Shown in pieces: positions 1 to 64,000 of a stretch of 64,000 bases of DNA; position 1 is the stretch's first letter; every line of letters begins with the position of its first letter. The notes under the pieces are model-generated. The model saw nothing but the letters and a program-made list of their open reading frames with translations. It searched no databases and had not been told where the DNA came from. The translations under genes were made by a program, and so were the position numbers. The stretch comes from Gottschalkia acidurici 9a (GTDB lineage Bacteria > Bacillota > Clostridia > Tissierellales > Gottschalkiaceae). The stretch spans positions 1,051,115 through 1,115,114 of the forward strand of contig NC_018664.1 of assembly GCF_000299355.1 (NCBI RefSeq), in the 5' to 3' direction.

Positions 1-1175
1 TTTCCGACTAGGTTGTTTATTGTTGATATACGTTCTTTTCCTATTCCTTGTAAGATACCTGAAAGAATATGCTGCAAGGACATAAAAATAGTTCCATATC
101 CAATAACAGATAAGTAAGTTCCAACCTCTTTATCACCATATAAGAATAATCCTATAGGTTCTCCGAAAAAAGCAAAAAATATAGTCATTGGAATAGACAA
201 TATAAAAGTAATTCTTAAAGCTATATATATATTTTCCCTTACTTCTCTATATTTTTTTAGTGCAACGAGTTCAGATAACATAGGGATAATGTTTACGACT
301 AAAGGGGAAGTAACCATAAAAGGTAAATATATTAGTGGTAAAGTCATTCCAACAGATTTCCCGAATATAGCTATAGACTGTTTATAAGTATAACCTGCTA
401 ATACAAGTCTTTGTGGAATTAATATTGAATTTAAAAGTTGTAGAAGAACACTTAACATTCTAGATAAAGTTATAGGAAGTGAAATTTTAAAAATGTCATA
501 AAAGATAGTTGAATATGATAAACTAGCTTTCTTAACCGGTGTCTCTTTAGATGAAGTAAATTTATAACTTATAATCATCCATAAGAATCCTAAAAGTTCA
601 CCCACAGCTATTCCTATTACGCAAATTATCACACCTACTTTAGGAGTTACAGCGGTAATCTTAGTAAGAATATATAGCACAAATGCTATCTTAGAAAATT
701 GTTCAATAAGTTGAGCAATTCCAGATGGCAATACTTTTTTTATTCCATAAAAGTAACCTCTAAAAATACTACCTAAAGATATTATTATAATTGATGGAAT
801 AAGAAATAAAACAGATAGATAAATATCTTTATTTTTAAGAATACTATGACTTATGGTTTCAGCAAATATAAAAATTATTAAGCTTAATATAACGGATAAA
901 ACTAAATTAAGAAGAAATGAAATTCTCAAAATCTTTTTTATACTACGGCCATTAGATGCATGAACAGAAACTAACCGAGAAATAGCTATAGGAATACCAG
1001 CGGTTGTAATAGTGATAGTAAACATTAATACTGGACTTATCATTTGGAAAAGCCCGACTCCTTCTGCACCAATATGCTTAGAAATAGCTATCTTATATAC
1101 AAAGCCCATAATTCTAGATAAAAAATTAACTATAGTTAATATAAGGGTACCATATAGAAGATCTCTTTTACTCAT
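1..1175 (-). CDS. spoVB: Stage V sporulation protein B, MATE/MOP-type flippase (partial)
   Basis: Translating the minus strand from an ATG at 1175 gives 391 codons that run off the left edge, so the C-terminus (family length about 520 residues) is missing. The start follows a strong agaggtgat site. The protein opens MSKRDLLYGTLILT and is almost entirely alternating hydrophobic helices, with the MOP-superfamily features GAEGVGLFQM near residue 35, ITTAGIPIAISRLVS near 60 and an FRGYFYG segment near 125. SpoVB and its relatives are lipid-II/polysaccharide flippase-like membrane proteins needed for spore cortex synthesis. Other PST-family exporters share the fold, so the SpoVB name rests on overall resemblance and on the sporulating host. 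No neighbour is visible to support it. Confidence 0.8.
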   Translation of the reverse strand, partial: MSKRDLLYGTLILTIVNFLSRIMGFVYKIAISKHIGAEGVGLFQMISPVLMFTITITTAGIPIAISRLVSVHASNGRSIKKILRISFLLNLVLSVILSLIIFIFAETISHSILKNKDIYLSVLFLIPSIIIISLGSIFRGYFYGIKKVLPSGIAQLIEQFSKIAFVLYILTKITAVTPKVGVIICVIGIAVGELLGFLWMIISYKFTSSKETPVKKASLSYSTIFYDIFKISLPITLSRMLSVLLQLLNSILIPQRLVLAGYTYKQSIAIFGKSVGMTLPLIYLPFMVTSPLVVNIIPMLSELVALKKYREVRENIYIALRITFILSIPMTIFFAFFGEPIGLFLYGDKEVGTYLSVIGYGTIFMSLQHILSGILQGIGKERISTINNLVG

Positions 1176-1722
1176 AAATTAATCACCTCTCATATAAGAA
1201 TATTTAAGCTATATAATAAAAATGATATTATTTAGTAATAAGCAAAAGAAATATAGTATTGTTAAATAATTTTCAAAGAAGATAAAAATGCTGTAAAAGT
1301 ATACCAATAAAAGTAAATAAATTTTATATATATGGAAGATAAAAGTATATACTAACAAAGGAATAATATCGAACACAGAAATAGGGACTAAAGTAGAACG
1401 TATAGAATAGTGTATAGATGAAAAAGTGAGAAATATTTAAGCCAAAATAAGGTAGAATATAAGCTACAAATAGAAAAGTTAACAAAATATCAAACCTTGA
1501 AAATTAAAAAATATAGATTATAATATATAATACACACTTAATATATGAATATCTGTTAATCCAGTCCACAGCAATTCCTATATATTATTTAATACACACA
1601 CACTTTAAATAAATGAGCTTTAATAACAAATTTTTAAGTTGAGTCTATGAAATAAACGTTTTCTTAAAAGTTTGCTTAATCATAAAATAAATAATATAAA
1701 AATGAGGAGGAAGTCGATAAAT
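1176..1722. other. Intergenic region between spoVB and folD
   Basis: This AT-rich stretch separates divergent genes and should hold promoters for both. I see no convincing reading frame, repeat or structured RNA in it. The folD-proximal end carries the gaggagg ribosome-binding site at 1704-1710. An open frame continues upstream of folD to 1672 but has no ribosome-binding site of its own. Confidence 0.6.
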
Positions 1723-2568
1723 ATGGGTAGAATTGATGTTCAGAAAATATCAGATGATATAAGAGCCGAATTAAAGGAAAAAATGATGAAGTTAGAAAAT
1801 AAGCCTACACTAGCTATAATACTAGTAGGTGATGACCCAGCAAGTGTTAAGTATGTAGAGAGTAAAGGAATTATTATGAGAGAAATGGGAGCGGGATATC
1901 AAAGTTATGTACTTCCAGAGCAAACTACAGAAAAAGAATTACTTGATCTAATTGAAAAATTAAATAGTGATGACTCTGTACACGGAATATTAGTACAGTT
2001 ACCACTTCCTAATAAGGAAATAGACGAAGAAAAAATAGTAAAAGCTATATTACCTTCAAAAGATGTTGATGGATTTAATGAAGGAGGAGCGCCTCCTTGT
2101 ACGGCATTAGGAATAATGAAAATATTTGAGAAAATAGGATATAAACTAGAAGGAAGAAAAGTTGCAGTTTTAGGTACAAATATAACTATAGGAGAGCCTA
2201 TAGTGCCATTATTAAAAAATGAAGGTGTAGAAGTATTAAATCTAGATACTGACGATAGTAATAAAATAAAGGAAGAGCTATTTAAATTTGAGCCACAAGC
2301 AATAGTTTCAGCTATGGATATAAAAGGATTAGTATCAGCATCAGATCTACCAGAGTCTGTAGAGGTGTTCATGGATGGAGGCGCAATAAGAGAATTACAA
2401 GAAGACGGTAAATATAAGTCATTTGGTGACTTTAATCATGAAGAATATGATATATTAGATAATAGAAATATTAAGTACACATATAGAGTAAAAGGTGTAG
2501 GAATAATGATACTTACTATGCTTGCATATAATTTACTTGAAAGATATGAAGTTTCTCAAAAAAAATAA
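1723..2568 (+). CDS. folD: Divergent FolD-like methylenetetrahydrofolate dehydrogenase/cyclohydrolase
   Basis: The 281-residue protein has the two-domain FolD layout. The start is the ATG behind gaggagg rather than an upstream in-frame codon. The catalytic positions known from E. coli FolD (Lys54, Gln98, Asp121) are matched by K48 in YVESK, Q92 in VQLPLP and D116 in KDVDGF. Other signatures are changed. The loop after DVDGF is about 15 residues shorter before the PCT motif, the dinucleotide motif usually read as GRS-x-IVG is GTNITIGEP, and the C-terminal PVPGGVGPMT is YRVKGVGIMI. The cyclohydrolase site therefore looks intact, while NAD(P) and folate binding may differ. It stands alone with its own terminator. 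Folate one-carbon interconversion in the cytosol is the likely role, but a paralogue with altered cofactor use is possible. Confidence 0.8.
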   Translation: MGRIDVQKISDDIRAELKEKMMKLENKPTLAIILVGDDPASVKYVESKGIIMREMGAGYQSYVLPEQTTEKELLDLIEKLNSDDSVHGILVQLPLPNKEIDEEKIVKAILPSKDVDGFNEGGAPPCTALGIMKIFEKIGYKLEGRKVAVLGTNITIGEPIVPLLKNEGVEVLNLDTDDSNKIKEELFKFEPQAIVSAMDIKGLVSASDLPESVEVFMDGGAIRELQEDGKYKSFGDFNHEEYDILDNRNIKYTYRVKGVGIMILTMLAYNLLERYEVSQKK

Positions 2569-2579
2569 TACGATAAAAA

Positions 2580-2613
2580 GGATGAGTATTCAACTGAATG
2601 CTCATCCTTTTTT
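2580..2613 (+). terminator. Rho-independent terminator of folD
   Basis: Arms ggatgagtattc and gaatgctcatcc (12 pairs, one G-U) enclose loop aact, followed by tttttt. Confidence 0.9.
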
Positions 2614-2709
2614 GTTGAATACTAACGGATAAAATTCTCAAAGATACATAAGATAAGTATAGAAAATACATAAAAGATAAATAAAAATAATTGGTTAGGA
2701 GTAGATTTA

Positions 2710-2952
2710 ATGAATTTAATATGTCCACTATGTAATGGACTAGTAGATAGAAAAATGAAGTGTTTGAGATGTGTAGAGAAGATGAAAGATAATGGTCCGC
2801 TAGTAGATTATTTAGATAGTTATAGTCCTTATCTATCTAGGGACATAACTCAACTGGTAGATGGAGTAGCTCATGATGAATGTATTCATATATTTCAATG
2901 TGATAGATGTGGGTATGATAAAAAAATGGTAGTTCAAATGATAAATAAGTAA
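2710..2952 (+). CDS. Small zinc-ribbon protein of unknown function
   Basis: This 80-residue protein starts at an ATG behind taggag. It has an N-terminal pair of cysteine knuckles, CPLC at residues 5-8 and CLRC at 18-21, and a third, CDRC, near residue 67. That suggests one or two structural zinc sites. The middle section, around DYLDSYSPYLSRD, is acidic and aromatic. Similar short CxxC proteins are scattered through clostridial genomes without a known role. Neither neighbour is a functional partner, and I cannot assign a function. Confidence 0.7.
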   Translation: MNLICPLCNGLVDRKMKCLRCVEKMKDNGPLVDYLDSYSPYLSRDITQLVDGVAHDECIHIFQCDRCGYDKKMVVQMINK

Positions 2953-3040
2953 TATAAAAAATAAACTATAAGTATATGTAAGTAGTTGAATAATGTATGA
3001 GGAAAGGATATCATCTTTTTAAGAAGGAGATGAATTACCT

Positions 3041-3666
3041 ATGAAATGAACTTTAACTATAATAACTGTTGTGTTAATGTTGACGCTATCTGCATGTGTT
3101 AAAAAAGAAGATATAAATAACAATATAGAAAAAAATTATTAGAAGAAGTCCGAAAACAAAATCAGGAAGAAATAGAACCAAGCAAGCTGAATGAGTTATT
3201 AAAACATTCTAAAATAGTAAAAGACATATCAATAGAAATAGCAGATGATATTAATATTACTGGTAGAGACAAGGAGTTAATAATAGCTGGGGCTCTACTT
3301 CATGATATAAAAAAACATACTGGAGATAATCATAATAAGATTGGTGCTGAATATGTAGAGAGTAATATAAATAACTTTTTTGAAATTAACAATAAAGAAG
3401 AAAAAGAGCTAATAAGACTAATGGTTAGATTTCATAAAGGTGAAAAATATAGAGAGAAAAATTATAATGAAAGACAGATACAAATGATAGAAATAGTTAG
3501 AGCATCAGATAAAATAGCAAAACTATATAAACCAAAAACAATAAATGTAGAATCAGATATAGAAGATAAAATAAATGAGTTAATAAATGAAGAGGTAGAA
3601 GAATCTGCTTTTAAAATATTAGAAAAACATTTAAACAAAAATAAAGATATTATAAATAATAAATAA
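3041..3666 (+). pseudogene. Broken lipoprotein/HD-domain gene (stop at codon 3 and frameshift)
   Basis: A strong aaggagatg site precedes ATG 3041, but codon 3 is TGA. Reading past it gives a lipoprotein-like leader (TIITVVLMLTLSAC, then charged residues) that stops at about 3140. The next frame is open from 3121 to 3666 and encodes an HD-type phosphohydrolase: LLHDIKKH, with further histidines in GDNHNK and VRFHKGEK. That frame has no start codon before ATG 3421, which lies beyond the HD motif. Adding one A to the A7 run at 3129-3135 joins the leader frame to the HD frame exactly. Either a real gene has decayed by two lesions, or the sequence carries errors here. A lipoprotein leader on an HD domain is unusual, so the two halves may not have been one gene. 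Confidence 0.65.
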
Positions 3667-3690
3667 TTTTAAGCTTAAGAGATATAAGTT

Positions 3691-3747
3691 TATATATTAA
3701 AGAACACCCTAATAATATAGCGAGTATTGGGTGTTCTTTAATATATA
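3691..3747. terminator. Bidirectional hairpin between convergent genes
   Basis: Nineteen-base arms, tatatattaaagaacaccc and its complement, flank a loop of about 19 nt between the HD-domain remnant and the convergent PHP gene. AT tracts on both sides would serve either strand. Confidence 0.65.
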
Positions 3748-3752
3748 AATAA

Positions 3753-4553
3753 TTATATTTTTATAAAGTTGTGTTTTCTTTCTTTAAATGTAGTTATATA
3801 TTTAAAGTCTAAATCTCTTAAGAGATTTAATACATCTGCATACATGAAGCCTAGGTCTTTAGGAGTATGAGAATCTGAACCAAAAGTAATAATTTCTCCA
3901 CCAAGTTGTTTATATAGCTTCAGAATTTCAACATTAGGATGAAAAGCACCTAGCCCATATCTTATACCAGAAGTATTTACTTCAATACCTTTATCTTTAG
4001 AAATAATTTTTTTCAGAACTTCTATTAATAAATCTTTGTACTCATTAAATTCAATTTCAGGATTTTTTAAAAAATTTGTATATCTATCTATTATATTTAC
4101 ATGACCAACTATATCAAAGTTATCGAAATTGCTAACACAAGTGTAAAGGTCTTCATAATAATCCGCATATGCTTTAGAAGCAGACTTATTCTTATAAAAA
4201 TCTCCTTCGTGAAGCTCACTACCCTTAGCTGTATGAATAGACATTATTATAAAGTCAAAAACATCTAAAGGCATTAAATCATATATTTTTGTAACTAGAT
4301 GAGGCTGCATACCTATTTCAACACCAGTTAAAAGTTCTATATCATTTTTGAAACTATCTTTAACTTTATTAAAATGTTTTAAATAATCTTCTACTTCAAA
4401 TATAAAGTCAACTTCACAATTACCGTAATCATGATCCATATGATCAGTAAAAGACATCATTTTTATATTATTTTTAATTGCACCTTTAACCATTTCTTCC
4501 ATACTATACTCACAGTCACCAGAAAAGTTACTGTGAACATGAAAATCATACAT
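3753..4553 (-). CDS. PHP-family histidinol-phosphatase-like phosphoesterase
   Basis: The 266-residue protein has the PHP metal-site signatures: DFHVHSNFSGD at residues 3-13, SFTDHMDH near 34-41, GVEIGMQP near 77-84, MSIHTAKG near 104, VGHVN near 149 and TFGSDSHTPKDLG near the C-terminus. These histidines and aspartates form the usual trinuclear site of histidinol-phosphatases of the HisK/YtvP type, which release phosphate from histidinol phosphate in histidine synthesis. No his genes are nearby, so the substrate could be another phosphomonoester. The ATG at 4553 follows aggggtg. It is a single gene in the opposite direction to its neighbours. Confidence 0.8.
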   Translation of the reverse strand: MYDFHVHSNFSGDCEYSMEEMVKGAIKNNIKMMSFTDHMDHDYGNCEVDFIFEVEDYLKHFNKVKDSFKNDIELLTGVEIGMQPHLVTKIYDLMPLDVFDFIIMSIHTAKGSELHEGDFYKNKSASKAYADYYEDLYTCVSNFDNFDIVGHVNIIDRYTNFLKNPEIEFNEYKDLLIEVLKKIISKDKGIEVNTSGIRYGLGAFHPNVEILKLYKQLGGEIITFGSDSHTPKDLGFMYADVLNLLRDLDFKYITTFKERKHNFIKI

Positions 4554-4761
4554 TTAAACACCCCTATTTCAATAATTAAAAGAAGCTTTATATATTTAAT
4601 TTTACTAAAGTAATAGTAATAAGTAAAGATTCTGTAGGATGAAGTAGAATAGAACTTAAAAAATAAAAACTTTCGAAAATATTACATAAAAAAATTTTTT
4701 TAAGAGAAAATATTACTGATATGAAATCCAATAACTTTATCTAAGAATAGGAGGGTTTAGA

Positions 4762-4962
4762 ATGAACTTAAATACAGTAGATGTATTAAAGAAAAAAATA
4801 TTAGACTCACAAGAAATGGTAAGAGACTATGAAAAGCATTCAAAAAAGATAAGAGATACAGAAGTAGCATTAGCTTTTAAAGAGTTTGCAGAAGAATCAG
4901 GAATGCAAGCAACTAAACTACAAGATCTTTTAAAAAAGCATGAATCACAAGGATCTAAATAA
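4762..4962 (+). CDS. Small helical conserved protein
   Basis: This 66-residue protein starts at an ATG behind aggagggtt and is followed at once by a terminator, so it is transcribed alone. It is highly charged and looks all-helical, with VDVLKKKILDSQEMVRDYEK followed by a second amphipathic segment around FKEFAEESG. It has no signal peptide and no cysteine. Short helical-hairpin proteins of this sort occur in many sporulating clostridia, but I recognise no family function. A rubrerythrin-like or coat-associated role would be a guess. Confidence 0.65.
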   Translation: MNLNTVDVLKKKILDSQEMVRDYEKHSKKIRDTEVALAFKEFAEESGMQATKLQDLLKKHESQGSK

Positions 4963-4970
4963 ATAAAGAG

Positions 4971-4997
4971 CGTGTCTTAAAAACAAGACACGTTTTT
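4971..4997 (+). terminator. Rho-independent terminator
   Basis: Arms cgtgtctt and aagacacg enclose aaaaac and run into ttttt, nine bases after the small helical gene. Confidence 0.9.
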
Positions 4998-5030
4998 ATA
5001 TTTATAAATATAGGACAGGCTGTTATATAG

Positions 5031-5058
5031 TTGACTTTATTATAAAATATGTTACAAT
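5031..5058 (+). promoter_or_regulatory. Candidate vegetative promoter for lpdA
   Basis: TTGACT at 5031-5036 and TACAAT at 5053-5058 are separated by 16 nt. The transcript would carry a leader of about 175 nt. An inverted repeat (gacaggct at 5013, agcctgtt near 5085) spans the promoter region. I could not match the leader to a known riboswitch. Confidence 0.6.
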
Positions 5059-5241
5059 ATAAACAGCTTGTAGTTCGCAAGAGTTAGCCTGTTGATACTT
5101 ATTTACATAAGGAAATACCAACCATAAAACTTATGCAAATATACAAAGCTATAATCTAGAATATAGGTTAAATTATGTATTTAATTGTAAAGTTATAAAT
5201 ATATTTTAATATAAAAAATAGAATACTAGGAGGAAGAACAC

Positions 5242-6624
5242 ATGACTCAAGGAATTTATGATGTTGTAGTTATAGGTGGAGGACCAGCGGGATATGTAGG
5301 AGCTATAAAAGCTGCACAACTTGGTGGGAAAGTTGCTATAGTAGAAAAAGATGAATTTGGTGGTACATGCTTAAATAGAGGATGTATACCTACAAAAACT
5401 TATGTTAAAAATGCAGAATTAATACATGGACTTGCAGAGTTAAAAAGTAGAGGAGTTAAGCTAGGTGATTCTTCTTTTGAATTAGACATGAAAAAAATAG
5501 TATCATATAAAAACAGAGTTGTGAAAAAGCTTACTGGTGGAATAGGTTTACTTTTAAAAACTTATGATATAGATGTATTTAAGGGAATTGGAACAATTAC
5601 TAAAGATAAAAAAGTAGCTGTAGATAGCGGTGAAGTATTAGAAACTAAAAAGATAATACTAGCTGGAGGATCAAACGTGGCTAGAATTCCTATAAAAGGA
5701 ATAGACAATTCTAAAGTACTTACTAGTGATGAAATACTAGATCTTCAAGAACTTCCAAAAAGACTTGCAGTAGTTGGTGGAGGAGTTATAGGTACGGAAA
5801 TAGCTACAGTATTTAATGCTTATGGAGTAGAAGTAAGTATAGTTCATTCACAAGAAAAACTACTAAACATGGTAGATGAAGAGTTAAGTGATGAATTAAT
5901 GAAAGCATTTAAGAAAAGTGGTATAAAAATGCTTACATCTTCTAAATTAGTAGAAATAGAAGATAAAGGTGACAGTGTATTACTTCACTTAGAAGGAAAA
6001 GACCCTGTTGAAGCAGACTTAGTACTAATGGCTATAGGAAGATCACCTAACCTAGAGGGAATTGGAGAAATCGAACTTGAAACAAACAGAGGTGCTATAG
6101 TTGTAAATGAAAAGATGGAGACAAGTGTAGAAGGAATCTATGCTCCTGGAGATGTAAACGCAACATTAATGCTTGCTCACTCAGCATCTAAAATGGCAGA
6201 AGTAGCAGCTGTAAATGCATTAGGTGGAGATGAAGTTTACGACGGATCAAAAACTCCATCATGTATATATACAATACCAGAAGTATCAACAGTTGGACTT
6301 CAAGAAAAAGAAGCAAGAGAAAAATACTCTAACGTAGGAGTAGGTAAATTCCCATTCGGAAGCAATGGTAGAGCATTAGCATCTGGAGAAAGAGAAGGAT
6401 TTGTAAAAGTTGTAACTAATAATGATAATGGTGAAATACTAGGAGTTCATATAGTTGGAGTTAATGCTGCTGAGATGATAAACGAAGCTGCTGCATTAAT
6501 ACAAGCAGGAGTTACTGCAGAAAAATTAGCAGAAATGGTTCATGCACACCCAACTTACTCAGAATGTCTTATGGAAGCAGCTGCAGATACATTTGATAAA
6601 TGTATACACCTGCCAAAAAAATAA
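5242..6624 (+). CDS. lpdA: Dihydrolipoyl dehydrogenase
   Basis: This is a 460-residue flavoprotein disulfide reductase. It has the FAD-binding GGGPAG motif at residues 12-17, the redox-active disulfide in GGTCLNRGCIPTK near 40-52, a second dinucleotide motif (VVGGGVIGTE) near 178, GIYAPGD for FAD near 300, and the C-terminal catalytic HAHPTYSE near 433. It reoxidises dihydrolipoyl groups with NAD. No 2-oxoacid dehydrogenase or glycine cleavage gene is adjacent, so its lipoyl partner is encoded elsewhere. In amino-acid-fermenting clostridia the glycine cleavage H-protein is a plausible partner, which is inference. The ATG follows aggagg. The gene has its own promoter candidate and terminator. 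Confidence 0.92.
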   Translation: MTQGIYDVVVIGGGPAGYVGAIKAAQLGGKVAIVEKDEFGGTCLNRGCIPTKTYVKNAELIHGLAELKSRGVKLGDSSFELDMKKIVSYKNRVVKKLTGGIGLLLKTYDIDVFKGIGTITKDKKVAVDSGEVLETKKIILAGGSNVARIPIKGIDNSKVLTSDEILDLQELPKRLAVVGGGVIGTEIATVFNAYGVEVSIVHSQEKLLNMVDEELSDELMKAFKKSGIKMLTSSKLVEIEDKGDSVLLHLEGKDPVEADLVLMAIGRSPNLEGIGEIELETNRGAIVVNEKMETSVEGIYAPGDVNATLMLAHSASKMAEVAAVNALGGDEVYDGSKTPSCIYTIPEVSTVGLQEKEAREKYSNVGVGKFPFGSNGRALASGEREGFVKVVTNNDNGEILGVHIVGVNAAEMINEAAALIQAGVTAEKLAEMVHAHPTYSECLMEAAADTFDKCIHLPKK

Positions 6625-6646
6625 AATAAGTATTCAATATATTAAT

Positions 6647-6688
6647 AATTTGTCCCATAATATAGTAAACTATATTATGGGACAAATT
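6647..6688 (+). terminator. Long hairpin terminator after lpdA
   Basis: Perfect 19-bp arms (6647-6665 and 6670-6688) enclose loop taaa and are followed by tattttactttg. The T tail is interrupted. Confidence 0.75.
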
Positions 6689-6777
6689 TATTTTACTTTG
6701 ATTTTAATGTAAGTTAATAGTATACTAATATAAAGTGAGACCCAATTTATTATTTAACTAAGAAAGGGTAGGTAGAA

Positions 6778-7671
6778 ATGGCTTATATGAAGAAAGTAAA
6801 GGTAATATACAATCCTTCAGCAGGCAGACAAACCATACAGAAAAGAATAAATACAATATGCAATATTTTAATGAACAATGGATATATAGTAGGTAAATTC
6901 GCTACCCGAGGCAAAAATGATGCTATGAATGAAACAATAAAATGCTGTGAAGAAGATTGGGATATTTTAATAGCTTGTGGTGGCGATGGTACAATAAATG
7001 AAGTGGCAACAGGAATAGTCAAAGGAAAAAGAAAAATTCCCGTAGCTATACTTGCTGCAGGTACAGTGAATGACTTCGCTACGTTTATGAATCTACCTAG
7101 AAGTGCTAAAGAATTTGCGAATATGATTATGAGAGAAAATATAATAGATGTAGATTTAGGAAAAGTAAATGATAAATACTTTGTTAATGTATTAGCTGGT
7201 GGACTTTTGAGTAATGTGGCACATCAAGTTCCTGTAGAGGCTAAGACTGTACTAGGAAGATCTGCTTATTATATAGCAGGACTAAGAGAAGTACCAAAAC
7301 AAATGTTAAATGCATTAAATGTTTCTATAAAAAGTGAAGAGTATAACTCACAAGATGATGTCTTTTTATTTTTAGTAACTAATAGCTCATCTATAGGAGG
7401 ATTCAAAAAATTAGCACCAAAAGCACAAGTTGAGGACGGACTACTTGACTGTATTATAATAAAAAAATGTGAAATACTAGACATCGTTTCTATATTTATA
7501 AGCCTATTAAAAGGTGACCATATAAATAATCCTAATGTCGTATACTTCAAAACCAAAAAGCTTAAAATAAGCTCTAGTAATAAAGCACAATTTGATATAG
7601 ACGGAGAGTATGGTGGAGAACTACCAATAGCATTAGAGGTATTACCGAGTAGTTTTAGTATATTTACATAA
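6778..7671 (+). CDS. Diacylglycerol kinase-family lipid kinase (DgkB/YegS type)
   Basis: The 297-residue protein has the DAGK catalytic-domain signatures NPSAGR at residues 12-17, CGGDGTINEV near 66-75 and AAGTVNDFA near 95-103, followed by the beta-sandwich C-terminal domain with EDGLLD near 221 and DIDGE near 276. Family members phosphorylate diacylglycerol or related lipids with ATP at the membrane surface, recycling lipid left by lipoteichoic acid or lipid turnover. The stop is 14 bases before the LacI-type regulator, so the two are probably co-transcribed. The substrate cannot be decided from sequence, because YegS, DgkB and sphingosine-kinase-like forms share these motifs. Confidence 0.85.
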   Translation: MAYMKKVKVIYNPSAGRQTIQKRINTICNILMNNGYIVGKFATRGKNDAMNETIKCCEEDWDILIACGGDGTINEVATGIVKGKRKIPVAILAAGTVNDFATFMNLPRSAKEFANMIMRENIIDVDLGKVNDKYFVNVLAGGLLSNVAHQVPVEAKTVLGRSAYYIAGLREVPKQMLNALNVSIKSEEYNSQDDVFLFLVTNSSSIGGFKKLAPKAQVEDGLLDCIIIKKCEILDIVSIFISLLKGDHINNPNVVYFKTKKLKISSSNKAQFDIDGEYGGELPIALEVLPSSFSIFT

Positions 7672-7685
7672 GGGAGGAGTATTAA

Positions 7686-8687
7686 GTGGCAGCTACAATA
7701 AAAGACGTTGCTAAAAAGGCTGGAGTATCTATATCTACAGTATCTAGGGTAATAAATGACTCAAAGCCAGTAAGTTCAGAGATAAGAAAAAGAGTTTTAG
7801 AAGTTATTGAAGAACTAGAATATAAGCCTAATGAAGTAGCTAGATCGCTAGTTACTAAAAAATCTTATTTAATAGGTGTAATAGTTACAGATTTAGGAGA
7901 CTCATACGTTGCAGAAATGGTAAGAGGTATTGAGGAAGTCGGAAAAATGTATGATTATGATATATTACTATGTAGTACGTTTGGAGATAAAGAAGCGGAA
8001 CTAAAATACCTGCGTTTACTAAATACTAAGCAAGTAGAAGGTATAATATTAATATCAAACACATTAAATAATGAATTACATGAAAAAACTAAGCAATTAA
8101 GAATACCTTTTGTATACCTAAATCGATTCTACTATCAAGACTATCCTACGGTAAAGATAGATAACTTTGAAGCATCATATGAAATGACGAATTATCTAAT
8201 TGGTTTAGGGCATAAGGATATAGCATATATATCTAACAACGGAGATAAATTCTATTTAGAAAAGGATAAATTAGAAGGATATAAGAAAGCAATATCTGAA
8301 CATGAAGATTGTGAAGAAATAATATATTTTAGTAAGGATAGAGACATAGAAGATGGTTATGATGTCGCAAGAGATATTATAGGCTTTAATAAAGAAGTTA
8401 CAGCTATATTCTGTAGTTACGATGAATTAGCTATTGGGGTATTAAACTATTTATATGACAATGATATAAAAGTTCCAGATGAAATATCAGTTACAGGATT
8501 TGGAGATATTAAAATAGCTTCTATATTTAGACCGACACTAACTACGATAAAAGAACCTTTCTATGATATTGGAGCAGTTGCAATAAGACGAATAATAAAA
8601 GAACTAAAAGGTGAGATCGCAGATAACTCAGATATAATACTTCCTTTTCAAATTCAAAAGAGAGGTAGTAGTATAAAGATTAAGTAA
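7686..8687 (+). CDS. LacI/CcpA-family transcriptional regulator
   Basis: The 333-residue protein starts at GTG 7686 behind gggaggag. Residues 3-50 are the LacI helix-turn-helix and hinge (TIKDVAKKAGVSISTVSRVI, then YKPNEVARSLVTKKS). The rest is a periplasmic-binding-protein-like effector domain with LIGVIVTDLGD near 58, VEGIILIS near 118 and DEISVTGFGD near 270. It is CcpA-like in overall build. The ligand is unknown, and no sugar genes lie beside it. Its position directly downstream of the lipid kinase suggests a shared transcript rather than a regulatory link. Confidence 0.88.
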   Translation: MAATIKDVAKKAGVSISTVSRVINDSKPVSSEIRKRVLEVIEELEYKPNEVARSLVTKKSYLIGVIVTDLGDSYVAEMVRGIEEVGKMYDYDILLCSTFGDKEAELKYLRLLNTKQVEGIILISNTLNNELHEKTKQLRIPFVYLNRFYYQDYPTVKIDNFEASYEMTNYLIGLGHKDIAYISNNGDKFYLEKDKLEGYKKAISEHEDCEEIIYFSKDRDIEDGYDVARDIIGFNKEVTAIFCSYDELAIGVLNYLYDNDIKVPDEISVTGFGDIKIASIFRPTLTTIKEPFYDIGAVAIRRIIKELKGEIADNSDIILPFQIQKRGSSIKIK

Positions 8688-8701
8688 AAATAGATAATAA
8701 T

Positions 8702-8732
8702 AAAGAAAGCAGCGTAATAAGCTGTTTTCTTT
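8702..8732 (+). terminator. Putative terminator after the LacI-type gene
   Basis: Arms aaagaaagcagc and gctgttttcttt (one G-U) enclose about seven bases. The distal arm itself supplies most of the T-rich tail. Confidence 0.6.
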
Positions 8733-8779
8733 AAATTAATAGGACGAAAATTATTAGATAATAGAAAGGAAGCATTTAA

Positions 8780-8950
8780 ATGATAACTAATGAAAAAATT
8801 GAAAGAATAAACTTTTTAGCTAAGAAATCTAAAGAAGAAGGATTAAGTGAAACTGAAAAAAAAGAACAAGCTAAGTTAAGAAAAGAATATATAGATTGCT
8901 TTAAGAATAACCTTAGAAAACAACTAGACTGTATAGAGTTTACAGATTAA
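8780..8950 (+). CDS. DUF896 (YnzC-like) small protein
   Basis: ATG 8780 behind gaaagga opens 56 codons ending at TAA 8948. The product has the DUF896 pattern: an N-terminal ERINFLAKKSKEEGLSETE stretch, then an alkaline helix (QAKLRKEYIDCFKNNLRKQL) and a short DCIEF tail. B. subtilis YnzC of this family sits in the SOS-induced yneA operon, but its biochemical role is not established. No lexA or yneA homologue is adjacent here. cheW begins 45 bases downstream and may share the transcript. Confidence 0.85.
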   Translation: MITNEKIERINFLAKKSKEEGLSETEKKEQAKLRKEYIDCFKNNLRKQLDCIEFTD

Positions 8951-8995
8951 TAAAATTATAAGATATATATTTTTTAATATATAGGGGGATTTATA

Positions 8996-9451
8996 ATGAT
9001 TGAAAAACAATATGTAGTATTTAAACTAGGTGAAGAAGAATATGGGCTAGACATAATGAACGTAAGTGAAATAATTCTTTATCAAGAAACCGTTAAATTA
9101 CCTAATGTTCCTAGCTTTATAGATGGAATAATTAATTATAGGGGAAGTGTAATACCTATTATATGTCTTAAAAAAAGATTTAACATAGAATTGAAAGATA
9201 ATGATCATAATACAAGAATAATCATTATAAATATAAATGATAATCAGGTAGGATTTATAGTTGATGAGGCATCACAAACTATAAAAATAGATGACAATGA
9301 TGTAGATCCTGCTCCTGATATAGTATCTGGTATTGATATAAAGTTTATAACAGGAGTAGGGAAAATTAATGATAGACTAGTTTTACTTGTAGACTTAGAG
9401 AAAGTTCTTACGGATGAAGAAAGAAAAGAAATACATCAAATGAATGTATAA
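8996..9451 (+). CDS. cheW: CheW-like chemotaxis coupling protein
   Basis: The 151-residue protein is a single CheW domain: QYVVFKLGEEEYGLDI near residue 4, the VPSFIDGIINYRGSVIPII segment at about 38-56, and QVGFIVDEAS near 83. It has no extra domains. CheW bridges chemoreceptors and the CheA kinase at the inner membrane. No cheA, receptor or flagellar gene is in the window, so this is an isolated copy. The ATG follows aggggga. The M18 aminopeptidase begins 18 bases after the stop, so the two are probably one transcript without an obvious functional link. Confidence 0.87.
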   Translation: MIEKQYVVFKLGEEEYGLDIMNVSEIILYQETVKLPNVPSFIDGIINYRGSVIPIICLKKRFNIELKDNDHNTRIIIININDNQVGFIVDEASQTIKIDDNDVDPAPDIVSGIDIKFITGVGKINDRLVLLVDLEKVLTDEERKEIHQMNV

Positions 9452-9469
9452 TATATTGGAGGTTTTAAG

Positions 9470-10900
9470 ATGATAAAAAAAACAGATGGTAAGGCACTTC
9501 AAGAGAAGTTAACTCATAAATGGAGAAATGTTTGGGAAGAGTTAGAAGATAGTCAATTAGATATAGTTAAAAATATGGGAGAAGAGTATAAAATTTTTCT
9601 AGACAAAGGAAAGACAGAGAGAGAAGTAGTTAGCAATATAGTAAAAATGGCAGAAGAGAATGGATATGTAAGTTTAGAAAGTATTATTAAAAAGAAAATA
9701 AAAGTGGTTCCAGGCACTAAAATATATGCAAATAATAAAGATAAATCGGTAGCTATGTTTATTATTGGAAAAGAAAAAATAGAAGATGGTATGAATATCA
9801 TAGCATCTCATGTAGACTCTCCAAGAATAGATCTAAAACAATTTCCACTGTATGAGCAAGATGGACTAGGACTTCTTAAAACTCACTATTACGGTGGTGT
9901 TAAAAAGTATCAATGGGTAACTTTACCACTATCACTTCATGGAGTAGTTATAAAGTCAAATGGAGAAAAAATACATATAACTATAGGTGAAGATGAAAAA
10001 GATCCTGTATTCTTTATAACAGATCTTTTACCACATCTTGCGAAAGATCAAATGGAAAAAAAGATGGGTGAAGGAATTACCGGTGAAGGATTAAATATAC
10101 TGTTCGGAAGTATACCATATAATGATAGTGAAATAAGCGAGAAAGTAAAATTAAATATACTAAATATATTAAATGAGAAATATGGAATAATGGAACAAGA
10201 TTTCACTACAGCAGAATTTGAAATAGTGCCAGCTGGAAAAGCTAGAGATGTAGGTATAGATAGAAGTATGATAGGTGGATACGGTCAAGATGACAGAGTC
10301 TGTGTATATACATCGCTAAAATCAATGCTAGATACAAGCACTCCTAATAGGACAGCAGTAGCATTATTTTCAGATAAAGAAGAGGTTGGAAGTTTAGGAA
10401 ATACAGGTATGGAATCAAGATTTTTTGAGAATGCAGTAGCGGAAATTATTAACTTAACAGAAGAAAGTTATAATGAGCTTAAGCTAAAAAGAGCATTAGC
10501 AAATTCTAAAGTTTTATCAGCAGATACAGTAGGAGCATTTGACCCGAATTATCCAGATGTATTAGATAAAAGAAATTCACCGTTTTTAGGAAAAGGAATT
10601 TGTTTAGTTAAGTACACTGGTGCAAGAGGTAAGTCATCTACAAACGATGCAAATTCAGAATATATTAGTGAAATAAGAAAGATATTTAATAATAATAATA
10701 TTATTTGGCAGATGGGAGAATTAGGGAAAGTAGATCAAGGCGGTGGAGGAACTATCGCATATATATTAGCCAACTATGGTGCTGAAGTAGTTGACTGTGG
10801 AGTTAGCTTATTAAGTGTTCACGGACCCTTTGAGATATCAAGTAAAGCTGATATTTATATGACTTATGAAGGCTATAAAGCTTTCTATAAAGAAGCATAA
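9470..10900 (+). CDS. M18-family zinc aminopeptidase
   Basis: The 476-residue protein shows the M18 metal and active-site signatures: SHVDSPR near residue 107, YGGVKKYQW near 142, QDDRV near 275, DKEEVGS near 306 with the catalytic glutamates, SADTVGAFDPNY near 346 and the terminal LSVHGPFEISSKADIY near 443, whose His is a zinc ligand. Family members form large cytosolic dodecamers that remove N-terminal residues, often acidic ones. The long, about 470-residue clostridial form seen here fits. The ATG follows ggaggt. It lies 18 bases after cheW and ends at a perfect hairpin facing the convergent LysR gene. Confidence 0.9.
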   Translation: MIKKTDGKALQEKLTHKWRNVWEELEDSQLDIVKNMGEEYKIFLDKGKTEREVVSNIVKMAEENGYVSLESIIKKKIKVVPGTKIYANNKDKSVAMFIIGKEKIEDGMNIIASHVDSPRIDLKQFPLYEQDGLGLLKTHYYGGVKKYQWVTLPLSLHGVVIKSNGEKIHITIGEDEKDPVFFITDLLPHLAKDQMEKKMGEGITGEGLNILFGSIPYNDSEISEKVKLNILNILNEKYGIMEQDFTTAEFEIVPAGKARDVGIDRSMIGGYGQDDRVCVYTSLKSMLDTSTPNRTAVALFSDKEEVGSLGNTGMESRFFENAVAEIINLTEESYNELKLKRALANSKVLSADTVGAFDPNYPDVLDKRNSPFLGKGICLVKYTGARGKSSTNDANSEYISEIRKIFNNNNIIWQMGELGKVDQGGGGTIAYILANYGAEVVDCGVSLLSVHGPFEISSKADIYMTYEGYKAFYKEA

Positions 10901-10914
10901 TATACAGAAATAAA

Positions 10915-10944
10915 TTAAGGGGTTGTTAAGTAACAACCCCTTAA
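10915..10944. terminator. Palindromic terminator between convergent genes
   Basis: Thirteen-base arms, ttaaggggttgtt and its complement, enclose aagt between the aminopeptidase and the convergent LysR gene. Neither side has a long T run. Confidence 0.7.
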
Positions 10945-10959
10945 AAATAATTATTATAA

Positions 10960-11883
10960 TTACAAACAATCATATTTATCAATATATTCCACTACGAAGT
11001 CTTTGAAAGTTTTACTTAAAGGCGATAGTTGTCTTTTCTTATGATAAACGAAGTAGAAAGTTCTTTTGAGCTCGAAACCTTTTATGGAAAACGGTTTCAA
11101 TAGTCCCATCTCAACTTCACGACGAATAGATTTTTCTGAAGTAAAACTAACTCCTAAACCCATTTCAACAAACCTTTTAATAGCATCATTATCATCAATA
11201 TAAGCTATAACCTTTAAGTCCTCAATATCTATATTGTTTTCTTCGAATTGAGTTTCAATTAAGTGTCTAGAACCAGATCCCTTTTCTCTAAGAATAATCT
11301 TTTCATTGAGCAAAAATTGAGGATCTAATTCTGTATAATTATCCCAAGGATAGTCATTGTTATTAGGAGTAATAAGACATAACTCATCATCAATTAGCTT
11401 TATATATTCTAAATGCGGAGAATTAAAATCAGCACCTATTATACCAAAATCAGTATCACCTTCTATTATACTGTCAACTACGTTCTTAGAGTCATAGTCT
11501 GTTATTGAAAAAGTAACGTCAGGATATTTGTTTATAAAATCTTTTAGTAAAACTGGCAATACATAATGTCTTGGAATAGAGCTAATACTAATCTCTAAGT
11601 GACCCTGTATTCTTCCCTTATATACGCCAAGGTCAAACTGAGCCATGTTGCGCATATTTACAATATTAAGAGCGTATTTATATAATAAGTCACCAGCACC
11701 AGTAGGTGATATGGATTTTCCAGATCTATTTAATAAAATAGTGCCTAATTCGTTCTCTAAATTTTGTATATGACTAGTTATAGTTGGTTGAGTAAGATAT
11801 AATTTTTGTGCTGCTTTTGAGAAACTTTTCAACTTTACAACTTGTATAAATGTCTCTAGTTGTCTAAAGTCCAAACATATCAC
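10960..11883 (-). CDS. LysR-family transcriptional regulator
   Basis: The protein has an N-terminal winged helix (LDFRQLETFIQVVKLKSFS, then AAQKLYLTQPTITSHIQNLE) and a type-2 periplasmic-binding effector domain, with GHLEISISSIPRHYVLP near residue 95 and a conserved REKGSGSR near 200. The motif order resembles CysB/CysL-like and selenium-metabolism-associated LysR regulators of clostridia. No target gene is adjacent, since its divergent neighbour is a tRNA. Two starts are possible. ATG 11883 lies only about 2 nt from the ggtgat site, whereas the in-frame TTG at 11874 is about 10 nt from it and would begin with DFRQLETF as family members do. I think the TTG is more likely. Confidence 0.85.
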   Translation of the reverse strand: MICLDFRQLETFIQVVKLKSFSKAAQKLYLTQPTITSHIQNLENELGTILLNRSGKSISPTGAGDLLYKYALNIVNMRNMAQFDLGVYKGRIQGHLEISISSIPRHYVLPVLLKDFINKYPDVTFSITDYDSKNVVDSIIEGDTDFGIIGADFNSPHLEYIKLIDDELCLITPNNNDYPWDNYTELDPQFLLNEKIILREKGSGSRHLIETQFEENNIDIEDLKVIAYIDDNDAIKRFVEMGLGVSFTSEKSIRREVEMGLLKPFSIKGFELKRTFYFVYHKKRQLSPLSKTFKDFVVEYIDKYDCL

Positions 11884-12062
11884 CGCTTTCTAAAATTTTT
11901 CATAAAAATACTTTATACAACTATATATGCTAAAATCTTCTTTATTAAGTATACAATAAAGAATTAACACTATCAAGTTGCTAAAAATTTAAAGTCGCAT
12001 AAAATAAAACACACTTCGAAAATTAGCATCAAAGTGTGTGCATTAAAAAGCTTATTTAATTA

Positions 12063-12147
12063 TGGTGCCTGTGAGAGGACTCGAACCTCCACACCCAGAA
12101 GGTATTCGATTTTGAGTCGAACGCGTCTGCCATTCCGCCACACAGGC
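12063..12147 (-). tRNA. tRNA-Leu (anticodon CAA)
   Basis: The reverse complement folds as an 85-nt class II tRNA with acceptor gcctgtg paired to cacaggc and encoded CCA. The anticodon stem ttcga/tcgaa holds loop ctcaaaa, giving anticodon CAA for UUG codons. It also has a variable arm and a T-arm containing ggttcgagtcc. Confidence 0.95.
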
Positions 12148-12165
12148 TCAATCTATAATAGAAAA

Positions 12166-12194
12166 ATATTATCACAAAAGTTAAAGAAAATCAA
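12166..12194 (-). promoter_or_regulatory. Promoter of tRNA-Leu(CAA)
   Basis: On the minus strand TTGATT (12194-12189) and TAATAT (12171-12166) are 17 nt apart, placing initiation roughly 10 nt before the tRNA 5' end. Confidence 0.75.
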
Positions 12195-12297
12195 TAATAT
12201 ATATAAAAATAAATATTATTTTTAATTACTAATGTATTTAAATATGTTATAATTAATATCGTTGATATTATATAAAAATAATCATGGTGGTGATAAG

Positions 12298-13251
12298 ATG
12301 GATCCAGTAACTCATGGAATTATAGGGTTAGGGATAGCTACGTTAAGTGGAGAACCAAGTACTATAAATCCTATAACTATAGGATCAATTTTAGGTGCGA
12401 TGTCTCCTGATATAGACATAGTCATGAAATATTGGGGAGATTATAAATATTTAAAACATCATAGAGGGCCTACACATTCGATTATTGCACTAGTACTCTT
12501 ATCTTTGGTAATATCGGCAGGACTGTTTTTTCTCTTTGATGGATATACGTTCACAAAAATTTTCATATGGACATTTTTAGGTGGACTATCGCATACTTTC
12601 TTTGATGGACTAAACTCATATGGAGTTAGGCCCTTTATGCCTTTTACAAAAAGAAAATATTTGGCAAACTTATTAATGCTTTATGATCCTATATTAACAG
12701 TTCTATCAATATCTTTAGTTTTTCTTGATATAGATAGAATGTCAAAAATCATAATAGCGTTAACTACAGTTTCAATTTATATACTTTTCAGAGCTAAAGC
12801 TAGAGATAAGGCTTATAGATTTTTATTAAGAAAATATAAATTAAATATATTAACAGACAAAGTATATGTATTACCTGACCTAATGAATTTTCTGAAATGG
12901 GATTTTGTAATAGAGACTAGTACTTACAAACTAGTGGGTAAAATAAATTTTATAACTAATAAACTACAGATTATAAAGACTTTACAAAATACGGATCATG
13001 GATTAATAGAACAAGCACATTCAACTGAGCTAGGTCTATACTTTAAGGAGTTCACATCTTCAATTATTCATACAGAAGTAACTGAGGAAGATGACAAAGT
13101 TGTATTAAAACTTATAGATTTAAGATACTATATTAAAAGTGACTTCATGCACCATGCTACGATAGAATTTAATAGTGATAGAGAACATACTAGATCTGTT
13201 TTTCATCCATATAAATATGAAAAGCAGATATTGGTAGAAGAAAGTATATAA
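12298..13251 (+). CDS. DUF457/YdjM-like membrane protein (putative metal-dependent hydrolase)
   Basis: The 317-residue protein starts at the ATG behind ggtggtgat. An in-frame upstream ATG at 12262 lacks a site. It opens MDPVTHGIIGLGIATL and has the family signatures: SPDIDI near residue 38, HHRGPTHS near 58-65, and GGLSHTFFDGLNSYG near 100 with further His and Asp residues. About five hydrophobic helices fill the first 170 residues, followed by a soluble C-terminal portion. The family is annotated as membrane-bound metal-dependent hydrolases from the His/Asp pattern, and the substrate is unknown. It is a lone gene ending in a good terminator. Confidence 0.85.
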   Translation: MDPVTHGIIGLGIATLSGEPSTINPITIGSILGAMSPDIDIVMKYWGDYKYLKHHRGPTHSIIALVLLSLVISAGLFFLFDGYTFTKIFIWTFLGGLSHTFFDGLNSYGVRPFMPFTKRKYLANLLMLYDPILTVLSISLVFLDIDRMSKIIIALTTVSIYILFRAKARDKAYRFLLRKYKLNILTDKVYVLPDLMNFLKWDFVIETSTYKLVGKINFITNKLQIIKTLQNTDHGLIEQAHSTELGLYFKEFTSSIIHTEVTEEDDKVVLKLIDLRYYIKSDFMHHATIEFNSDREHTRSVFHPYKYEKQILVEESI

Positions 13252-13257
13252 TATAAC

Positions 13258-13284
13258 AAAAAGACTCTTAAACAGAGTCTTTTT
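13258..13284 (+). terminator. Rho-independent terminator
   Basis: Arms aaaaagactct and agagtcttttt enclose taaac, directly after the DUF457 gene. Confidence 0.92.
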
Positions 13285-13533
13285 GTTTGCTCAAAATAAA
13301 ATTTGTATTTTAGACTTAATATTTTAATAGAGAAATGTGTAATTGAATTTAAAGAAAATATTGAATAAGTTTAAAAACATTTATGCAAAAGATAAACTGC
13401 AAAAAAGAATTTAATAAAGAATTGAAAAATGGTATAATCGTATCGAAACTAAAATATGAAAAAACTAGCTATAATCTCGATAATATTCACAAGTAACTAA
13501 ATACACTAAGCAAGTATGATGAAAGGAGACTTT

Positions 13534-14430
13534 ATGAAAGTAAAAACTCGAAAACTGCTCTTTGCAACAATCGTTACATACACGATTTTAACATTATATT
13601 TTATGTTCCTAGGTTTTAATCGTTTGGAACATGTTACCGGTCAAAGTGGATACATCTTTATGCTTATTCCGTCTGGGGTTCTTCTGAGGTTTCCTAAAAT
13701 GACTTTTTCATGAATATACGACTTTGGAAACATTGCTGCGTTCATACCTTTTGGTTTGTTATTCCCGCTCTTATACCGTATCAGTTTTAGAAAATTCATC
13801 ACTAAGTTTATCCTAGTGATTCTAGCTCTTGAGACGATCCAGTCATTAACTCATCTTGGCACGTTTGATGTAGATGATGTGATATCTAATACAATAGGTG
13901 CAGCTATAGGATATGTCGTTTATAGGATTGGTTTTTCTCCAACCATTACCTTCAAAAAACTCATTGCTTCTGCTCTGTCTGTTATAGTGCTTCTATTTGG
14001 AGTTATCGCTATGTCTGAATCTATTGCTTATACACTGGAAAAGGGGGAGGCGCTGAACAACTTGGAGGAGCAAAACGGAAGAATGCCACTGGTTGATAAT
14101 ATTCCAAGCTTTACCGTAGCAGGTGAAACAATAAAACCTAAGATAAACTTGTATAGCAGTGAAAATGGAGAAAGCACAACCTATACCTATAATCTTAGTA
14201 ACAAAAATGATGTTATGTTCTATTCTACCATTGGAATTGCTGACGGTAAGGATTTCAAGGGAGAAGTGATTATCATAAGGGATGGAAATATAGTTGTCCA
14301 GTATAATGAGGTTTATAATCAAGCTATAGAGAATTTGGTAATACACTTAAATAATGCTAATGAAATTAAGATTATTATTTCTGGTAATGCTAAGCTATGG
14401 GATGTTGGGTTAAGTGAAGAAAAACATTAG
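13534..14430 (+). pseudogene. VanZ-family membrane protein with an in-frame TGA
   Basis: ATG 13534 behind aaaggaga opens a frame that stops at TGA 13711-13713 and continues in the same frame to 14430. Joined, it encodes a VanZ-like protein: an N-terminal helix, GFNRLEHVTG, FMLIPSGVL, then IYDFGNIAAFIPFG and ETIQSLTHLGTFDVDDVISNT, and a soluble C-terminal domain with a GETIKPKINLYSSE stretch. The TGA falls where family members often carry an aromatic residue, so TGG to TGA is the simplest explanation. Codon use is richer in C and G than in the neighbours (many CTT, ATC and CGT codons), which suggests recent acquisition. If TGA is a true stop, only a 59-residue fragment would be made. Confidence 0.75.
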
Positions 14431-15037
14431 TGGGAGTAATAGGAAAATCAAGAAACCTTAATTCCCGTCAGATTGTTAAATATATTAGAGGTCATGATCA
14501 ACTTCGGATAAAGAGTGTGATAAATTGATGGTAGATTATGGAGTTAACTATAGTCTACCTATTTTTATGTTTAAATTAAGAGCTGAGTTATATAAATACT
14601 TTTATAATAAAACAGCCTATGTAAGTAGAAATAGAGGATAAACAATAAAAAAGTGTAAAATGCTTAAAATATATTTTCTTATAATGCTAGGAATTCTCTT
14701 AATGGAGTAGAGAATCTAGTTTTAGAATCTAGTTTTAAAATGTGAAGATATTAGAGGGGAGTAACATATAAAAGAAGAAAAAGTTAAAATGGTATGATAT
14801 AATAAAACAAAGATAATTCATTTGCTTTTAAGGGTAAGGGTCAATATTATTTTACCCAATATAGAATAATGTACTTTAAGATAAATTAAAAACATAAGGG
14901 GACTAATTGTGTAAATAACATGTATTTATATAGTTATAATATTATATGAAAGTAAGTTTAACGGAATGTTTTTTCATATATACTTAACATATGTAATTAA
15001 AGGGATGTAAATACTTATATTCTAAGGAGATGATTTT
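14431..15037 (+). other. Intergenic region upstream of polA
   Basis: It holds a terminator for the vanZ remnant (14530-14565) and a 13-bp unit, agaatctagtttt, repeated exactly twice in tandem at 14711-14736. The remainder is AT-rich leader sequence, with the aaggaga site of polA at 15024-15030. I see no gene. Confidence 0.6.
14530..14565 (+). terminator. Terminator downstream of the vanZ remnant
   Basis: Arms ggtagattatgg and ctatagtctacc (12 pairs, two G-U) enclose agttaa, with tattttt following. Confidence 0.8.
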
Positions 15038-17707
15038 TTGAGTTCTAAAAAACTAATGATAATAGACGGAAATAGTTTATTACATAGAGCTTTCTACGCG
15101 TTACCACCACTTTCTACAGCTGAAGGTATATATACAAATGGAGTATACGGATTTTTAACAATGTTCTATAAAGTTATAGATGAGTATAAACCAGACTACA
15201 TAAGTGTGGTATTTGATAAAAAAGGGCCAACATTTAGACATAAGGAGTTCGCGGACTATAAAGCTGGAAGAGCTAAAACCCCTGATGAATTATTAACTCA
15301 ATTTCCTATACTTAAAGAGGTGTTAGATAAACTAAATATAAGTAGACTTGAGTTAGATGGGTTTGAGGCAGATGATTTGGCTGGAACGTTGGTAAAAATG
15401 GGAGAAGAACAAGGGTTAAACGTTATTGCAGTGTCGGGAGATAAAGACTATTTACAACTTGCAAGTGAAAAAACTAGTATTCTTTTAACTAGAAAAGGAA
15501 TTACGGAATTAGAAATATATGATTATGATGAAGTTGTGAAAAGATATGAGATGACTCCTAAGCAGTTTATAGACTTAAAGGGATTAATGGGTGATAAATC
15601 GGATAATATTCCTGGGGTGCCAGGAATCGGAGAGAAAACAGGAGTTAAACTTTTAAAGGAATTTAAGACCATAGAAGGAATATACGAAAATATAGATAGT
15701 CTGAGAGGCAAGATGAAAGAAAATCTAGTGGAATATAGGAATCAAGCGTTTATGAGTAGAAGACTATCTGAAATAATAACTACTATACCGCTAAATATAG
15801 ATATAGAGGACATGAAGATAAAAGAGCCTAATTATGAAGAGATAAGTGAGCTATATCAAAAATTAGAGTTTAAAAGTCTCTTGGAAAAAATAGGTGGCAA
15901 TTATACAGATAATAAGAGTGAAGAAATAGTTGAATTAGAATATAAAATAATAGACAAAATAGAAGATGTAGAAAAAGTATATAGTGAAATAAAAAAGTCA
16001 GGAGAATTGACATTTAAGACTTCATTTGAAAATAATCCTCTTACAGGAGAAGTTCTGGGTTTAGCAATTAAGTATGATCCTAAAGATAATTATTATATTA
16101 ATTTAGAGGAAATAGATAAGGAAGTTTTCTTTGATATTTCTAAGGAAATATTAGAGGACAGAGATATAAAGAAAATAAGTCATAATATAAAAGAAGATAT
16201 AATAATACTTTTAAGGTACGGTATAGATTTACAAGGTATTGACTTTGATAGCATGATAGCACAGTATCTAATTAATCCTTCACAAAGTAATTATGATATA
16301 AACCTATTAACTAAAGAGTATTTAAAAAGAGACATTCATAGTGAAGAAGATATTTTAGGAAAAGGTAAAAGTAAAAACTTTAAAGACTTGGACATTGAAG
16401 AAACTTCAAAATTCTTTGTAAATATAGTAGATAGCATATTCAATATAAGACCTACTATAGAAATAATTCTTAAAGAACAAGAGATGGAAGAGTTGTTCTA
16501 TGACGTAGAAATTCCTTTAGCTACTGTACTAGCTGATATGGAGTATAGAGGATTTACAGTTGATCTTGAAAGCTTAAAGGAATTAGGAAATGAATTTGAT
16601 AAGAAAATAGAAATTTTAACAGCAGAAATATATAAATACTCTGAAACAGAATTTAATATAAACTCTCCTAAACAGCTAGGAGAAATTCTGTTCAATAAAT
16701 TAGAGCTTCCAGTTATAAAAAAGACTAAAACAGGATATTCAACTAATGCAGAGGTTCTAGAAAAACTCATAGATAGTCATCCTATAGTTGAAAAGATATT
16801 AGAATATAGGCAAATAGTGAAATTGAAGAGTACGTATGTAGATGGACTTATAAATGTAATGGATAAAAACACTAATAAAGTTCACTCAAGCTTTAATCAG
16901 ACTATAACAACTACTGGAAGAATAAGTAGTACCGAGCCTAACCTACAAAATATACCTATAAGAACTGAAGAAGGAAGGAAAATTAGGAAAGTATTTATAC
17001 CTAAAAGTGAAGACTATACTTTAGCAGATGCAGATTATTCTCAGATAGAATTAAGAGTTTTGGCTCATCTATCTAATGACCCGAAACTTATAGAAGCGTT
17101 TTTTACTGGAGAGGATATACATAGGAGAACAGCCTCGGAAGTATTCGATGTACCACTTGATGAAGTAACGTCAACAATGAGAAGCAATGCTAAAGCAGTT
17201 AACTTTGGAATAATATATGGAATAAGTGATTTTGGCCTTTCTAGAGACTTAAATATAAGTAGAAAACAGTCAAAAGAATATATAGATAATTACTTTGAAA
17301 GATATACAAATGTTAAAGGATTTATGGACTCTATAATAAAAGATGGAAAGAAAAAAGGATATGTTGAAACAATTTTAAAAAGAAGAAGATACTTGCCGGA
17401 GCTTAGTTCTAGAAACTTTAATATAAGATCATTTGGTGAAAGAATGGCTATGAATACACCTATACAAGGAAGTGCTGCTGATATAATTAAAGTTGCTATG
17501 GTTGGGGTATACTATGAGCTTAAGCAAAGAAAACTTAAATCTAGATTAATACTTCAGGTTCATGATGAGCTCATAGTAGAAGCATATAAAGATGAAATAG
17601 AGGAAGTTAAAGAGTTACTAAGAAATATTATGGAGAAATCTATAAAACTTAATGTTCCATTGAAAGTGGACATGAAGACGGGTGACAGTTGGTATGAAAC
17701 AAAATAA
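15038..17707 (+). CDS. polA: DNA polymerase I
   Basis: The 889-residue protein starts at TTG 15038 behind taaggagatg. Residues 1 to about 290 are the 5'-3' exonuclease, with MIIDGNSLLHRAFYAL, FDKKGPTFRH, DGFEADDLAG and LMGDKSDNIPGVPGIGEKTG. The central region keeps the 3'-5' exonuclease fold but lacks its acidic metal ligands, reading TFKTSFENNPLTG where DTETD-type residues are expected. It is therefore probably non-proofreading, as in Bacillus. The polymerase domain has TTTGRISSTEPNLQNIP, DYSQIELR with the catalytic Asp at residue 666, RSNAKAVNFGIIYG and LQVHDELIVE. It fills gaps in repair and replaces RNA primers. coaE overlaps its end by 14 bases. Confidence 0.96.
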   Translation: MSSKKLMIIDGNSLLHRAFYALPPLSTAEGIYTNGVYGFLTMFYKVIDEYKPDYISVVFDKKGPTFRHKEFADYKAGRAKTPDELLTQFPILKEVLDKLNISRLELDGFEADDLAGTLVKMGEEQGLNVIAVSGDKDYLQLASEKTSILLTRKGITELEIYDYDEVVKRYEMTPKQFIDLKGLMGDKSDNIPGVPGIGEKTGVKLLKEFKTIEGIYENIDSLRGKMKENLVEYRNQAFMSRRLSEIITTIPLNIDIEDMKIKEPNYEEISELYQKLEFKSLLEKIGGNYTDNKSEEIVELEYKIIDKIEDVEKVYSEIKKSGELTFKTSFENNPLTGEVLGLAIKYDPKDNYYINLEEIDKEVFFDISKEILEDRDIKKISHNIKEDIIILLRYGIDLQGIDFDSMIAQYLINPSQSNYDINLLTKEYLKRDIHSEEDILGKGKSKNFKDLDIEETSKFFVNIVDSIFNIRPTIEIILKEQEMEELFYDVEIPLATVLADMEYRGFTVDLESLKELGNEFDKKIEILTAEIYKYSETEFNINSPKQLGEILFNKLELPVIKKTKTGYSTNAEVLEKLIDSHPIVEKILEYRQIVKLKSTYVDGLINVMDKNTNKVHSSFNQTITTTGRISSTEPNLQNIPIRTEEGRKIRKVFIPKSEDYTLADADYSQIELRVLAHLSNDPKLIEAFFTGEDIHRRTASEVFDVPLDEVTSTMRSNAKAVNFGIIYGISDFGLSRDLNISRKQSKEYIDNYFERYTNVKGFMDSIIKDGKKKGYVETILKRRRYLPELSSRNFNIRSFGERMAMNTPIQGSAADIIKVAMVGVYYELKQRKLKSRLILQVHDELIVEAYKDEIEEVKELLRNIMEKSIKLNVPLKVDMKTGDSWYETK

Positions 17708-18308
17708 AGCGAAAGTAATAGGACTTACGGGAGGTATAGCTACAGGCAAGAGCACAGTGTCTAATATTTTAAAAGAAAAAGGATTTAAAATAATAGACGC
17801 AGATAAGATTGCAAGAGAGATTGTAGAAGTTGGAAGTCCAGCATATAAAAAAATATTAGATTATTTCGGAGAAAGTATCTTAAATAATGATGAAACTATA
17901 AATAGAGTATATTTAGGGCAAAAGATATTTAATAGTCAAACATTAAGGGCTAAAGTAAATGATATAACTCATCCTTATATTATAGAAAAAATAAGTAAGG
18001 AGATTGGACTTTATAGTTCAGAAGACATTATATTTTTAGATGTACCATTATTATTAGAAACTATAGATAAGTTCGAAGCAAAAGGAATATGTATAGATAA
18101 ACTATGGATAGTATACTGTGATGAAAAAACAGAAATAGAAAGACTAATGATTAGAAATAACTTAAGTTATGAAGAAGCGGTAAAAAGAGTAAGCGCACAA
18201 ATGTCTATAGAGGAAAAGAAGGAATTAGCAGATACTATTATAGATAACACAAAAGATATGGAAACTCTAATTGAAAACATAGAAAAAGCTTTAAAAGAAA
18301 TCTCGTAG
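17694..18308 (+). CDS. coaE: Dephospho-CoA kinase
   Basis: The 204-residue protein has P-loop GLTGGIATGKSTV at about residues 9-21, DADKIARE near 38, HPYIIE and FLDVPLLLE near 110, and the lid motif RLMIRNNLS. It phosphorylates dephospho-CoA in the last step of CoA synthesis. The ATG at 17694 lies nine bases after gggtg, inside polA. An in-frame GTG at 17682 is less well placed. The overlap with polA and the 17-base gap to the transglycosylase indicate one operon, an arrangement common in Firmicutes. Confidence 0.93.
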   Translation: MKQNKAKVIGLTGGIATGKSTVSNILKEKGFKIIDADKIAREIVEVGSPAYKKILDYFGESILNNDETINRVYLGQKIFNSQTLRAKVNDITHPYIIEKISKEIGLYSSEDIIFLDVPLLLETIDKFEAKGICIDKLWIVYCDEKTEIERLMIRNNLSYEEAVKRVSAQMSIEEKKELADTIIDNTKDMETLIENIEKALKEIS

Positions 18309-18325
18309 TATCTGAGGTGATATAT

Positions 18326-18922
18326 ATGAAAATTATTACAATAAGGCTTAGGACTGTTATAGCTGCAGTTCTCATAATGGCTATAATTGCTATAGGACTA
18401 AGGTATGGACTGAATCATGTTAAGAAAACAATATATCCTATTAAGTATCAAGATTATATAAAAAAATATTCTAAGGAATATAATATAGACCCCCTATTTG
18501 TCGCATCTATAATAAAGGTAGAAAGTAAATTTGATAAGGATGCCCAGTCTATAAAGAATGCTAGAGGTCTTATGCAAATAGCATCGATCACAGGAGAGTG
18601 GGCTGCTAAAGAAATCGGTATAGAAAATTACAATGATGATTTACTATATGATCCTGAAGTAAACATAAGAATAGGGTGCTGGTATATAGATAAATTAAGA
18701 AAACAATTTAACAATAACTTACAGTTAGTGGTAGCAGCTTACAATGGTGGGAGCGGAAATGTGTCTAAATGGCTAAAGGATGAAAGATATAGTGAAGATG
18801 GTAAGATGCTAAAAAAAATACCATTCAAGGAAACCGATGAATATGTAGATAAAGTCTTTAATTCTTACGAAAAATATAATGAGATATACGGAAAAAACAA
18901 CTTTTTAGGAGAGGATGATTAG
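18326..18922 (+). CDS. Membrane-anchored lytic transglycosylase (SLT domain)
   Basis: The 198-residue protein has one N-terminal membrane helix (TVIAAVLIMAIIAIGLRYGL) followed by a type 1 SLT domain. The domain has FVASIIKVESKFD with the catalytic Glu, RGLMQIAS, NIRIGCWYID and VVAAYNGGSG. It would cleave peptidoglycan glycan strands to 1,6-anhydromuramic ends outside the membrane. The ATG at 18326 is preferred over the in-frame GTG at 18317 because gaggtg is correctly spaced from it. It is co-transcribed with coaE and with the nicotinate phosphoribosyltransferase gene three bases downstream, an order seen in other clostridia. Confidence 0.9.
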   Translation: MKIITIRLRTVIAAVLIMAIIAIGLRYGLNHVKKTIYPIKYQDYIKKYSKEYNIDPLFVASIIKVESKFDKDAQSIKNARGLMQIASITGEWAAKEIGIENYNDDLLYDPEVNIRIGCWYIDKLRKQFNNNLQLVVAAYNGGSGNVSKWLKDERYSEDGKMLKKIPFKETDEYVDKVFNSYEKYNEIYGKNNFLGEDD

Positions 18923-18924
18923 AA

Positions 18925-19962
18925 ATGAACCCAATAAATAAAATAGAAGATATAGAAAAATACGATATAGAAAGAGAAAAAAGATTACTACACTCAGCAA
19001 CGCATGAAGAAATACTCTCAGGAATGACCACAGATATATACTTTCTTACAACAATGAATATATTAAGTCATATGGAAATAGACGATAAAGAAGTTACTGC
19101 AGAGATATTTGCTAGAAAGGGAGGTATTTTTGTAGGAATAGAAGAAGTGAAGAACATATTAAAAGATAAAGGTATTGAGATTTGGGCATTAGAGGAAGGT
19201 AGTGAATTTGAGCCTAAGGAAACACTCGTTAGAATAAAAGGAAAATATAAAGACTTTGGAATATATGAATCAATTATATTAGGATGTTTAGCAAGTCCAA
19301 GTGGATGGGCTACAGCTTCGAGAGAAATAAAAGAAGTGTGTGGAGACAAAGGATTTATATGCTTCGGAACTAGACACGTTCATCCATCTGTAGCACCAGT
19401 TATGGAAAGAGCAGCTAGAATAGGAGGAGCTAGTTCACTAAGCAATATATTAGCGGCAAAGATATTAGGAGAAAATGCTACTGGTACACTTCCACACGCA
19501 TCTTTCTTAGTAGCAGGAGATACTTTAGAAGTAGCAGAAGTTTATAATAATATAATGCCTGAGAACTATAAAAGAATTGTACTAGTAGATACATTTAAAG
19601 ATGAGGTAGAAGAGTCGCTAAGACTTGCAGAAGCTTTAGGAAAAGATTTATATGGAATAAGATTAGATACTCCAAGTGAGAGAGGTGGAGTAACTCCAGG
19701 ATTAGTTAAAGAGGTAAGAGCAAAACTAGATATAAATGGGTTTAATTGGGTTAAGATATTTGTATCAGGAGGATTAACACCAGATAAAATAAAGATACTA
19801 TCAGATGCTGGTGTAGATTCTTTTGGCGTAGGAAGTTACATTTCAGGTGCTCCAGCTATAGATATGACTATGGATATAAAAGAGGTAGATGGAAAGCCGA
19901 TTGCTAAAAGAGGGAGAATACCTGGAATAGTACATAACCCAAGACTAATAAAGATTGTTTAG
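18925..19962 (+). CDS. pncB: Nicotinate phosphoribosyltransferase
   Basis: The 345-residue protein matches the shorter nicotinate phosphoribosyltransferases. It has LHSATHEEI near residue 22, GCLASPSGWATA near 114, FGTRHVHPSVAP near 147 with the active-site Arg-His, GTLPHASFL near 191, GIRLDTPSERGG near 248, and phosphate-binding IFVSGGLTP and GVGSYIS near 285-310. It makes nicotinate mononucleotide from nicotinate and PRPP for NAD salvage. The ATG sits behind aggagagg within the end of the transglycosylase gene. The length is normal for this subgroup, and no key residue appears missing. Confidence 0.92.
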   Translation: MNPINKIEDIEKYDIEREKRLLHSATHEEILSGMTTDIYFLTTMNILSHMEIDDKEVTAEIFARKGGIFVGIEEVKNILKDKGIEIWALEEGSEFEPKETLVRIKGKYKDFGIYESIILGCLASPSGWATASREIKEVCGDKGFICFGTRHVHPSVAPVMERAARIGGASSLSNILAAKILGENATGTLPHASFLVAGDTLEVAEVYNNIMPENYKRIVLVDTFKDEVEESLRLAEALGKDLYGIRLDTPSERGGVTPGLVKEVRAKLDINGFNWVKIFVSGGLTPDKIKILSDAGVDSFGVGSYISGAPAIDMTMDIKEVDGKPIAKRGRIPGIVHNPRLIKIV

Positions 19963-19980
19963 TAATAGGGGGAGCTTAGC

Positions 19981-21716
19981 TTGAACTTTAGAAAAATTAT
20001 AAGCATAATATTTACAATCTTATTGTCCTTAAGCTTAATATCTTGCAAGGACAATAAGATTGTTGGAAAAGATGGTAATAAAAAAGAAGACCAGATAGAT
20101 ACAACTAATAAAGTTGTTGGTGGTGAAATGATAGTTCCAATAACTCGTACAAAAGCACTAAATCCAATAATAATTGGAGATAGTAGTATGTATTACTTTG
20201 ATAAGCTTATGTTTGAAGGTTTGTTCAAACTTGATAAGAATTTAGAGCCTAAAGAATTATTAGCAGAAAGTTATAGTATAAATGGAGATGGGAGTATAAA
20301 TATATCTCTAAGAAAAGATGTTAAATGGCATGATGGTGAAACTTTAAAAAGTTCAGATGTAAAATTCACAGTAGATACAATTAAATATGGACTATCAAAT
20401 GGAAAACATGCTGGGACTATTCCTGAAATATATAAAAGTGGAGGAATATCAGACATAAATTATATAAAAGATATATATATTTCTGATGACTATAATATGA
20501 CTATATATTTCGAAGGTGTAGGCAGTAATATATTAGAAATACTAACTTTTCCAATAATACCTGAGCATGCTTTTAGAAATGGAACAACTGAAGATAAAGT
20601 AGCTTATGAAAAAGCCCTAGATATAAAAGAATATAAGCCAATAGGTACGGGTCCATATAAACAAGGGAAATATGATAAATTAAAGTCTATAGAATTAAAA
20701 GTAAACGACGAATATTGGGGAAGTAAACCATATATAAAAACAATAATAGGAAAAGTATTAAAAGATGAAGAACTTGCGCTAACATCTTTTGAATCGGGAC
20801 AAGTTGATATTGCGTTTAGCATGGGAGTAGACTGGGAAAAATATTCTCAAGGTGAGAAAGTAAAGGTACATGAATTTCCATCCCAACAATATGAATTTCT
20901 AGCATTTAACTTTAAGGATAAAATGTTTGAAGGTGAAAAGGGATTAGCTATTAGAAAAGCCATAGCCTATGGAATAAATAGAGATTCTATAATAAATAAA
21001 GTTTATTTAGGACATGCAACAAAGACGGATGTTCCTATTAATCCAAATTCATGGTTAGTCTCTAAAGATGCAAAAAACATATACAAATATAACGTAAAAA
21101 AAGCAAGAGATATTCTTGAAAAAGCTGGATGGCAAGATAAAGATGGCGATGGACTATTTGAGGATGAGGATAACAAGAAGATTTCAATAAAGCTTACTAC
21201 TAATTCATACAATGGACTAAGAACTAGAGCCTTAGACATGATAGCAGAGGATCTAAAAAATATAGGTATTGAGGCTATAAAAGATTACCAACAAATTAAT
21301 GAAAGTGATATAAATGAAGAGTTAGTAGAAAAAGATTGGACAAATTTTCAAAAAAAAATAAAGACGGGGAAATTTGAAATTGCTCTTTTGGGATGGGAAA
21401 CATCATTTACACAAGATATTTCTTTTATGTTCAGAAAAGGAAGTCCAGATAACTTTATGAAATATGAAAATCCAGAGATGGATGAATCATTAGATAAAAT
21501 ATATTATTCTCTAACTAAAGAAGAAAAAAGAAGAATTACGGAAAAACACAAAAGATAATAGTAGATGACTTGCCGTATGTTAGCCTATATTTTACTAATG
21601 GTGCGGTATTAGGAAATAAAAAGTTACAAGGAGACATCCAATCTAACTTTGTGAATATATATAATAATATTCAAGAATGGTTTATACCTAAAATATATCA
21701 TACAGAGAGTAAATAA
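19981..21716 (+). pseudogene. Oligopeptide/dipeptide ABC-transporter binding lipoprotein, frameshifted near the end
   Basis: TTG 19981 behind aggggga opens a family-5 solute-binding lipoprotein with lipobox LISC, GGEMIVPITRTKALNPI near residue 46, the WHDGETLKSSDVKFT signature near 112 and YKPIGTGPYK near 218. The frame stops at 21556, but the expected ending (IIVDDLPYVSLYF, then WFIPKIYH) continues one frame over to TAA 21714. Adding one A to the A5 run at 21542-21546 restores a product of about 578 residues. Without that, the last 55 residues of the C-terminal lobe are lost. No permease or ATPase genes follow, so it is an orphan receptor, either a recent pseudogene or a base-calling error. 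Confidence 0.8.
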
Positions 21717-21725
21717 AAACTATCA

Positions 21726-21754
21726 TTGACTTTTATAATAAATAAGGTTAAAAT
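21726..21754 (+). promoter_or_regulatory. Promoter of tRNA-Leu(GAG)
   Basis: TTGACT at 21726-21731 and TAAAAT at 21749-21754 are 17 nt apart, with the tRNA 5' end 18 nt beyond. Confidence 0.8.
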
Positions 21755-21771
21755 AAATTTACTAACCTTAT

Positions 21772-21855
21772 GCGGATGTGCTGGAACTGGCAGACAGGCA
21801 CGTTTGAGGGGCGTGTGTCCAAGACATATGGGTTCAAGTCCCATCATCCGCACCA
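21772..21855 (+). tRNA. tRNA-Leu (anticodon GAG)
   Basis: An 84-nt class II tRNA with acceptor gcggatg paired to catccgc and encoded CCA. The anticodon loop ttgaggg gives GAG. It has a long variable arm and a T-arm with gggttcaagtccc. Confidence 0.95.
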
Positions 21856-21864
21856 TATAAAAAG

Positions 21865-21902
21865 AAGCGCTGTGTTGTAAGATAACACAGCGCTTTTTTT
21901 TA
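21865..21902. terminator. Bidirectional terminator after tRNA-Leu(GAG)
   Basis: Arms aagcgctgtgtt and aacacagcgctt enclose seven bases. A T run follows on the plus strand, and an A-rich left flank serves the converging SDR gene, whose stop codon lies in the T run. Confidence 0.9.
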
Positions 21903-22658
21903 ATATGCTGTCCAGCCTGAATCAGCAACTATAGTTGTACCATTTACAAAGCTTGAATCATCTGAGGCTAGAAAAAGTGCTATATTTGCTATTTCTTCAG
22001 AAGATCCTGATCTAGGGTTATACCCAGCACCAGACATTGCCTTCTCCATACCAAATTGACTTGGGTTTTTCATACCAACTCCTATTTCAGTTTCTACACC
22101 ACCAGGGCATATTGCATTGCATCTAATACCTTTATTTGCATACATAAATCCTATATTTTTTGTCAGACCTATTAAGCCAAATTTAGACGCTGTATACGCA
22201 GGACCTGCTCTAGAACCATATAGTCCGCCTACAGAAGCAACGTTTATTATATTACATGTACCTTTATCCATCATTAGATTAATAGTTTTTCTACAAAGAT
22301 ATAAGGGACTATTTAAGTTTACATCTATAACTTTATTCCAAAGTTCGTCAGAGACTTCTCCAGCTGGCATCATGTCATCCATAATACCTGCATTATTTAC
22401 AAGTATATCTATTCTCCCTGACTTATCAAACACTTCGTCTAAGATATTTTCCATGCTATCTTTTTGAGTTACATCACCCTGAAAGGCAACTATAGATCCC
22501 TCCAAGTTTTTAGATTCATTTACAAGATCATCAAGCTTTTCTTTTCTTCTAGCTATTGCAAAAACACTTGCACCTTCCTTGGCGAATAGAACAGATATAG
22601 CTCTTCCCATTCCTGAACTTGCTCCAGTTACGACTGCTATCTTTCCTTTCAATTTCAT
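21900..22658 (-). CDS. Short-chain dehydrogenase/reductase (SDR)
   Basis: The 252-residue classical SDR has cofactor motif TGASSGMG at residues 12-19, NNAG near 88, catalytic Ser in NVASVGG near 140 and YTASK near 155, and PGGVETEIG near 186. The residues after the second beta strand (ARRKEK) favour NADP. It ends with the usual DSGWTAY tail seen in 3-oxoacyl-ACP-reductase-like members. The substrate cannot be inferred. It stands alone on the minus strand behind ggagaat, convergent with the tRNA. Confidence 0.88.
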   Translation of the reverse strand: MKLKGKIAVVTGASSGMGRAISVLFAKEGASVFAIARRKEKLDDLVNESKNLEGSIVAFQGDVTQKDSMENILDEVFDKSGRIDILVNNAGIMDDMMPAGEVSDELWNKVIDVNLNSPLYLCRKTINLMMDKGTCNIINVASVGGLYGSRAGPAYTASKFGLIGLTKNIGFMYANKGIRCNAICPGGVETEIGVGMKNPSQFGMEKAMSGAGYNPRSGSSEEIANIALFLASDDSSFVNGTTIVADSGWTAY

Positions 22659-22824
22659 AGTTATTCTCCTTTCGTAAATATGGTATTATGATACATTTTA
22701 AGTTGTTATAGATTTTTTACCCTTAAAAATAAAAAGGAAACTAAATAAAGTTAATTTTAAAAGGTAAAATCATATTAATCATAGAACATACTAAAATAAA
22801 GACTAATAATAATTGGAGATGAGG

Positions 22825-23633
22825 ATGTTGAGAAGACTGACAATCAGAAGAATAAAAAGCTATAAAAGAAAAGAGAAATACATATTAGTAATAATGTTTT
22901 TTTTAATAGCACCTTTGGTGAGTATAGTGTTTGGAAAAATAGTTTCTAAAAGAATAATAGTTCCTTATATAAGTAGTAATACAGAAAAAGCTAAAGAAAG
23001 TGCAAATAATAATGTAGATAAAGTAGAAAAAATAGCAGAACTAGACGAGCTTGATTTGTATAATATAGAAGTGAAGGAGTTTCTTGATCTTCCTAGCGCA
23101 GAGGACTTCTTAAATAAACTAAATCTAGATGGTATCTTAGGATACGTGTCTAAGTCTAATAATAAGTATAAAGTATTTACAAGTATAACTTTTAATAAAA
23201 AAGAAGTAGAGGATCAGCTAAAAAAGATAAAAGAGAAATATCCTAATTCAAAAATAAAGTCAATACGAATACAAGGTAAACAACTAGATATAAATGAATC
23301 TGATAAAGAAGTGGTAAACACTACGAATCTAATTAATAAAATATACATAGAAGAACTAAGTATGTGGCAAAAAAACATGTCAGAAGCAAACTATGAAGAA
23401 ATAAAAATAAAGATGAATAAAAATAATACGGAGATAGAGAAAAGTATAGAAAAATATTCTGATAAAATAAATAATGATGATTTAAAAAACCTATATTCAA
23501 TATTAAAAGAGAATGTAGACAATAGAAAAAAGCAGTTAATGAATTCGATACTAAAAATACGGAAAGTGTTAAGAAAACATACTTTAGCTTTATAAAAGAC
23601 TTCTTCAATTATATAAATAATTATAAAATATAA
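22825..23633 (+). pseudogene. Single-pass membrane protein with a SPOR-like region, frameshifted near the end
   Basis: The preferred start is ATG 22825, six bases after ttggag. It encodes a basic N-terminus, one membrane helix (ILVIMFFLIAPLVSIVFG), then an external region. In that region, YNIEVKEFLDLPSAEDFLNKLNLDG followed by YKVFTSITFNKKEVEDQL resembles a SPOR peptidoglycan-binding repeat, and a charged coiled-coil-like tail follows. The frame ends at 23595 in an out-of-character sequence. One extra A in the A5 run at 23553-23557 gives the ending YFSFIKDFFNYINNYKI with stop at 23631. SpoIIB-like sporulation proteins have this plan, but the assignment is pattern-based only. It is either a frameshifted gene or a sequencing error. 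Confidence 0.6.
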
Positions 23634-23670
23634 AAATGAAAGCATATAGATGATGAAAAAGTGTGGAGAG

Positions 23671-23769
23671 GTAAGAAATAATAAAAAATACTTAAGAATA
23701 AGAAGCTATTCTGATGAGAACAGTTAAAATGCTATAAAACTGCTCATAGAGGGATTTGAAAAATGTTAA
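23671..23769 (+). repeat. Degenerate direct repeat, copy 1
   Basis: About 100 bp closely matching 23869-23967 with a period of 198 bp. Read in the shared frame it encodes YLRIRSYSDENS, a stop, then NAIKLLIEGFEKC, so this copy is interrupted. Confidence 0.7.
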
Positions 23770-23868
23770 AGTAAAGAAGTAATATATAAGTATATTGTAT
23801 ACAATGTTAAACGATATATATTATATACAATAAAATTAAGACAGATATATAATGAAAACGGTGAAGAA

Positions 23869-23967
23869 GTAAGAAATAATAATAAATACTTAAGAATAAG
23901 AAGCTATTCTGATGAGAAGGGTAGAAATACCGTAAAACTACTTATAGAGAAATTTGAAAAATTCTAA
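23869..23967 (+). repeat. Degenerate direct repeat, copy 2
   Basis: The matching frame is open here: NENGEEVRNNNKYLRIRSYS, then DEKGRNTVKLLIEKFEKF and stop. The open frame extends back to the end of copy 1 without a start codon. The pair looks like the C-terminal ends of two paralogous genes that have otherwise decayed. I do not recognise the family. Confidence 0.6.
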
Positions 23968-24127
23968 TATAATGTTAGAACAAAGAATAATGTAGCAATA
24001 TGTAAGATATTCTGTATACATTTTAAAATACCATGTACTATATATATAATAATATGTATAATAATAATACGGGTATCATAAGATAATTTAAATTAAGATA
24101 TAATCTTAAAGATAAAGAAAAAACTTA

Positions 24128-24158
24128 TTCAGATGGTTTTTACTACCATCTGAATTTT
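24128..24158 (+). terminator. Orphan terminator upstream of rnfC
   Basis: Arms ttcagatggt and accatctgaa enclose ttttact, followed by tttt. No intact gene precedes it, which fits the decayed repeat region. Confidence 0.8.
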
Positions 24159-24349
24159 ATGCAGTATAAGCAACCAATTTAAATTAACAATTTTATTTGT
24201 TTGCTTATGCTGAACCAATCCTTAAGCTTATAAAGTCAAACTAAATTAACTTAAATTTAACCAAAACTGAATAGAAGTATGAGAATATAGGCTATTGGAT
24301 AAATATACACACACACAAATTTTAAAAAAGTTTAGAAGAGGTGAATAAA

Positions 24350-25672
24350 ATGGGTTTAAAAAGCTTTAAAGGTGGAATACATCCAGAGTATTCTAAAAGC
24401 TTTACAGAAAAAGTTGCTTTGGAGAAGGCCAAAGAACCTAAAATGGTAACGTTACCACTGCAACAGCATATTGGTGCACCTTGTGAACCAATAGTTAAAG
24501 TAGGAGATAGCGTTAAGATAGGGCAGAAAATTGGGGAAGCTTCAGGATTTGTATCAGCAGCAGTTCATTCAAGTATATCAGGTACTGTGAAGAAAATAGC
24601 AGAAGTAGATACACCCAATGGAAAAATATTGTCAGTAATAATTGAATCAGACGGTACAGATGCAGTTCATGAAAGTGTTAAACCAAAAGGAAGTTTAGAT
24701 AAACTTACTAAAGATGAAATCGTTAACATCATCAAAGAAGCAGGAATAACGGGCTTAGGAGGAGCAAGTTTCCCTACACATGTAAAACTGTCACCACCAC
24801 CAGAGAAAAAGGTAGATACTGTTGTATTAAATGGTGCAGAATGTGAACCTTTTTTAACTGCTGACCACAGATTAATGTTAGAACAACCTGAAAAAGTAAT
24901 ATTTGGTTTAAAAGCAATTATGAAAGCAGTTGGAGTAACCAAAGGAAGTATCGGAGTTGAAGATAACAAAAAAGATGCTATAGAAGCTCTGAAAAAAGCT
25001 GCAGCAAATGAGCCAAATATAGAAATTGTTGAACTTGAGACGAAATATCCTCAAGGAGATGAAAAAAGACTTATAGATGCCACTACAGGAAGAAAAGTAC
25101 CAGTGGGTGGACTTCCAATGGATGTTGGAGTAGTAGTTAATAATGTTGGTACAGCAGCGGCAGTTGCTACAGCTATACAAACAGGTATGCCACTAATAGA
25201 AAGAATAGTTACTATAACAGGCGGTGCAATAAATACACCTAAAAACTTAATAGTAAAGCTAGGAACACCTTTTAAAGAAGTTATAGAACAATGTGGTGGA
25301 TACAAAGGAACACCAGGTAAAATTATAATGGGTGGACCTATGATGGGTGGAGCTCAGTTTACTGATGAAGTTCCTGTTATAAAAGGTACTTCAGGTATAT
25401 TAGTACTATCAGAAGAGCAAGCAAAAATCCCAGAGGCACAACAATGCATAAGATGTGGGAAATGTGTTGAAGTCTGTCCAGTAAATTTACAACCAGTATC
25501 TATAAGACAACTTTCAGTAAAAGAGAGACACGAGGAGACAGAAAAACTCAATGTACTTAGTTGTATAGAGTGCGGATCATGTTCATTTATTTGTCCGGCT
25601 AAAATACCACTATTACAATCAATTAAAGTTTCTAAGCAAGATCTTTTAGCTAGAAAGAGAAAATCTAAGTAA
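24350..25672 (+). CDS. rnfC: Rnf complex subunit RnfC
   Basis: The 440-residue protein starts at the ATG behind agaggtg. The N-terminal part has FKGGIHPEYSK, LPLQQHIGAPC and a biotinyl/SLBB-like region. The central part has the NADH/FMN-binding GLGGASFPTHVK near residue 141 and LNGAECEPFLTADHR near 160. The C-terminus has two 4Fe-4S motifs, CIRCGKCVEVCPVN and CIECGSCSFICPA. RnfC is the peripheral NADH dehydrogenase module of the ferredoxin:NAD oxidoreductase. It heads rnfCDGEAB, with 1-30 base gaps throughout, and is the first gene after a long leader, so the operon promoter lies in the preceding 300 bases. Confidence 0.96.
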   Translation: MGLKSFKGGIHPEYSKSFTEKVALEKAKEPKMVTLPLQQHIGAPCEPIVKVGDSVKIGQKIGEASGFVSAAVHSSISGTVKKIAEVDTPNGKILSVIIESDGTDAVHESVKPKGSLDKLTKDEIVNIIKEAGITGLGGASFPTHVKLSPPPEKKVDTVVLNGAECEPFLTADHRLMLEQPEKVIFGLKAIMKAVGVTKGSIGVEDNKKDAIEALKKAAANEPNIEIVELETKYPQGDEKRLIDATTGRKVPVGGLPMDVGVVVNNVGTAAAVATAIQTGMPLIERIVTITGGAINTPKNLIVKLGTPFKEVIEQCGGYKGTPGKIIMGGPMMGGAQFTDEVPVIKGTSGILVLSEEQAKIPEAQQCIRCGKCVEVCPVNLQPVSIRQLSVKERHEETEKLNVLSCIECGSCSFICPAKIPLLQSIKVSKQDLLARKRKSK

Positions 25673-25694
25673 TCAAGAAATAGGAGGGAGACAA

Positions 25695-26636
25695 ATGGAA
25701 AATAGATTATTCGGATCATCTTCTCCACACATATTATCAAATGAAACAACTTCTAAGATAATGAGAGATGTATTAATTGCGCTAGCACCGGCTACATTGG
25801 CAAGTGTATTTTTCTTTAGATTTGCAGCTCTAAAGTTAATAATTCTTGCAGTAGTATCGGCGGTAGCAACAGAGTATATAATGCAAAAAGCAATGAAAAA
25901 ACGAGTTACAATAAATGATTATAGTGCTGCAGTAACAGGTCTACTTTTAGCTTTTAATATACCTGCATCGGCACCATGGTGGATACCAGTAATAGGATCA
26001 ATATTTGCAATAGCTATATGTAAACAGTTATTTGGGGGGATTGGAAACAATTTTATTAACCCTGCATTGGCCGCAAGAGCATTTTTACTAGCCTCTTGGC
26101 CGGTAATAATGACTACATGGACAAGTACAGGAGCAGATGCAGTAACAACAGCAAGTCCATTAGCAATATTAAAACCAGGTGGAGAAGCAGTAGGCCAACA
26201 ATTACCATCACTATGGGATGTATTTATAGGTAATATACCCGGATCTCTTGGAGAAACATCAGCAATTTTATTAATAGTAGGAGCAATATATTTATTCTAT
26301 AGAGGAATTATAAACTGGAGAATTCCATTCACTTATATAGGAACAGTAGCTGTAATTATGTTAATATTCACTGGTGGAGTTACAGATACTCTATATCATT
26401 TATTTGCTGGAGGACTTATGTTAGGAGCATTCTTTATGGCAACTGACTACTCATCGTCACCAGTTACACCAAAAGGACAAATAATATTTGGTATAGGTTG
26501 TGGATTGATAACTGCAATTATAAGACTTAAAGGTGGATACCCTGAAGGGGTTTCATACTCAATATTATTAATGAATGTTGCTACACCACTTATTGATAAA
26601 TATACTAGCCCGAAAGTATTTGGGGAGGTGAAGTGA
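25695..26636 (+). CDS. rnfD: Rnf complex subunit RnfD
   Basis: The 313-residue integral membrane protein has about nine hydrophobic segments. It carries the family motif GGIGNNFINPALAARAF near residue 114 and the flavin-attachment region GADAVTTASPLAIL near 148-161, where a Thr normally carries covalent FMN. MATDYSSSPVTPKG near 249 is also typical. RnfD is part of the ion-translocating membrane core. It ends TGA two bases before rnfG begins, so the two are translationally coupled. Covalent flavinylation would need an ApbE transferase, which is not in the window. Confidence 0.95.
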   Translation: MENRLFGSSSPHILSNETTSKIMRDVLIALAPATLASVFFFRFAALKLIILAVVSAVATEYIMQKAMKKRVTINDYSAAVTGLLLAFNIPASAPWWIPVIGSIFAIAICKQLFGGIGNNFINPALAARAFLLASWPVIMTTWTSTGADAVTTASPLAILKPGGEAVGQQLPSLWDVFIGNIPGSLGETSAILLIVGAIYLFYRGIINWRIPFTYIGTVAVIMLIFTGGVTDTLYHLFAGGLMLGAFFMATDYSSSPVTPKGQIIFGIGCGLITAIIRLKGGYPEGVSYSILLMNVATPLIDKYTSPKVFGEVK

Positions 26637-26637
26637 G

Positions 26638-27210
26638 ATGAACAAAATAGTTAAACTAGGAATAATACTTCTTATAATCACTTCAGTTGCAGCAGGAATA
26701 CTATCGTTTTTAAATGAAAAAACAAAAGTTATTATAGCTAAGCAACAAGAAGAAGCGAATAATTTAGCAAGAAAAGAAGTTTTGCCAAATGGTAAAGATT
26801 TTAAAGAGTTAGATAAAGATAAGTTTAACTCTGCAATAGAAGGAACAAATCTTATAACGGAAATATATGAAGGAACAGACGGTTCGAACGTAGTGGGTTA
26901 TACTATAAAAACTACAATATCAGGATACTCAGGACCAGTCGTGGTTATGACGGGAATAGGAATGGAAGGAAAGTTAGAAGGAGTTAAGATAGTAAGCAAT
27001 ACAGAGACTCCAGGACTTGGAGCAAATGCTGCAACTCCAGAATTCCAAAATCAATACAAAGGAAAAACTACAGAAGAAAATTTAGCGGTAGTTAAAGTAC
27101 CACCTACAGGAAATCAAATACAGGCACTAACAGGAGCTACAATAACAACAAAAGCAGTTACGGATAGTGTTAATGAAGCTATAGTAGCTTATAAAAATCT
27201 TTCAAAATAG
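26638..27210 (+). CDS. rnfG: Rnf complex subunit RnfG
   Basis: The 190-residue protein has an N-terminal membrane anchor (LGIILLIITSVAAGILSFL) and an external FMN-binding domain with NTETPGLGANA near residue 121 and the flavinylation motif TGATITT near 163-169. A Thr there is expected to carry FMN. It relays electrons on the outer face of the membrane between RnfD/RnfE and RnfA. It begins two bases after rnfD and is 26 bases upstream of rnfE. The length and motifs are normal. Confidence 0.95.
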   Translation: MNKIVKLGIILLIITSVAAGILSFLNEKTKVIIAKQQEEANNLARKEVLPNGKDFKELDKDKFNSAIEGTNLITEIYEGTDGSNVVGYTIKTTISGYSGPVVVMTGIGMEGKLEGVKIVSNTETPGLGANAATPEFQNQYKGKTTEENLAVVKVPPTGNQIQALTGATITTKAVTDSVNEAIVAYKNLSK

Positions 27211-27236
27211 GAGATTTATATGGAGGTGAAAAATAA

Positions 27237-27848
27237 ATGAATATATTTAAGATATTAAAAAAGGGAATTGTAAATGAAAATCCAGTATTTATTCAGCTTA
27301 TAGGAATGTGTCCTACCCTAGGTGTTACGACAAACGCTATAAATGGACTATCGATGGGATTAGCTACTGCATTAGTTCTAATAGGATCTAACATAGCTAT
27401 ATCTTTGCTTAAGAAAGTTATACCAGATGAAATACGTATTCCAGCTTTCATAGTAATAATAGCAACATTCGTTACTGTCATAGGCATGTTGCTAGAAGCA
27501 TATCTACCAGACGTTAATAAGACACTAGGTTTATATATACCACTTATAGTTGTTAACTGCTTGATATTAGCTAGAGCAGAAGCCTTTGCATTTAAAAATA
27601 ATGTAGGATCTTCAGCATTCGATGGATTAGGAATGGGATTAGGATTTACTGTTGGGCTTACTATATTAGGTGCTATAAGAGAAATACTAGGTGCTGGCCA
27701 ACTCTTCGGAAAAGTAATATTAGGAGCGTCATACCAACCGGCATTAATATTTATACTACCTCCTGGGGCTTTCATTGTATTAGGTTTGTTGATAGCAGGA
27801 ATAAACAAATATACTAATAGTAAAAAGAAAGCAGAATCAAATTGTTAA
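27237..27848 (+). CDS. rnfE: Rnf complex subunit RnfE
   Basis: The 203-residue membrane protein has six predicted helices. The family residues are IFKILKKGIVNENPVFIQLIGMCPTLGV at the start, with Cys24 in a half-channel motif, and FDGLGMGLGFT followed by GAIREILGAG. RnfE and RnfA are homologous, inverted membrane subunits that together hold an iron site and form the conduit across the membrane. ggaggtg precedes the ATG. It is the fourth gene of the operon. Confidence 0.95.
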   Translation: MNIFKILKKGIVNENPVFIQLIGMCPTLGVTTNAINGLSMGLATALVLIGSNIAISLLKKVIPDEIRIPAFIVIIATFVTVIGMLLEAYLPDVNKTLGLYIPLIVVNCLILARAEAFAFKNNVGSSAFDGLGMGLGFTVGLTILGAIREILGAGQLFGKVILGASYQPALIFILPPGAFIVLGLLIAGINKYTNSKKKAESNC

Positions 27849-27873
27849 TAATATATGATTAGGGGGAAGAATA

Positions 27874-28446
27874 ATGAGTTTAGTTACGATAATTATAAGT
27901 TCGATATTTGTAAATAACTTTGTACTATCTAAGTTCCTTGGAATATGTCCGTTCCTTGGGGTTTCGAAAAAGGTAGAGACTTCTATAGGGATGGGGGCTG
28001 CAGTAACTTTTGTTATGGCAATAGCTTCAGCAGCTACTTATATAGTACAAAAAGCAATATTAGTTAATTTTAAGCTAGAGTTTTTACAAACGATATTTTT
28101 TATACTAGTTATAGCTACTTTAGTTCAAGCAGTTGAAATGTTTATTAAAAAATCAAGCCCTGCACTATATCAATCTTTAGGGGTTTTCTTACCACTTATA
28201 ACTACTAACTGTGCTGTTTTAGGTGCTGCTATTCTTAATATAGATCAAAATTTAAACTTAATAGGATCTATAGTAAATGGAGTATCAGCAGCTATAGGAT
28301 TTACATTAGCGATAGTTTTATTTGCAGGTATAAGAGAGCGATTAGAGTTAGCTGATGTGCCAGAATCGCTACAAGGAACACCAATAGCATTAATAACGGC
28401 AGGACTTATGTCAATAGCATTCTTAGGATTCGTTGGACTTGTTTAG
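27874..28446 (+). CDS. rnfA: Rnf complex subunit RnfA
   Basis: The 190-residue membrane protein is homologous to RnfE but in the opposite topology. It has [25 protein letters not shown] near the start, with the conserved Cys25, then [15 protein letters not shown] near residue 104 and [14 protein letters not shown] near 145. It pairs with RnfE across the membrane. The gene follows gggggaag and is 13 bases before rnfB. Confidence 0.95.
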
Positions 28447-28459
28447 GAGGTGAAAGGAT

Positions 28460-29434
28460 ATGAATACTATATTAGTATCAATAATAGCTTTAGGAGGTTT
28501 AGGATTAGCATTTGGAATCGGTTTAGCTATAGCAGCGAAAGTTCTACATGTACCTACTGATCCTAAAATTGAAGCAATAGGAGATGCACTTCCAGGAGCT
28601 AACTGTGGAGGTTGTGGATATCCAGGGTGTGGTGGACTTGCAGAGGCAATAGCTAGTGGGAATGCACCAGTAAACGCATGTCCAGTAGGAGGATCATCTG
28701 TTGCAGAAAAAATTAGTGAAATAATGGGCGTAGAAGCAGGTGCATCAGATAAAAAAGTTGCTAGAGTAATATGTAAAGGTAATAACTGTAATGCAACTGA
28801 TAAATTCAAGTATGAAGGAATAAGTGACTGTAGAGCAGCAGCTATGGTTGCGGGTGGAGATAAATCATGTGCTTATGGTTGTTTAGGATATGGAACTTGT
28901 GTAGGAGCATGTGAGTTTGATGCAATAGATATAGTTGATGGGATAGCTAAAATAAACCCAGATAAATGTGTTGCTTGTGGAAAATGTATAGAGGTATGTC
29001 CTAAATCAGTTATAGCATGGACTCCTTATGATCAAGAAGTAGTAATAGATTGTAATAGTAAAGATTTCGGAAAAGATGTAAAATCTAAATGTATAACAGG
29101 ATGTATAGGTTGTCAGATATGTGTCAAAGCATGTCCGTTTGATGCAATAGGATTTGAAAACAACTTAGCTTATATAAATTACGACAAATGTACGAACTGC
29201 ATGATATGTGCAGAAAAATGTCCTACAAAAGCTATAACTGCAGACTTTGAGAAAAGAAAAATGGCAAAAATAGATGAGGATTTATGTATTGGATGCACAA
29301 TTTGTAAAAAGCAGTGTCCAGTAGATGCAATTGAAGGGGAAGTAAAACAAAAGCATGTAGTAATGCAAGATAAATGTATTGGATGTGGAGTATGTGCGGA
29401 AAAATGCCCTAAAAAAGCAATTACATTATCTTAA
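28460..29434 (+). CDS. rnfB: Rnf complex subunit RnfB with six Fe-S motifs
   Basis: The 324-residue protein has an N-terminal membrane helix, then the RnfB-specific cluster [14 protein letters not shown] near residue 47, a middle cysteine-rich stretch and five ferredoxin-type motifs from [14 protein letters not shown] through [36 protein letters not shown] and [15 protein letters not shown]. It takes electrons from reduced ferredoxin and feeds the complex. The many C-terminal clusters match the long clostridial/acetogen form rather than the short proteobacterial one. The last gene of the operon, it is followed by a strong terminator. Confidence 0.96.
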
Positions 29435-29469
29435 TATTAAAAATTCATTATTTTTAAATAATAAAAAAG

Positions 29470-29510
29470 CTACCTTTAAGTATATTTAGATACTTAAGGG
29501 TAGTTTTTTT
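29470..29510 (+). terminator. Terminator of the rnf operon
   Basis: Fourteen-base arms, ctacctttaagtat and atacttaagggtag (one G-U), enclose atttag and are followed by seven T. Confidence 0.93.
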
Positions 29511-29638
29511 ATGAATAAAAATAAAATATGAGGCTTTATGCAACTCTATTAAATAAAAACTTGTAAATAAAATAAGGAAATGATAAACTTAGATAGTGAT
29601 ATCAAGTACTTTTATTAAAAAAGGAAGGATGTCTAAAA

Positions 29639-30022
29639 ATGACTAAATGGGATAAATATCTTGCAGCTTTAATCATATTATTAAGCCTTTCAAGCATGAT
29701 ATATATAAAAAATATAGCTACCAATAAAGGTAATAAATATGCAGTAATTGAAGTTGATGGAAAAGAGTATAAGAAGATTACATTTAGTAATGATAATGAA
29801 AAAAAACACTTAGAGATAAAAACTCAATATGGGTATAATAAGGTAGAGATTCAAGGTGAAAAAGTAAGAGTAATAGACGCAGACTGTCCAGATAAATTAG
29901 ATGTAAAACAAGGATGGATAAGTAGTGTAGATGAAGTAATAGTTTGTCTACCGAATAGATTAGTCATAGAGATAAGGGGAGAGAAAAATTCACAAGATGA
30001 AATAGACTCCATTAGCTATTAA
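29639..30022 (+). CDS. NusG domain II-containing exported protein
   Basis: The 127-residue protein has one N-terminal membrane helix (YLAALIILLSLSSMIYI), then a beta-rich domain with YAVIEVDGKEYKKITF and KVRVIDADCPDKLDVKQGWIS. The DCPD-K-C/GWI pattern is typical of stand-alone NusG-II/DUF2807-like exported proteins found beside Gx transporters. It lies 19 bases upstream of the Gx transporter gene and just after rnf. Its function is not known; association with membrane flavoprotein or quinone systems is inference from neighbourhood. ATG follows aaggaagg. Confidence 0.8.
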   Translation: MTKWDKYLAALIILLSLSSMIYIKNIATNKGNKYAVIEVDGKEYKKITFSNDNEKKHLEIKTQYGYNKVEIQGEKVRVIDADCPDKLDVKQGWISSVDEVIVCLPNRLVIEIRGEKNSQDEIDSISY

Positions 30023-30041
30023 GAAAAGAGTGACTGAAATT

Positions 30042-30551
30042 ATGAATATAAAGAAATTAATCTTTTTATCTTTACTAGTTTCAATAGGATTAACTCTAAG
30101 CATTATCGAAAATATGATACCTTTACCTATCCCAGTTCCTGGGGTAAAATTAGGTCTGGTAAATATGGTTTTTCTAATAACTCTAGTTTTATTTGGATTT
30201 AAAGAAGCACTAATAGTTGTATTACTAAGAAGTATAACCTTAGCAGTTGCAATAGGCAACGTCTCAGGACTTATGTATAGTATACCATCATCGGTAATAA
30301 GCACCACTGTTATGGCTATAGTTTATAAGAACTTTAGTAATTACTTTAGCTTAATAGGTGTAAGTTTATTCGGTGCTGTAACCTATAATATAACTCAAAT
30401 AGGTGTGGCAAGTTTCATTATGCAGAATATAAAAATATTTTCATATCTTCCTATTATGAGTTTAATGAGTATATTTACAGGATACTTTGTAGGGTTAGGA
30501 TCTAAATTTTCTATAGATAATATTAAAGTAACTCTAAAAAAGTATTTATAA
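30042..30551 (+). CDS. Gx transporter / heptaprenyl-diphosphate-synthase-component-I-like membrane protein
   Basis: The 169-residue protein has about five hydrophobic helices with ENMIPLPIPVPGVKLGLVN near residue 22 and FGFKEALIVVLLRSI near 54, the hallmark of this ECF S-component-like family. Members are annotated Gx transporter or HepS-like and may import a small isoprenoid or vitamin-like molecule. The substrate is unproved. ATG 30042 is preferred over the in-frame GTG at 30030, which overlaps the aagagtga binding site. It is the second gene of a two-gene unit with the NusG-II protein and is followed 30 bases later by maf. Confidence 0.82.
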   Translation: MNIKKLIFLSLLVSIGLTLSIIENMIPLPIPVPGVKLGLVNMVFLITLVLFGFKEALIVVLLRSITLAVAIGNVSGLMYSIPSSVISTTVMAIVYKNFSNYFSLIGVSLFGAVTYNITQIGVASFIMQNIKIFSYLPIMSLMSIFTGYFVGLGSKFSIDNIKVTLKKYL

Positions 30552-30581
30552 CAGAAAAGTTAATAGGAGAATAAACTAACT

Positions 30582-31160
30582 ATGAAAAAAATAATTTTGG
30601 CTTCTTCTTCTCCGAGAAGAAAAGAAATACTTAATAGATTTGACTTAAAATTTGATATTATTTGTAGTAATATAGAAGAGTATGTAGATAAGAATGATGA
30701 TCCTATCAAAACTGTTATGTCATTAGCATTTGAAAAATGTCAAGATGTAGCTAATAGATGTAATGAAGGTGATATAATAATAGCAGCTGATACAATAGTA
30801 TATAAAGACTATATATTAGGAAAACCTCAAAATAGAGAAGAAGCATTAAATATGATTAAACATTTAAGTGGTGATACACATTTAGTTATAACAGGTGTAT
30901 CCATAATAGAAGTAGGAAATAGTAGAAAAATAGTAGACTATGAAGTAACAAGGGTAAAATTTAAGGACTTAACTAAAGATAAAATTGAAAGATACTTAGA
31001 TACAGAAGAATATAAAGATAAAGCCGGAGCTTATGGTATACAAGGATATGGAGAAGTTTTAGTAGAATCAATAGAAGGATCTTATAGTAATGTAGTAGGT
31101 CTACCCATTGCAAAGTTAGAAGAATTATTAGATAAAAACTACAATATACAATTACTATGA
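30582..31160 (+). CDS. maf: Maf-type nucleotide pyrophosphatase
   Basis: The 192-residue protein shows LASSSPRRKEIL at residues 5-16, IIAADTIV near 63, GKPQNREEA near 77, HLSGDTHLVITGV near 90, and GAYGIQGYGEVLVESIEGSYSNVVGLP near 149. It hydrolyses non-canonical or modified dTTP/UTP-like nucleotides to monophosphates and is linked to septum control in Bacillus. It opens the conserved maf-radC-mreBCD-PBP2 block. A weak RBS, taggaga, precedes the ATG. Confidence 0.92.
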   Translation: MKKIILASSSPRRKEILNRFDLKFDIICSNIEEYVDKNDDPIKTVMSLAFEKCQDVANRCNEGDIIIAADTIVYKDYILGKPQNREEALNMIKHLSGDTHLVITGVSIIEVGNSRKIVDYEVTRVKFKDLTKDKIERYLDTEEYKDKAGAYGIQGYGEVLVESIEGSYSNVVGLPIAKLEELLDKNYNIQLL

Positions 31161-31193
31161 TATTTTAAAATACTGATTCAAAGGGGCTTTAAA

Positions 31194-31862
31194 ATGAAAA
31201 TTGAAAGCAAATATACCATGAAGGACCTACCTGAAAATGAGAGACCTACTGAAAAATTGGTTAATCATGGTGCTATGAGCTTAAGTAACAGTGAATTAAT
31301 AGCTGTAATCATAAGAACGGGCAGCAGAGATCATTCTGTTATAGAATTAGCAAATCAACTTTTATCTACTAGAGAAGATGGAATAGCTTCTTTAGCAGAT
31401 AGTTCTATAGAAGAAATAATTAGAGTAAAAGGAATTGGTAATTGCAAAGCAGCACAGATTTTAGCAGCAGTTGAGCTTGGCAAAAGAATTGTTTTGTCGG
31501 AAGCAAAAAATAAAAAGAAAATAACATCACCACTAGACATTGTGGATTTCTTTATGGCAGATATGCAGTACTTAAAAAGAGAACACTTTAAAATAGTAAT
31601 GCTAGATACCAAAAATCATATTATAGGCGTAGAAGAAATTTCTGTAGGAAATCTAAACTCATCTATAGTTCATCCCAGGGAAGTCTATAAGCAAGCTATA
31701 AAAAGAAGTAGTGCATCAATCATACTTGTCCATAACCATCCAAGTGGAGATCCAACACCCAGTAAAGAAGATATAAATATCACTAGGAGACTTATGGAGA
31801 GTGGTGAAATATTAGGAATAAGAGTTCTAGACCATATAGTGATAGGACATAAAAACATATAA
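31194..31862 (+). CDS. radC: RadC family JAB-domain protein
   Basis: The 222-residue protein has an N-terminal helix-hairpin-helix region (ERPTEKLVNHGAMSLSNSEL, then RVKGIGNCKAAQI) and a C-terminal JAB1/MPN domain with metal-binding HNHPSGDPTPSKED near residue 183. Despite its historical name, its role in DNA repair is doubtful and its activity is unsettled. The position between maf and mreB is the usual one in Firmicutes. All JAMM residues are present. Confidence 0.92.
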   Translation: MKIESKYTMKDLPENERPTEKLVNHGAMSLSNSELIAVIIRTGSRDHSVIELANQLLSTREDGIASLADSSIEEIIRVKGIGNCKAAQILAAVELGKRIVLSEAKNKKKITSPLDIVDFFMADMQYLKREHFKIVMLDTKNHIIGVEEISVGNLNSSIVHPREVYKQAIKRSSASIILVHNHPSGDPTPSKEDINITRRLMESGEILGIRVLDHIVIGHKNI

Positions 31863-31916
31863 GTTTAAAAGAAATGGATATTTTATAAGGTATATTTTAG
31901 GAAGGAGCAAAAGAAG

Positions 31917-32948
31917 ATGGGCATATTTGATTCGTTTTCAAAAGACATGGGAATAGACTTAGGAACAGCAAACACACTAGTTTACTTAAAAGGTAAAGGT
32001 ATAATTATACAAGAACCTTCAGTAGTGGCAATTCATACACAAACTAAAGAGGTATTGGCTGTAGGAGAAGATGCAAAGAAAATGATAGGAAGAACACCGG
32101 GTCATATTGTAGCAATAAGACCCTTAAGTGATGGAGTTATAGCAGATTTTGACGTTACTCAAAGTATGCTAAAGTACTTTATTAAAAAGGCTTATCCAAG
32201 AAAATCGATAGTTCAACCTAGAGTAGTAGTTTGTGTGCCTTCAGGGGTTACAGAAGTAGAAAAAAGAGCGGTAGAAGAGGCAACAGTACAAGCCGGTGCT
32301 AGAGAAGCTTATCTTATAGAGGAGCCTATGGCAGCAGCGATAGGAGCAGGATTACCAGTTCAAGAACCAACAGGAAGCATGGTTGTAGATATAGGTGGAG
32401 GAACTACAGAAGTTGCCATAATATCTCTTGGAGGAATAGTTACTAGTAGATCAATAAGAATTGGTGGAGATGAATTAGATGATTCTATAGTTAACTATGT
32501 AAAGAAAGAATACAACCTTATGATAGGTGAAAGAACAGCAGAAGAAGTAAAGATAGAAATAGGAACAGCAGATTTAAAAGATAAAGAAGTCAAAATGAAG
32601 ATAACAGGTAGAGATTTAGTAACTGGACTACCAAAAACCATAGAAATAAGTTCAGCAGAAATTTATGAAGCTATGAAAGAGCCTATAAGTGGAATAATAG
32701 ATGCAATAAAGTATACACTGGAGAAAACACCACCGGAATTAGCATCAGATGTAATGGAATTTGGAATTATGCTTACAGGTGGAGGAGCACTTTTAGACGG
32801 TTTAGATAAAACTATAAGAAATGAAACAGGAATGCCTGTACACATAGCAGAAAATCCACTAGATTGCGTAGCATTAGGTACAGGGGGAGCACTTGAAGAT
32901 ATAGATACATTAAAGAGAATAGGGAAAAATTCTAGAAGAATAGACTAG
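31917..32948 (+). CDS. mreB: Rod shape-determining actin homologue MreB
   Basis: The 343-residue actin-fold ATPase has phosphate-1 motif [10 protein letters not shown] at residues 14-23, the connect-1 region [16 protein letters not shown] near 106, phosphate-2 [14 protein letters not shown] near 157 and an adenosine motif [13 protein letters not shown] near 287. It polymerises at the membrane and directs cell-wall elongation through MreC, MreD, RodA and PBP2. Its neighbours mreC, mreD and the PBP gene follow within 20-40 bases. The ATG is behind aaggagc. Confidence 0.96.
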
Positions 32949-32969
32949 AATTTTCAAGTTGGTGATAAA

Positions 32970-33809
32970 ATGAATATATTTAAGAAATATAAAGGAAGAA
33001 TGATAGTAACGTCTGTTGCTATCATTCTAATTGTAATTATATCAATTACCGCATCTGGGAGGAAAAATATTACTAAAGCAGAGAGTGCTTTAGGAAATGT
33101 ACTAAGTCCATTTCAAAAAGTGTTCTATGGCATCGGAAATGGAATATCTGATGGATTTCAATCTGCTATAAATGTGTTTACATTTAAAAAAGAGAATGAA
33201 AAGTTAAAGACAGAAGTAGCTGCACTGAAAGATCAAGTAAGAAAATATGAAAGTGTAATAGATAGAAAAGAATATCTTAAAAATGAATTTGAATTAATTA
33301 ATAATACACAATATAATCTTACGAAAGCAAAAATAATAGGAAAAGATCCTGGAAACTGGTTTGAAAAATTTGTTATAGACAAAGGATCAAAAGATGGTAT
33401 AAAAAAAGGAGATATAATAGTACAAGGTACGGAGATAGAAAATGATGTAGTTGTAGAAGGACTTGTAGGTAGAGTAGTTGATGTAGGACATAATTGGTCA
33501 AAAGTTATATCTATAGTAGATGGTGGAAGCAGCGTAAGCTTTACTATAGGAAGAACACAAGATGGAGGTATAGGAAAGGGAAATTTAGAAGGAAAAATAT
33601 CAGGAGAACTATTTGATGTAAAGTCGAATGTGGTTAAGGGAGACAAGATATTTACATCAGGACTTGGTGGAGCCTTCACTCCAGGACTTTATGTAGGAGA
33701 AGTAACAAAGGTAGTAAAAAGAAGTGACAACTTATTAGTAGATATTGAAATAACTCCAGCAGTGGATTTTAGCAAAGTAAGAGATGTTTTTGTTATAAAG
33801 CAGAACTAA
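32970..33809 (+). CDS. mreC: Rod shape-determining protein MreC
   Basis: The 279-residue protein has a short cytoplasmic tail, a membrane helix (MIVTSVAIILIVIISITAS), a coiled coil (ENEKLKTEVAALKDQVRKYE, near residues 70-100) and the beta-rich MreC domain with VIGKDPGNWFEKFVIDKGS near 124, then GLVGRVVDVG and TSGLGGAFTPGLYVGEV near 230. It scaffolds the elongasome outside the membrane. It lies 21 bases after mreB. Length and domains are normal. Confidence 0.93.
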   Translation: MNIFKKYKGRMIVTSVAIILIVIISITASGRKNITKAESALGNVLSPFQKVFYGIGNGISDGFQSAINVFTFKKENEKLKTEVAALKDQVRKYESVIDRKEYLKNEFELINNTQYNLTKAKIIGKDPGNWFEKFVIDKGSKDGIKKGDIIVQGTEIENDVVVEGLVGRVVDVGHNWSKVISIVDGGSSVSFTIGRTQDGGIGKGNLEGKISGELFDVKSNVVKGDKIFTSGLGGAFTPGLYVGEVTKVVKRSDNLLVDIEITPAVDFSKVRDVFVIKQN

Positions 33810-33829
33810 ACTATAAAGGAGCAATTGAG

Positions 33830-34333
33830 TTGAATATTTTTATTATAATTGGAATAGTAGTCTTTAACTTTATACTTCAGTCAACTATATTTCAGTACAT
33901 AGGTATATCTGGAGTGGTACCAAACACATCACTTATTTTAGTTAATATATTTGCACTTCTAGCCGGAAAAAATATAGGAGCTATAATAGGTTTGATAACA
34001 GGATTATTACAAGATATATTCTTTGGAGGACCTATAGGAATAAATGCATTAACATATGCTACAATAGGATATTCAATAGGACTTTTAGATAACAAAGTAT
34101 TTAAAGAAAATCTACTATTACCACTTTCAACTACTTTCGTTTCTACATTTGCATATCATATTATGTACTATTTATTTATGATTTTTTTATCTATAGATGT
34201 AAGTTTCACGCTTATGCTAAAAAATATTTTGCTAAAAGAGACTATATATAATTCACTATTATCAATTATTTTATATAAAAAGATATTAAAATACTATAGA
34301 GCGCCACATATAAGTTTTACAAAGAAAATGTAA
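33830..34333 (+). CDS. mreD: Rod shape-determining protein MreD
   Basis: The 167-residue membrane protein starts at TTG 33830 behind aaggagc. It has about five helices with the conserved NTSLILVNIFALLAGKNIGAIIGL and GLLQDIFFGGPIGINAL stretches. MreD bridges MreC and the PBP2/RodA synthase. The position between mreC and the PBP gene is diagnostic, because the family itself is poorly conserved. Confidence 0.92.
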   Translation: MNIFIIIGIVVFNFILQSTIFQYIGISGVVPNTSLILVNIFALLAGKNIGAIIGLITGLLQDIFFGGPIGINALTYATIGYSIGLLDNKVFKENLLLPLSTTFVSTFAYHIMYYLFMIFLSIDVSFTLMLKNILLKETIYNSLLSIILYKKILKYYRAPHISFTKKM

Positions 34334-34374
34334 TTAATTAAAAAGAATAAATTCAAGAAAAAAGGGGTGAAAGT

Positions 34375-37300
34375 TTGAAAGAGTTATTTGAAAAGTTAAA
34401 AGATAGATATAGTGTATTGATATTTGTATTGTCAATAACTTTTTTCATACTCTCTTTTAGATTAGCATCTTTAACTATCATAAGTGGAGATGAGTTGAGA
34501 GAGGAGTCAAATAATAAAAAACTAAAACATATACCAATTACAGCCCCAAGAGGAGAAATAAGAGATAGATATGGTAGACTTTTAGCAGGAAATAAAGCAA
34601 CTTTTACTGTTCAACTAATAAAGGATGAACTAAACACTAAAGATAAAAAAGAGAGAAATGAAATTATATTAAAGCTAATTCACATTTTAGAAGAAGAGGG
34701 AGTAACATACAAAGATGAATTTCCAATAGTTTTTAACTCATATATTTATAGAAATGAGAATATGTACTTTGAAGCAGAACAAACTCCCACTGACAAAGTT
34801 GTAGATGCAATAATTGAGCACAATCTAATTAGCGAGCTAATAAGTTCAAGTGCAAAGTATAGTAATCACCAAAATATAAAAGACTTTACTGTAGGTAAAA
34901 AAGTTATAAATATATTAGAAAATGAAGGTATAAAGATTCCTATAGATGTAGTTCAGAATAATAATACTGTAGAATTTGTTTATAATGAAAATACAAATAT
35001 AGATAAGTGGAAACAGGAGAATGGTATACAAGGAAATGTAGATGCAAAAAGTGCTATAATTCAAATTATAAACAATAGAAATGCAAGAAAAATAGTGCTA
35101 AAGACAATAAACGATCCTATAATAAGTAAAATTGCATACGACATAGTAGATAGCAAAGGATTAATTCCAGATATAAAGTTAGAGCCTATGATTTTCAGCT
35201 ATGACGAGCAATTTAAAGAGACAAAAAGAAGTCTTATGAAAACATTTAAAAGTATAACCATGGAGAGCAAAGCTATAGATGACTTTATAAATATATTAAA
35301 AGAAAGTAATAGAATGTCAGAACTATTCCAAAAAACTTATCCACAAAAAGATAAGGAAGTTACAGTAGTTCCAGGAGAAGTTATATTAAATATATTTAAA
35401 GAGAATGATATAGAAATGCCAATAGAAGTATCATCTGATAAAGAAGGTAATAAAGCTATATATAAATATAAAAATGAAAAAGAGAAAAAAGAATTATTAA
35501 AAAAATATAAATTAAAATCAGATACTAGTCCTATGGAAGCGGTTATGGAAATAGCACAAATCGAAAAGACTAAAGTAGAGGATTCTAAAAAGAAAGACAA
35601 AAACTCTAAAAAGGAAAGAATAAGTATATTAGAAGAGTTTATAAAGCATGATAAAATAAAAGGAATAGCTCAGACAATAGTACTAAAAGAGCATTCTAAC
35701 CCTAGAATCTCTATAAGTGACTGGGAGTACACTCCTATCGTAGAAAAAAATGCATGGATTGATAAATATAAGTTGGATGAAAAGAAAGATACTGAACAAA
35801 TATTTAATGACTTAAGAAAAAAATCTGAGTTAGACAGTAAATTAACAGAGTATGAGGCAAGAGCATCACTATTGATACTAGATGAAATAAGTAAAGTAGG
35901 ATATCAAGGATATTATCCTATAAATATAGCTTATGGAATTAGTGATAAAGCAGTAGCTAAACTAGAAGAAAATAAGTTAGAATTACCAGGTATAAAAGTT
36001 TCGCTAGAGCCTGTCAGATACTATCCTTATGGACAAACTGCAGCTCATATACTAGGTTATGTAGGTAAAATCGCACAAGAAAATGAAATAGAAAAATATA
36101 TAAAAGAAAAAAAATATCTTCCAAGTACACTAATAGGAAAAACAGGTGTAGAGGTACAATTTGAAGATTACTTGAAAGGAAAAGATGGTAGTAAAATAGT
36201 TGAGGCAGACGCACACGGAAATGTGGTAAAAGTAGTAGAAGAAAAAGATGCTGAGCCAGGAGATACACTATACCTTACAATAGATGCAGATCTTCAAAGA
36301 ATAGCAGAAGAGTCACTAGAAAAGGCACTAAGAGAGATTAGAAGAGGAGGAACCTTTGAAAGTAAATGGGGTAACTATAACTTCTCTAAAGCTTACCCTA
36401 ATGCATACGCAGCATCGGTAGTTGCAACAGATGTTAGAACTGGTGAAGTACTAGCTTTAGCGAACTATCCATCTTATGATCCTAACTTATTTGCTACAGG
36501 TATATCTAGTGAAGATTGGAAGAGTTTAAATCCAAAACATGATGAATATGGATTACCACTTTATAATATTGCAATTCAATCTCCAGTTCAACCTGGTTCT
36601 ATATTTAAAATGGTAACTGGTATAGCAGGTATGGAAAATGGAATTAGTCCAAAGAAAAAGATATATGATTATGGATATGTAAAAGTAGGGAATAAAAAAT
36701 TCCCATGTTTAATATGGAGCAGAAGTGGAAGGACTCATGGAGCAACAGATCTTTACAATGCTTTAGAACAATCTTGTAACTATTATTTCTATGCTGTAGC
36801 TCTTGGAAGAATTCCTCAGACTGGAGAAGTTTTAAGTAAAGAGTCAGGAATAGATAGTATACTAAGAGTAGCAAAAGAATTTGGATTGGGTGAGAAAACT
36901 GGAGTAGAAATACCAGGAGAATATGTGTCTGGAGTTCCAGATACAGAGTCTAAAACTAGAAGTACAAAATCATCATTAAAACGCTTTTTAAAAGACAATA
37001 TAGATAATTATATAAAGGAAGATGTGAAATTAAGTGAGAAAAAAATAGAAGCTGCAATAGATGAAATAGCTAGTTGGGCTGAGTATGAAGACCCTTTGAG
37101 TAAAAGAGAAGTAATTAAAAGGCTAGATAAACTAGGAATAGATGGAGAAAGAAAGATTCCAGAAAGTGAAAAGGGTGAAGACTTAGCAGATAGGATTAAA
37201 TATACTTATCTTGATCAATCAGGATGGAGAATAGGAGATACACTGAATATCTCTATAGGGCAAGGTCAAAATGCTTATACGCCAATACAAATGGCAAACT

Positions 37301-37791
37301 ATATAGCTATCTTGTCTAATGGAGGATATAAACATAAGATGAGTGTAGTAGATAGAATACAAACTTATGATAATACTAAAAAGACATATGAGCCTAAAAA
37401 AGAAGTTAAAAGAATAGATATAAAAGACTATAAATATCTAGAAGAAGCAGCAAAAGGTATGTCTATGGTTGCTAAAAAAGATGGTACGGCTAGTAGAGCA
37501 TTCGGAGGCTTTGAGGTAGATGTTGCTGCTAAAACCGGTACAGCAGAAAAAGATGGAATAAGCCCAGTTACAAAAAGAAAATATGATGACTTTGCTTGGA
37601 GTACAGTATATGCACCATATGAAGACTATAACCCTGATGCAGCACAAATAGCAGTTTCAGTAGTTATATTCCAAGGAGGTGGTGGTGGAAATACAACACC
37701 AATCGCCAGGGAGATAATAGCTGAATATCTGGGATTAAACGATGATGTTGAAGATAGTAAATTTGACTTAAATAGCAAACTAGCAAAATAA
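34375..37791 (+). CDS. mrdA: Very large class B penicillin-binding protein 2 (elongasome transpeptidase)
   Basis: TTG 34375 behind aaggggtg opens 1138 codons. One N-terminal membrane helix is followed by the PBP dimerisation domain beginning APRGEIRDRYGRLLAGN. The transpeptidase has SIFK with catalytic Ser742, SCN at 800-802 and KTGTAEKDG from K1053, with GQGQNAYTPIQMANY before it. In E. coli PBP2 these sit near 330, 387 and 544. So about 400 extra residues lie before the active site, mostly a charged helical insertion in the pedestal (roughly residues 90-530), and about 90 more, including a KREVIKRLDKLGIDG stretch, lie between SCN and KTG. It crosslinks lateral wall peptidoglycan with MreBCD. 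No minCDE or rodA follows, and a terminator closes the block. Confidence 0.92.
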   Translation: MKELFEKLKDRYSVLIFVLSITFFILSFRLASLTIISGDELREESNNKKLKHIPITAPRGEIRDRYGRLLAGNKATFTVQLIKDELNTKDKKERNEIILKLIHILEEEGVTYKDEFPIVFNSYIYRNENMYFEAEQTPTDKVVDAIIEHNLISELISSSAKYSNHQNIKDFTVGKKVINILENEGIKIPIDVVQNNNTVEFVYNENTNIDKWKQENGIQGNVDAKSAIIQIINNRNARKIVLKTINDPIISKIAYDIVDSKGLIPDIKLEPMIFSYDEQFKETKRSLMKTFKSITMESKAIDDFINILKESNRMSELFQKTYPQKDKEVTVVPGEVILNIFKENDIEMPIEVSSDKEGNKAIYKYKNEKEKKELLKKYKLKSDTSPMEAVMEIAQIEKTKVEDSKKKDKNSKKERISILEEFIKHDKIKGIAQTIVLKEHSNPRISISDWEYTPIVEKNAWIDKYKLDEKKDTEQIFNDLRKKSELDSKLTEYEARASLLILDEISKVGYQGYYPINIAYGISDKAVAKLEENKLELPGIKVSLEPVRYYPYGQTAAHILGYVGKIAQENEIEKYIKEKKYLPSTLIGKTGVEVQFEDYLKGKDGSKIVEADAHGNVVKVVEEKDAEPGDTLYLTIDADLQRIAEESLEKALREIRRGGTFESKWGNYNFSKAYPNAYAASVVATDVRTGEVLALANYPSYDPNLFATGISSEDWKSLNPKHDEYGLPLYNIAIQSPVQPGSIFKMVTGIAGMENGISPKKKIYDYGYVKVGNKKFPCLIWSRSGRTHGATDLYNALEQSCNYYFYAVALGRIPQTGEVLSKESGIDSILRVAKEFGLGEKTGVEIPGEYVSGVPDTESKTRSTKSSLKRFLKDNIDNYIKEDVKLSEKKIEAAIDEIASWAEYEDPLSKREVIKRLDKLGIDGERKIPESEKGEDLADRIKYTYLDQSGWRIGDTLNISIGQGQNAYTPIQMANYIAILSNGGYKHKMSVVDRIQTYDNTKKTYEPKKEVKRIDIKDYKYLEEAAKGMSMVAKKDGTASRAFGGFEVDVAAKTGTAEKDGISPVTKRKYDDFAWSTVYAPYEDYNPDAAQIAVSVVIFQGGGGGNTTPIAREIIAEYLGLNDDVEDSKFDLNSKLAK

Positions 37792-37797
37792 AATTGG

Positions 37798-37837
37798 AGA
37801 ATAGACTATAGATTAAATTCTATAGTCTATTCTTTTT
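37798..37837 (+). terminator. Terminator of the mre cluster
   Basis: Perfect 14-bp arms, agaatagactatag and ctatagtctattct, enclose attaaatt and are followed by tttt. Confidence 0.93.
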
Positions 37838-39207
37838 ATAAAAAAAAATAAAATTCAAGACTTATAGTTTTTTAGTGTAAAACTTCTTAGTACTAAAAAA
37901 CTGCATAGTTATCAATGGATCATAACTTAGAGTTAGGTATTTAGAATTGAAGTGAATTATTGTGGAAAAGAAAACGTTAAAACATTTAATTACCTATACT
38001 ATATTGTTAAGTAAAGTTTCAAGTGATAATTTTAACTTTCATACATATCGAATATATCAAAAAAACCATAGTATATAATATAAAGCAAATAAGTAATAAA
38101 GTAGGATTAATGATATGAATCAAGAAAAATAGTAATTATAAAAGGGAATGTAGGAAAAGACTATGTTTATCTATTATCATTATGTTTAATAAGAATATCA
38201 TCAAATAAAATAGTATGGTACTAAAAAAGAAATCTAGATTAACTTAATCTATTGTGTTAGTTAAAATCAGTTACCAACAAGAAGAGTATAGTAATTCATA
38301 AATTTAGACTAGTTTTAGGAAATCAGAATTAACATATATGGATTATTTGTCTAAATATTGACTCTTTGATATTTGCTAGACTAATAGACTTGTTCAAGCA
38401 TTTATTAATAAATAAGTAAATATTATGACCTAAAATTTTAGTTCTGAGTTTTATTATTAACCTTATTTATATTAAATTGTCTAGTCAGTTGACAAAATAA
38501 AGTTTCTACTTTTCTTCTATCTTTAAAAATTAACTGTCTAAAGGGATTTGGAAAGTGAGACTTACTATTTTTTCATAGAAATTAACTTTATTTCTTTTTC
38601 TTATTTTAACTCTAAAACAAGTTTTTACATACAAATCTTTATATCCTATATATAGTGGTTTACGGAATTATTGAAAATTTTATAAGGTCAACATAGTCAA
38701 GGAAATAATATTTTGAACAATCTTAACTACTATAAAAAATAAACAGAAGAAGTAATAAAACGATAAAGCAAATTTAAAACATCAATTTTATAGCTAAGTT
38801 CTTAAATTCAAAGATTTTTATTATAAAAATTATTTCGTATTTTGATAGGAAAGATTCAATATATCTAAAAAATCATGTTGAAATTTTAACTATAGTGTTA
38901 CTTTTGATTTATTTAATTATTTAAACTCTTTATAGAAATAAAACATATTACTTTGTTTATTAAATAAGAAATAATACGATTCATTAATTACATATAAAAA
39001 TATAATTTGCTTCTATTTTAGCGTTAAACATATGGAATTTGTTGTAAAACAGTGACATTTAAAGCTAATAATAGAAAAAATGAGATGAATTAAAGCGTTG
39101 CTTGCATACATAACTTGATATAAATGTATATGATATATACAATGATGTAAACAATGTAAAATCAATATTAATCACATTGTTTAAAATAAACTAGGGGGAG
39201 ATAAGAA
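37838..39207. other. Long gene-free region with an IS982 fragment
   Basis: About 1.4 kb of very AT-rich sequence with no intact gene. The stretch 38255-38700 is a degenerate IS982-family fragment. The last 100 bases hold the leader of the peptidoglycan-binding protein. The rest shows no recognisable protein similarity or RNA structure. Confidence 0.7.
38255..38700 (-). mobile_element. Degenerate IS982-family insertion sequence, C-terminal fragment
   Basis: The minus strand encodes, across several frame breaks, GYKDLYVKTCFRVKIR and the clear transposase C-terminal signature KVETLFCQLTRQFNINKV. The DNA aligns base for base with 40260-40620, the same part of a second, longer copy in the same orientation. 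Only the 3' third of the element seems to remain. Confidence 0.75.
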
Positions 39208-39780
39208 GTGAAAAAAACATTAACAATTTTAACACTATCAGTAATGATAGCGTCTACATCAACTGTATATGCTCAGGGTGATAGCAATGAAGTAGACGAA
39301 AAGGATCAAATTACTATTATTAATACTTTAGAAAAGAGTGATAATCTAAATGATGAATTACAAAAGACTGATATTAAAGATATGGAAAGTGAACATATGT
39401 TGATAAATGAAATGCACTCTATCACTGAAAAAGAAAATTTAGGTGAAGAAATAGTTAAATTGAGTTCATCAGCACCTTCTTTATCTAATGTTATAAAATG
39501 GTACTATAGAGGTGAACCAACACTGTCTCGTGGATCTACTGGATCAGATGTTTTACGACTACAAAGAATAATCAATGGAATGGGAGTATATAAAGATGGA
39601 AGATGGCAGACTATAGATGTAGGAGCTCTAGATGGAGTATATGGAGCAAAGACGGAAGAAGGTGTAAGGTTATTTCAATATATGTGGCGAAATACTTGGT
39701 CTGAGTTTAGTGTAGATGGTATAGCTGGAAAACAAGTATGGGCTGCAATAAACTATATGATAGAAGAGCTGCAAGAATAA
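39208..39780 (+). CDS. Secreted peptidoglycan-binding-domain protein
   Basis: The 190-residue protein starts at GTG 39208 behind aggggga and has a signal peptide (KKTLTILTLSVMIASTSTVYA) with cleavage expected after VYA. An acidic linker (residues 22-90) leads to a type 1 peptidoglycan-binding domain with LSRGSTGSDVLRLQRIINGMG, then GALDGVYGAKTEEGVRLFQ and VDGIAGKQVWAAI. There is no catalytic domain, so it binds wall or was once attached to one. It is bracketed by two IS982 remnants and followed at once by a decayed second copy of its own binding domain. Confidence 0.85.
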   Translation: MKKTLTILTLSVMIASTSTVYAQGDSNEVDEKDQITIINTLEKSDNLNDELQKTDIKDMESEHMLINEMHSITEKENLGEEIVKLSSSAPSLSNVIKWYYRGEPTLSRGSTGSDVLRLQRIINGMGVYKDGRWQTIDVGALDGVYGAKTEEGVRLFQYMWRNTWSEFSVDGIAGKQVWAAINYMIEELQE

Positions 39781-39975
39781 TTGATGAAATTGGAGTCTAT
39801 GAAGATGGAAAATAACAAACTATAGATGTCGGATGAAGTGTATGAAGTAAAGGCACAAGAAAGTATAAGGTTATTTCAATATATGTGAAAATGTATTTGG
39901 TCTGAATTTATATAGATGGTATAGCTGGAAAACAAGTATAGGCCGTAATAAAGTATATGATAATAGAATAGTAGT
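39781..39975 (+). pseudogene. Decayed tandem copy of the peptidoglycan-binding domain
   Basis: The sequence after the stop repeats the last 200 bases of the preceding gene at about 80% identity by eye, including gatggtatagctggaaaac and ggttatttcaatatatgtg. It has several stop codons and deletions. It records a domain duplication, either a longer ancestral multi-domain protein cut short by the stop at 39778 or a tandem gene copy. Confidence 0.8.
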
Positions 39976-39994
39976 TAAATATATAAGAATTCAT

Positions 39995-40036
39995 AAAAAA
40001 TTGACAAGATGTTATACCTCTCTTGTCAATTTTTTT
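39995..40036 (+). terminator. Terminator after the peptidoglycan-binding gene and its decayed copy
   Basis: Arms ttgacaaga and tcttgtcaa, extended by flanking A6 and T7, enclose 11 bases. Its place after the decayed copy suggests that copy was once part of the same transcript. Confidence 0.9.
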
Positions 40037-40259
40037 ATGAATAGATAATTGTCTTATAACTAATAATTCTAAAAATATTACAGATATGAGTAAATAAAAA
40101 ACTTATTTACTATGATAAAATTATAGTGATTTTGTATGAAAGATGTAAGTAGAAAATGCGAAGAGCTTAAATACTAGGTAAAAAGACGTATATAAAATAT
40201 TAGAAACTAAATATATAAAATAATTAAGAATACTATAGTAGATTTATTTAATTTTACTC

Positions 40260-41230
40260 ATTGTGATAGATAAAACTAATTATCTATCAGAAAAATATTA
40301 CAATGTATAAGGGTAGACTAATTTTAGGAAATTATAATTAATATATGGATTACTTATCCAAATGTTATGACCTAAAATCTTAGTTTTGAGTCTTGTTATT
40401 AATCTTCATAGAGACTTTGCTTTAACTTTATTATAGCAAGTCGTTCAGATAGTTAAGAATGAAGTTTCTATCCTTTAAAAATTGATTGATTAAAGGACTT
40501 TGGAAATTGAGATTTACCTTTTTATCTTTTCATAGAAATTAAGTATATTTCTTTTTATGTTTTAATTCAAAAGCTAATTTTTTACTTATATAACTTTTGT
40601 CTCTTACAATGATTAAAGAATTAGATGGTGAAACTAAGTTTCAAGCAACGTTAGAGTTATTTCCACTAGTATCGATTAAAACGAAGTCTGTAATGTAATT
40701 ATCTAGAGTGAATAACATATGAACCTTAAAACCAATATAGGCTTCTTTTTTAGATAAACATTTATCGTAAGTTGATATTCTCTCAAAAGCCTTATGAAAT
40801 ACAGCTCTACAGATTTACAAATGGGTATAGGTATACTATCAATTATTCTACGGGTATGACTTGGATATTTAAACTTAGAAGAAAGCCTTTTTCTAATTTT
40901 ATCTACAATAGAATGTAGATTTATATGAGTTCTGTTTAATATAATTCTATGTCGGAATTAGAGAATAAATCAAATGAATTTTTTCTAAAAAAGTTAAACA
41001 AATCTTTCTTAGAATCTATATATAGTAAATTACCTACAATGTTAATAGTAATAATTTCGTTATTGGATAAAATTAAATAATTTACATTTTTATGAAATTT
41101 AATATATTCTGAAGTAAATTCTTGGTATATGCCATGAATGACTACATAGGTTAGCAAGAAAAAATCCTTTAAATTTTCTAATTCTTTGATAGAATATTTA
41201 GATAACTATAACATATGTTATTCCCTATCT
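40260..41230 (-). mobile_element. Degenerate IS982-family insertion sequence with nearly full-length transposase remnant
   Basis: Minus-strand translation across several frameshifts and stops recovers most of an IS982 transposase. The N-terminal part, open at 40936-41157, reads LTYVVIHGIYQEF and IITINIVGNLLYIDSKKDLF. It is followed by RTHINLHSIVDKIRK, RRIIDSIPIPICKSVELYF, CLSKKEAYIGFKVHML and LDNYITDFVLIDTSGNN, then DKSYISKKLAFELK at the C-terminal end. The order and spacing match the DDE transposases of this family. The start codon is followed by an early stop, so it is inactive. The C-terminal portion aligns with 38255-38700. I could not define terminal inverted repeats. Confidence 0.82.
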
Positions 41231-41300
41231 TTATTTCGCTGAGGTTATCAATGATAGGTCAACATAATTGCTAGAATTTTTTATTAGTAAGTTTTACTAG

Positions 41301-41726
41301 CATAATAGGTTAACCTATATAGAACGGTGTAAATATGAATTCGATGAAGTATCTGGTCATCTTTCCATACCAATAGTTTCCACAGGATTAGGAGATATAT
41401 TAATTCCAATAAAATTATTAAATACACTAAATAATATAAATCCTGATTTCAATAAGATACTAGACTTTAGTAGAAAGCAAAATTCTGTAGGATATCATCT
41501 ATTTACGTTAGAAACAAGAAATGATTCAATAGCTCATTGTAGAAACTTCTCTCCTTTATATGATATTCCTGAAGAAGACGCGCAAAACTTAGTCTTTGAA
41601 CAAGGATACTCTATGAACAGACCTTCAAAGATTTTAAGTAACTTAACAATTGAGAATGAAGAAATTAAAAAGGTAAAGGTTGGAGGTACTGCCTTAAACA
41701 TTGAAGAAAAAATTATAAGAATATAA
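41301..41726 (+). pseudogene. PhzF-family isomerase/epimerase remnant
   Basis: The frame from just after a TAG near 41300 to TAA 41724 encodes the C-terminal half of a PhzF-like protein: VSTGLGDILIPIKLLNTLN, VGYHLFTLETRNDSIAHCRNF, SPLYDIPEED, then FEQGYSMNRPSKI and KVKVGGTALNIEEK. The N-terminal lobe with the catalytic Glu is missing. The segment that normally follows the EED position (TGTSNGAL-type) is deleted, so EEDA runs straight into NLVFEQG. No start codon exists. It is a true relic beside the IS982 copy, whose insertion may have removed the front half. Confidence 0.85.
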
Positions 41727-42038
41727 CAAAATTAAAACTACCTCTATCATTTGGTAAAAATATGATATAATGAGCATGTGGAAATAAATTGTAATGAAAC
41801 AGTTATTTAGAATTAAATAATATTATATATGCGACCTCTTAAAACTCAACTTGATAGGGTAAAAAGTATTATAATCTGAGTAGATATGTCAATAAAATGA
41901 AGGGCAGATAAAACTTATACTTGTTGTAAATCAGCTGAAGAAACAATTGGATTTATTTCACCATATGTTAAAAAGATATGATGAAGATAAATGAAAGTGA
42001 TTTGAAGAATATTAACTAGAGCTTTGGGGGAGGTATTC
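41727..42038 (+). other. Intergenic region between the PhzF remnant and the flavodoxin gene
   Basis: About 310 bases of AT-rich sequence. gtaaaaatatgatataatgag near 41755-41775 looks like a promoter -10 region (TATAAT at 41765). No gene is seen. The final gggggagg is the ribosome-binding site of the next gene. Confidence 0.5.
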
Positions 42039-42584
42039 ATGAGTAAAGTAGCTATTTTATATAAATCGAAGTATGGTAGCACTAAAAGGTATGCGGAATG
42101 GATATCAAATGATCTGAATGCTGATTTATTTGAATATTCAGAGATTAAAGCTGAGAATTTATTAGCATATGATACAATAATATTTGGTGGGGGACTTTAT
42201 GCAAGTGGTATTAATGGTATAAGACTTATAACTGAAAACTTTCACTCTTTAAAAACCAAAAATATAGTGGTCTTTACAGTAGGTCTTGCTTCAATAGATG
42301 ATAAAGAGATTTTTAAACCAACCATTGCAAAAAGTTGTACAGAAGAAATGCGTAAAAAGATAAAGTTTTTTCATGCTCGTGGAGGAATAGACTACAAGAA
42401 ACTAAACTTTGTTCATAGAGCTATGATGGCAATGGTTAAGAGAATGACTTCTAAGAAAAAAGTAGAAGAACTATCAGATGATGATAAAGTTTTGTTAGAA
42501 ACATATGGTGATAAGGTCGATTTTACTGATATAAGAATGATAGAACCATTAGTTTCGTATGTTAAAAATCTTACTATGAGCTAA
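42039..42584 (+). CDS. Flavodoxin-domain protein
   Basis: The 181-residue protein starts at the ATG behind gggggaggt. An in-frame TTG at 42024 precedes the binding site. The FMN phosphate loop is SKYGSTKRYAEWI near residues 10-22, the second loop is FGGGLYASGINGI near 48-60, and FFHARGGIDYKKLN near 109 matches HemG-like menaquinol/flavodoxin proteins. It would act as a one- or two-electron FMN carrier or as a protoporphyrinogen-dehydrogenase-like protein. No haem genes lie nearby, so electron carrier is the safer call. It has a 25-base gap to the next gene. Confidence 0.83.
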   Translation: MSKVAILYKSKYGSTKRYAEWISNDLNADLFEYSEIKAENLLAYDTIIFGGGLYASGINGIRLITENFHSLKTKNIVVFTVGLASIDDKEIFKPTIAKSCTEEMRKKIKFFHARGGIDYKKLNFVHRAMMAMVKRMTSKKKVEELSDDDKVLLETYGDKVDFTDIRMIEPLVSYVKNLTMS

Positions 42585-42609
42585 AAGATATAAGTTAAGG
42601 AGTTTTTAA

Positions 42610-43323
42610 ATGAGATTAGGATTTATGCACGGAACAAGATATATAGAATTTGACGTAGCTTTTAGAAAGAGAAAAACTATACAAATATCCATAACACCCC
42701 CGAATGAAATAAAAGTATCAGTACCAAGAGGTATGAGTGAAGAAAATATAATTGATATAGTAAAAATAAAAGCGAATTGGATAGAGAAGAAAATACTTTA
42801 TTTTAAAGATATAAAATATGAAAAGATTAATAGAAAATTTATAAACAATGAACCCTTCATGTATTTAGGAAGAAGCTACCTACTCCAGATAGAAGTTGAT
42901 AAGAATATAAAAGATCCACAGGTAAAATTATTCCAAGGCAAAATTTATGTATATACTAGTATAAAAGATAAACGTATAATTCAAGGAGCTATGGAAAAGT
43001 GGTACAGAGAGAAAACCAAAGAAAAAGTCGAGGAGAGAGTAAAATACTACTTACATCTTTTTAAAAAAGAACCAAGATCAATACGAATAAAACAGCAAAA
43101 AAGGATATGGGCAAGCTGTACTTACAGAGACGATCTTTTGTTTAATTGGAGATGTGTAATGGCTAGACCAGATGTACTTGACTACATAATAGTTCATGAA
43201 ATGTGTCATATGCATCATAAAAATCATTCTAAAGACTATTGGAATATGGTAGAATCTATAATACCAGACTATAGAGATAAAAAAGAATGGCTTAAAATTC
43301 ATGGATATAAGATGATTTTATAG
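42610..43323 (+). CDS. YgjP-type (DUF45/M48-like) zinc metallopeptidase
   Basis: The 237-residue protein has an N-terminal FRKRKTIQISITPPNEIKVSVP strand pair, then WASCTYRDDLLFNW near residue 166 and the zinc motif HEMCHMHHKNHSKDYW at about 197, an HExxH with the third ligand downstream. This is the SprT/WLM-like YgjP family, probably cytosolic and of unknown substrate. In other genomes it is often beside restriction-modification genes; here it sits between a flavodoxin and dinB. ATG follows aaggag. Confidence 0.86.
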   Translation: MRLGFMHGTRYIEFDVAFRKRKTIQISITPPNEIKVSVPRGMSEENIIDIVKIKANWIEKKILYFKDIKYEKINRKFINNEPFMYLGRSYLLQIEVDKNIKDPQVKLFQGKIYVYTSIKDKRIIQGAMEKWYREKTKEKVEERVKYYLHLFKKEPRSIRIKQQKRIWASCTYRDDLLFNWRCVMARPDVLDYIIVHEMCHMHHKNHSKDYWNMVESIIPDYRDKKEWLKIHGYKMIL

Positions 43324-43357
43324 ATGTTAAGATTATTAAAGAAGAGAGTGATTCTAA

Positions 43358-44434
43358 ATTTATTCTTATAAAGACTTAACTCAAGCAAAAAATTTAAAAA
43401 TCATTCATTTAGATATGGATGCTTTCTACGCATCTGTTGAAGAGGTAGACAACCCTAAGCTTAAAGGACTTCCAGTAATAGTAGGGGGACAAAGTGAACA
43501 TGGTGTTGTAACTACTGCTAATTATCATGCTAGAAGATATGGTGTACACTCTGCTATGCCAGGATTTATAGCTAGACAGAGATGTCCTAATGGACAATTT
43601 TTACCTGTCAGAATGGAAAGGTATAAAGAAGTTTCTAGACAAGTATTTGGTATACTATATGAGATCGCAGACTTAATAGAGCCAGTATCTATAGATGAAG
43701 CATATCTTGATGTTTCTAATATAGAGAAAAATCCATTAGAGATAGTTGAGGAGATAAAATATAAAGTACTAAAAGAGACGGGATTAACTATGTCTAGGGG
43801 GATATCGTATAATAAGTTTTTAGCTAAGCTTGCATCTGACTGGAATAAGCCAAATGGAATAAAAATAATAACTAAAGAAATGGTGCCAGATATATTGTTG
43901 CCGCTTTCAGTTAGCTCAGTACATGGAATAGGCAAAAAATCTTCTCAAAAGCTAAATAATATAGGCATATATACAATTAAAGAACTTATGAGATTACCGG
44001 AAGATTTTCTAGTAGATTTCTTTGGAAAGTCTGGTAGAGAAATATATAATAGAATTCGCGGTATAGATAATAGAACTGTTAACATATCTTCTGAAAGAAA
44101 GTCTATAGGAGTAGAGAGAACATTTACAAATCATACAAAGAATAAAGAAATATTACAAGAATACTTATATAAATTTTCATTAGAACTAGAGCTTTCATTG
44201 AAGAGTAAAGAAATGCAAGCTAAAACAATAACATTAAAAATCAAGGATACAAATTTTAGAACTCAAACTAGAGGTATTACTTTAAGTAATCATATTACAT
44301 CCTCTAAGGAGATATTTAATATTTCTAAAAATCTTTTAAAAGAGGTAAGTATAAGTGCTGATATTAGACTGATTGGTTTATCTGTTTCAAATCTTTTAAC
44401 CATAAAGATTGAACAACTATCGATTTTTGACTAG
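43358..44434 (+). CDS. dinB: DNA polymerase IV (Y family) with no normal start codon
   Basis: The protein carries the Y-family signatures KIIHLDMDAFYASVE at the front, VIVGGQSEHGVVTTANYHAR, YGVHSAMP, the catalytic SIDEAYLDV, and a helix-hairpin-helix VHGIGKKSSQKL, followed by the little-finger domain. It performs translesion synthesis. The first ATG is 43415, but starting there removes the first catalytic Asp (the D in HLDMD) and has no ribosome-binding site. The frame is open back to 43358, where ATT stands seven bases after gagagtg, exactly where a start would be expected. So either a rare ATT start is used, or ATG was mutated or miscalled. The rest of the protein is intact. Confidence 0.82.
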   Translation: MYSYKDLTQAKNLKIIHLDMDAFYASVEEVDNPKLKGLPVIVGGQSEHGVVTTANYHARRYGVHSAMPGFIARQRCPNGQFLPVRMERYKEVSRQVFGILYEIADLIEPVSIDEAYLDVSNIEKNPLEIVEEIKYKVLKETGLTMSRGISYNKFLAKLASDWNKPNGIKIITKEMVPDILLPLSVSSVHGIGKKSSQKLNNIGIYTIKELMRLPEDFLVDFFGKSGREIYNRIRGIDNRTVNISSERKSIGVERTFTNHTKNKEILQEYLYKFSLELELSLKSKEMQAKTITLKIKDTNFRTQTRGITLSNHITSSKEIFNISKNLLKEVSISADIRLIGLSVSNLLTIKIEQLSIFD

Positions 44435-44583
44435 TATATATTGAATAAAAAAATTGAGTAATATACTAAAAGACTATATAATAAATAATAGGGTAACACA
44501 TATACTTATGAAATGCTTATAATATAATCTTAGAAATACATAATCTTCTAAGGTTAAATCTTTATAAATTGGAGTGAACAAAT

Positions 44584-46005
44584 ATGCATAAGAAAATTTT
44601 AAAGTTTTTAACGGTATGTACTGTATCTTTAACTATAATTTCAAGTAGTGCTATTAATACAAGTTCTAGCTATGCAGAAATGGAGTATTTAAAAAAATAT
44701 CAAACTAACGAAATAATTTCGGTAAGAGGAGAACCAGTACAAATACCTAAAGAAGTTAAACAACAAAATGAACAATTTAGAGGAGTTTGGGTATCGACTG
44801 TATTTAATTTAGACTTCCCTTCAAAGAAACGAATGAGTGAAAAAGAATATAAAGATGAGTACATAAAGCTTTTAGATAACTTAGAAAGTTTAAATATGAA
44901 CGCTGTGATATTTCAAGTTAGAAGTAAATCGGATGCATTTTATCCATCAAATATTAATCCTTGGTCAGAATATCTTACTGGAACTCAAGGGACAAGCCCT
45001 AATTGGGATCCACTTAAATGGATGATAGAAGAGACTCACAAAAGAAACATGGAGTTTCATGCTTGGTTTAATCCTTATAGAGTAACTACAGGTAAAGAAA
45101 AGTTAACAGAACTATCACCTAATAACTGGGCAAGACAAAATCCTCATACTGTATTTAGTTTTCAAGATAAGCTATACTTAAATCCGGGAGAGCCTGAAGT
45201 AGTAAAGCATATAAATGATAGTGTAATGGAAGTGGTTCAAAATTATGATATAGATGCTGTTCATTTTGACGATTATTTTTATCCTTATGGAGGTGTCAAA
45301 GATAATTGGTATGCTGAAGAAGAAAAAATAACATTTGAAAAATATGGACAGGGCTTCAGTAGTGTATCAGAGTGGAGAAGAAATAATGTAGATAACTTAA
45401 TACTTAATCTACATAACTCGATATCATCTTATAATAAAGAGAATAATAAAGATGTTCAATTTGGAATTAGTCCTTTTGGAATATGGGGACATAAAGAAAC
45501 TCATCCAGAAGGAAGTAAAGAAGGTACTGGATCATTAACTCCAACTTCATCTCAAGCTTCTTACGATAATTTATTTGCAGATACAAGAAAATGGGTAAAA
45601 AATAACTGGATAGATTATATCGCACCACAGATATATTGGACATTTGACACAAAAGCAGCACCTTATGGAGAATTAGTACATTGGTGGGCTGATGTTGTAA
45701 AAGATACTGATGTGAACTTATATATTGGACATGCTTCATATAAAAAAGCTGATAAAAATAATAAGGATGTAAGCTGGAATAATCCTAAAGAAATATCGAA
45801 TCAACTTAAGTTCAATAGTATGTATGACGAAGTAAAAGGAAGTATATTTTTTAGATATAAGAATCTTTTAGAAAGTGAACAAAATGCTGCAGCAAATAAT
45901 GAATTTATAAAAATTCTTAGAGAACAGCATTTTAATAATAAAGCTTTACTTCCATCTAAAGTAAAAGAGCTCTCTAAAGATGTTGAAAATGGTGGAGAAC
46001 AATAA
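44584..46005 (+). CDS. Secreted GH10-like (GHL10/DUF187) glycosyl hydrolase
   Basis: The 473-residue protein has a signal peptide (KILKFLTVCTVSLTIISSSA) and the family opening EQFRGVWVSTVFNLDFPSK near residue 60. It also has AVIFQVRSKSDAFYPS, LKWMIEETHKRNMEFHAWFNPYR, DIDAVHFDDYFYPYGG, FGISPFGIWGH and DYIAPQIYWTF. This TIM-barrel family is predicted to cleave sugar polymers, probably peptidoglycan or another envelope glycan, outside the cell. The substrate is unproved. It is followed by a 29-bp perfect hairpin and then by a second secreted glycosidase, suggesting a wall-remodelling pair. Confidence 0.88.
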   Translation: MHKKILKFLTVCTVSLTIISSSAINTSSSYAEMEYLKKYQTNEIISVRGEPVQIPKEVKQQNEQFRGVWVSTVFNLDFPSKKRMSEKEYKDEYIKLLDNLESLNMNAVIFQVRSKSDAFYPSNINPWSEYLTGTQGTSPNWDPLKWMIEETHKRNMEFHAWFNPYRVTTGKEKLTELSPNNWARQNPHTVFSFQDKLYLNPGEPEVVKHINDSVMEVVQNYDIDAVHFDDYFYPYGGVKDNWYAEEEKITFEKYGQGFSSVSEWRRNNVDNLILNLHNSISSYNKENNKDVQFGISPFGIWGHKETHPEGSKEGTGSLTPTSSQASYDNLFADTRKWVKNNWIDYIAPQIYWTFDTKAAPYGELVHWWADVVKDTDVNLYIGHASYKKADKNNKDVSWNNPKEISNQLKFNSMYDEVKGSIFFRYKNLLESEQNAAANNEFIKILREQHFNNKALLPSKVKELSKDVENGGEQ

Positions 46006-46011
46006 TTTAAG

Positions 46012-46071
46012 AAATAAAGCAAAAACTCTTTTCTGTTATATTTATAACAGAAAAGAGTTTTTGCTTTATTT
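46012..46071. terminator. Perfect 29-bp inverted repeat with 2-nt loop
   Basis: Arms 46012-46040 and 46043-46071 are exact complements around tt. The core is caaaaactcttttctg. It probably terminates the GH10-like gene, although its length and tiny loop are unusual and no T tail lies beyond the arms. Confidence 0.75.
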
Positions 46072-46169
46072 GATATTTTATAGTGTATATTACAATTAAG
46101 TAACAAAATATAGAAATTGAGAAAAATGTGATACAATAAATAAAACATCAATAGAAGGAGGAAAATTCT

Positions 46170-47557
46170 ATGTTCAAGAATAAAAAGTTTTACTGCATAG
46201 CACTAGCACTTATATGCGTAATGTCCTTAGCAACTAATTTCACTTATGCACTTTCAAAAAGTGATGAAGAATTTAAGGTGATTGGATATTATTCAGAAAT
46301 ATTTGATGATCCTATAGAAGGTAATATTCAATTTGATAAATTAACTCATATTATTTATGCATTCTTAATTCCTAGGGAAGATGGATCTTTAGTTGAACTT
46401 GAGAAACCTGAAAAATTAAAAGAGCTAGTAGAAAAAGGTCATGAAAATAATGTTAAAATAATAATAGCAGTAGGTGGATGGTTATATCAGAATATGCCGC
46501 TAGCACCCAACTTTGAAAAAATGGCGTCCACATATGAATCAAGAAAAGTTTTCATAGATAATTTAATGGACTTCATAGATGAATATAATGTTGATGGAGT
46601 TGAGATTGATTGGGAACATCCAACTTTAGGGCAGTCTGCTCAAAACTATGAAAGCTTAGTAGTGGAAATGAGTGATAGATTAAAAGAAAAAGGAAAATCT
46701 CTAACTGCTGCACTTAATGGAGCTTGGTCTAATACTGAAGGACCAGAGGCATCTAAAGCTATATCTGCCAAATGCTTAGAAAAGTTTGACTGGATTAGTG
46801 TTATGGCTTATGACATGAATAATGAGCAACATAGTCCAGTTTGGTTTGCTAACACTTCCATACAATACTGGTTAAATAGAAATGTTCCAAAAAGAAAAAT
46901 AGCTATAGGAATGCCATTATACGCTTTACCTAGTTGGAAACAATATAGGCATCTAGTAGAAGAAAATAGAGAAAATGCATATAAAGACTATGTAAAAGGT
47001 GATCCATTAGATTCACACTACAATGGAATAAACACAATAAAAGAAAAACTAGACTTGCACTTAAAACAGCTGGTGGGGTTATGTTATTTGATATTAATGA
47101 AGATACTCATGATGATACAAGTATTGTAAGTGCTATAGATGATACTATAAAAGAGTTTAGAAGTCAGACACAAGAAGAAATTGATAATAAAATATATTTT
47201 ACTATAGATGGACATGAACTAAAGTTTACAGACGATAGTATGGGAATGCCTTTCACGGATAAAAACAATAGGATAATGGTACCAATAAGAAAGCCTCTTG
47301 AAATGATTAACGCAGAAGTTGAATTCGATGCCAAAAGAAATAAAGCCATAGCTAAAAAAGATAGTTTACTTGTAGAAGTTCCAATAAATGAAGATTATAT
47401 TAAGGTAAATGGCAGAATAATAAATATGGATACTAAAGCTATTATAAAAGATAATAGAACTTATGTGCCTTTAAGATATGTATTTGAAGCACTTAACTAC
47501 AAAGTAGAATGGCATGGAGAAACTAAAACTGCTGTTATAACAAACTCAAATATATAG
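46170..47557 (+). pseudogene. GH18-type glycosidase with copper-amine-oxidase-like stalk domain, frameshifted
   Basis: ATG 46170 behind aggagga encodes a signal peptide (FYCIALALICVMSLATNFTYA), then a GH18 barrel with VIGYYSEIFDD, IIAVGGW, and catalytic DGVEIDWEHP near residue 149, and VMAYDMNNEQ. The frame ends at 47129 in unrelated residues. One frame over, GGVMLFDINEDTHDDTSI continues from about 47048 to a C-terminal stalk domain (IDGHELKF, RIMVPIRKPLEMI, RTYVPLRYVFEAL) ending at 47557. Adding one A to the A5 run at 47044-47048 restores a 462-residue protein. The intact form would bind wall and cleave a chitin- or peptidoglycan-like glycan. It is a frameshift mutation or a base-calling error. 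Confidence 0.85.
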
Positions 47558-47562
47558 AAATA

Positions 47563-47616
47563 AAATTAAAAGGAGTAGACTTTGAAAATTAATCTAAAGT
47601 CTACTCCTTTTAATTT
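47563..47616 (+). terminator. Terminator after the GH18-type gene
   Basis: Perfect 21-bp arms with core ggagtagacttt (47563-47583, 47596-47616) enclose a 12-base loop, with further T-rich sequence beyond. Confidence 0.88.
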
Positions 47617-47971
47617 TATTTTGAGAATATATTTTTATTAAAAAGACACTAAATAAAATAAATAACTTTTAGATATATGCAATAAATATTATGAAAAATA
47701 TAATAATTTTGCAAACTAATACAGATTGTATAATAAAAAACGGAAACCTTATAAAGGAATATAATGCAATAAAATGACTTTAAAAAAATGGAGAGATCGA
47801 TATAAACAGATTTTGCCAGAGTTATTCAGAGGATTAATAAGAAAATACTAGTAATTTTGTATACAGAATAAGTCAGACATGTACATAAAGTAATACATAC
47901 ATATTTAAAGTTTGAGGTCGGGGATAAAAACTTAGTATGATATATATAACGATAAAGTGAGAGGTGAACAT
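47617..47971 (+). other. Intergenic region upstream of the opu operon
   Basis: About 350 bases with no gene. It must hold the promoter of the betaine transporter. I see AT-rich candidates but no pair of boxes I would defend, and no recognisable riboswitch. gagaggtg at 47959-47966 is the binding site of the first gene. Confidence 0.5.
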
Positions 47972-49171
47972 ATGATTAAAGTTCAAGTTAAAAATCTAAC
48001 TAAGATATTTGGAAAAAACCCAAAACAAGCACTAAAACTTTTAGAAGAAGGAAAGACAAAAAAAGAAATTCTAAAAGAAACACAAATGACTTTAGGTGTA
48101 AATCAAGCTTGTTTCGATATATATAGTGGAGAGATTTTTGTGATTATGGGATTATCAGGAAGTGGAAAATCAACTCTTATAAGATTGATAAATCGCTTAA
48201 TAGAACCTACTACAGGAAATATTCTGATAGATGGTAAAGATTTAGCTAAAATGAATAAGAATGAGCTAAGAAGTACAAGAAGAAAAAAACTTAGTATGGT
48301 ATTTCAGAAATTTGCTTTATTTCCTCATCGTACTGTTTTAGAGAATGTAGGATATGGATTAGAGGTACAAGGAATCAATAAGAAAGATATAAGGGATAAT
48401 GCTATAAGTTCATTAAAATTAGTAGGACTAGAGGGATATGAGGAACAATATCCACAACAATTGTCTGGAGGTATGCAACAAAGGGTAGGTCTTGCAAGAG
48501 CTTTAGCAAATGATCCAGATATACTGCTAATGGATGAAGCATTTTCTGCATTAGATCCTTTAATTAGAAAAGAAATGCAAGATGAACTTATAGATCTTCA
48601 ATCTACTATGCAAAAAACTATTATATTTATAACTCATGACTTAGATGAAGCTTTAAAGATAGGTGACAGAATAGCCTTAATGAAGGATGGAGAAATTGTT
48701 CAAGTTGGAACTCCAGAAGAGATAATGACAAGTCCGGCTAATGCTTACGTTAAAAAATTTGTTGAAGATGTTGATAGATCTAAAATCCTTTCAGCTCAAA
48801 ATGTTATGATACGTGCAGAAACTATAGATATAGAAAGACATGGTCCACGCGTTGCACTGCAGCGTATGAAACAAATGGGTATTTCAAGTATTCATGTAGT
48901 TAATAAGCGAAATGAATTTTTTGGAGTTGTAACAGCAGAAGCAGCTTCTGAGGCTATTAAACAAGGTGTTAAAGATATTCATGATATTATAGATAGAAAT
49001 GCGCCTAAAGTTGATCCAGACCTAGCTTTGAGTGATTTATTTGAATTGATTTATAATACACCTGTGCCTATATCAGTAGTTCAAGATAAGATTTTAAAAG
49101 GAATAATTATTAGAGGTTCTGTTTTAGCAGCTCTTTCTGGAAATGGAAATGGGGTGAGAGTTGATGAGTAA
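47972..49171 (+). CDS. opuAA: Glycine betaine/proline ABC transporter ATP-binding protein
   Basis: The 399-residue protein starts at the ATG behind gagaggtg; an in-frame GTG at 47957 is upstream of that site. It has the long N-terminal extension with KIFGKNPKQALKLLEEGKTK typical of ProV/OpuAA, Walker A GLSGSGKSTL at residues 60-69, a Q-loop VFQKFALFPHRTVLENV, the signature LSGGMQQRVGLARAL, Walker B DILLMDEAFSALDP and HDLDEALKIGD. Two CBS domains (about 280-399) are likely to sense ionic strength. It powers osmoprotectant uptake. The permease gene overlaps its end by eight bases. Confidence 0.95.
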   Translation: MIKVQVKNLTKIFGKNPKQALKLLEEGKTKKEILKETQMTLGVNQACFDIYSGEIFVIMGLSGSGKSTLIRLINRLIEPTTGNILIDGKDLAKMNKNELRSTRRKKLSMVFQKFALFPHRTVLENVGYGLEVQGINKKDIRDNAISSLKLVGLEGYEEQYPQQLSGGMQQRVGLARALANDPDILLMDEAFSALDPLIRKEMQDELIDLQSTMQKTIIFITHDLDEALKIGDRIALMKDGEIVQVGTPEEIMTSPANAYVKKFVEDVDRSKILSAQNVMIRAETIDIERHGPRVALQRMKQMGISSIHVVNKRNEFFGVVTAEAASEAIKQGVKDIHDIIDRNAPKVDPDLALSDLFELIYNTPVPISVVQDKILKGIIIRGSVLAALSGNGNGVRVDE

Positions 49172-50006
49172 TATTCCTCAAATCCCTTTGGTTAAATGGA
49201 TAGACTTTATTGTACTATGGTTAAGAAAAAATGCACAATGGTTTTTTGAACCTATAAAAAATACTCTTAATAGTATTGTTAATACTTTAAGTGAAGCCTT
49301 AATACTCATACCACCATTCGTATTCATTATTATAATAGTACTATTTGCTATATACGTTAATAAGAAAAAGTGGGGCTTACCTATTTTTGTTTTACTTGGA
49401 TTACTATTGATAAAAAATCTTGATTACTGGGAAGACACTATGATTACACTTTCACTAATTCTAACATCAAGTTTAATCTCCATTATAATAGGTGTACCTC
49501 TTGGAATATGGATGTCAAAGAATAATATTGTAGAGTCTGTTATTACTCCAGTGCTAGACTTTATGCAAACTATGCCAGCATTTGTTTACTTAATACCTGC
49601 TGTATCATTTTTTGGAATTGGAATGGTACCTGGTGTTATCGCATCAGTGATATTTTCAATGCCTCCTGTCGTAAGATTAACTAATCTTGGAATTCGTGAG
49701 GTGTCTGAAGACTTGATAGAGGCAGCAGATGCTTTTGGATCTACTAATATACAAAAATTATTTAAGGTACAATTACCAATGGCAAAAAGTACTATTATGG
49801 CAGGAATTAATCAAACTATTATGCTAGCACTATCTATGGTTGTAGTTGCATCTATGATAGGTGCAGAAGGTCTAGGAGTAGAAGTGTTTAGAGCTGTTAC
49901 AAGAAATGAAGCTGGACAAGGATTTGCTTCGGGATTATCTATGGTGATACTTGCCATAATACTAGATCGAATTACTCAATCACTAACTAAAGAGAAAAAC
50001 TATTAA
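49164..50006 (+). CDS. opuAB: Glycine betaine/proline ABC transporter permease
   Basis: The 280-residue protein begins at ATG 49164 inside the end of the ATPase gene, behind ggggtgag. It has six to seven membrane helices and the binding-protein-dependent transport motif: GIREVSEDLIEAADAFGSTNIQKLFKVQLP (EAA loop) near residue 176, preceded by PVLDFMQTMPAFVYLIPAV, which is typical of ProW/OpuAB. The overlap means translational coupling with opuAA. The binding lipoprotein follows after 21 bases. Confidence 0.94.
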   Translation: MSNIPQIPLVKWIDFIVLWLRKNAQWFFEPIKNTLNSIVNTLSEALILIPPFVFIIIIVLFAIYVNKKKWGLPIFVLLGLLLIKNLDYWEDTMITLSLILTSSLISIIIGVPLGIWMSKNNIVESVITPVLDFMQTMPAFVYLIPAVSFFGIGMVPGVIASVIFSMPPVVRLTNLGIREVSEDLIEAADAFGSTNIQKLFKVQLPMAKSTIMAGINQTIMLALSMVVVASMIGAEGLGVEVFRAVTRNEAGQGFASGLSMVILAIILDRITQSLTKEKNY

Positions 50007-50027
50007 AATTAATTAGGGGGAAAATAT

Positions 50028-50945
50028 ATGTTTAAAAAGAATTTAAGAAATATAGGAATCCTAGTTTGTATATTCCTAACCTTAGCTGTAGCTGGATGTA
50101 GCAAAAATGATGCAAATAAAGGATCATCAGAAGGGAACTTAGAAAATAATAAGGAAAAATCATTAGCAGAGGAATTAGACTATAAGATTACAGGTATTGA
50201 TGCAGGTGCAGGGATAATGGAAGCTACTGAAAAGTGTATTGAAGATTATGGATTAGACTTTAAGGCACAAACTAGTTCAGGAGCTGTTATGACACAAGCA
50301 CTAGGGGATGCAATTGAAAATAAGAAACCTATAATAGTTACTGCTTGGACACCTCATTGGAAATTCGCTAAATACGACTTAAAATACTTGGAAGATCCAA
50401 AGGGATCTTTTGGTGGAGAGGAAAAGATTCATACAATTGCTAATTCAAAATTAAAAGAAAAGAATCCAGAGGCTTATAAGATATTAGATCAGTTTTATTG
50501 GAAAGCTGAAGATATGGAATCTGTTATGTTAGAAATAAACGATGGAAAGGATATAGATAAAGCTGTATCAGATTGGGTGAACAATAATAAAGATAAAGTA
50601 AGTGAATGGACAAAGGGAGTAGAAAAAGTAGATGGGAAAAAGGTTAAATTAGCTTATGTTGCCTGGGACTCTGAGATTGCATCTACTAATGTTATTGGTA
50701 AAGTATTAGAAGATATGGGACATGATGTTACTCTAACACAAGTTGAAGTAGGGCCTATGTGGGCTTCTGTAGCTACTGGAGATTCTGATGCTATTGTTGC
50801 AGCATGGCTGCCAGGAACACATAAGAAGTATATGATAGACTACAAGGATCAAATAGAAGACTTAGGACCAAATTTAGAAGGTGCAAAAATTGGTTTAGCA
50901 GTTCCAACATATGTAGAAATTAATTCTATTGAAGACTTAAAATAA
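50028..50945 (+). CDS. opuAC: Glycine betaine-binding lipoprotein
   Basis: The 305-residue lipoprotein has lipobox LAVAGC at about residues 20-25 and the OpuAC fold. The betaine cage tryptophans lie in VTAWTPHWKF near 105, the YVAWDSEIAS segment near 208 and AAWLPGTHKKY near 258. It catches betaine or related compatible solutes outside the membrane and delivers them to OpuAB. A three-gene operon of ATPase, permease and receptor is complete here. It is followed by a hairpin terminator. Confidence 0.94.
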   Translation: MFKKNLRNIGILVCIFLTLAVAGCSKNDANKGSSEGNLENNKEKSLAEELDYKITGIDAGAGIMEATEKCIEDYGLDFKAQTSSGAVMTQALGDAIENKKPIIVTAWTPHWKFAKYDLKYLEDPKGSFGGEEKIHTIANSKLKEKNPEAYKILDQFYWKAEDMESVMLEINDGKDIDKAVSDWVNNNKDKVSEWTKGVEKVDGKKVKLAYVAWDSEIASTNVIGKVLEDMGHDVTLTQVEVGPMWASVATGDSDAIVAAWLPGTHKKYMIDYKDQIEDLGPNLEGAKIGLAVPTYVEINSIEDLK

Positions 50946-51340
50946 GTAAGAATACAGAAAACACCTAATATATTAGACATTTAGTGTGAAGACAAAGTAA
51001 CAAAAACCCGTGAACTTTCTTGTAAAACAAAAAGTATTTACGGGTTTTTGTGTTGAATACATACTGCATCAAACTTTATTAGACGTTATCTATGCTTATA
51101 ATAAATTCAAACAATAAGAGAACTCAGTTAAAAATGCACTTCATTGACGAACTTGTAATCAAAGATTATTCTATATAGGGAAGAAACTCAGAGAAACGTA
51201 TATAATTACTTAAGTAAATTCTAGCTTTATCTATACAAACTATTAGCAAATAGGCCTCAAAATGTATTATAATTATAGTATACAAAAATACATATTCAAG
51301 GATTTATAACAAAATATTTAATAGACAGGGGCCTCAGAAA
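50946..51340 (+). other. Intergenic region between opuAC and the AI-2E family gene
   Basis: It holds the opu terminator at 51001-51050 and about 290 bases of AT-rich sequence without a gene or recognisable structure. Confidence 0.5.
51001..51050 (+). terminator. Terminator of the opu operon
   Basis: Arms caaaaacccgt and acgggtttttg are separated by a 28-base loop. The T run lies within the distal arm. Confidence 0.7.
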
Positions 51341-52330
51341 ATGCCAAAGATAATAGAAAGTGATTTTTTTAAAAAGGTAATAGCAACTCTTATTTTAATT
51401 GCAGTCCTATTCCTCATTAAAGGATTTATAGGTCTTATCCTGCTTACTATGATAGAAATTGTATTAGTACTAAAATTATCAGAGTTCATTTCAAAAATAT
51501 TCAAAAATAAGTTTAAGAACAAAAGAACAATAAATATTTTCTCGTTCATATTGCTACTAGGTATAGCTATACTATTTTTAATGTCGTTTGTACCTAGTAT
51601 AATAAATCAAGTTATACCTATAGTTAAGAGAATTAATTTCAGTGATGTTGAAAATATAGAGTTATTTTTAAAAAAATATAATATAAATTTCATTACAATA
51701 GACATGATAACTAGTCAGTTTCAGAATATTCAAAATATGATAGTAAAAATGTTATCTCAAATACAAAAAATAAGTTATAATGCATTTTTATCTATAGTAC
51801 TATCATTTGTTTTTATTTCTGATAATAACTCAATAAAGACTTTTTTAAGAAAGTTTGAAAACTGTAAATACAGCTATTACTATAATTTTTATAAAAGTTT
51901 GTCTGAAAAGTTTTCTAATTCTTTCGTAAAAGTAATAGAGGCTCAGTTAATAATAGCTCTTGTAAATGCATTGCTATCGATAATAATACTTACATTTTTC
52001 GGTTTTCCAGATGTAATGAGCTTAGGTTTTATGATATTTATATTAGGTCTAATTCCTGTTGCTGGTGTGATACTATCAACAATACCTTTATGTATAATTG
52101 CATTTCAACTAGGTGGCTTATCTAAAGTTATACTAGTCATAGTTATGATACTGATTTTACATGCATTTGAAAGTTATTTCTTAAATCCTAAGATAATGTC
52201 TACTAAAATGAAACTACCAATATTTTTGGTCTTTTTAATTTTAGTTATTTCTGAGCATTTAATGGGAACATGGGGTCTGATAATGGGAATACCGTTGTTT
52301 ACATTCATAGTAGAACTAATAACTGAATAA
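51341..52330 (+). CDS. AI-2E family transporter (TqsA/YdiK-like permease)
   Basis: The 329-residue polytopic protein has hydrophobic segments at about residues 11-50, 66-90, 140-160 and four to five more after 200. The family motifs are FFGFPDVMSLGFMIFILGLIPVAG, then ILILHAFESYFLNPKIMSTKMKLP and LMGTWGLIMGIPL. The family was named for autoinducer-2 export, but sporulating Firmicutes have several copies of varied or unknown substrate, and some clostridial members act in Na+/H+ exchange. It is a lone gene. ATG follows aggggcc at some distance. Confidence 0.83.
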   Translation: MPKIIESDFFKKVIATLILIAVLFLIKGFIGLILLTMIEIVLVLKLSEFISKIFKNKFKNKRTINIFSFILLLGIAILFLMSFVPSIINQVIPIVKRINFSDVENIELFLKKYNINFITIDMITSQFQNIQNMIVKMLSQIQKISYNAFLSIVLSFVFISDNNSIKTFLRKFENCKYSYYYNFYKSLSEKFSNSFVKVIEAQLIIALVNALLSIIILTFFGFPDVMSLGFMIFILGLIPVAGVILSTIPLCIIAFQLGGLSKVILVIVMILILHAFESYFLNPKIMSTKMKLPIFLVFLILVISEHLMGTWGLIMGIPLFTFIVELITE

Positions 52331-52334
52331 AGTA

Positions 52335-52380
52335 ATAAATAAAAATGGCCTTCTATATTTCAATTAAGAGGGCTTTATTT
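52335..52380 (+). terminator. Possible terminator after the AI-2E family gene
   Basis: gccttc pairs with gagggc, and aaataaa with tttattt, around a 14-base loop and a small bulge. Confidence 0.4.
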
Positions 52381-52578
52381 ATATAAGATTTTCTGAATAA
52401 GATCGTTTTAGTTGAATCTTTTAGGCTTATAGAGATGAGATGATATTTTATTTAAATAGAGTTTTACAAATAAATAGTTAATAAAGTGGATATGAACATT
52501 GAGTAAGTCGTTAAGAAACTTATAGGAATAATATGGAGTTGATAATGTTAGACTATAAAGAGAAAGGGGAATATAGAA

Positions 52579-54264
52579 TTGATAATAGGATTAGATGTTG
52601 GTGGAACCAATATAGATGCAGTTATAATATATAATAAGGAAATTATAAATAAAGTAAAAAAGCCGTTATATAATAATGATTTGTTACAGTCTATCTTAGA
52701 GACACTAGACGAGCTTTTGTTAGATCATGATAAATCAAAAATAGAAAGAGTAAACTTGAGTACTACAGTATGCACAAATGCTATAGTAAAAAATGAAATA
52801 TCATCTGTAGGTATGTTTATTCAAAGTGGCCCAGGACTCTTAGTAGATTTTCTAGCTTGTGGACAAGAAAACAAATTTCTAAAAGGATCTATAGATCATA
52901 GGGGAAGATTAGTAAAAGATTTAGATATGGAAGAAATAGAGGAAGGTATAAACCTATTTAAGAAAAATAATATAGAAGCTTGTGGAGTAGTCACTAAATT
53001 CTCTACTAGAAATCCAAGTTTAGAAACAGAAATTAAAGATATTACAGATAGATATTTTAGATTCACAACAACGGGACATAGTATGTCAGGAAAACTTAAT
53101 TTTCCACGTAGAGTATATACAACCTATTTAAATTCAGCGGTACATAAAACATTTAATGACTTTTCTAATAAGATAATAGAATCCTTAAGAAAACAAAATA
53201 TAAATGCACCAGTATATATACTAAAGGCTGACGGAGGAACAATGGATATTAAATATGCTGAGAAAAAGCCAGTTGAAACTATATTATCGGGTCCAGCAGC
53301 TAGCTTTATGGGAATAAGTGCTTTGCTTCCTACGGACGTTGATAGTATATTTCTAGATATAGGGGGAACCACTACAGATATATTTTTTCTAGCTGATGGA
53401 GTTCCTTTATTTGAACCATTAGGTATAAAAATAGATAAATATAATACTTTAGTAAGAAGTATATATAGCGTATCTATAGGATTAGGTGGAGATAGCAGTA
53501 TAAATGCGGAAGATGGTAAGCTGAAAATAGGACCTAAAAAAGAAGCTATACCTTATTCTTTAGGAGGAAATAACCCTACACCAACAGACGCTATGATATA
53601 TTTAGGACTCATAAATGATGGGGATAAACATAAAGCAAAAGATATTATGAATAATCTTGGAAGTGAGCTGGCAATATCAGGAGAAGATACTGCAAGGTTA
53701 ATACTAGACACTATGGCAGATATCATAAAAAGTAAAGTAGATGAACTTCTAGAAGAAATAAATAGCAAACCAGTTTATACAGTTAAAGAGGTTCTTTATG
53801 GTAGAAAAATAGAGCCAAAGCTTATAAATATAATAGGCGGACCTGCTAAAAGTTTAGTTGGAGTATTAGAAAAAAGATTTAATATACCATGTAATTATCC
53901 TGAAAATTATCATATAGCTAATGCTGTAGGAGCTGCTTTAGCAGGAACTACTAAAGATATAACTATCTTAGCAGATACAGAAAGAAAAACACTATCTATT
54001 CCAGAGCTAGATATATATAAGCAGATAAATACTAAATACAACTTAAAACTAGCTAAAAAACAAGCTGTGGAATTATTAAAAAACAGTGTAGAGTTAAGTG
54101 ATGGTACAAGTGAAAATATGAGTGATAAAGATATAGAAATAACTGAAGAAAGTAGCTTTAATATGATAGAAGGATATTATAAGACTGGAGAAAATATAAG
54201 AGTACAGGCACAGATTAAACCAGGACTTATATATAGACTAAGGAGTGAAAATAAAAATGATTAA
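52579..54264 (+). CDS. Hydantoinase/oxoprolinase A-family ASKHA protein
   Basis: The 561-residue protein starts at TTG 52579 behind aaagggg. It opens with the HyuA N-terminal signature MIIGLDVGGTNIDAVI, then STTVCTNAIV near residue 62, KADGGTMDIKYAEKKPVETILSGPAAS near 215 and FLDIGGTTTDIF near 258, an actin-like ATP-binding core. It is shorter than 5-oxoprolinase subunits and has no hydantoinase-B partner beside it. Instead the deacetylase-fold gene overlaps its end by eight bases. Family members use ATP to open cyclic amides or activate small substrates. The substrate here is unknown, and the tight coupling suggests a two-step amide-processing pathway (inference). Confidence 0.85.
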   Translation: MIIGLDVGGTNIDAVIIYNKEIINKVKKPLYNNDLLQSILETLDELLLDHDKSKIERVNLSTTVCTNAIVKNEISSVGMFIQSGPGLLVDFLACGQENKFLKGSIDHRGRLVKDLDMEEIEEGINLFKKNNIEACGVVTKFSTRNPSLETEIKDITDRYFRFTTTGHSMSGKLNFPRRVYTTYLNSAVHKTFNDFSNKIIESLRKQNINAPVYILKADGGTMDIKYAEKKPVETILSGPAASFMGISALLPTDVDSIFLDIGGTTTDIFFLADGVPLFEPLGIKIDKYNTLVRSIYSVSIGLGGDSSINAEDGKLKIGPKKEAIPYSLGGNNPTPTDAMIYLGLINDGDKHKAKDIMNNLGSELAISGEDTARLILDTMADIIKSKVDELLEEINSKPVYTVKEVLYGRKIEPKLINIIGGPAKSLVGVLEKRFNIPCNYPENYHIANAVGAALAGTTKDITILADTERKTLSIPELDIYKQINTKYNLKLAKKQAVELLKNSVELSDGTSENMSDKDIEITEESSFNMIEGYYKTGENIRVQAQIKPGLIYRLRSENKND

Positions 54265-55573
54265 AGCTAAAAATAAACTAGGAATAGTTTTCTTTCCTGC
54301 TTTTGACTGGGCTATTAGTCCAAGTCATCCAGAAAGAGAAGAAAGGCTTTTATATACACAAGATCAAATATTTGAAGAAGGAATTGAGGATATTGAGGGC
54401 ATTAAATTCTTCAATCCAGTTATAGCAGAAAAAAAAGATATAGAAAGGGTTCACTTCTGTGTACCAGATGTAGAAGAAAGACTTACAAAGTCCCATCTAG
54501 TATCTGTGGGGGGAGCTATTAGAGCTGCTCAAGCAGTGATGAATGGTGAAGTTGATAAGTCATTTGCACTTATAAGACCTCCAGGACATCATGCACATAG
54601 AGTAGTTTATGGAGATAGAGGTTTCTGTATAGTAAATATGGAAGCAATAATGATTGAAAATATGAGAAAAAATAATCCAGATTTAAGGATTGCAATAGTA
54701 GACAGTGATTGTCATCACGGAGATGGGACTCAAGATATATACTGGAATGATAAAAATACTTTATTTATTTCATTTCATCAAGATGGAAGAACATTATATC
54801 CTGGTACAGGATCTATAGATGAATTTGGAGGACCCTCGGCATATGGATATAATGTAAATATTCCCTTACCTCCAGAAACAGGAGAAGAAGGATTTGCATA
54901 TGTACTAGACAACGTAGTCTTACCTATATTAGATGAGTATAAACCAGATATAATTATAAATTCAGCTGGACAAGATAATCACTATACAGATCCAATAACA
55001 AATATGAACTTTACAGCTCAAGGATATGCTGAGTTAAGTCGTAAGTTAAATCCTGATATAGCAGTTCTTGAAGGAGGATATTCAATAGAAGGAGCCCTTC
55101 CCTATGTTAATTTAGGAATAATTTTAGCCATGGCTGGACTTGACTATTCACAAGTACATGAACATGATTATGATAAAGAAAAATTAAAGCAGAGTAGAGA
55201 TATAACAAAATATATAGAGCGAGTTTCTGAAGAAGTCTATAGCAAGTGGAAAAATCGTGACAAACTTAGAAAAGAGAAATATGAAGGTAGAGAGTATATA
55301 GAGCAATCTAGACAAATATATTACGATACTGATGGAATAACAGAAAATCAAAAACAAGTATTTTTTACATGCAATAAATGTAGTGGATTAAATACAATAA
55401 ACTCTACTAGTAGTACTAGATTTCACATACTTGCAATAACTATACCTAGAGATGCATGCTCAAGCTGCTTAGATAAGGGATATAAACTATATAAAGATAC
55501 TTTATTAGATAACTTTACAAATGTATATCTTCAAGATAAAGTTAATGATAAATATTATGCTAAATCTAAATAA
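54257..55573 (+). CDS. Histone-deacetylase-fold amidohydrolase with C-terminal CxxC/CxxC extension
   Basis: The 438-residue protein has the arginase/deacetylase site complete: PPGHHAHR with H111-H112, VDSDCHHGDG with zinc ligands D151 and H153, SAGQDNHYTDP with D240, and LEGGYS with the catalytic-type Tyr at 275. This is the class II/AcuC-like and acetylpolyamine-amidohydrolase superfamily, which removes acyl groups from amines. Beyond about residue 320 comes an unusual tail with a charged linker and CNKC (372-375) paired with CSSC (401-404), a probable zinc ribbon. The ATG at 54257 lies within the end of the hydantoinase-like gene, behind aggag. The substrate is unknown. Confidence 0.87.
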   Translation: MIKAKNKLGIVFFPAFDWAISPSHPEREERLLYTQDQIFEEGIEDIEGIKFFNPVIAEKKDIERVHFCVPDVEERLTKSHLVSVGGAIRAAQAVMNGEVDKSFALIRPPGHHAHRVVYGDRGFCIVNMEAIMIENMRKNNPDLRIAIVDSDCHHGDGTQDIYWNDKNTLFISFHQDGRTLYPGTGSIDEFGGPSAYGYNVNIPLPPETGEEGFAYVLDNVVLPILDEYKPDIIINSAGQDNHYTDPITNMNFTAQGYAELSRKLNPDIAVLEGGYSIEGALPYVNLGIILAMAGLDYSQVHEHDYDKEKLKQSRDITKYIERVSEEVYSKWKNRDKLRKEKYEGREYIEQSRQIYYDTDGITENQKQVFFTCNKCSGLNTINSTSSTRFHILAITIPRDACSSCLDKGYKLYKDTLLDNFTNVYLQDKVNDKYYAKSK

Positions 55574-55591
55574 ATTGAGGTGAGTTATATA

Positions 55592-57076
55592 TTGAAAAGA
55601 AGTAGTGGTATACTTATGAGTATAACATCATTACCAAATGCATACGGGATAGGAACTTTTGGAAAAGAAGCCTACGAATTTGTAGATTTTTTAAATAAAA
55701 GTGGTCAATCTTATTGGCAAGTATTACCACTGAATCCAACTAGCTTTGGTGACTCACCATATCAGAGTCCTTCAGCTTTTGCTGGGAATCCATATTTTAT
55801 AGATTTTGAACTCTTAGAGAGGGACAATTTATTAAAGAAAAGTGACTATGAGTTTATTGATTTTGGATGTGACGAAGAAAGAATTGATTATGAAAAGATA
55901 TTTAAAAATAAGATGAAAGTTTTAAGAATAGCTTTTACAAATAAAGATGAAATAGAAGATGAAGATATAAAAAAGTTTAGAAAAGAAAATCAATACTGGG
56001 TAGAAGACTATGCACTTTACATGGCACTTAAATATAAGTTTGATTTAAAATCGTGGCAAGACTGGGATAAAGATATAAAGATAAGAGAAAAAGAGAAAGT
56101 GAATTATTATAAAAAGAAACTTAAAGAAGAGATAGATTACTGGATATTTATTCAGTTTTTATTTTTTAAACAATGGAACAACTTAAAAGACTATGCCAAT
56201 AGAAAAAGAATAAAGATAATAGGAGATGTACCAATATATGTAGCAGAAGACAGTGCAGACACTTGGGCAAATAGCGAAATTTTTTTATTAGATGATAACA
56301 GAGTTCCCATAGTTGTATCAGGAGTCCCGCCAGATGGATTTAGTTCTGATGGACAATTATGGGGTAATCCAATATATAATTGGGACTTATTAGAAGAAAG
56401 AAATTTTGATTGGTGGATAGAGAGACTTACTATGAATCTTAATCTATATGATGTAATAAGAATAGATCACTTTAGAGGGTTTGAGTCTTATTGGCAAGTT
56501 AAATACGGAGAAAGAACAGCAGTAAATGGAGAATGGGTTAAGGGACCAAATATAAGGTTTTTTAAAACTGTCTATAATTGCTTAGGAAATATTCCAATTA
56601 TAGTAGAGGATTTAGGATATTTAACTAAAGAAGTACTAGAATTGAGGGACAAATTAGGATATCCAGGTATGAAGATCCTACAGTTTGCATTTGATTCAGA
56701 TGAAAACAATGACTACTTACCACACAACTATGATAGAAACTGTGTAGCATATACGGGAACACATGATAATAATACAGTAATAGGATGGCTTGATAACACT
56801 GATAGAAGAGTATTAGAGTTTTGTAGTAAATATTTAGGACTAAATCAAGAGGAAGGTTATAACTGGGGAATGATAAGAGGTACTTGGGCTTCAATTGCAA
56901 ACTTATCAATAGCTCAGCTACAAGATTTTTTATCTATAGATAGTAAAGGAAGAATGAATATACCATCTAAAGTTGATGGCAATTGGCAATGGAGATTGAA
57001 AAAGGAACAACTGACAAGTGATTTAGCAGAAAAAATATATTCTCTTACCAAAATGTATAGACGAATAAGAGATTAA
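55592..57076 (+). CDS. malQ: 4-alpha-glucanotransferase (amylomaltase, GH77)
   Basis: The 494-residue protein starts at TTG 55592, nine bases after gaggtg; the in-frame GTG at 55580 lies within that site. It has SSGILMSITSLPNAYGIG at the start, YWQVLPLNPTSFGDSPYQS near residue 36, GDVPIYVAEDSADTW near 210, the nucleophile in RIDHFRGFESYW near 290, acid/base in IVEDLGYLT near 337 and YTGTHDNNT near 390. It transfers maltodextrin chains in glycogen or maltose metabolism. No glycogen genes are nearby. It follows the deacetylase gene by only 18 bases, so it is in the same transcript. Confidence 0.94.
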   Translation: MKRSSGILMSITSLPNAYGIGTFGKEAYEFVDFLNKSGQSYWQVLPLNPTSFGDSPYQSPSAFAGNPYFIDFELLERDNLLKKSDYEFIDFGCDEERIDYEKIFKNKMKVLRIAFTNKDEIEDEDIKKFRKENQYWVEDYALYMALKYKFDLKSWQDWDKDIKIREKEKVNYYKKKLKEEIDYWIFIQFLFFKQWNNLKDYANRKRIKIIGDVPIYVAEDSADTWANSEIFLLDDNRVPIVVSGVPPDGFSSDGQLWGNPIYNWDLLEERNFDWWIERLTMNLNLYDVIRIDHFRGFESYWQVKYGERTAVNGEWVKGPNIRFFKTVYNCLGNIPIIVEDLGYLTKEVLELRDKLGYPGMKILQFAFDSDENNDYLPHNYDRNCVAYTGTHDNNTVIGWLDNTDRRVLEFCSKYLGLNQEEGYNWGMIRGTWASIANLSIAQLQDFLSIDSKGRMNIPSKVDGNWQWRLKKEQLTSDLAEKIYSLTKMYRRIRD

Positions 57077-57187
57077 TAAGAAATGCCTGTAACAGTATCA
57101 CATTCTAATAAGTATACTAGAAAAGAGAATAGCCTATTTAAAGTAATATTGGACTATTCTATAGATCAAGTAATAGGAGTGATAATA

Positions 57188-57568
57188 TTGTTACATGGTA
57201 AAAAGTATATAATGAGAAATTTATTTAAATTTAGAATAGTTGATAACAAATCAGGTGAATTAACACTAAGAGCTAAAGTTTCACCACAGCTTTTTAACGA
57301 GCTAAAAGCATATGATGGATATTTAGAAAATGCCATAAATCTATTAGATGGTATTAGTGAATCAAAACTTGATTATGATAAAGGGAATATATTTATAAAG
57401 TATAGTACTGATGTTGTGGGAGAAGAAACAATAATGAACTGGATCAACAAAATAATAGATATGACGGTAGATAATTATGACTTAATATCAGAAAGCTCAG
57501 GAAGCGGTTTAGATGAAGTAATGGATGAATTACAACAAAAGTTAAAAAAAGAGGTTTTATATATATAG
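57188..57568 (+). CDS. Conserved protein of unknown function
   Basis: I place the start at TTG 57188, which has aggag eight bases upstream and gives 126 residues. The frame is also open from ATG 57083, but the extra N-terminal part is not protein-like and has no binding site. The product is soluble, with KFRIVDNKSGELTLRAKVS, ELKAYDGYLENAINLLDGI and EETIMNWINKIIDMTVDNYD followed by a Ser/Gly-rich turn and a final coiled coil. It has no cysteine motif, signal or membrane segment. I do not recognise the family. It sits between malQ and the MEMO/AMMECR1 gene and ends at a hairpin. Confidence 0.6.
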   Translation: MLHGKKYIMRNLFKFRIVDNKSGELTLRAKVSPQLFNELKAYDGYLENAINLLDGISESKLDYDKGNIFIKYSTDVVGEETIMNWINKIIDMTVDNYDLISESSGSGLDEVMDELQQKLKKEVLYI

Positions 57569-57579
57569 AATATGATAAT

Positions 57580-57632
57580 AATAAAATCACTATCAATATT
57601 ATTTAAAAAATAATAATGATAGTGATTTTATT
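57580..57632 (+). terminator. Hairpin after the unknown gene
   Basis: Sixteen-base arms, aataaaatcactatca and its complement, enclose about 21 AT-rich bases just before the MEMO/AMMECR1 binding site. Confidence 0.7.
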
Positions 57633-57656
57633 GCAAATAACAAAGGAGGTATTTTA

Positions 57657-59060
57657 ATGGGCAAAATATTAGGCCATTTTATAACACCTCACCCACCAAT
57701 CATAATACCAGAGATAGGAATGGGTGAAGAAGATAAAGTAATAAATACTGTGAACTCCATGAAAAAGATAGCTAAAGATATCAGAGAGCTACAACCAGAT
57801 ACTATAGTTATAATTACACCACACGGTCCGATGTTTAGGGATGCAATAGCTATATCAGACATAGAAAATATAAAAGGTACGTTTGGCATATTCGAACAGC
57901 CAGATGTCAAACTAGAAAATAATATAGATGTTTCATTAACTAAAAGGATTATAAACTATACTCTTGAAGAAGATATATCTATAGCTTCTATAACTAATAA
58001 CTCTGAAAAAGAGTATGGTATAGTTTGTGAATTGGATCATGGAAGTATGGTTCCGCTTTATTATATAAATAGAGAGTATAAAGATTATAGAATAGTACAT
58101 ATAACTTACGGAATACTTTCCAAAGACGAACTCTATAAATTTGGAATGATTATAAAGCAAGCTATTTTAGATGAGGATAAAAGTGCTGTTATTATTGCGA
58201 GTGGAGATTTATCTCACAGACTAAGTAATAGTGGGCCTTATGAATACAGTCCTAATGGTTCTAAATTTGATAAACAGCTATTGACACTATTAGAAAGTGG
58301 AGACACACTAGGTGTGTTTACAATGGATAAAGACTTAATAGAAGAAGCTGGAGAGTGTGGACTTAGGTCATTTTACATATTACTTGGAATAATGGATACA
58401 GATGAAATTAAGGGAGAACTTTTATCTTACGAAGGAACTTTTGGAGTAGGATATGGAGTTTTAAAATTTATAACTAAAGATGGAGAAAAAGAAAGTTACT
58501 TAGAAAAAATAATAGAAATCAACAAAGAAGATATAATCAGAAAGTTAAGAAGCGAAGATATATATGTAAAACTTGCTAGAGAAAGTTTAAATTATTACTT
58601 AGAAAATGAAGAGTACATGCCTATACCTGAAAATATACCTGAGGACTTACTAAATATAAAAAGGGGTGTATTTGTATCTTTTAAAAAAGAAGGAGAACTT
58701 AGAGGATGTATAGGAACAATATTACCAACAACAAATAATGTTGTTTTTGAAATAATAAAAAACTCAGTTGAAGCTGGAACTAAGGATCCAAGATTTTTCC
58801 CTATAGACAATGACGAATTAGATTACCTAGAAGTGTCTGTAGACGAAATTATGGAACCAGAGCCTGCCACATTTGATTCATTAGATCCTAAAAGATATGG
58901 TGTTATAGTTAGAAGTGGAATGCGCACAGGTCTATTATTGCCTGATTTAGAAGGTGTAGATACTTCTGCAGAGCAAGTAGACATATCATTACAAAAAGCA
59001 GGAATATCTAAAAGTGACAAATACACATTAGAAAGATTCGAGGTTATAAGACATAGATAG
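57657..59060 (+). CDS. Fused MEMO-like/extradiol-dioxygenase-fold and AMMECR1 protein
   Basis: The 467-residue protein joins two domains. Residues 1 to about 275 have the class III extradiol dioxygenase/MEMO fold, with HFITPHPPIIIPE, IVIITPHGPM, CELDHGSMVPLYY and IIASGDLSHRL, keeping the metal-site histidines. Residues about 295-467 are AMMECR1, with RGVFVSFKKEGELRGCIGTI, then DPRFFPIDNDELDYLEVSVD, RSGMRTGLLLPDLEGVDT and SLQKAGI. Together with a radical-SAM enzyme these form the AmmeMemoRadiSam set, thought to modify an unknown protein or metabolite. In clostridia the A and B modules are often fused, and the radical-SAM gene normally follows; it does not here. ATG follows aaaggagg. Confidence 0.9.
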   Translation: MGKILGHFITPHPPIIIPEIGMGEEDKVINTVNSMKKIAKDIRELQPDTIVIITPHGPMFRDAIAISDIENIKGTFGIFEQPDVKLENNIDVSLTKRIINYTLEEDISIASITNNSEKEYGIVCELDHGSMVPLYYINREYKDYRIVHITYGILSKDELYKFGMIIKQAILDEDKSAVIIASGDLSHRLSNSGPYEYSPNGSKFDKQLLTLLESGDTLGVFTMDKDLIEEAGECGLRSFYILLGIMDTDEIKGELLSYEGTFGVGYGVLKFITKDGEKESYLEKIIEINKEDIIRKLRSEDIYVKLARESLNYYLENEEYMPIPENIPEDLLNIKRGVFVSFKKEGELRGCIGTILPTTNNVVFEIIKNSVEAGTKDPRFFPIDNDELDYLEVSVDEIMEPEPATFDSLDPKRYGVIVRSGMRTGLLLPDLEGVDTSAEQVDISLQKAGISKSDKYTLERFEVIRHR

Positions 59061-59172
59061 AAATAGTTATCAATGAATATATATATTTTATTTTACAATA
59101 AGATCTATTAGAAGAACTATTGATAAACTACAAGTTATAAATGGAAAGTTAAAAGTTTTTACATGAGATTTG

Positions 59173-59216
59173 AAAATAGAAAGAAAGAGAATTAAAATTC
59201 TCTTTCTTTCTATTTT
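59173..59216. terminator. Near-perfect palindrome between convergent genes
   Basis: Twenty-one-base arms around aa (core agaaagaaagagaatt) separate the fused MEMO/AMMECR1 gene from the convergent small gene, whose TAA stop overlaps the right edge. Confidence 0.85.
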
Positions 59217-59403
59217 AATATAGCTGACATCTTACGTATACATTATAGCACTTAATTAATAAATCAATTGTTATATCTAAAGAAGTCTTTTTGCCAAAGT
59301 TAAATCGATTGAACATTATATCTGCTGTAGCCATATCTGATATTAATTTTAAAGTTTTTAGGTCTATCTCCCCAATATGAGATTCTAACTGCCTTTTAAT
59401 CAC
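59215..59403 (-). CDS. Small protein of unknown function paired with an Xre regulator
   Basis: I prefer the GTG at 59403, six bases after aggggtg, over the in-frame GTG at 59412, which overlaps that site. The 62-residue product is helical and charged (RQLESHIGEIDLKTLKLISD, then NRFNFGKKTSLDITIDLLIKC) with two cysteines near its end. It lies 18 bases after the Xre gene in the same direction. It could be the partner of a small regulatory or toxin-antitoxin pair, or a remnant of a larger gene. I cannot assign a function. Confidence 0.5.
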   Translation of the reverse strand: MIKRQLESHIGEIDLKTLKLISDMATADIMFNRFNFGKKTSLDITIDLLIKCYNVYVRCQLY

Positions 59404-59421
59404 TAATTTCACCCCTTAATG

Positions 59422-59607
59422 TTATTTACTAAAGAAGATATCATCTATAGTAGTGTTAAAAGTTTCTGCGATTTTCCTTGCAGTTTCTATACCAGGGATT
59501 CGACCTCTTTCTATCTGAGAAATGTAATCTTTAGAGACTCCTATGGCCTTACCTAATTCAGTTTGAGTCAATTTATATTTTTTTCGATAGATCTTTACTT
59601 TATTCAT
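59422..59607 (-). CDS. Small Xre-family DNA-binding protein
   Basis: The 61-residue protein is a single helix-turn-helix domain: VKIYRKKYKLTQTELGKAIG, VSKDYISQIERGRI and ETARKIAETFNTTIDDIFF. It resembles Cro/Xre-type repressors and the small YgzD/antitoxin-like regulators of Firmicutes. ATG follows aaggtggtgat. It is divergent from a second Xre-type gene, with a candidate operator in the shared upstream region, and is followed in its own direction by a small unknown protein. No phage structural gene is near. Confidence 0.85.
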   Translation of the reverse strand: MNKVKIYRKKYKLTQTELGKAIGVSKDYISQIERGRIPGIETARKIAETFNTTIDDIFFSK

Positions 59608-59640
59608 AGGATCACCACCTTAGCATATTAAAAAGTAAAC

Positions 59641-59662
59641 TTATTGTTGAGACTTGCAATAA
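59641..59662. promoter_or_regulatory. Candidate operator between the divergent Xre genes
   Basis: TTATTG and CAATAA form an inverted repeat with a 10-base spacer, 34 bp upstream of the minus-strand Xre start. Autoregulation is inference; the arms are short and AT-rich. Confidence 0.35.
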
Positions 59663-59825
59663 ATTGGTAGAATATAAAAATATATAGCATTATATACATT
59701 TTACAGAACTAATGGTTCAAATTCAAGAACTTTTAGTTGGGAACATATAAAAGTAGAACTTTCTGTTATATAATAGAGCTAGAATAGTACCAAAATAATA
59801 ATAAGTTGAAGAAGTTGGTGATAAT

Positions 59826-60269
59826 ATGCTTGGAAAGAGACTAAGAAAACTTAGAGATGAAGCTGGACTTACACAAAAGCAACTTTCAAAGGTATTAGGA
59901 ATAACAGATAGAGCAGTAGGATATTATGAAACAGAAAAAAGAACGCCACCACCAGATATATTAGAAAAACTTGGTGATTTCTTCGATGTATCAGTCGACT
60001 ATATACTAGGAAGAACTAACGTAAGGTTTATTATCAAAGAAGAAAGTGACGCCATAAATTACTATAGTAGAAATTCAATAGAATCTGAAAACCACAATTA
60101 TGAGAATTGTAATAAAGATACTAAATATAAGGAAAATAATGTAGACAACAATATAAATGGGTCTCTAATAAAAGATATAGAAGGCTTAAGTAATGATAGT
60201 AAGAGAGAGCTAGAAAAGTACATAAAATTGTTAAAGTTAAGAGATCAAATAGAAAAGCATGGAAATTAA
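59826..60269 (+). CDS. Xre-family transcriptional regulator with acidic tail
   Basis: The 147-residue protein has an N-terminal HTH_3 domain (GKRLRKLRDEAGLTQKQLSK, VLGITDRAVGYYETEKRTP, then FDVSVDYILGRTN), followed by a low-complexity Asn/Glu-rich linker (residues 75-115) and a helical end with DIEGLSNDSKRELEKYIKLL, a frequent dimerisation segment in SinR/phage-repressor-like regulators. Its targets are unknown. It lies just before the sigma-F operon but has its own unit. ATG follows ttggtga. Confidence 0.87.
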   Translation: MLGKRLRKLRDEAGLTQKQLSKVLGITDRAVGYYETEKRTPPPDILEKLGDFFDVSVDYILGRTNVRFIIKEESDAINYYSRNSIESENHNYENCNKDTKYKENNVDNNINGSLIKDIEGLSNDSKRELEKYIKLLKLRDQIEKHGN

Positions 60270-60371
60270 AATTAGAGAAATCTATATTTAAATTCCATGC
60301 TTAATTTTTTAAATTAAGTCATAAAAAGTAATATTTTATCGGATGAATTACATGAAAAGACAAATTTCATT

Positions 60372-60399
60372 GAAGGTTATTATAATCAGCTTAAAGAAT
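60372..60399 (+). promoter_or_regulatory. Candidate sigma-H promoter of the spoIIA operon
   Basis: GAAGGTTAT and AAAGAAT are separated by 12 nt, matching the sigma-H pattern RNAGGAWWW-n11/12-RNNGAAT at all but one position. It lies 46 nt upstream of the spoIIAA start, the expected place, since spoIIA operons are sigma-H and Spo0A controlled. Confidence 0.65.
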
Positions 60400-60444
60400 A
60401 AAGTAGACAGTAGAGATTTAAAGAAAAACAGGGGGGGATAAAAT

Positions 60445-60783
60445 TTGCAACTAGATTTTAAAGTAAAGAATGAGAGCTTATTAGTAAACTTCAATGGAGA
60501 ACTTGATCATCATACTGCTAAATATGTTAGGGATAAAATTGATGAGGCCTATGCAGACCATAATACAAACAATATAGTTATTGATTTAAATAACCTAAAT
60601 TTCATGGATAGTTCTGGCATAGGACTTCTTATGGGGAGATATAAAATAGTAACTCAAAAGGGTGGAAATCTGTCTATTATAAATGTTAGTCCTAGGGTGG
60701 AAAAGATACTAAAGATGTCTGGGATATTGAAGATAGTTAATATACTAGATACAGACCAAGCAGATAAATTTTTAAGGGAGTGA
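60445..60783 (+). CDS. spoIIAA: Anti-sigma-F factor antagonist SpoIIAA
   Basis: The 112-residue STAS-domain protein starts at TTG 60445 behind a gggggg tract. VIDLNNLNFMDSSGIGLLMGRY contains the serine pair at residues 56-57, where SpoIIAB phosphorylates it. In unphosphorylated form it binds SpoIIAB and frees sigma-F in the forespore. The gene order spoIIAA-spoIIAB-sigF with 6-7-base gaps is the classic operon. Confidence 0.95.
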   Translation: MQLDFKVKNESLLVNFNGELDHHTAKYVRDKIDEAYADHNTNNIVIDLNNLNFMDSSGIGLLMGRYKIVTQKGGNLSIINVSPRVEKILKMSGILKIVNILDTDQADKFLRE

Positions 60784-60790
60784 TTAGATA

Positions 60791-61228
60791 ATGATAGAAA
60801 ATAATATGAAGCTAGAATTCCCTAGCAAGTCACAAAATGAAGCTTTTGCTAGGGTAACTGTAGCAGCATTCGCTTCTCAGCTAGATCCAACTATAGAGGA
60901 ACTAACTGATATAAAGACAGCAGTTTCAGAAGCAGTTACTAATGCTATTATACATGGATATGAAAATTCATCTGGCGTAGTAAAGATAGAATGTAATATA
61001 AAAGAAAATAAAATAGAAATTATAATAGAAGACAATGGAAATGGAATAAATGATATAAATAAAGCCATGGAACCTCTTTATACTTCCAAACCACATTTAG
61101 AAAGATCAGGTATGGGATTTACCGTTATGGAAACTTTTATGGATTTAGTTGAGGTTAAATCAGAAGCGGGAGTAGGCACAAAAGTAAAAATGATAAAAGA
61201 GTTTAAAAGTGTTCCGACTAAGGAGTAG
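60791..61228 (+). CDS. spoIIAB: Anti-sigma-F factor/kinase SpoIIAB
   Basis: The 145-residue GHKL kinase has the N box [15 protein letters not shown] near residue 43, the G1 box IEDNGNGI near 79 and a G2 box [10 protein letters not shown] near 103. It binds and inhibits sigma-F and phosphorylates SpoIIAA. ATG 60791 follows gggagtg; the in-frame ATG at 60806 is an alternative that would begin [16 protein letters not shown], as in B. subtilis. The length is standard. Confidence 0.95.
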
Positions 61229-61234
61229 AGACTT

Positions 61235-62002
61235 ATGGAAACTAGCACATTAGAACAAGGCACTTATGAATTATTAGATCATGAAGAGACTATGAGATTA
61301 ATAAAAAAAGCCCAAAACGGTGATGAAGAGGCTAAAACTAAACTCATAAACCATAACTTAGGGTTAGTAAAAAGTGTATTAAAAAGATTTGCAAATAGGG
61401 GCTATGAATTAGAAGATCTTTATCAAATAGGATGTATAGGACTTTTAAAAGGAATACAAAAATTTGATACAAGCTTTGATGTGCGATTTTCAACTTATGC
61501 CGTTCCTATGATTATGGGTGAGATTAGAAGATTTTTAAGAGATGATGGTATTATAAAAGTAAGTAGATCATTAAAACAAACCGCTACAAATGCAAATATG
61601 GCAAAAGAAAGATTAACAAAAGAGTTAGGAAGAGAACCAACAATACAGGAATTATCTGAAGCCATTGATGTAGATAAAGAGGATATAGTAATGGCACTGG
61701 ATGCAAATACTAGACCAGATTATTTATATGAAGTTATACATGAAAGTGATGGATCTCCGATACATTTAATAGATAAAGTTATGGGTACAGAAGATGAAAA
61801 TACAGATATATTAAATAAAATTGCTTTAAAAGAGGTTTTAGGTAAGCTTAAACCAAGAGAAAGACAGATAATAGTATTGAGATATTTTAATGATAAGACA
61901 CAAACGGAAATAGGAGAAATATTGGGCATATCCCAAGTACAAGTATCCAGAATAGAAAAAAAGGTTTTAGAAAGTATGAAAAATATATTACAAAAGGTGT
62001 GA
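61235..62002 (+). CDS. sigF: Sporulation sigma factor F
   Basis: The 255-residue sigma-70-family protein has region 2 (LVKSVLKRFANRGYELEDLYQIGCIGLLKG and FDVRFSTYAVPMIMGEIRRF), region 3 with KVSRSLKQTA and ELGREPTIQELSEAI, and region 4 with LKPRERQIIVLRYFNDKTQTEIGEILGISQVQVSRIEKK. It directs early forespore transcription and is held by SpoIIAB. It ends in TGA, and the terminator stem begins within its last codons. Confidence 0.96.
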   Translation: METSTLEQGTYELLDHEETMRLIKKAQNGDEEAKTKLINHNLGLVKSVLKRFANRGYELEDLYQIGCIGLLKGIQKFDTSFDVRFSTYAVPMIMGEIRRFLRDDGIIKVSRSLKQTATNANMAKERLTKELGREPTIQELSEAIDVDKEDIVMALDANTRPDYLYEVIHESDGSPIHLIDKVMGTEDENTDILNKIALKEVLGKLKPRERQIIVLRYFNDKTQTEIGEILGISQVQVSRIEKKVLESMKNILQKV

Positions 62003-62028
62003 AGCTAAAAAATTTCACATCTTTTTTT
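61996..62028 (+). terminator. Terminator overlapping the sigF stop codon
   Basis: Arms ggtgtgaa and ttcacatc (one G-U) enclose ten bases and run into seven T. The left arm includes the sigF stop codon. It would separate the spoIIA transcript from spoVAC. Confidence 0.8.
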
Positions 62029-62059
62029 GTATTAAAAAATCAATAAATGTCACATAATA
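62029..62059 (+). promoter_or_regulatory. Possible sigma-F/sigma-G promoter of spoVAC
   Basis: GTATT at 62029 and CATAATA at 62053 resemble the sigma-G pattern (GHATR-n18-CATNNTA), but the spacer is 19 nt and one -35 position is off. It starts within the sigF terminator. Confidence 0.4.
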
Positions 62060-62111
62060 AAGTAAAACAAAAATACTTTGAGAAAAATAACTTTTAGAAA
62101 GGATTGTTGAT

Positions 62112-62555
62112 ATGGATAATCTTAATAATAGAGACTACCAGAGATATGTTGAAGAGAAGATGCCTAAGCCTAAGTATATGAAAAATATATTATGGGCATT
62201 TGTGGTAGGAGGGTTAATTTGTACTATAGGTCAGGTTATAGTCAACTATTTAACAGCTCGTGGATTAAGTAAAGATGATGTTTCAACAGCAACATCCATA
62301 ATAATGATATTTTTAGGAGCATTATTAACTGGAATTGGAGTGTATGACAAGATAGGAAAAAAAGCGGGAGCTGGATCAATCATACCTATAACTGGATTTT
62401 CTAACTCTATAGTATCACCAGCGATGGAATACAAATGTGAAGGATATGTCTTAGGAGTTGCTGCTAAGATGTTTACAATAGCAGGTCCAGTACTAGTGTA
62501 TGGATTTGGAAGCTCTATAATTGTAGGAATAATATATTTATTGGTAAATAAGTAA
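62112..62555 (+). CDS. spoVAC: Stage V sporulation protein AC
   Basis: The 147-residue membrane protein has a polar N-terminus (RDYQRYVEEKMPKPKYMKNI), then about four helices with FVVGGLICTIGQVIVNYL, GAGSIIPITGFSNSIVSPA and GYVLGVAAKMFTIAGPVLVYG. SpoVAC is the mechanosensitive-channel-like subunit that moves dipicolinic acid into the spore during sporulation and out at germination. spoVAD follows after 17 bases. Clostridia usually keep only the C, D and E genes, as here. Confidence 0.95.
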   Translation: MDNLNNRDYQRYVEEKMPKPKYMKNILWAFVVGGLICTIGQVIVNYLTARGLSKDDVSTATSIIMIFLGALLTGIGVYDKIGKKAGAGSIIPITGFSNSIVSPAMEYKCEGYVLGVAAKMFTIAGPVLVYGFGSSIIVGIIYLLVNK

Positions 62556-62572
62556 AAAAGGAGGCAGCGATT

Positions 62573-63589
62573 TTGTCACAAAAAAAATTAGGTAAACAAA
62601 CAATTCAATTACAAGATCCACCAGCCATATTATCTACTTATTCCATAGTAGGAGTTAAGGAAGGAGAAGGGCCTTTAAAAGATTATTTTGACATAATACT
62701 AGAAGATGATCTATGGGGAGAAGAAAATTGGGAAAATAGCGAATCTAAAATTCAAAAGCAAGCTATAACAAGTTCTATTTCAGGTGCAAAAATAGTTCCT
62801 GAAGATGTAGATTATTTGTTTGCAGGAGATTTACTAAATCAAATATCATCGTCATCATATTCGGCTAGAGATCTTCAAATACCTTTCTTTGGTTTATATG
62901 GTGCTTGTTCTACAATGGCACAATCTTTAAGTCTAGGAGCTATGTCAATAGATGGAGGGTACGCAGAGTATGTTTCGTGTGCAACCTCTAGCCACTTTAG
63001 TACCGCTGAAAGACAATTCAGATATCCATTAGAGCATGGAAATCAACGTCCACCGACTTCACAATGGACAGTTACAGGATCAGGTGCTGCAGTACTAGGA
63101 AAAAGTGAAAAGGGTCCTTTTATAACACATGTAACAACAGGAAGAGTAATAGATCCAGGACTAATAGATGCAAACAATATGGGACCAGCTATGGCGCCAG
63201 CAGCAGCGGATACAATAATACAGCATTTTAAAGATACTGGGTTTAGACCAAAGGACTATGACTTAATAATAACTGGTGACTTAGGAGAGCTTGGAATGGA
63301 AATAGCTCAAGAGTTGATAGAAAAAGAAGGTTACGATATATCAGATAATTTTACAGATTGCGGAGTGAAAATTTTTGATAATGAAAGTCAGGAAACAGGT
63401 CTAGGAGGAAGTGGATGTGGATGTTCAGCTACTGTATTTGCCGGCTATATATTTAAGGAAATGAAAAGTAGAAACTTCAATAAAGTTTTATTAGTCTCTA
63501 CAGGAGCATTACATTCACCAGTAGTGATAAATCAGGGTGCAACTATACCTGGTATAGCACATGCTGTTACTTTGAGTAATACTAAATAG
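62573..63589 (+). CDS. spoVAD: Stage V sporulation protein AD
   Basis: The 338-residue protein starts at TTG 62573 behind aaggaggc. It has a thiolase/ketoacyl-synthase III-like fold with LFAGDLLNQISSSSYSAR near residue 82, FGLYGACSTMAQSL near 106, SCATSSHFSTAERQFRYPLE near 135, and a Gly/Cys-rich GLGGSGCGCSATVF near 283. SpoVAD binds dipicolinic acid on the inner spore membrane surface. Length and motifs are standard. Confidence 0.95.
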   Translation: MSQKKLGKQTIQLQDPPAILSTYSIVGVKEGEGPLKDYFDIILEDDLWGEENWENSESKIQKQAITSSISGAKIVPEDVDYLFAGDLLNQISSSSYSARDLQIPFFGLYGACSTMAQSLSLGAMSIDGGYAEYVSCATSSHFSTAERQFRYPLEHGNQRPPTSQWTVTGSGAAVLGKSEKGPFITHVTTGRVIDPGLIDANNMGPAMAPAAADTIIQHFKDTGFRPKDYDLIITGDLGELGMEIAQELIEKEGYDISDNFTDCGVKIFDNESQETGLGGSGCGCSATVFAGYIFKEMKSRNFNKVLLVSTGALHSPVVINQGATIPGIAHAVTLSNTK

Positions 63590-63602
63590 GAGGATTTTTA
63601 AT

Positions 63603-63959
63603 ATGGACTATGTTAGTGCATTTATTGTTGGTGGCTTAATATGTGTTATAGGACAGATATTAATGGACACTACGAAGTTAAACCCAGCACATATATTAGT
63701 TATATTTCTTACTTCAGGAGTTTTATTAGGAGCAATAGGTATCTATGAGCCTCTTACTAAAATTGGTGGTGCTGGAGCAACAGTACCTTTACCTGGGTTT
63801 GGTTATACACTAGCTAAAGGAGCAATAGAGGGTGCGAAAGAAAGTGGTATATTAGGAGCATTTACAGGAGGCATAAAAGCAGCTGCAGGAGGAGTTGCTG
63901 CTGCAACGTTTTTTGGTTACTTAATGTCTGTTATATTCAATCCTAAAACTAAAGAGTAA
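63603..63959 (+). CDS. spoVAE: Stage V sporulation protein AE (AEb)
   Basis: The 118-residue membrane protein has about three to four helices. AFIVGGLICVIGQILMDTT opens it, then LTSGVLLGAIGIYEPLTKIGGAGATVPLPGFGYTL and ATFFGYLMSVIF. It is homologous to SpoVAC and completes the dipicolinate-transport unit. It starts 13 bases after spoVAD behind aggagg and is followed by a terminator at the window edge, so the operon ends here. Confidence 0.95.
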   Translation: MDYVSAFIVGGLICVIGQILMDTTKLNPAHILVIFLTSGVLLGAIGIYEPLTKIGGAGATVPLPGFGYTLAKGAIEGAKESGILGAFTGGIKAAAGGVAAATFFGYLMSVIFNPKTKE

Positions 63960-63960
63960 A

Positions 63961-63999
63961 AAATAAAAGAGACTACTTAAAGTAGTCTCTTTTATTTTT
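63961..63999 (+). terminator. Terminator of the spoVA operon
   Basis: Seventeen-base arms, aaataaaagagactact and its complement, enclose taa and run into ttt at the window end. Confidence 0.9.
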
Positions 64000-64000
64000 T

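Follow-up and report, generated by a model that had tools for sequence, protein, structure and literature searches.

To our knowledge, every HyuA-type ATPase of known function works with a metal-bearing B or partner subunit. CapA and 5-oxoprolinase use ATP to activate an amide carbonyl, and HyuB-type partners are themselves zinc or other metal hydrolases; a zinc enzyme of the histone deacetylase (HDAC) fold could, therefore, take that place. In caprolactamase, Asp11 and Asp295 of CapA lie in DxGGT phosphate motifs and their mutation sharply cuts product formation, and CapB, a zinc-site hydrolase fed by CapA, completes the reaction (PMC8453981). On the HDAC side, the closest described enzymes are the HdaH-type deacylases of cluster 1 (e.g., K. 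pneumoniae HdaH, 9glb; P. aeruginosa HDAH; and the propanil hydrolase PrpH), which include enzymes active on small molecules; in the bacterial deacylases of this cluster, the L1 loop mediates oligomer formation and substrate choice (PMC11532494). The literature searched (CC0, CC BY, and CC BY-SA papers) yielded no description of a HyuA-HDAC pair, and the same survey of bacterial HDACs makes no mention of hydantoinase or of a zinc ribbon or finger (PMC11532494).

Here, we describe such a pair in Gottschalkia acidurici 9a, found in a window (the whole stretch of DNA analyzed) of 64,000 nucleotides. Coordinates within the window, and within the loci used for comparison, are collected in Table 1.

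Table 1. Features of the ATPase-deacetylase pair and of the loci compared with it (coordinates without a locus name refer to the window)
Feature	Coordinates	Strand	Remarks
HyuA/CapA-type ASKHA ATPase gene	52579..54264	+	561 aa, TTG start; ends ~70 residues short of CapA
Asp6, first DxGGT phosphate motif	52594..52596	+	By motif, CapA Asp11; invariant, 52/52
DIGGTTTD, residues 260-267, second phosphate motif	53356..53379	+	Asp260 is, by motif, CapA Asp295; invariant in 52/52 aligned orthologs
AAGGAG within ATPase gene	54240..54245	+	Likely ribosome-binding site of deacetylase gene, judged from sequence
8-base gene overlap	54257..54264	+	ATG of deacetylase gene (54257) and TAA of ATPase gene (54262-54264)
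HDAC-fold zinc hydrolase gene, with C-terminal extension	54257..55573	+	438 aa from ATG; earliest possible start GTG 54245
N-terminal L1-type loop, residues 12-40	54290..54376	+	FPAFDWAISPSHPEREERLLYTQDQ; nearly invariant; low confidence in monomer model
Catalytic His111-His112	54587..54592	+	Invariant, 51/51
Zn ligands Asp151, His153 (DCHH)	54707..54718	+	Invariant, 51/51
Zn ligand Asp240	54974..54976	+	Invariant, 51/51
Catalytic Tyr275	55079..55081	+	Invariant, 51/51
C-terminal domain, residues 347-438 (~90 residues)	55295..55570	+	Predicted treble-clef-like; presumed to bind zinc
First CxxC, Cys372/Cys375	55370..55381	+	Invariant
Second CxxC, Cys401/Cys404	55457..55468	+	Invariant
161-aa ORF between malQ and AMMECR1 fusion	57083-57568
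AMMECR1 + LigB/Memo fusion (AmmeMemoRadiSam A/B)	57657..59060	+	Possible functional neighbor only
EpmA after deacetylase gene	L079:9308-10249, L120:7080-7967, L123:5079-6017, L124:7679-8584, L128:7520-8431
NUDIX hydrolase beside pair, Desulfobacterales	L121:4443-4961, L070:9318-10714
HyuA (~517 aa) beside DUF917/S-Me-THD protein, window's order	L107:4009-6724, L108:6738-9456
HyuA-like protein beside ~205-242-aa protein	L134:1527-4273, L135:3096-5930, L136:1375-4134, L137:1199-4146, L138:2921-5742
Closest HyuA paralogue within the order (646-650 aa)	L105:6191-8131, L106:4157-6109
Both genes with broken reading frames	L028:6239-9308		May be a MAG assembly error
HyuA gene with broken reading frame	L036:6346-8014		May be a MAG assembly error

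The first gene encodes the only PF01968 protein of the Gottschalkia genome, and both of its Pfam matches, Hydant_A_N (8.7e-31) and Hydantoinase_A (1.3e-53), are far above cut-off. Its structure model (mean pLDDT 90.8) matches, over the full length of the protein, caprolactamase A, the ATPase subunits of acetophenone and acetone carboxylase, and NMHase with Z scores of 20-29; all other families, other ASKHA proteins included, fall behind this CapA-type group with Z of at most 18. MfnF and the activators of 2-hydroxyacyl-CoA dehydratases share the ASKHA core and give weak NCBIfam matches, but the ATPase lies far below the cut-offs of those families. It also has no conserved cysteines that could hold an Fe-S cluster and is, therefore, ruled out as an Fe-S ATPase of the dehydratase activator type. 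Compared with CapAB, OplAB (5-oxoprolinase), and HyuAB, the ATPase has the CapA fold throughout and both phosphate-motif aspartates, and it has a zinc-site hydrolase for a partner, as CapA has CapB. The differences are that the partner is of the HDAC fold rather than Hydantoinase_B, and that the ATPase has ~560 aa instead of ~690. Since it stops ~70 residues before CapA does, a tunnel of the CapAB type cannot be assumed.

The second gene encodes the single PF00850 protein of the genome (2.2e-64), which carries the classical signature of a Zn-dependent deacylase: the fold, the Asp-His-Asp zinc site, the His-His pair, and the Tyr. A preliminary description of this DNA had proposed a complete deacetylase site followed by a C-terminal extension with two CxxC pairs, and both parts hold well beyond this genome, with the catalytic set (H111, H112, D149, D151, H153, H154, D240, and Y275) invariant in 51/51 aligned orthologs and all four tail cysteines present in 78/78. 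The model of the protein has a mean pLDDT of 89.7 and a pTM of 0.91, and, among solved structures, HdaH-type deacylases come closest to its HDAC part (Z about 42, ~320 residues superposed, about 26-31% identity; the VIA-align alignment rows cover residues 5-337). The fold and the catalytic residues are those of the HdaH-type enzymes, but about 100 extra C-terminal residues with a Cys4 motif, a different and nearly invariant N-terminal loop, and a near-obligate ATPase partner set this protein apart from them. The N-terminal segment FPAFDW...HPEREERLLYT, which matches the L1 loop of the cluster-1 enzymes by position, is nearly invariant, yet its pLDDT in the monomer model is about 52-68, which would be the pattern expected of an interface.

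The tail is modeled with high confidence as strands, a CxxC, a hairpin, a CxxC that opens a helix, and then two strands. The order of these modeled elements fits a treble clef (a CxxC knuckle, a beta-hairpin, and a helix beginning with CxxC), and the tail presumably binds zinc. A profile of the tail found no match among PDB sequences at E values up to 10 in a sequence-level search, and none in Pfam above cut-off, the weak hit to DnaJ_CXXCXGXG (E 0.013) falling below it. The other HDAC paralogues listed in Desulfobacterales match only up to about position 337 of 436 and, therefore, are without the tail. The preliminary description had set absence of the tail from close relatives as evidence against a conserved system; it is the presence of the tail that was found.

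A single-sequence search of genome contigs with the HDAC-fold protein returned 342 relatives, of which the best 80 are 59-78% identical across phyla, nearly all of them end-to-end. Their record titles name Tissierellia, [Clostridium] ultunense, Tepidanaerobacter, Thermosediminibacter, Thermovorax, Thermohalobacter, and Desulfobacteraceae. Relatives also occur in MAGs labeled Sphaerochaetaceae, Bacteroidales, Kiritimatiellae, Riflebacteria, and Acholeplasmataceae, some of which may be misbinned. The adjacency is not limited to Gottschalkia, since a HyuA homolog lies immediately upstream of the HDAC gene in 71 of the best 80 loci. The eight-base overlap noted in the preliminary description is likewise the commonest spacing among relatives (25/66), and its frequent retention suggests joint production of both proteins. 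Pairwise distances of the ATPase and of the deacetylase correlate with an r of 0.95, to which the species tree also contributes. Plasmids carry no orthologs, only other HDACs with <60% identity and <80% coverage. No fusion of the two proteins was found; a 1078-aa frame in G288 that resembled one is an artefact of GC-rich overlapping frames. Two MAG loci, L028 and L036, have broken reading frames in one or both genes. Scans for promoters and terminators gave nothing beyond chance, and PHROG and PADLOC gave no match, so a phage or defence function was rejected.

Co-occurrence was assessed in two orders, with p values that ignore phylogeny. Among 249 genomes of the window's order, 28 have both genes, none has only one or only the other, and 221 have neither (Fisher p 1e-37); HyuA orthologs scored >700 bits here, and the next HyuA paralogues at most 261. 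Profiles of both proteins, run against the 249 genomes, place the HDAC-fold and HyuA orthologs in the same 28. In Desulfobacterales, both genes are present in 97 of 146 genomes and absent from 42 (p 3e-28), with four genomes having only the first and three only the second; draft assemblies are included in this set. At least 12 Desulfobacterales genomes keep both genes although they are not adjacent, for example at 2.83 and 6.26 Mb in one single-contig genome (G370) and at 5.67 and 1.91 Mb in another (G372). The two genes, therefore, need not be co-translated, and that both are kept even when unlinked is what most strongly points to a shared function. The analysis thus confirms a conserved, near-obligate two-protein system, as the preliminary description had supposed.

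One would expect a HyuA-type ATPase to be found with HyuB. The preliminary description saw none beside this ATPase, and Hydantoinase_B (PF02538) is indeed lacking from the entire Gottschalkia genome and from all 28 carriers of the window's order, in which respect the pair again differs from CapAB, OplAB, and HyuAB. HyuB occurs in 8/249 genomes of the order, none of them a pair carrier, and each time within a few kb of a different HyuA paralogue. It follows that the ATPase of the pair works without HyuB.

Other HyuA proteins of the window's order also have neighbors of another kind. At L107 and L108, a HyuA adjoins a DUF917 (S-methyl-thiohydantoin-desulfurase-like) protein without HyuB; such pairs resemble ours in joining a HyuA-type ATPase to a hydrolase-like protein other than HyuB, but differ in the fold of the partner and in the ATPase subfamily (about 520 aa). 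At L134-L138, in genomes without HyuB, HyuA-like proteins (709-724 aa) have as neighbor a protein of ~205-242 aa with no annotation, possibly a further type of HyuA partner; a transporter-like gene often adjoins these loci as well. ATPases of this family, therefore, seem given to exchanging partners. The closest HyuA paralogue within the order adjoins no recognizable HyuB, DUF917, or HDAC gene.

The partnership of ATPase and deacetylase is well supported, and from the homologies we infer a substrate and a chemistry for it. The reading that we favor, at a little under even confidence, is that the two genes are halves of one ATP-dependent amide-hydrolyzing system. Somewhat more tentatively, we would regard the pair as a class of two-component ATP-dependent amidohydrolase where HyuB has given way, beside a CapA-type ATPase, to a zinc enzyme of the HDAC fold that has a Cys4 domain of its own. 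The HyuA-type subunit would spend ATP on activating the carbonyl of a stubborn amide (a lactam, hydantoin, cyclic imide, or similar; probably of the lactam or imide type), and the HDAC-fold subunit, in the place of HyuB, would open the activated amide by means of metal-bound water and the His-His/Tyr set. The pairing of the genes, their co-inheritance, the intact ATP and zinc sites, and the lack of HyuB in carriers of the window's order are observations, whereas a physical complex, this order of steps, and this class of substrate are what we infer. The Cys4 tail, predicted to be a zinc finger, and the N-terminal loop, which is nearly invariant, would be the likely places where the partner docks or an oligomer forms. 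Against a single system stand the facts that HDAC-fold enzymes normally need no ATP, that some Desulfobacterales have the genes unlinked, and that no fusion of the proteins was found. ATP-driven activation followed by zinc-dependent deacylation had already been suggested in the preliminary description; the conserved system at the base of that suggestion is upheld by the co-occurrence, while its chemistry is plausible by homology.

As for the substrate, repair or recycling of an intracellular metabolite or modified residue (or a cofactor-type role) is more likely than nutrient degradation, because the flanks change and hold no consistent transporter or pathway genes. The Gottschalkia genome encodes PxpA in addition to the two genes of the pair, which makes 5-oxoproline less likely as the only substrate and leaves the pair unsupported as a simple replacement for 5-oxoprolinase. 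PxpA (PF03746) is found in 2/28 carriers and 57/221 other genomes (p 0.03, confounded by phylogeny).

Three other explanations should be kept in mind. The first, which we consider unlikely but would not set aside lightly, is that the two proteins catalyze different steps of a short pathway, one after the other, without forming a single enzyme: the deacetylase would take the acyl group off a metabolite that bears an amine, with no use of ATP, and the ATPase would activate the product or its precursor. The closest HDAC structures are, after all, deacylases of which some act on small molecules, and the unlinked copies in some genomes fit two free enzymes. Position 247 of the HDAC-fold protein, which we take, by motif and not by structure, to be the gatekeeper site of HDAC10 (Glu, in the DPEG motif), is Ile/Leu and not Glu in 51/51 sequences; N8-acetylspermidine is, therefore, not an obvious substrate. 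What speaks for one system instead is that HyuA-type ATPases of known function work with a metal-bearing partner and the carriers show no other known one, together with the overlapping genes and the often-kept spacing, which point to joint production.

The second explanation, a good deal less probable, is protein or RNA modification: the HDAC-fold enzyme would deacylate a macromolecule and the ATPase would drive or control this, in connection with AmmeMemoRadiSam in Firmicutes or with EpmA and EF-P in Desulfobacterales. Zinc-finger-like tails often bind macromolecules, and the neighboring genes are suggestive. In the window, an AMMECR1-LigB fusion lies 2.1 kb downstream of the pair, behind malQ and a 161-aa ORF. 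At three Firmicutes loci (L103, L055, and L061), AMMECR1-LigB and the AmmeMemoRadiSam radical SAM gene are just upstream of the pair, and at L059 one CpXC gene intervenes. In many Desulfobacterales, the gene next after that of the deacetylase encodes EpmA, the EF-P lysine aminoacylase (TIGR00462 above cut-off in both copies tested). None of this is constant, however. AMMECR1 is missing from 5/28 pair carriers of the window's order, present in 89/221 non-carriers, and near-universal in Desulfobacterales, so it was rejected as an obligate third partner; constant co-occurrence with the AmmeMemoRadiSam genes was not found, though they are adjacent in several lineages. No EpmA gene adjacent to the pair was seen outside Desulfobacterales. 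These genes are, therefore, leads and not parts of the system, and the 80 best loci, the flanks of which vary by clade, have no constant neighbor besides the ATPase gene.

Two observations on the surroundings may be recorded here. The 161-aa ORF has no Pfam match above cut-off and a weak resemblance to HMA/CopZ (E about 0.03). In Desulfobacterales, a NUDIX hydrolase recurs beside the pair in two arrangements, one of which includes a GDPD gene.

The third explanation, an ordinary AcuC-like lysine deacetylase with the ATPase as regulator or bystander, accords with PF00850 and the intact site but is very improbable, being strongly disfavored by the almost strict co-occurrence of the two genes, linked or not, and also opposed by the enzyme's own tail, its strong conservation across phyla, and the tail-less paralogues listed in Desulfobacterales. 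AcuC itself, the lysine deacetylase of acetyl-CoA synthetase, is encoded in the acu operon with acuA/acuB.

The best reading of the pair remains that it brings a new, HDAC-fold partner to the theme of HyuA ATP-dependent hydrolases. Enzymes of the HDAC fold are textbook ATP-independent catalysts, and a lineage hardly ever found without a dedicated ATPase would extend the superfamily to energy-coupled chemistry. If this reading is true, the HDAC superfamily would gain in this pair its first member coupled to ATP, nearly a core trait of Desulfobacterales and otherwise scattered among anaerobes, and HyuA ATPases would be modular activators able to trade one hydrolase partner for another (HyuB, DUF917, and HDAC). 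It would also give a function to two genes, currently labeled in databases only as 'hydantoinase/oxoprolinase' and 'histone deacetylase', which about two thirds of the Desulfobacterales sampled here possess.
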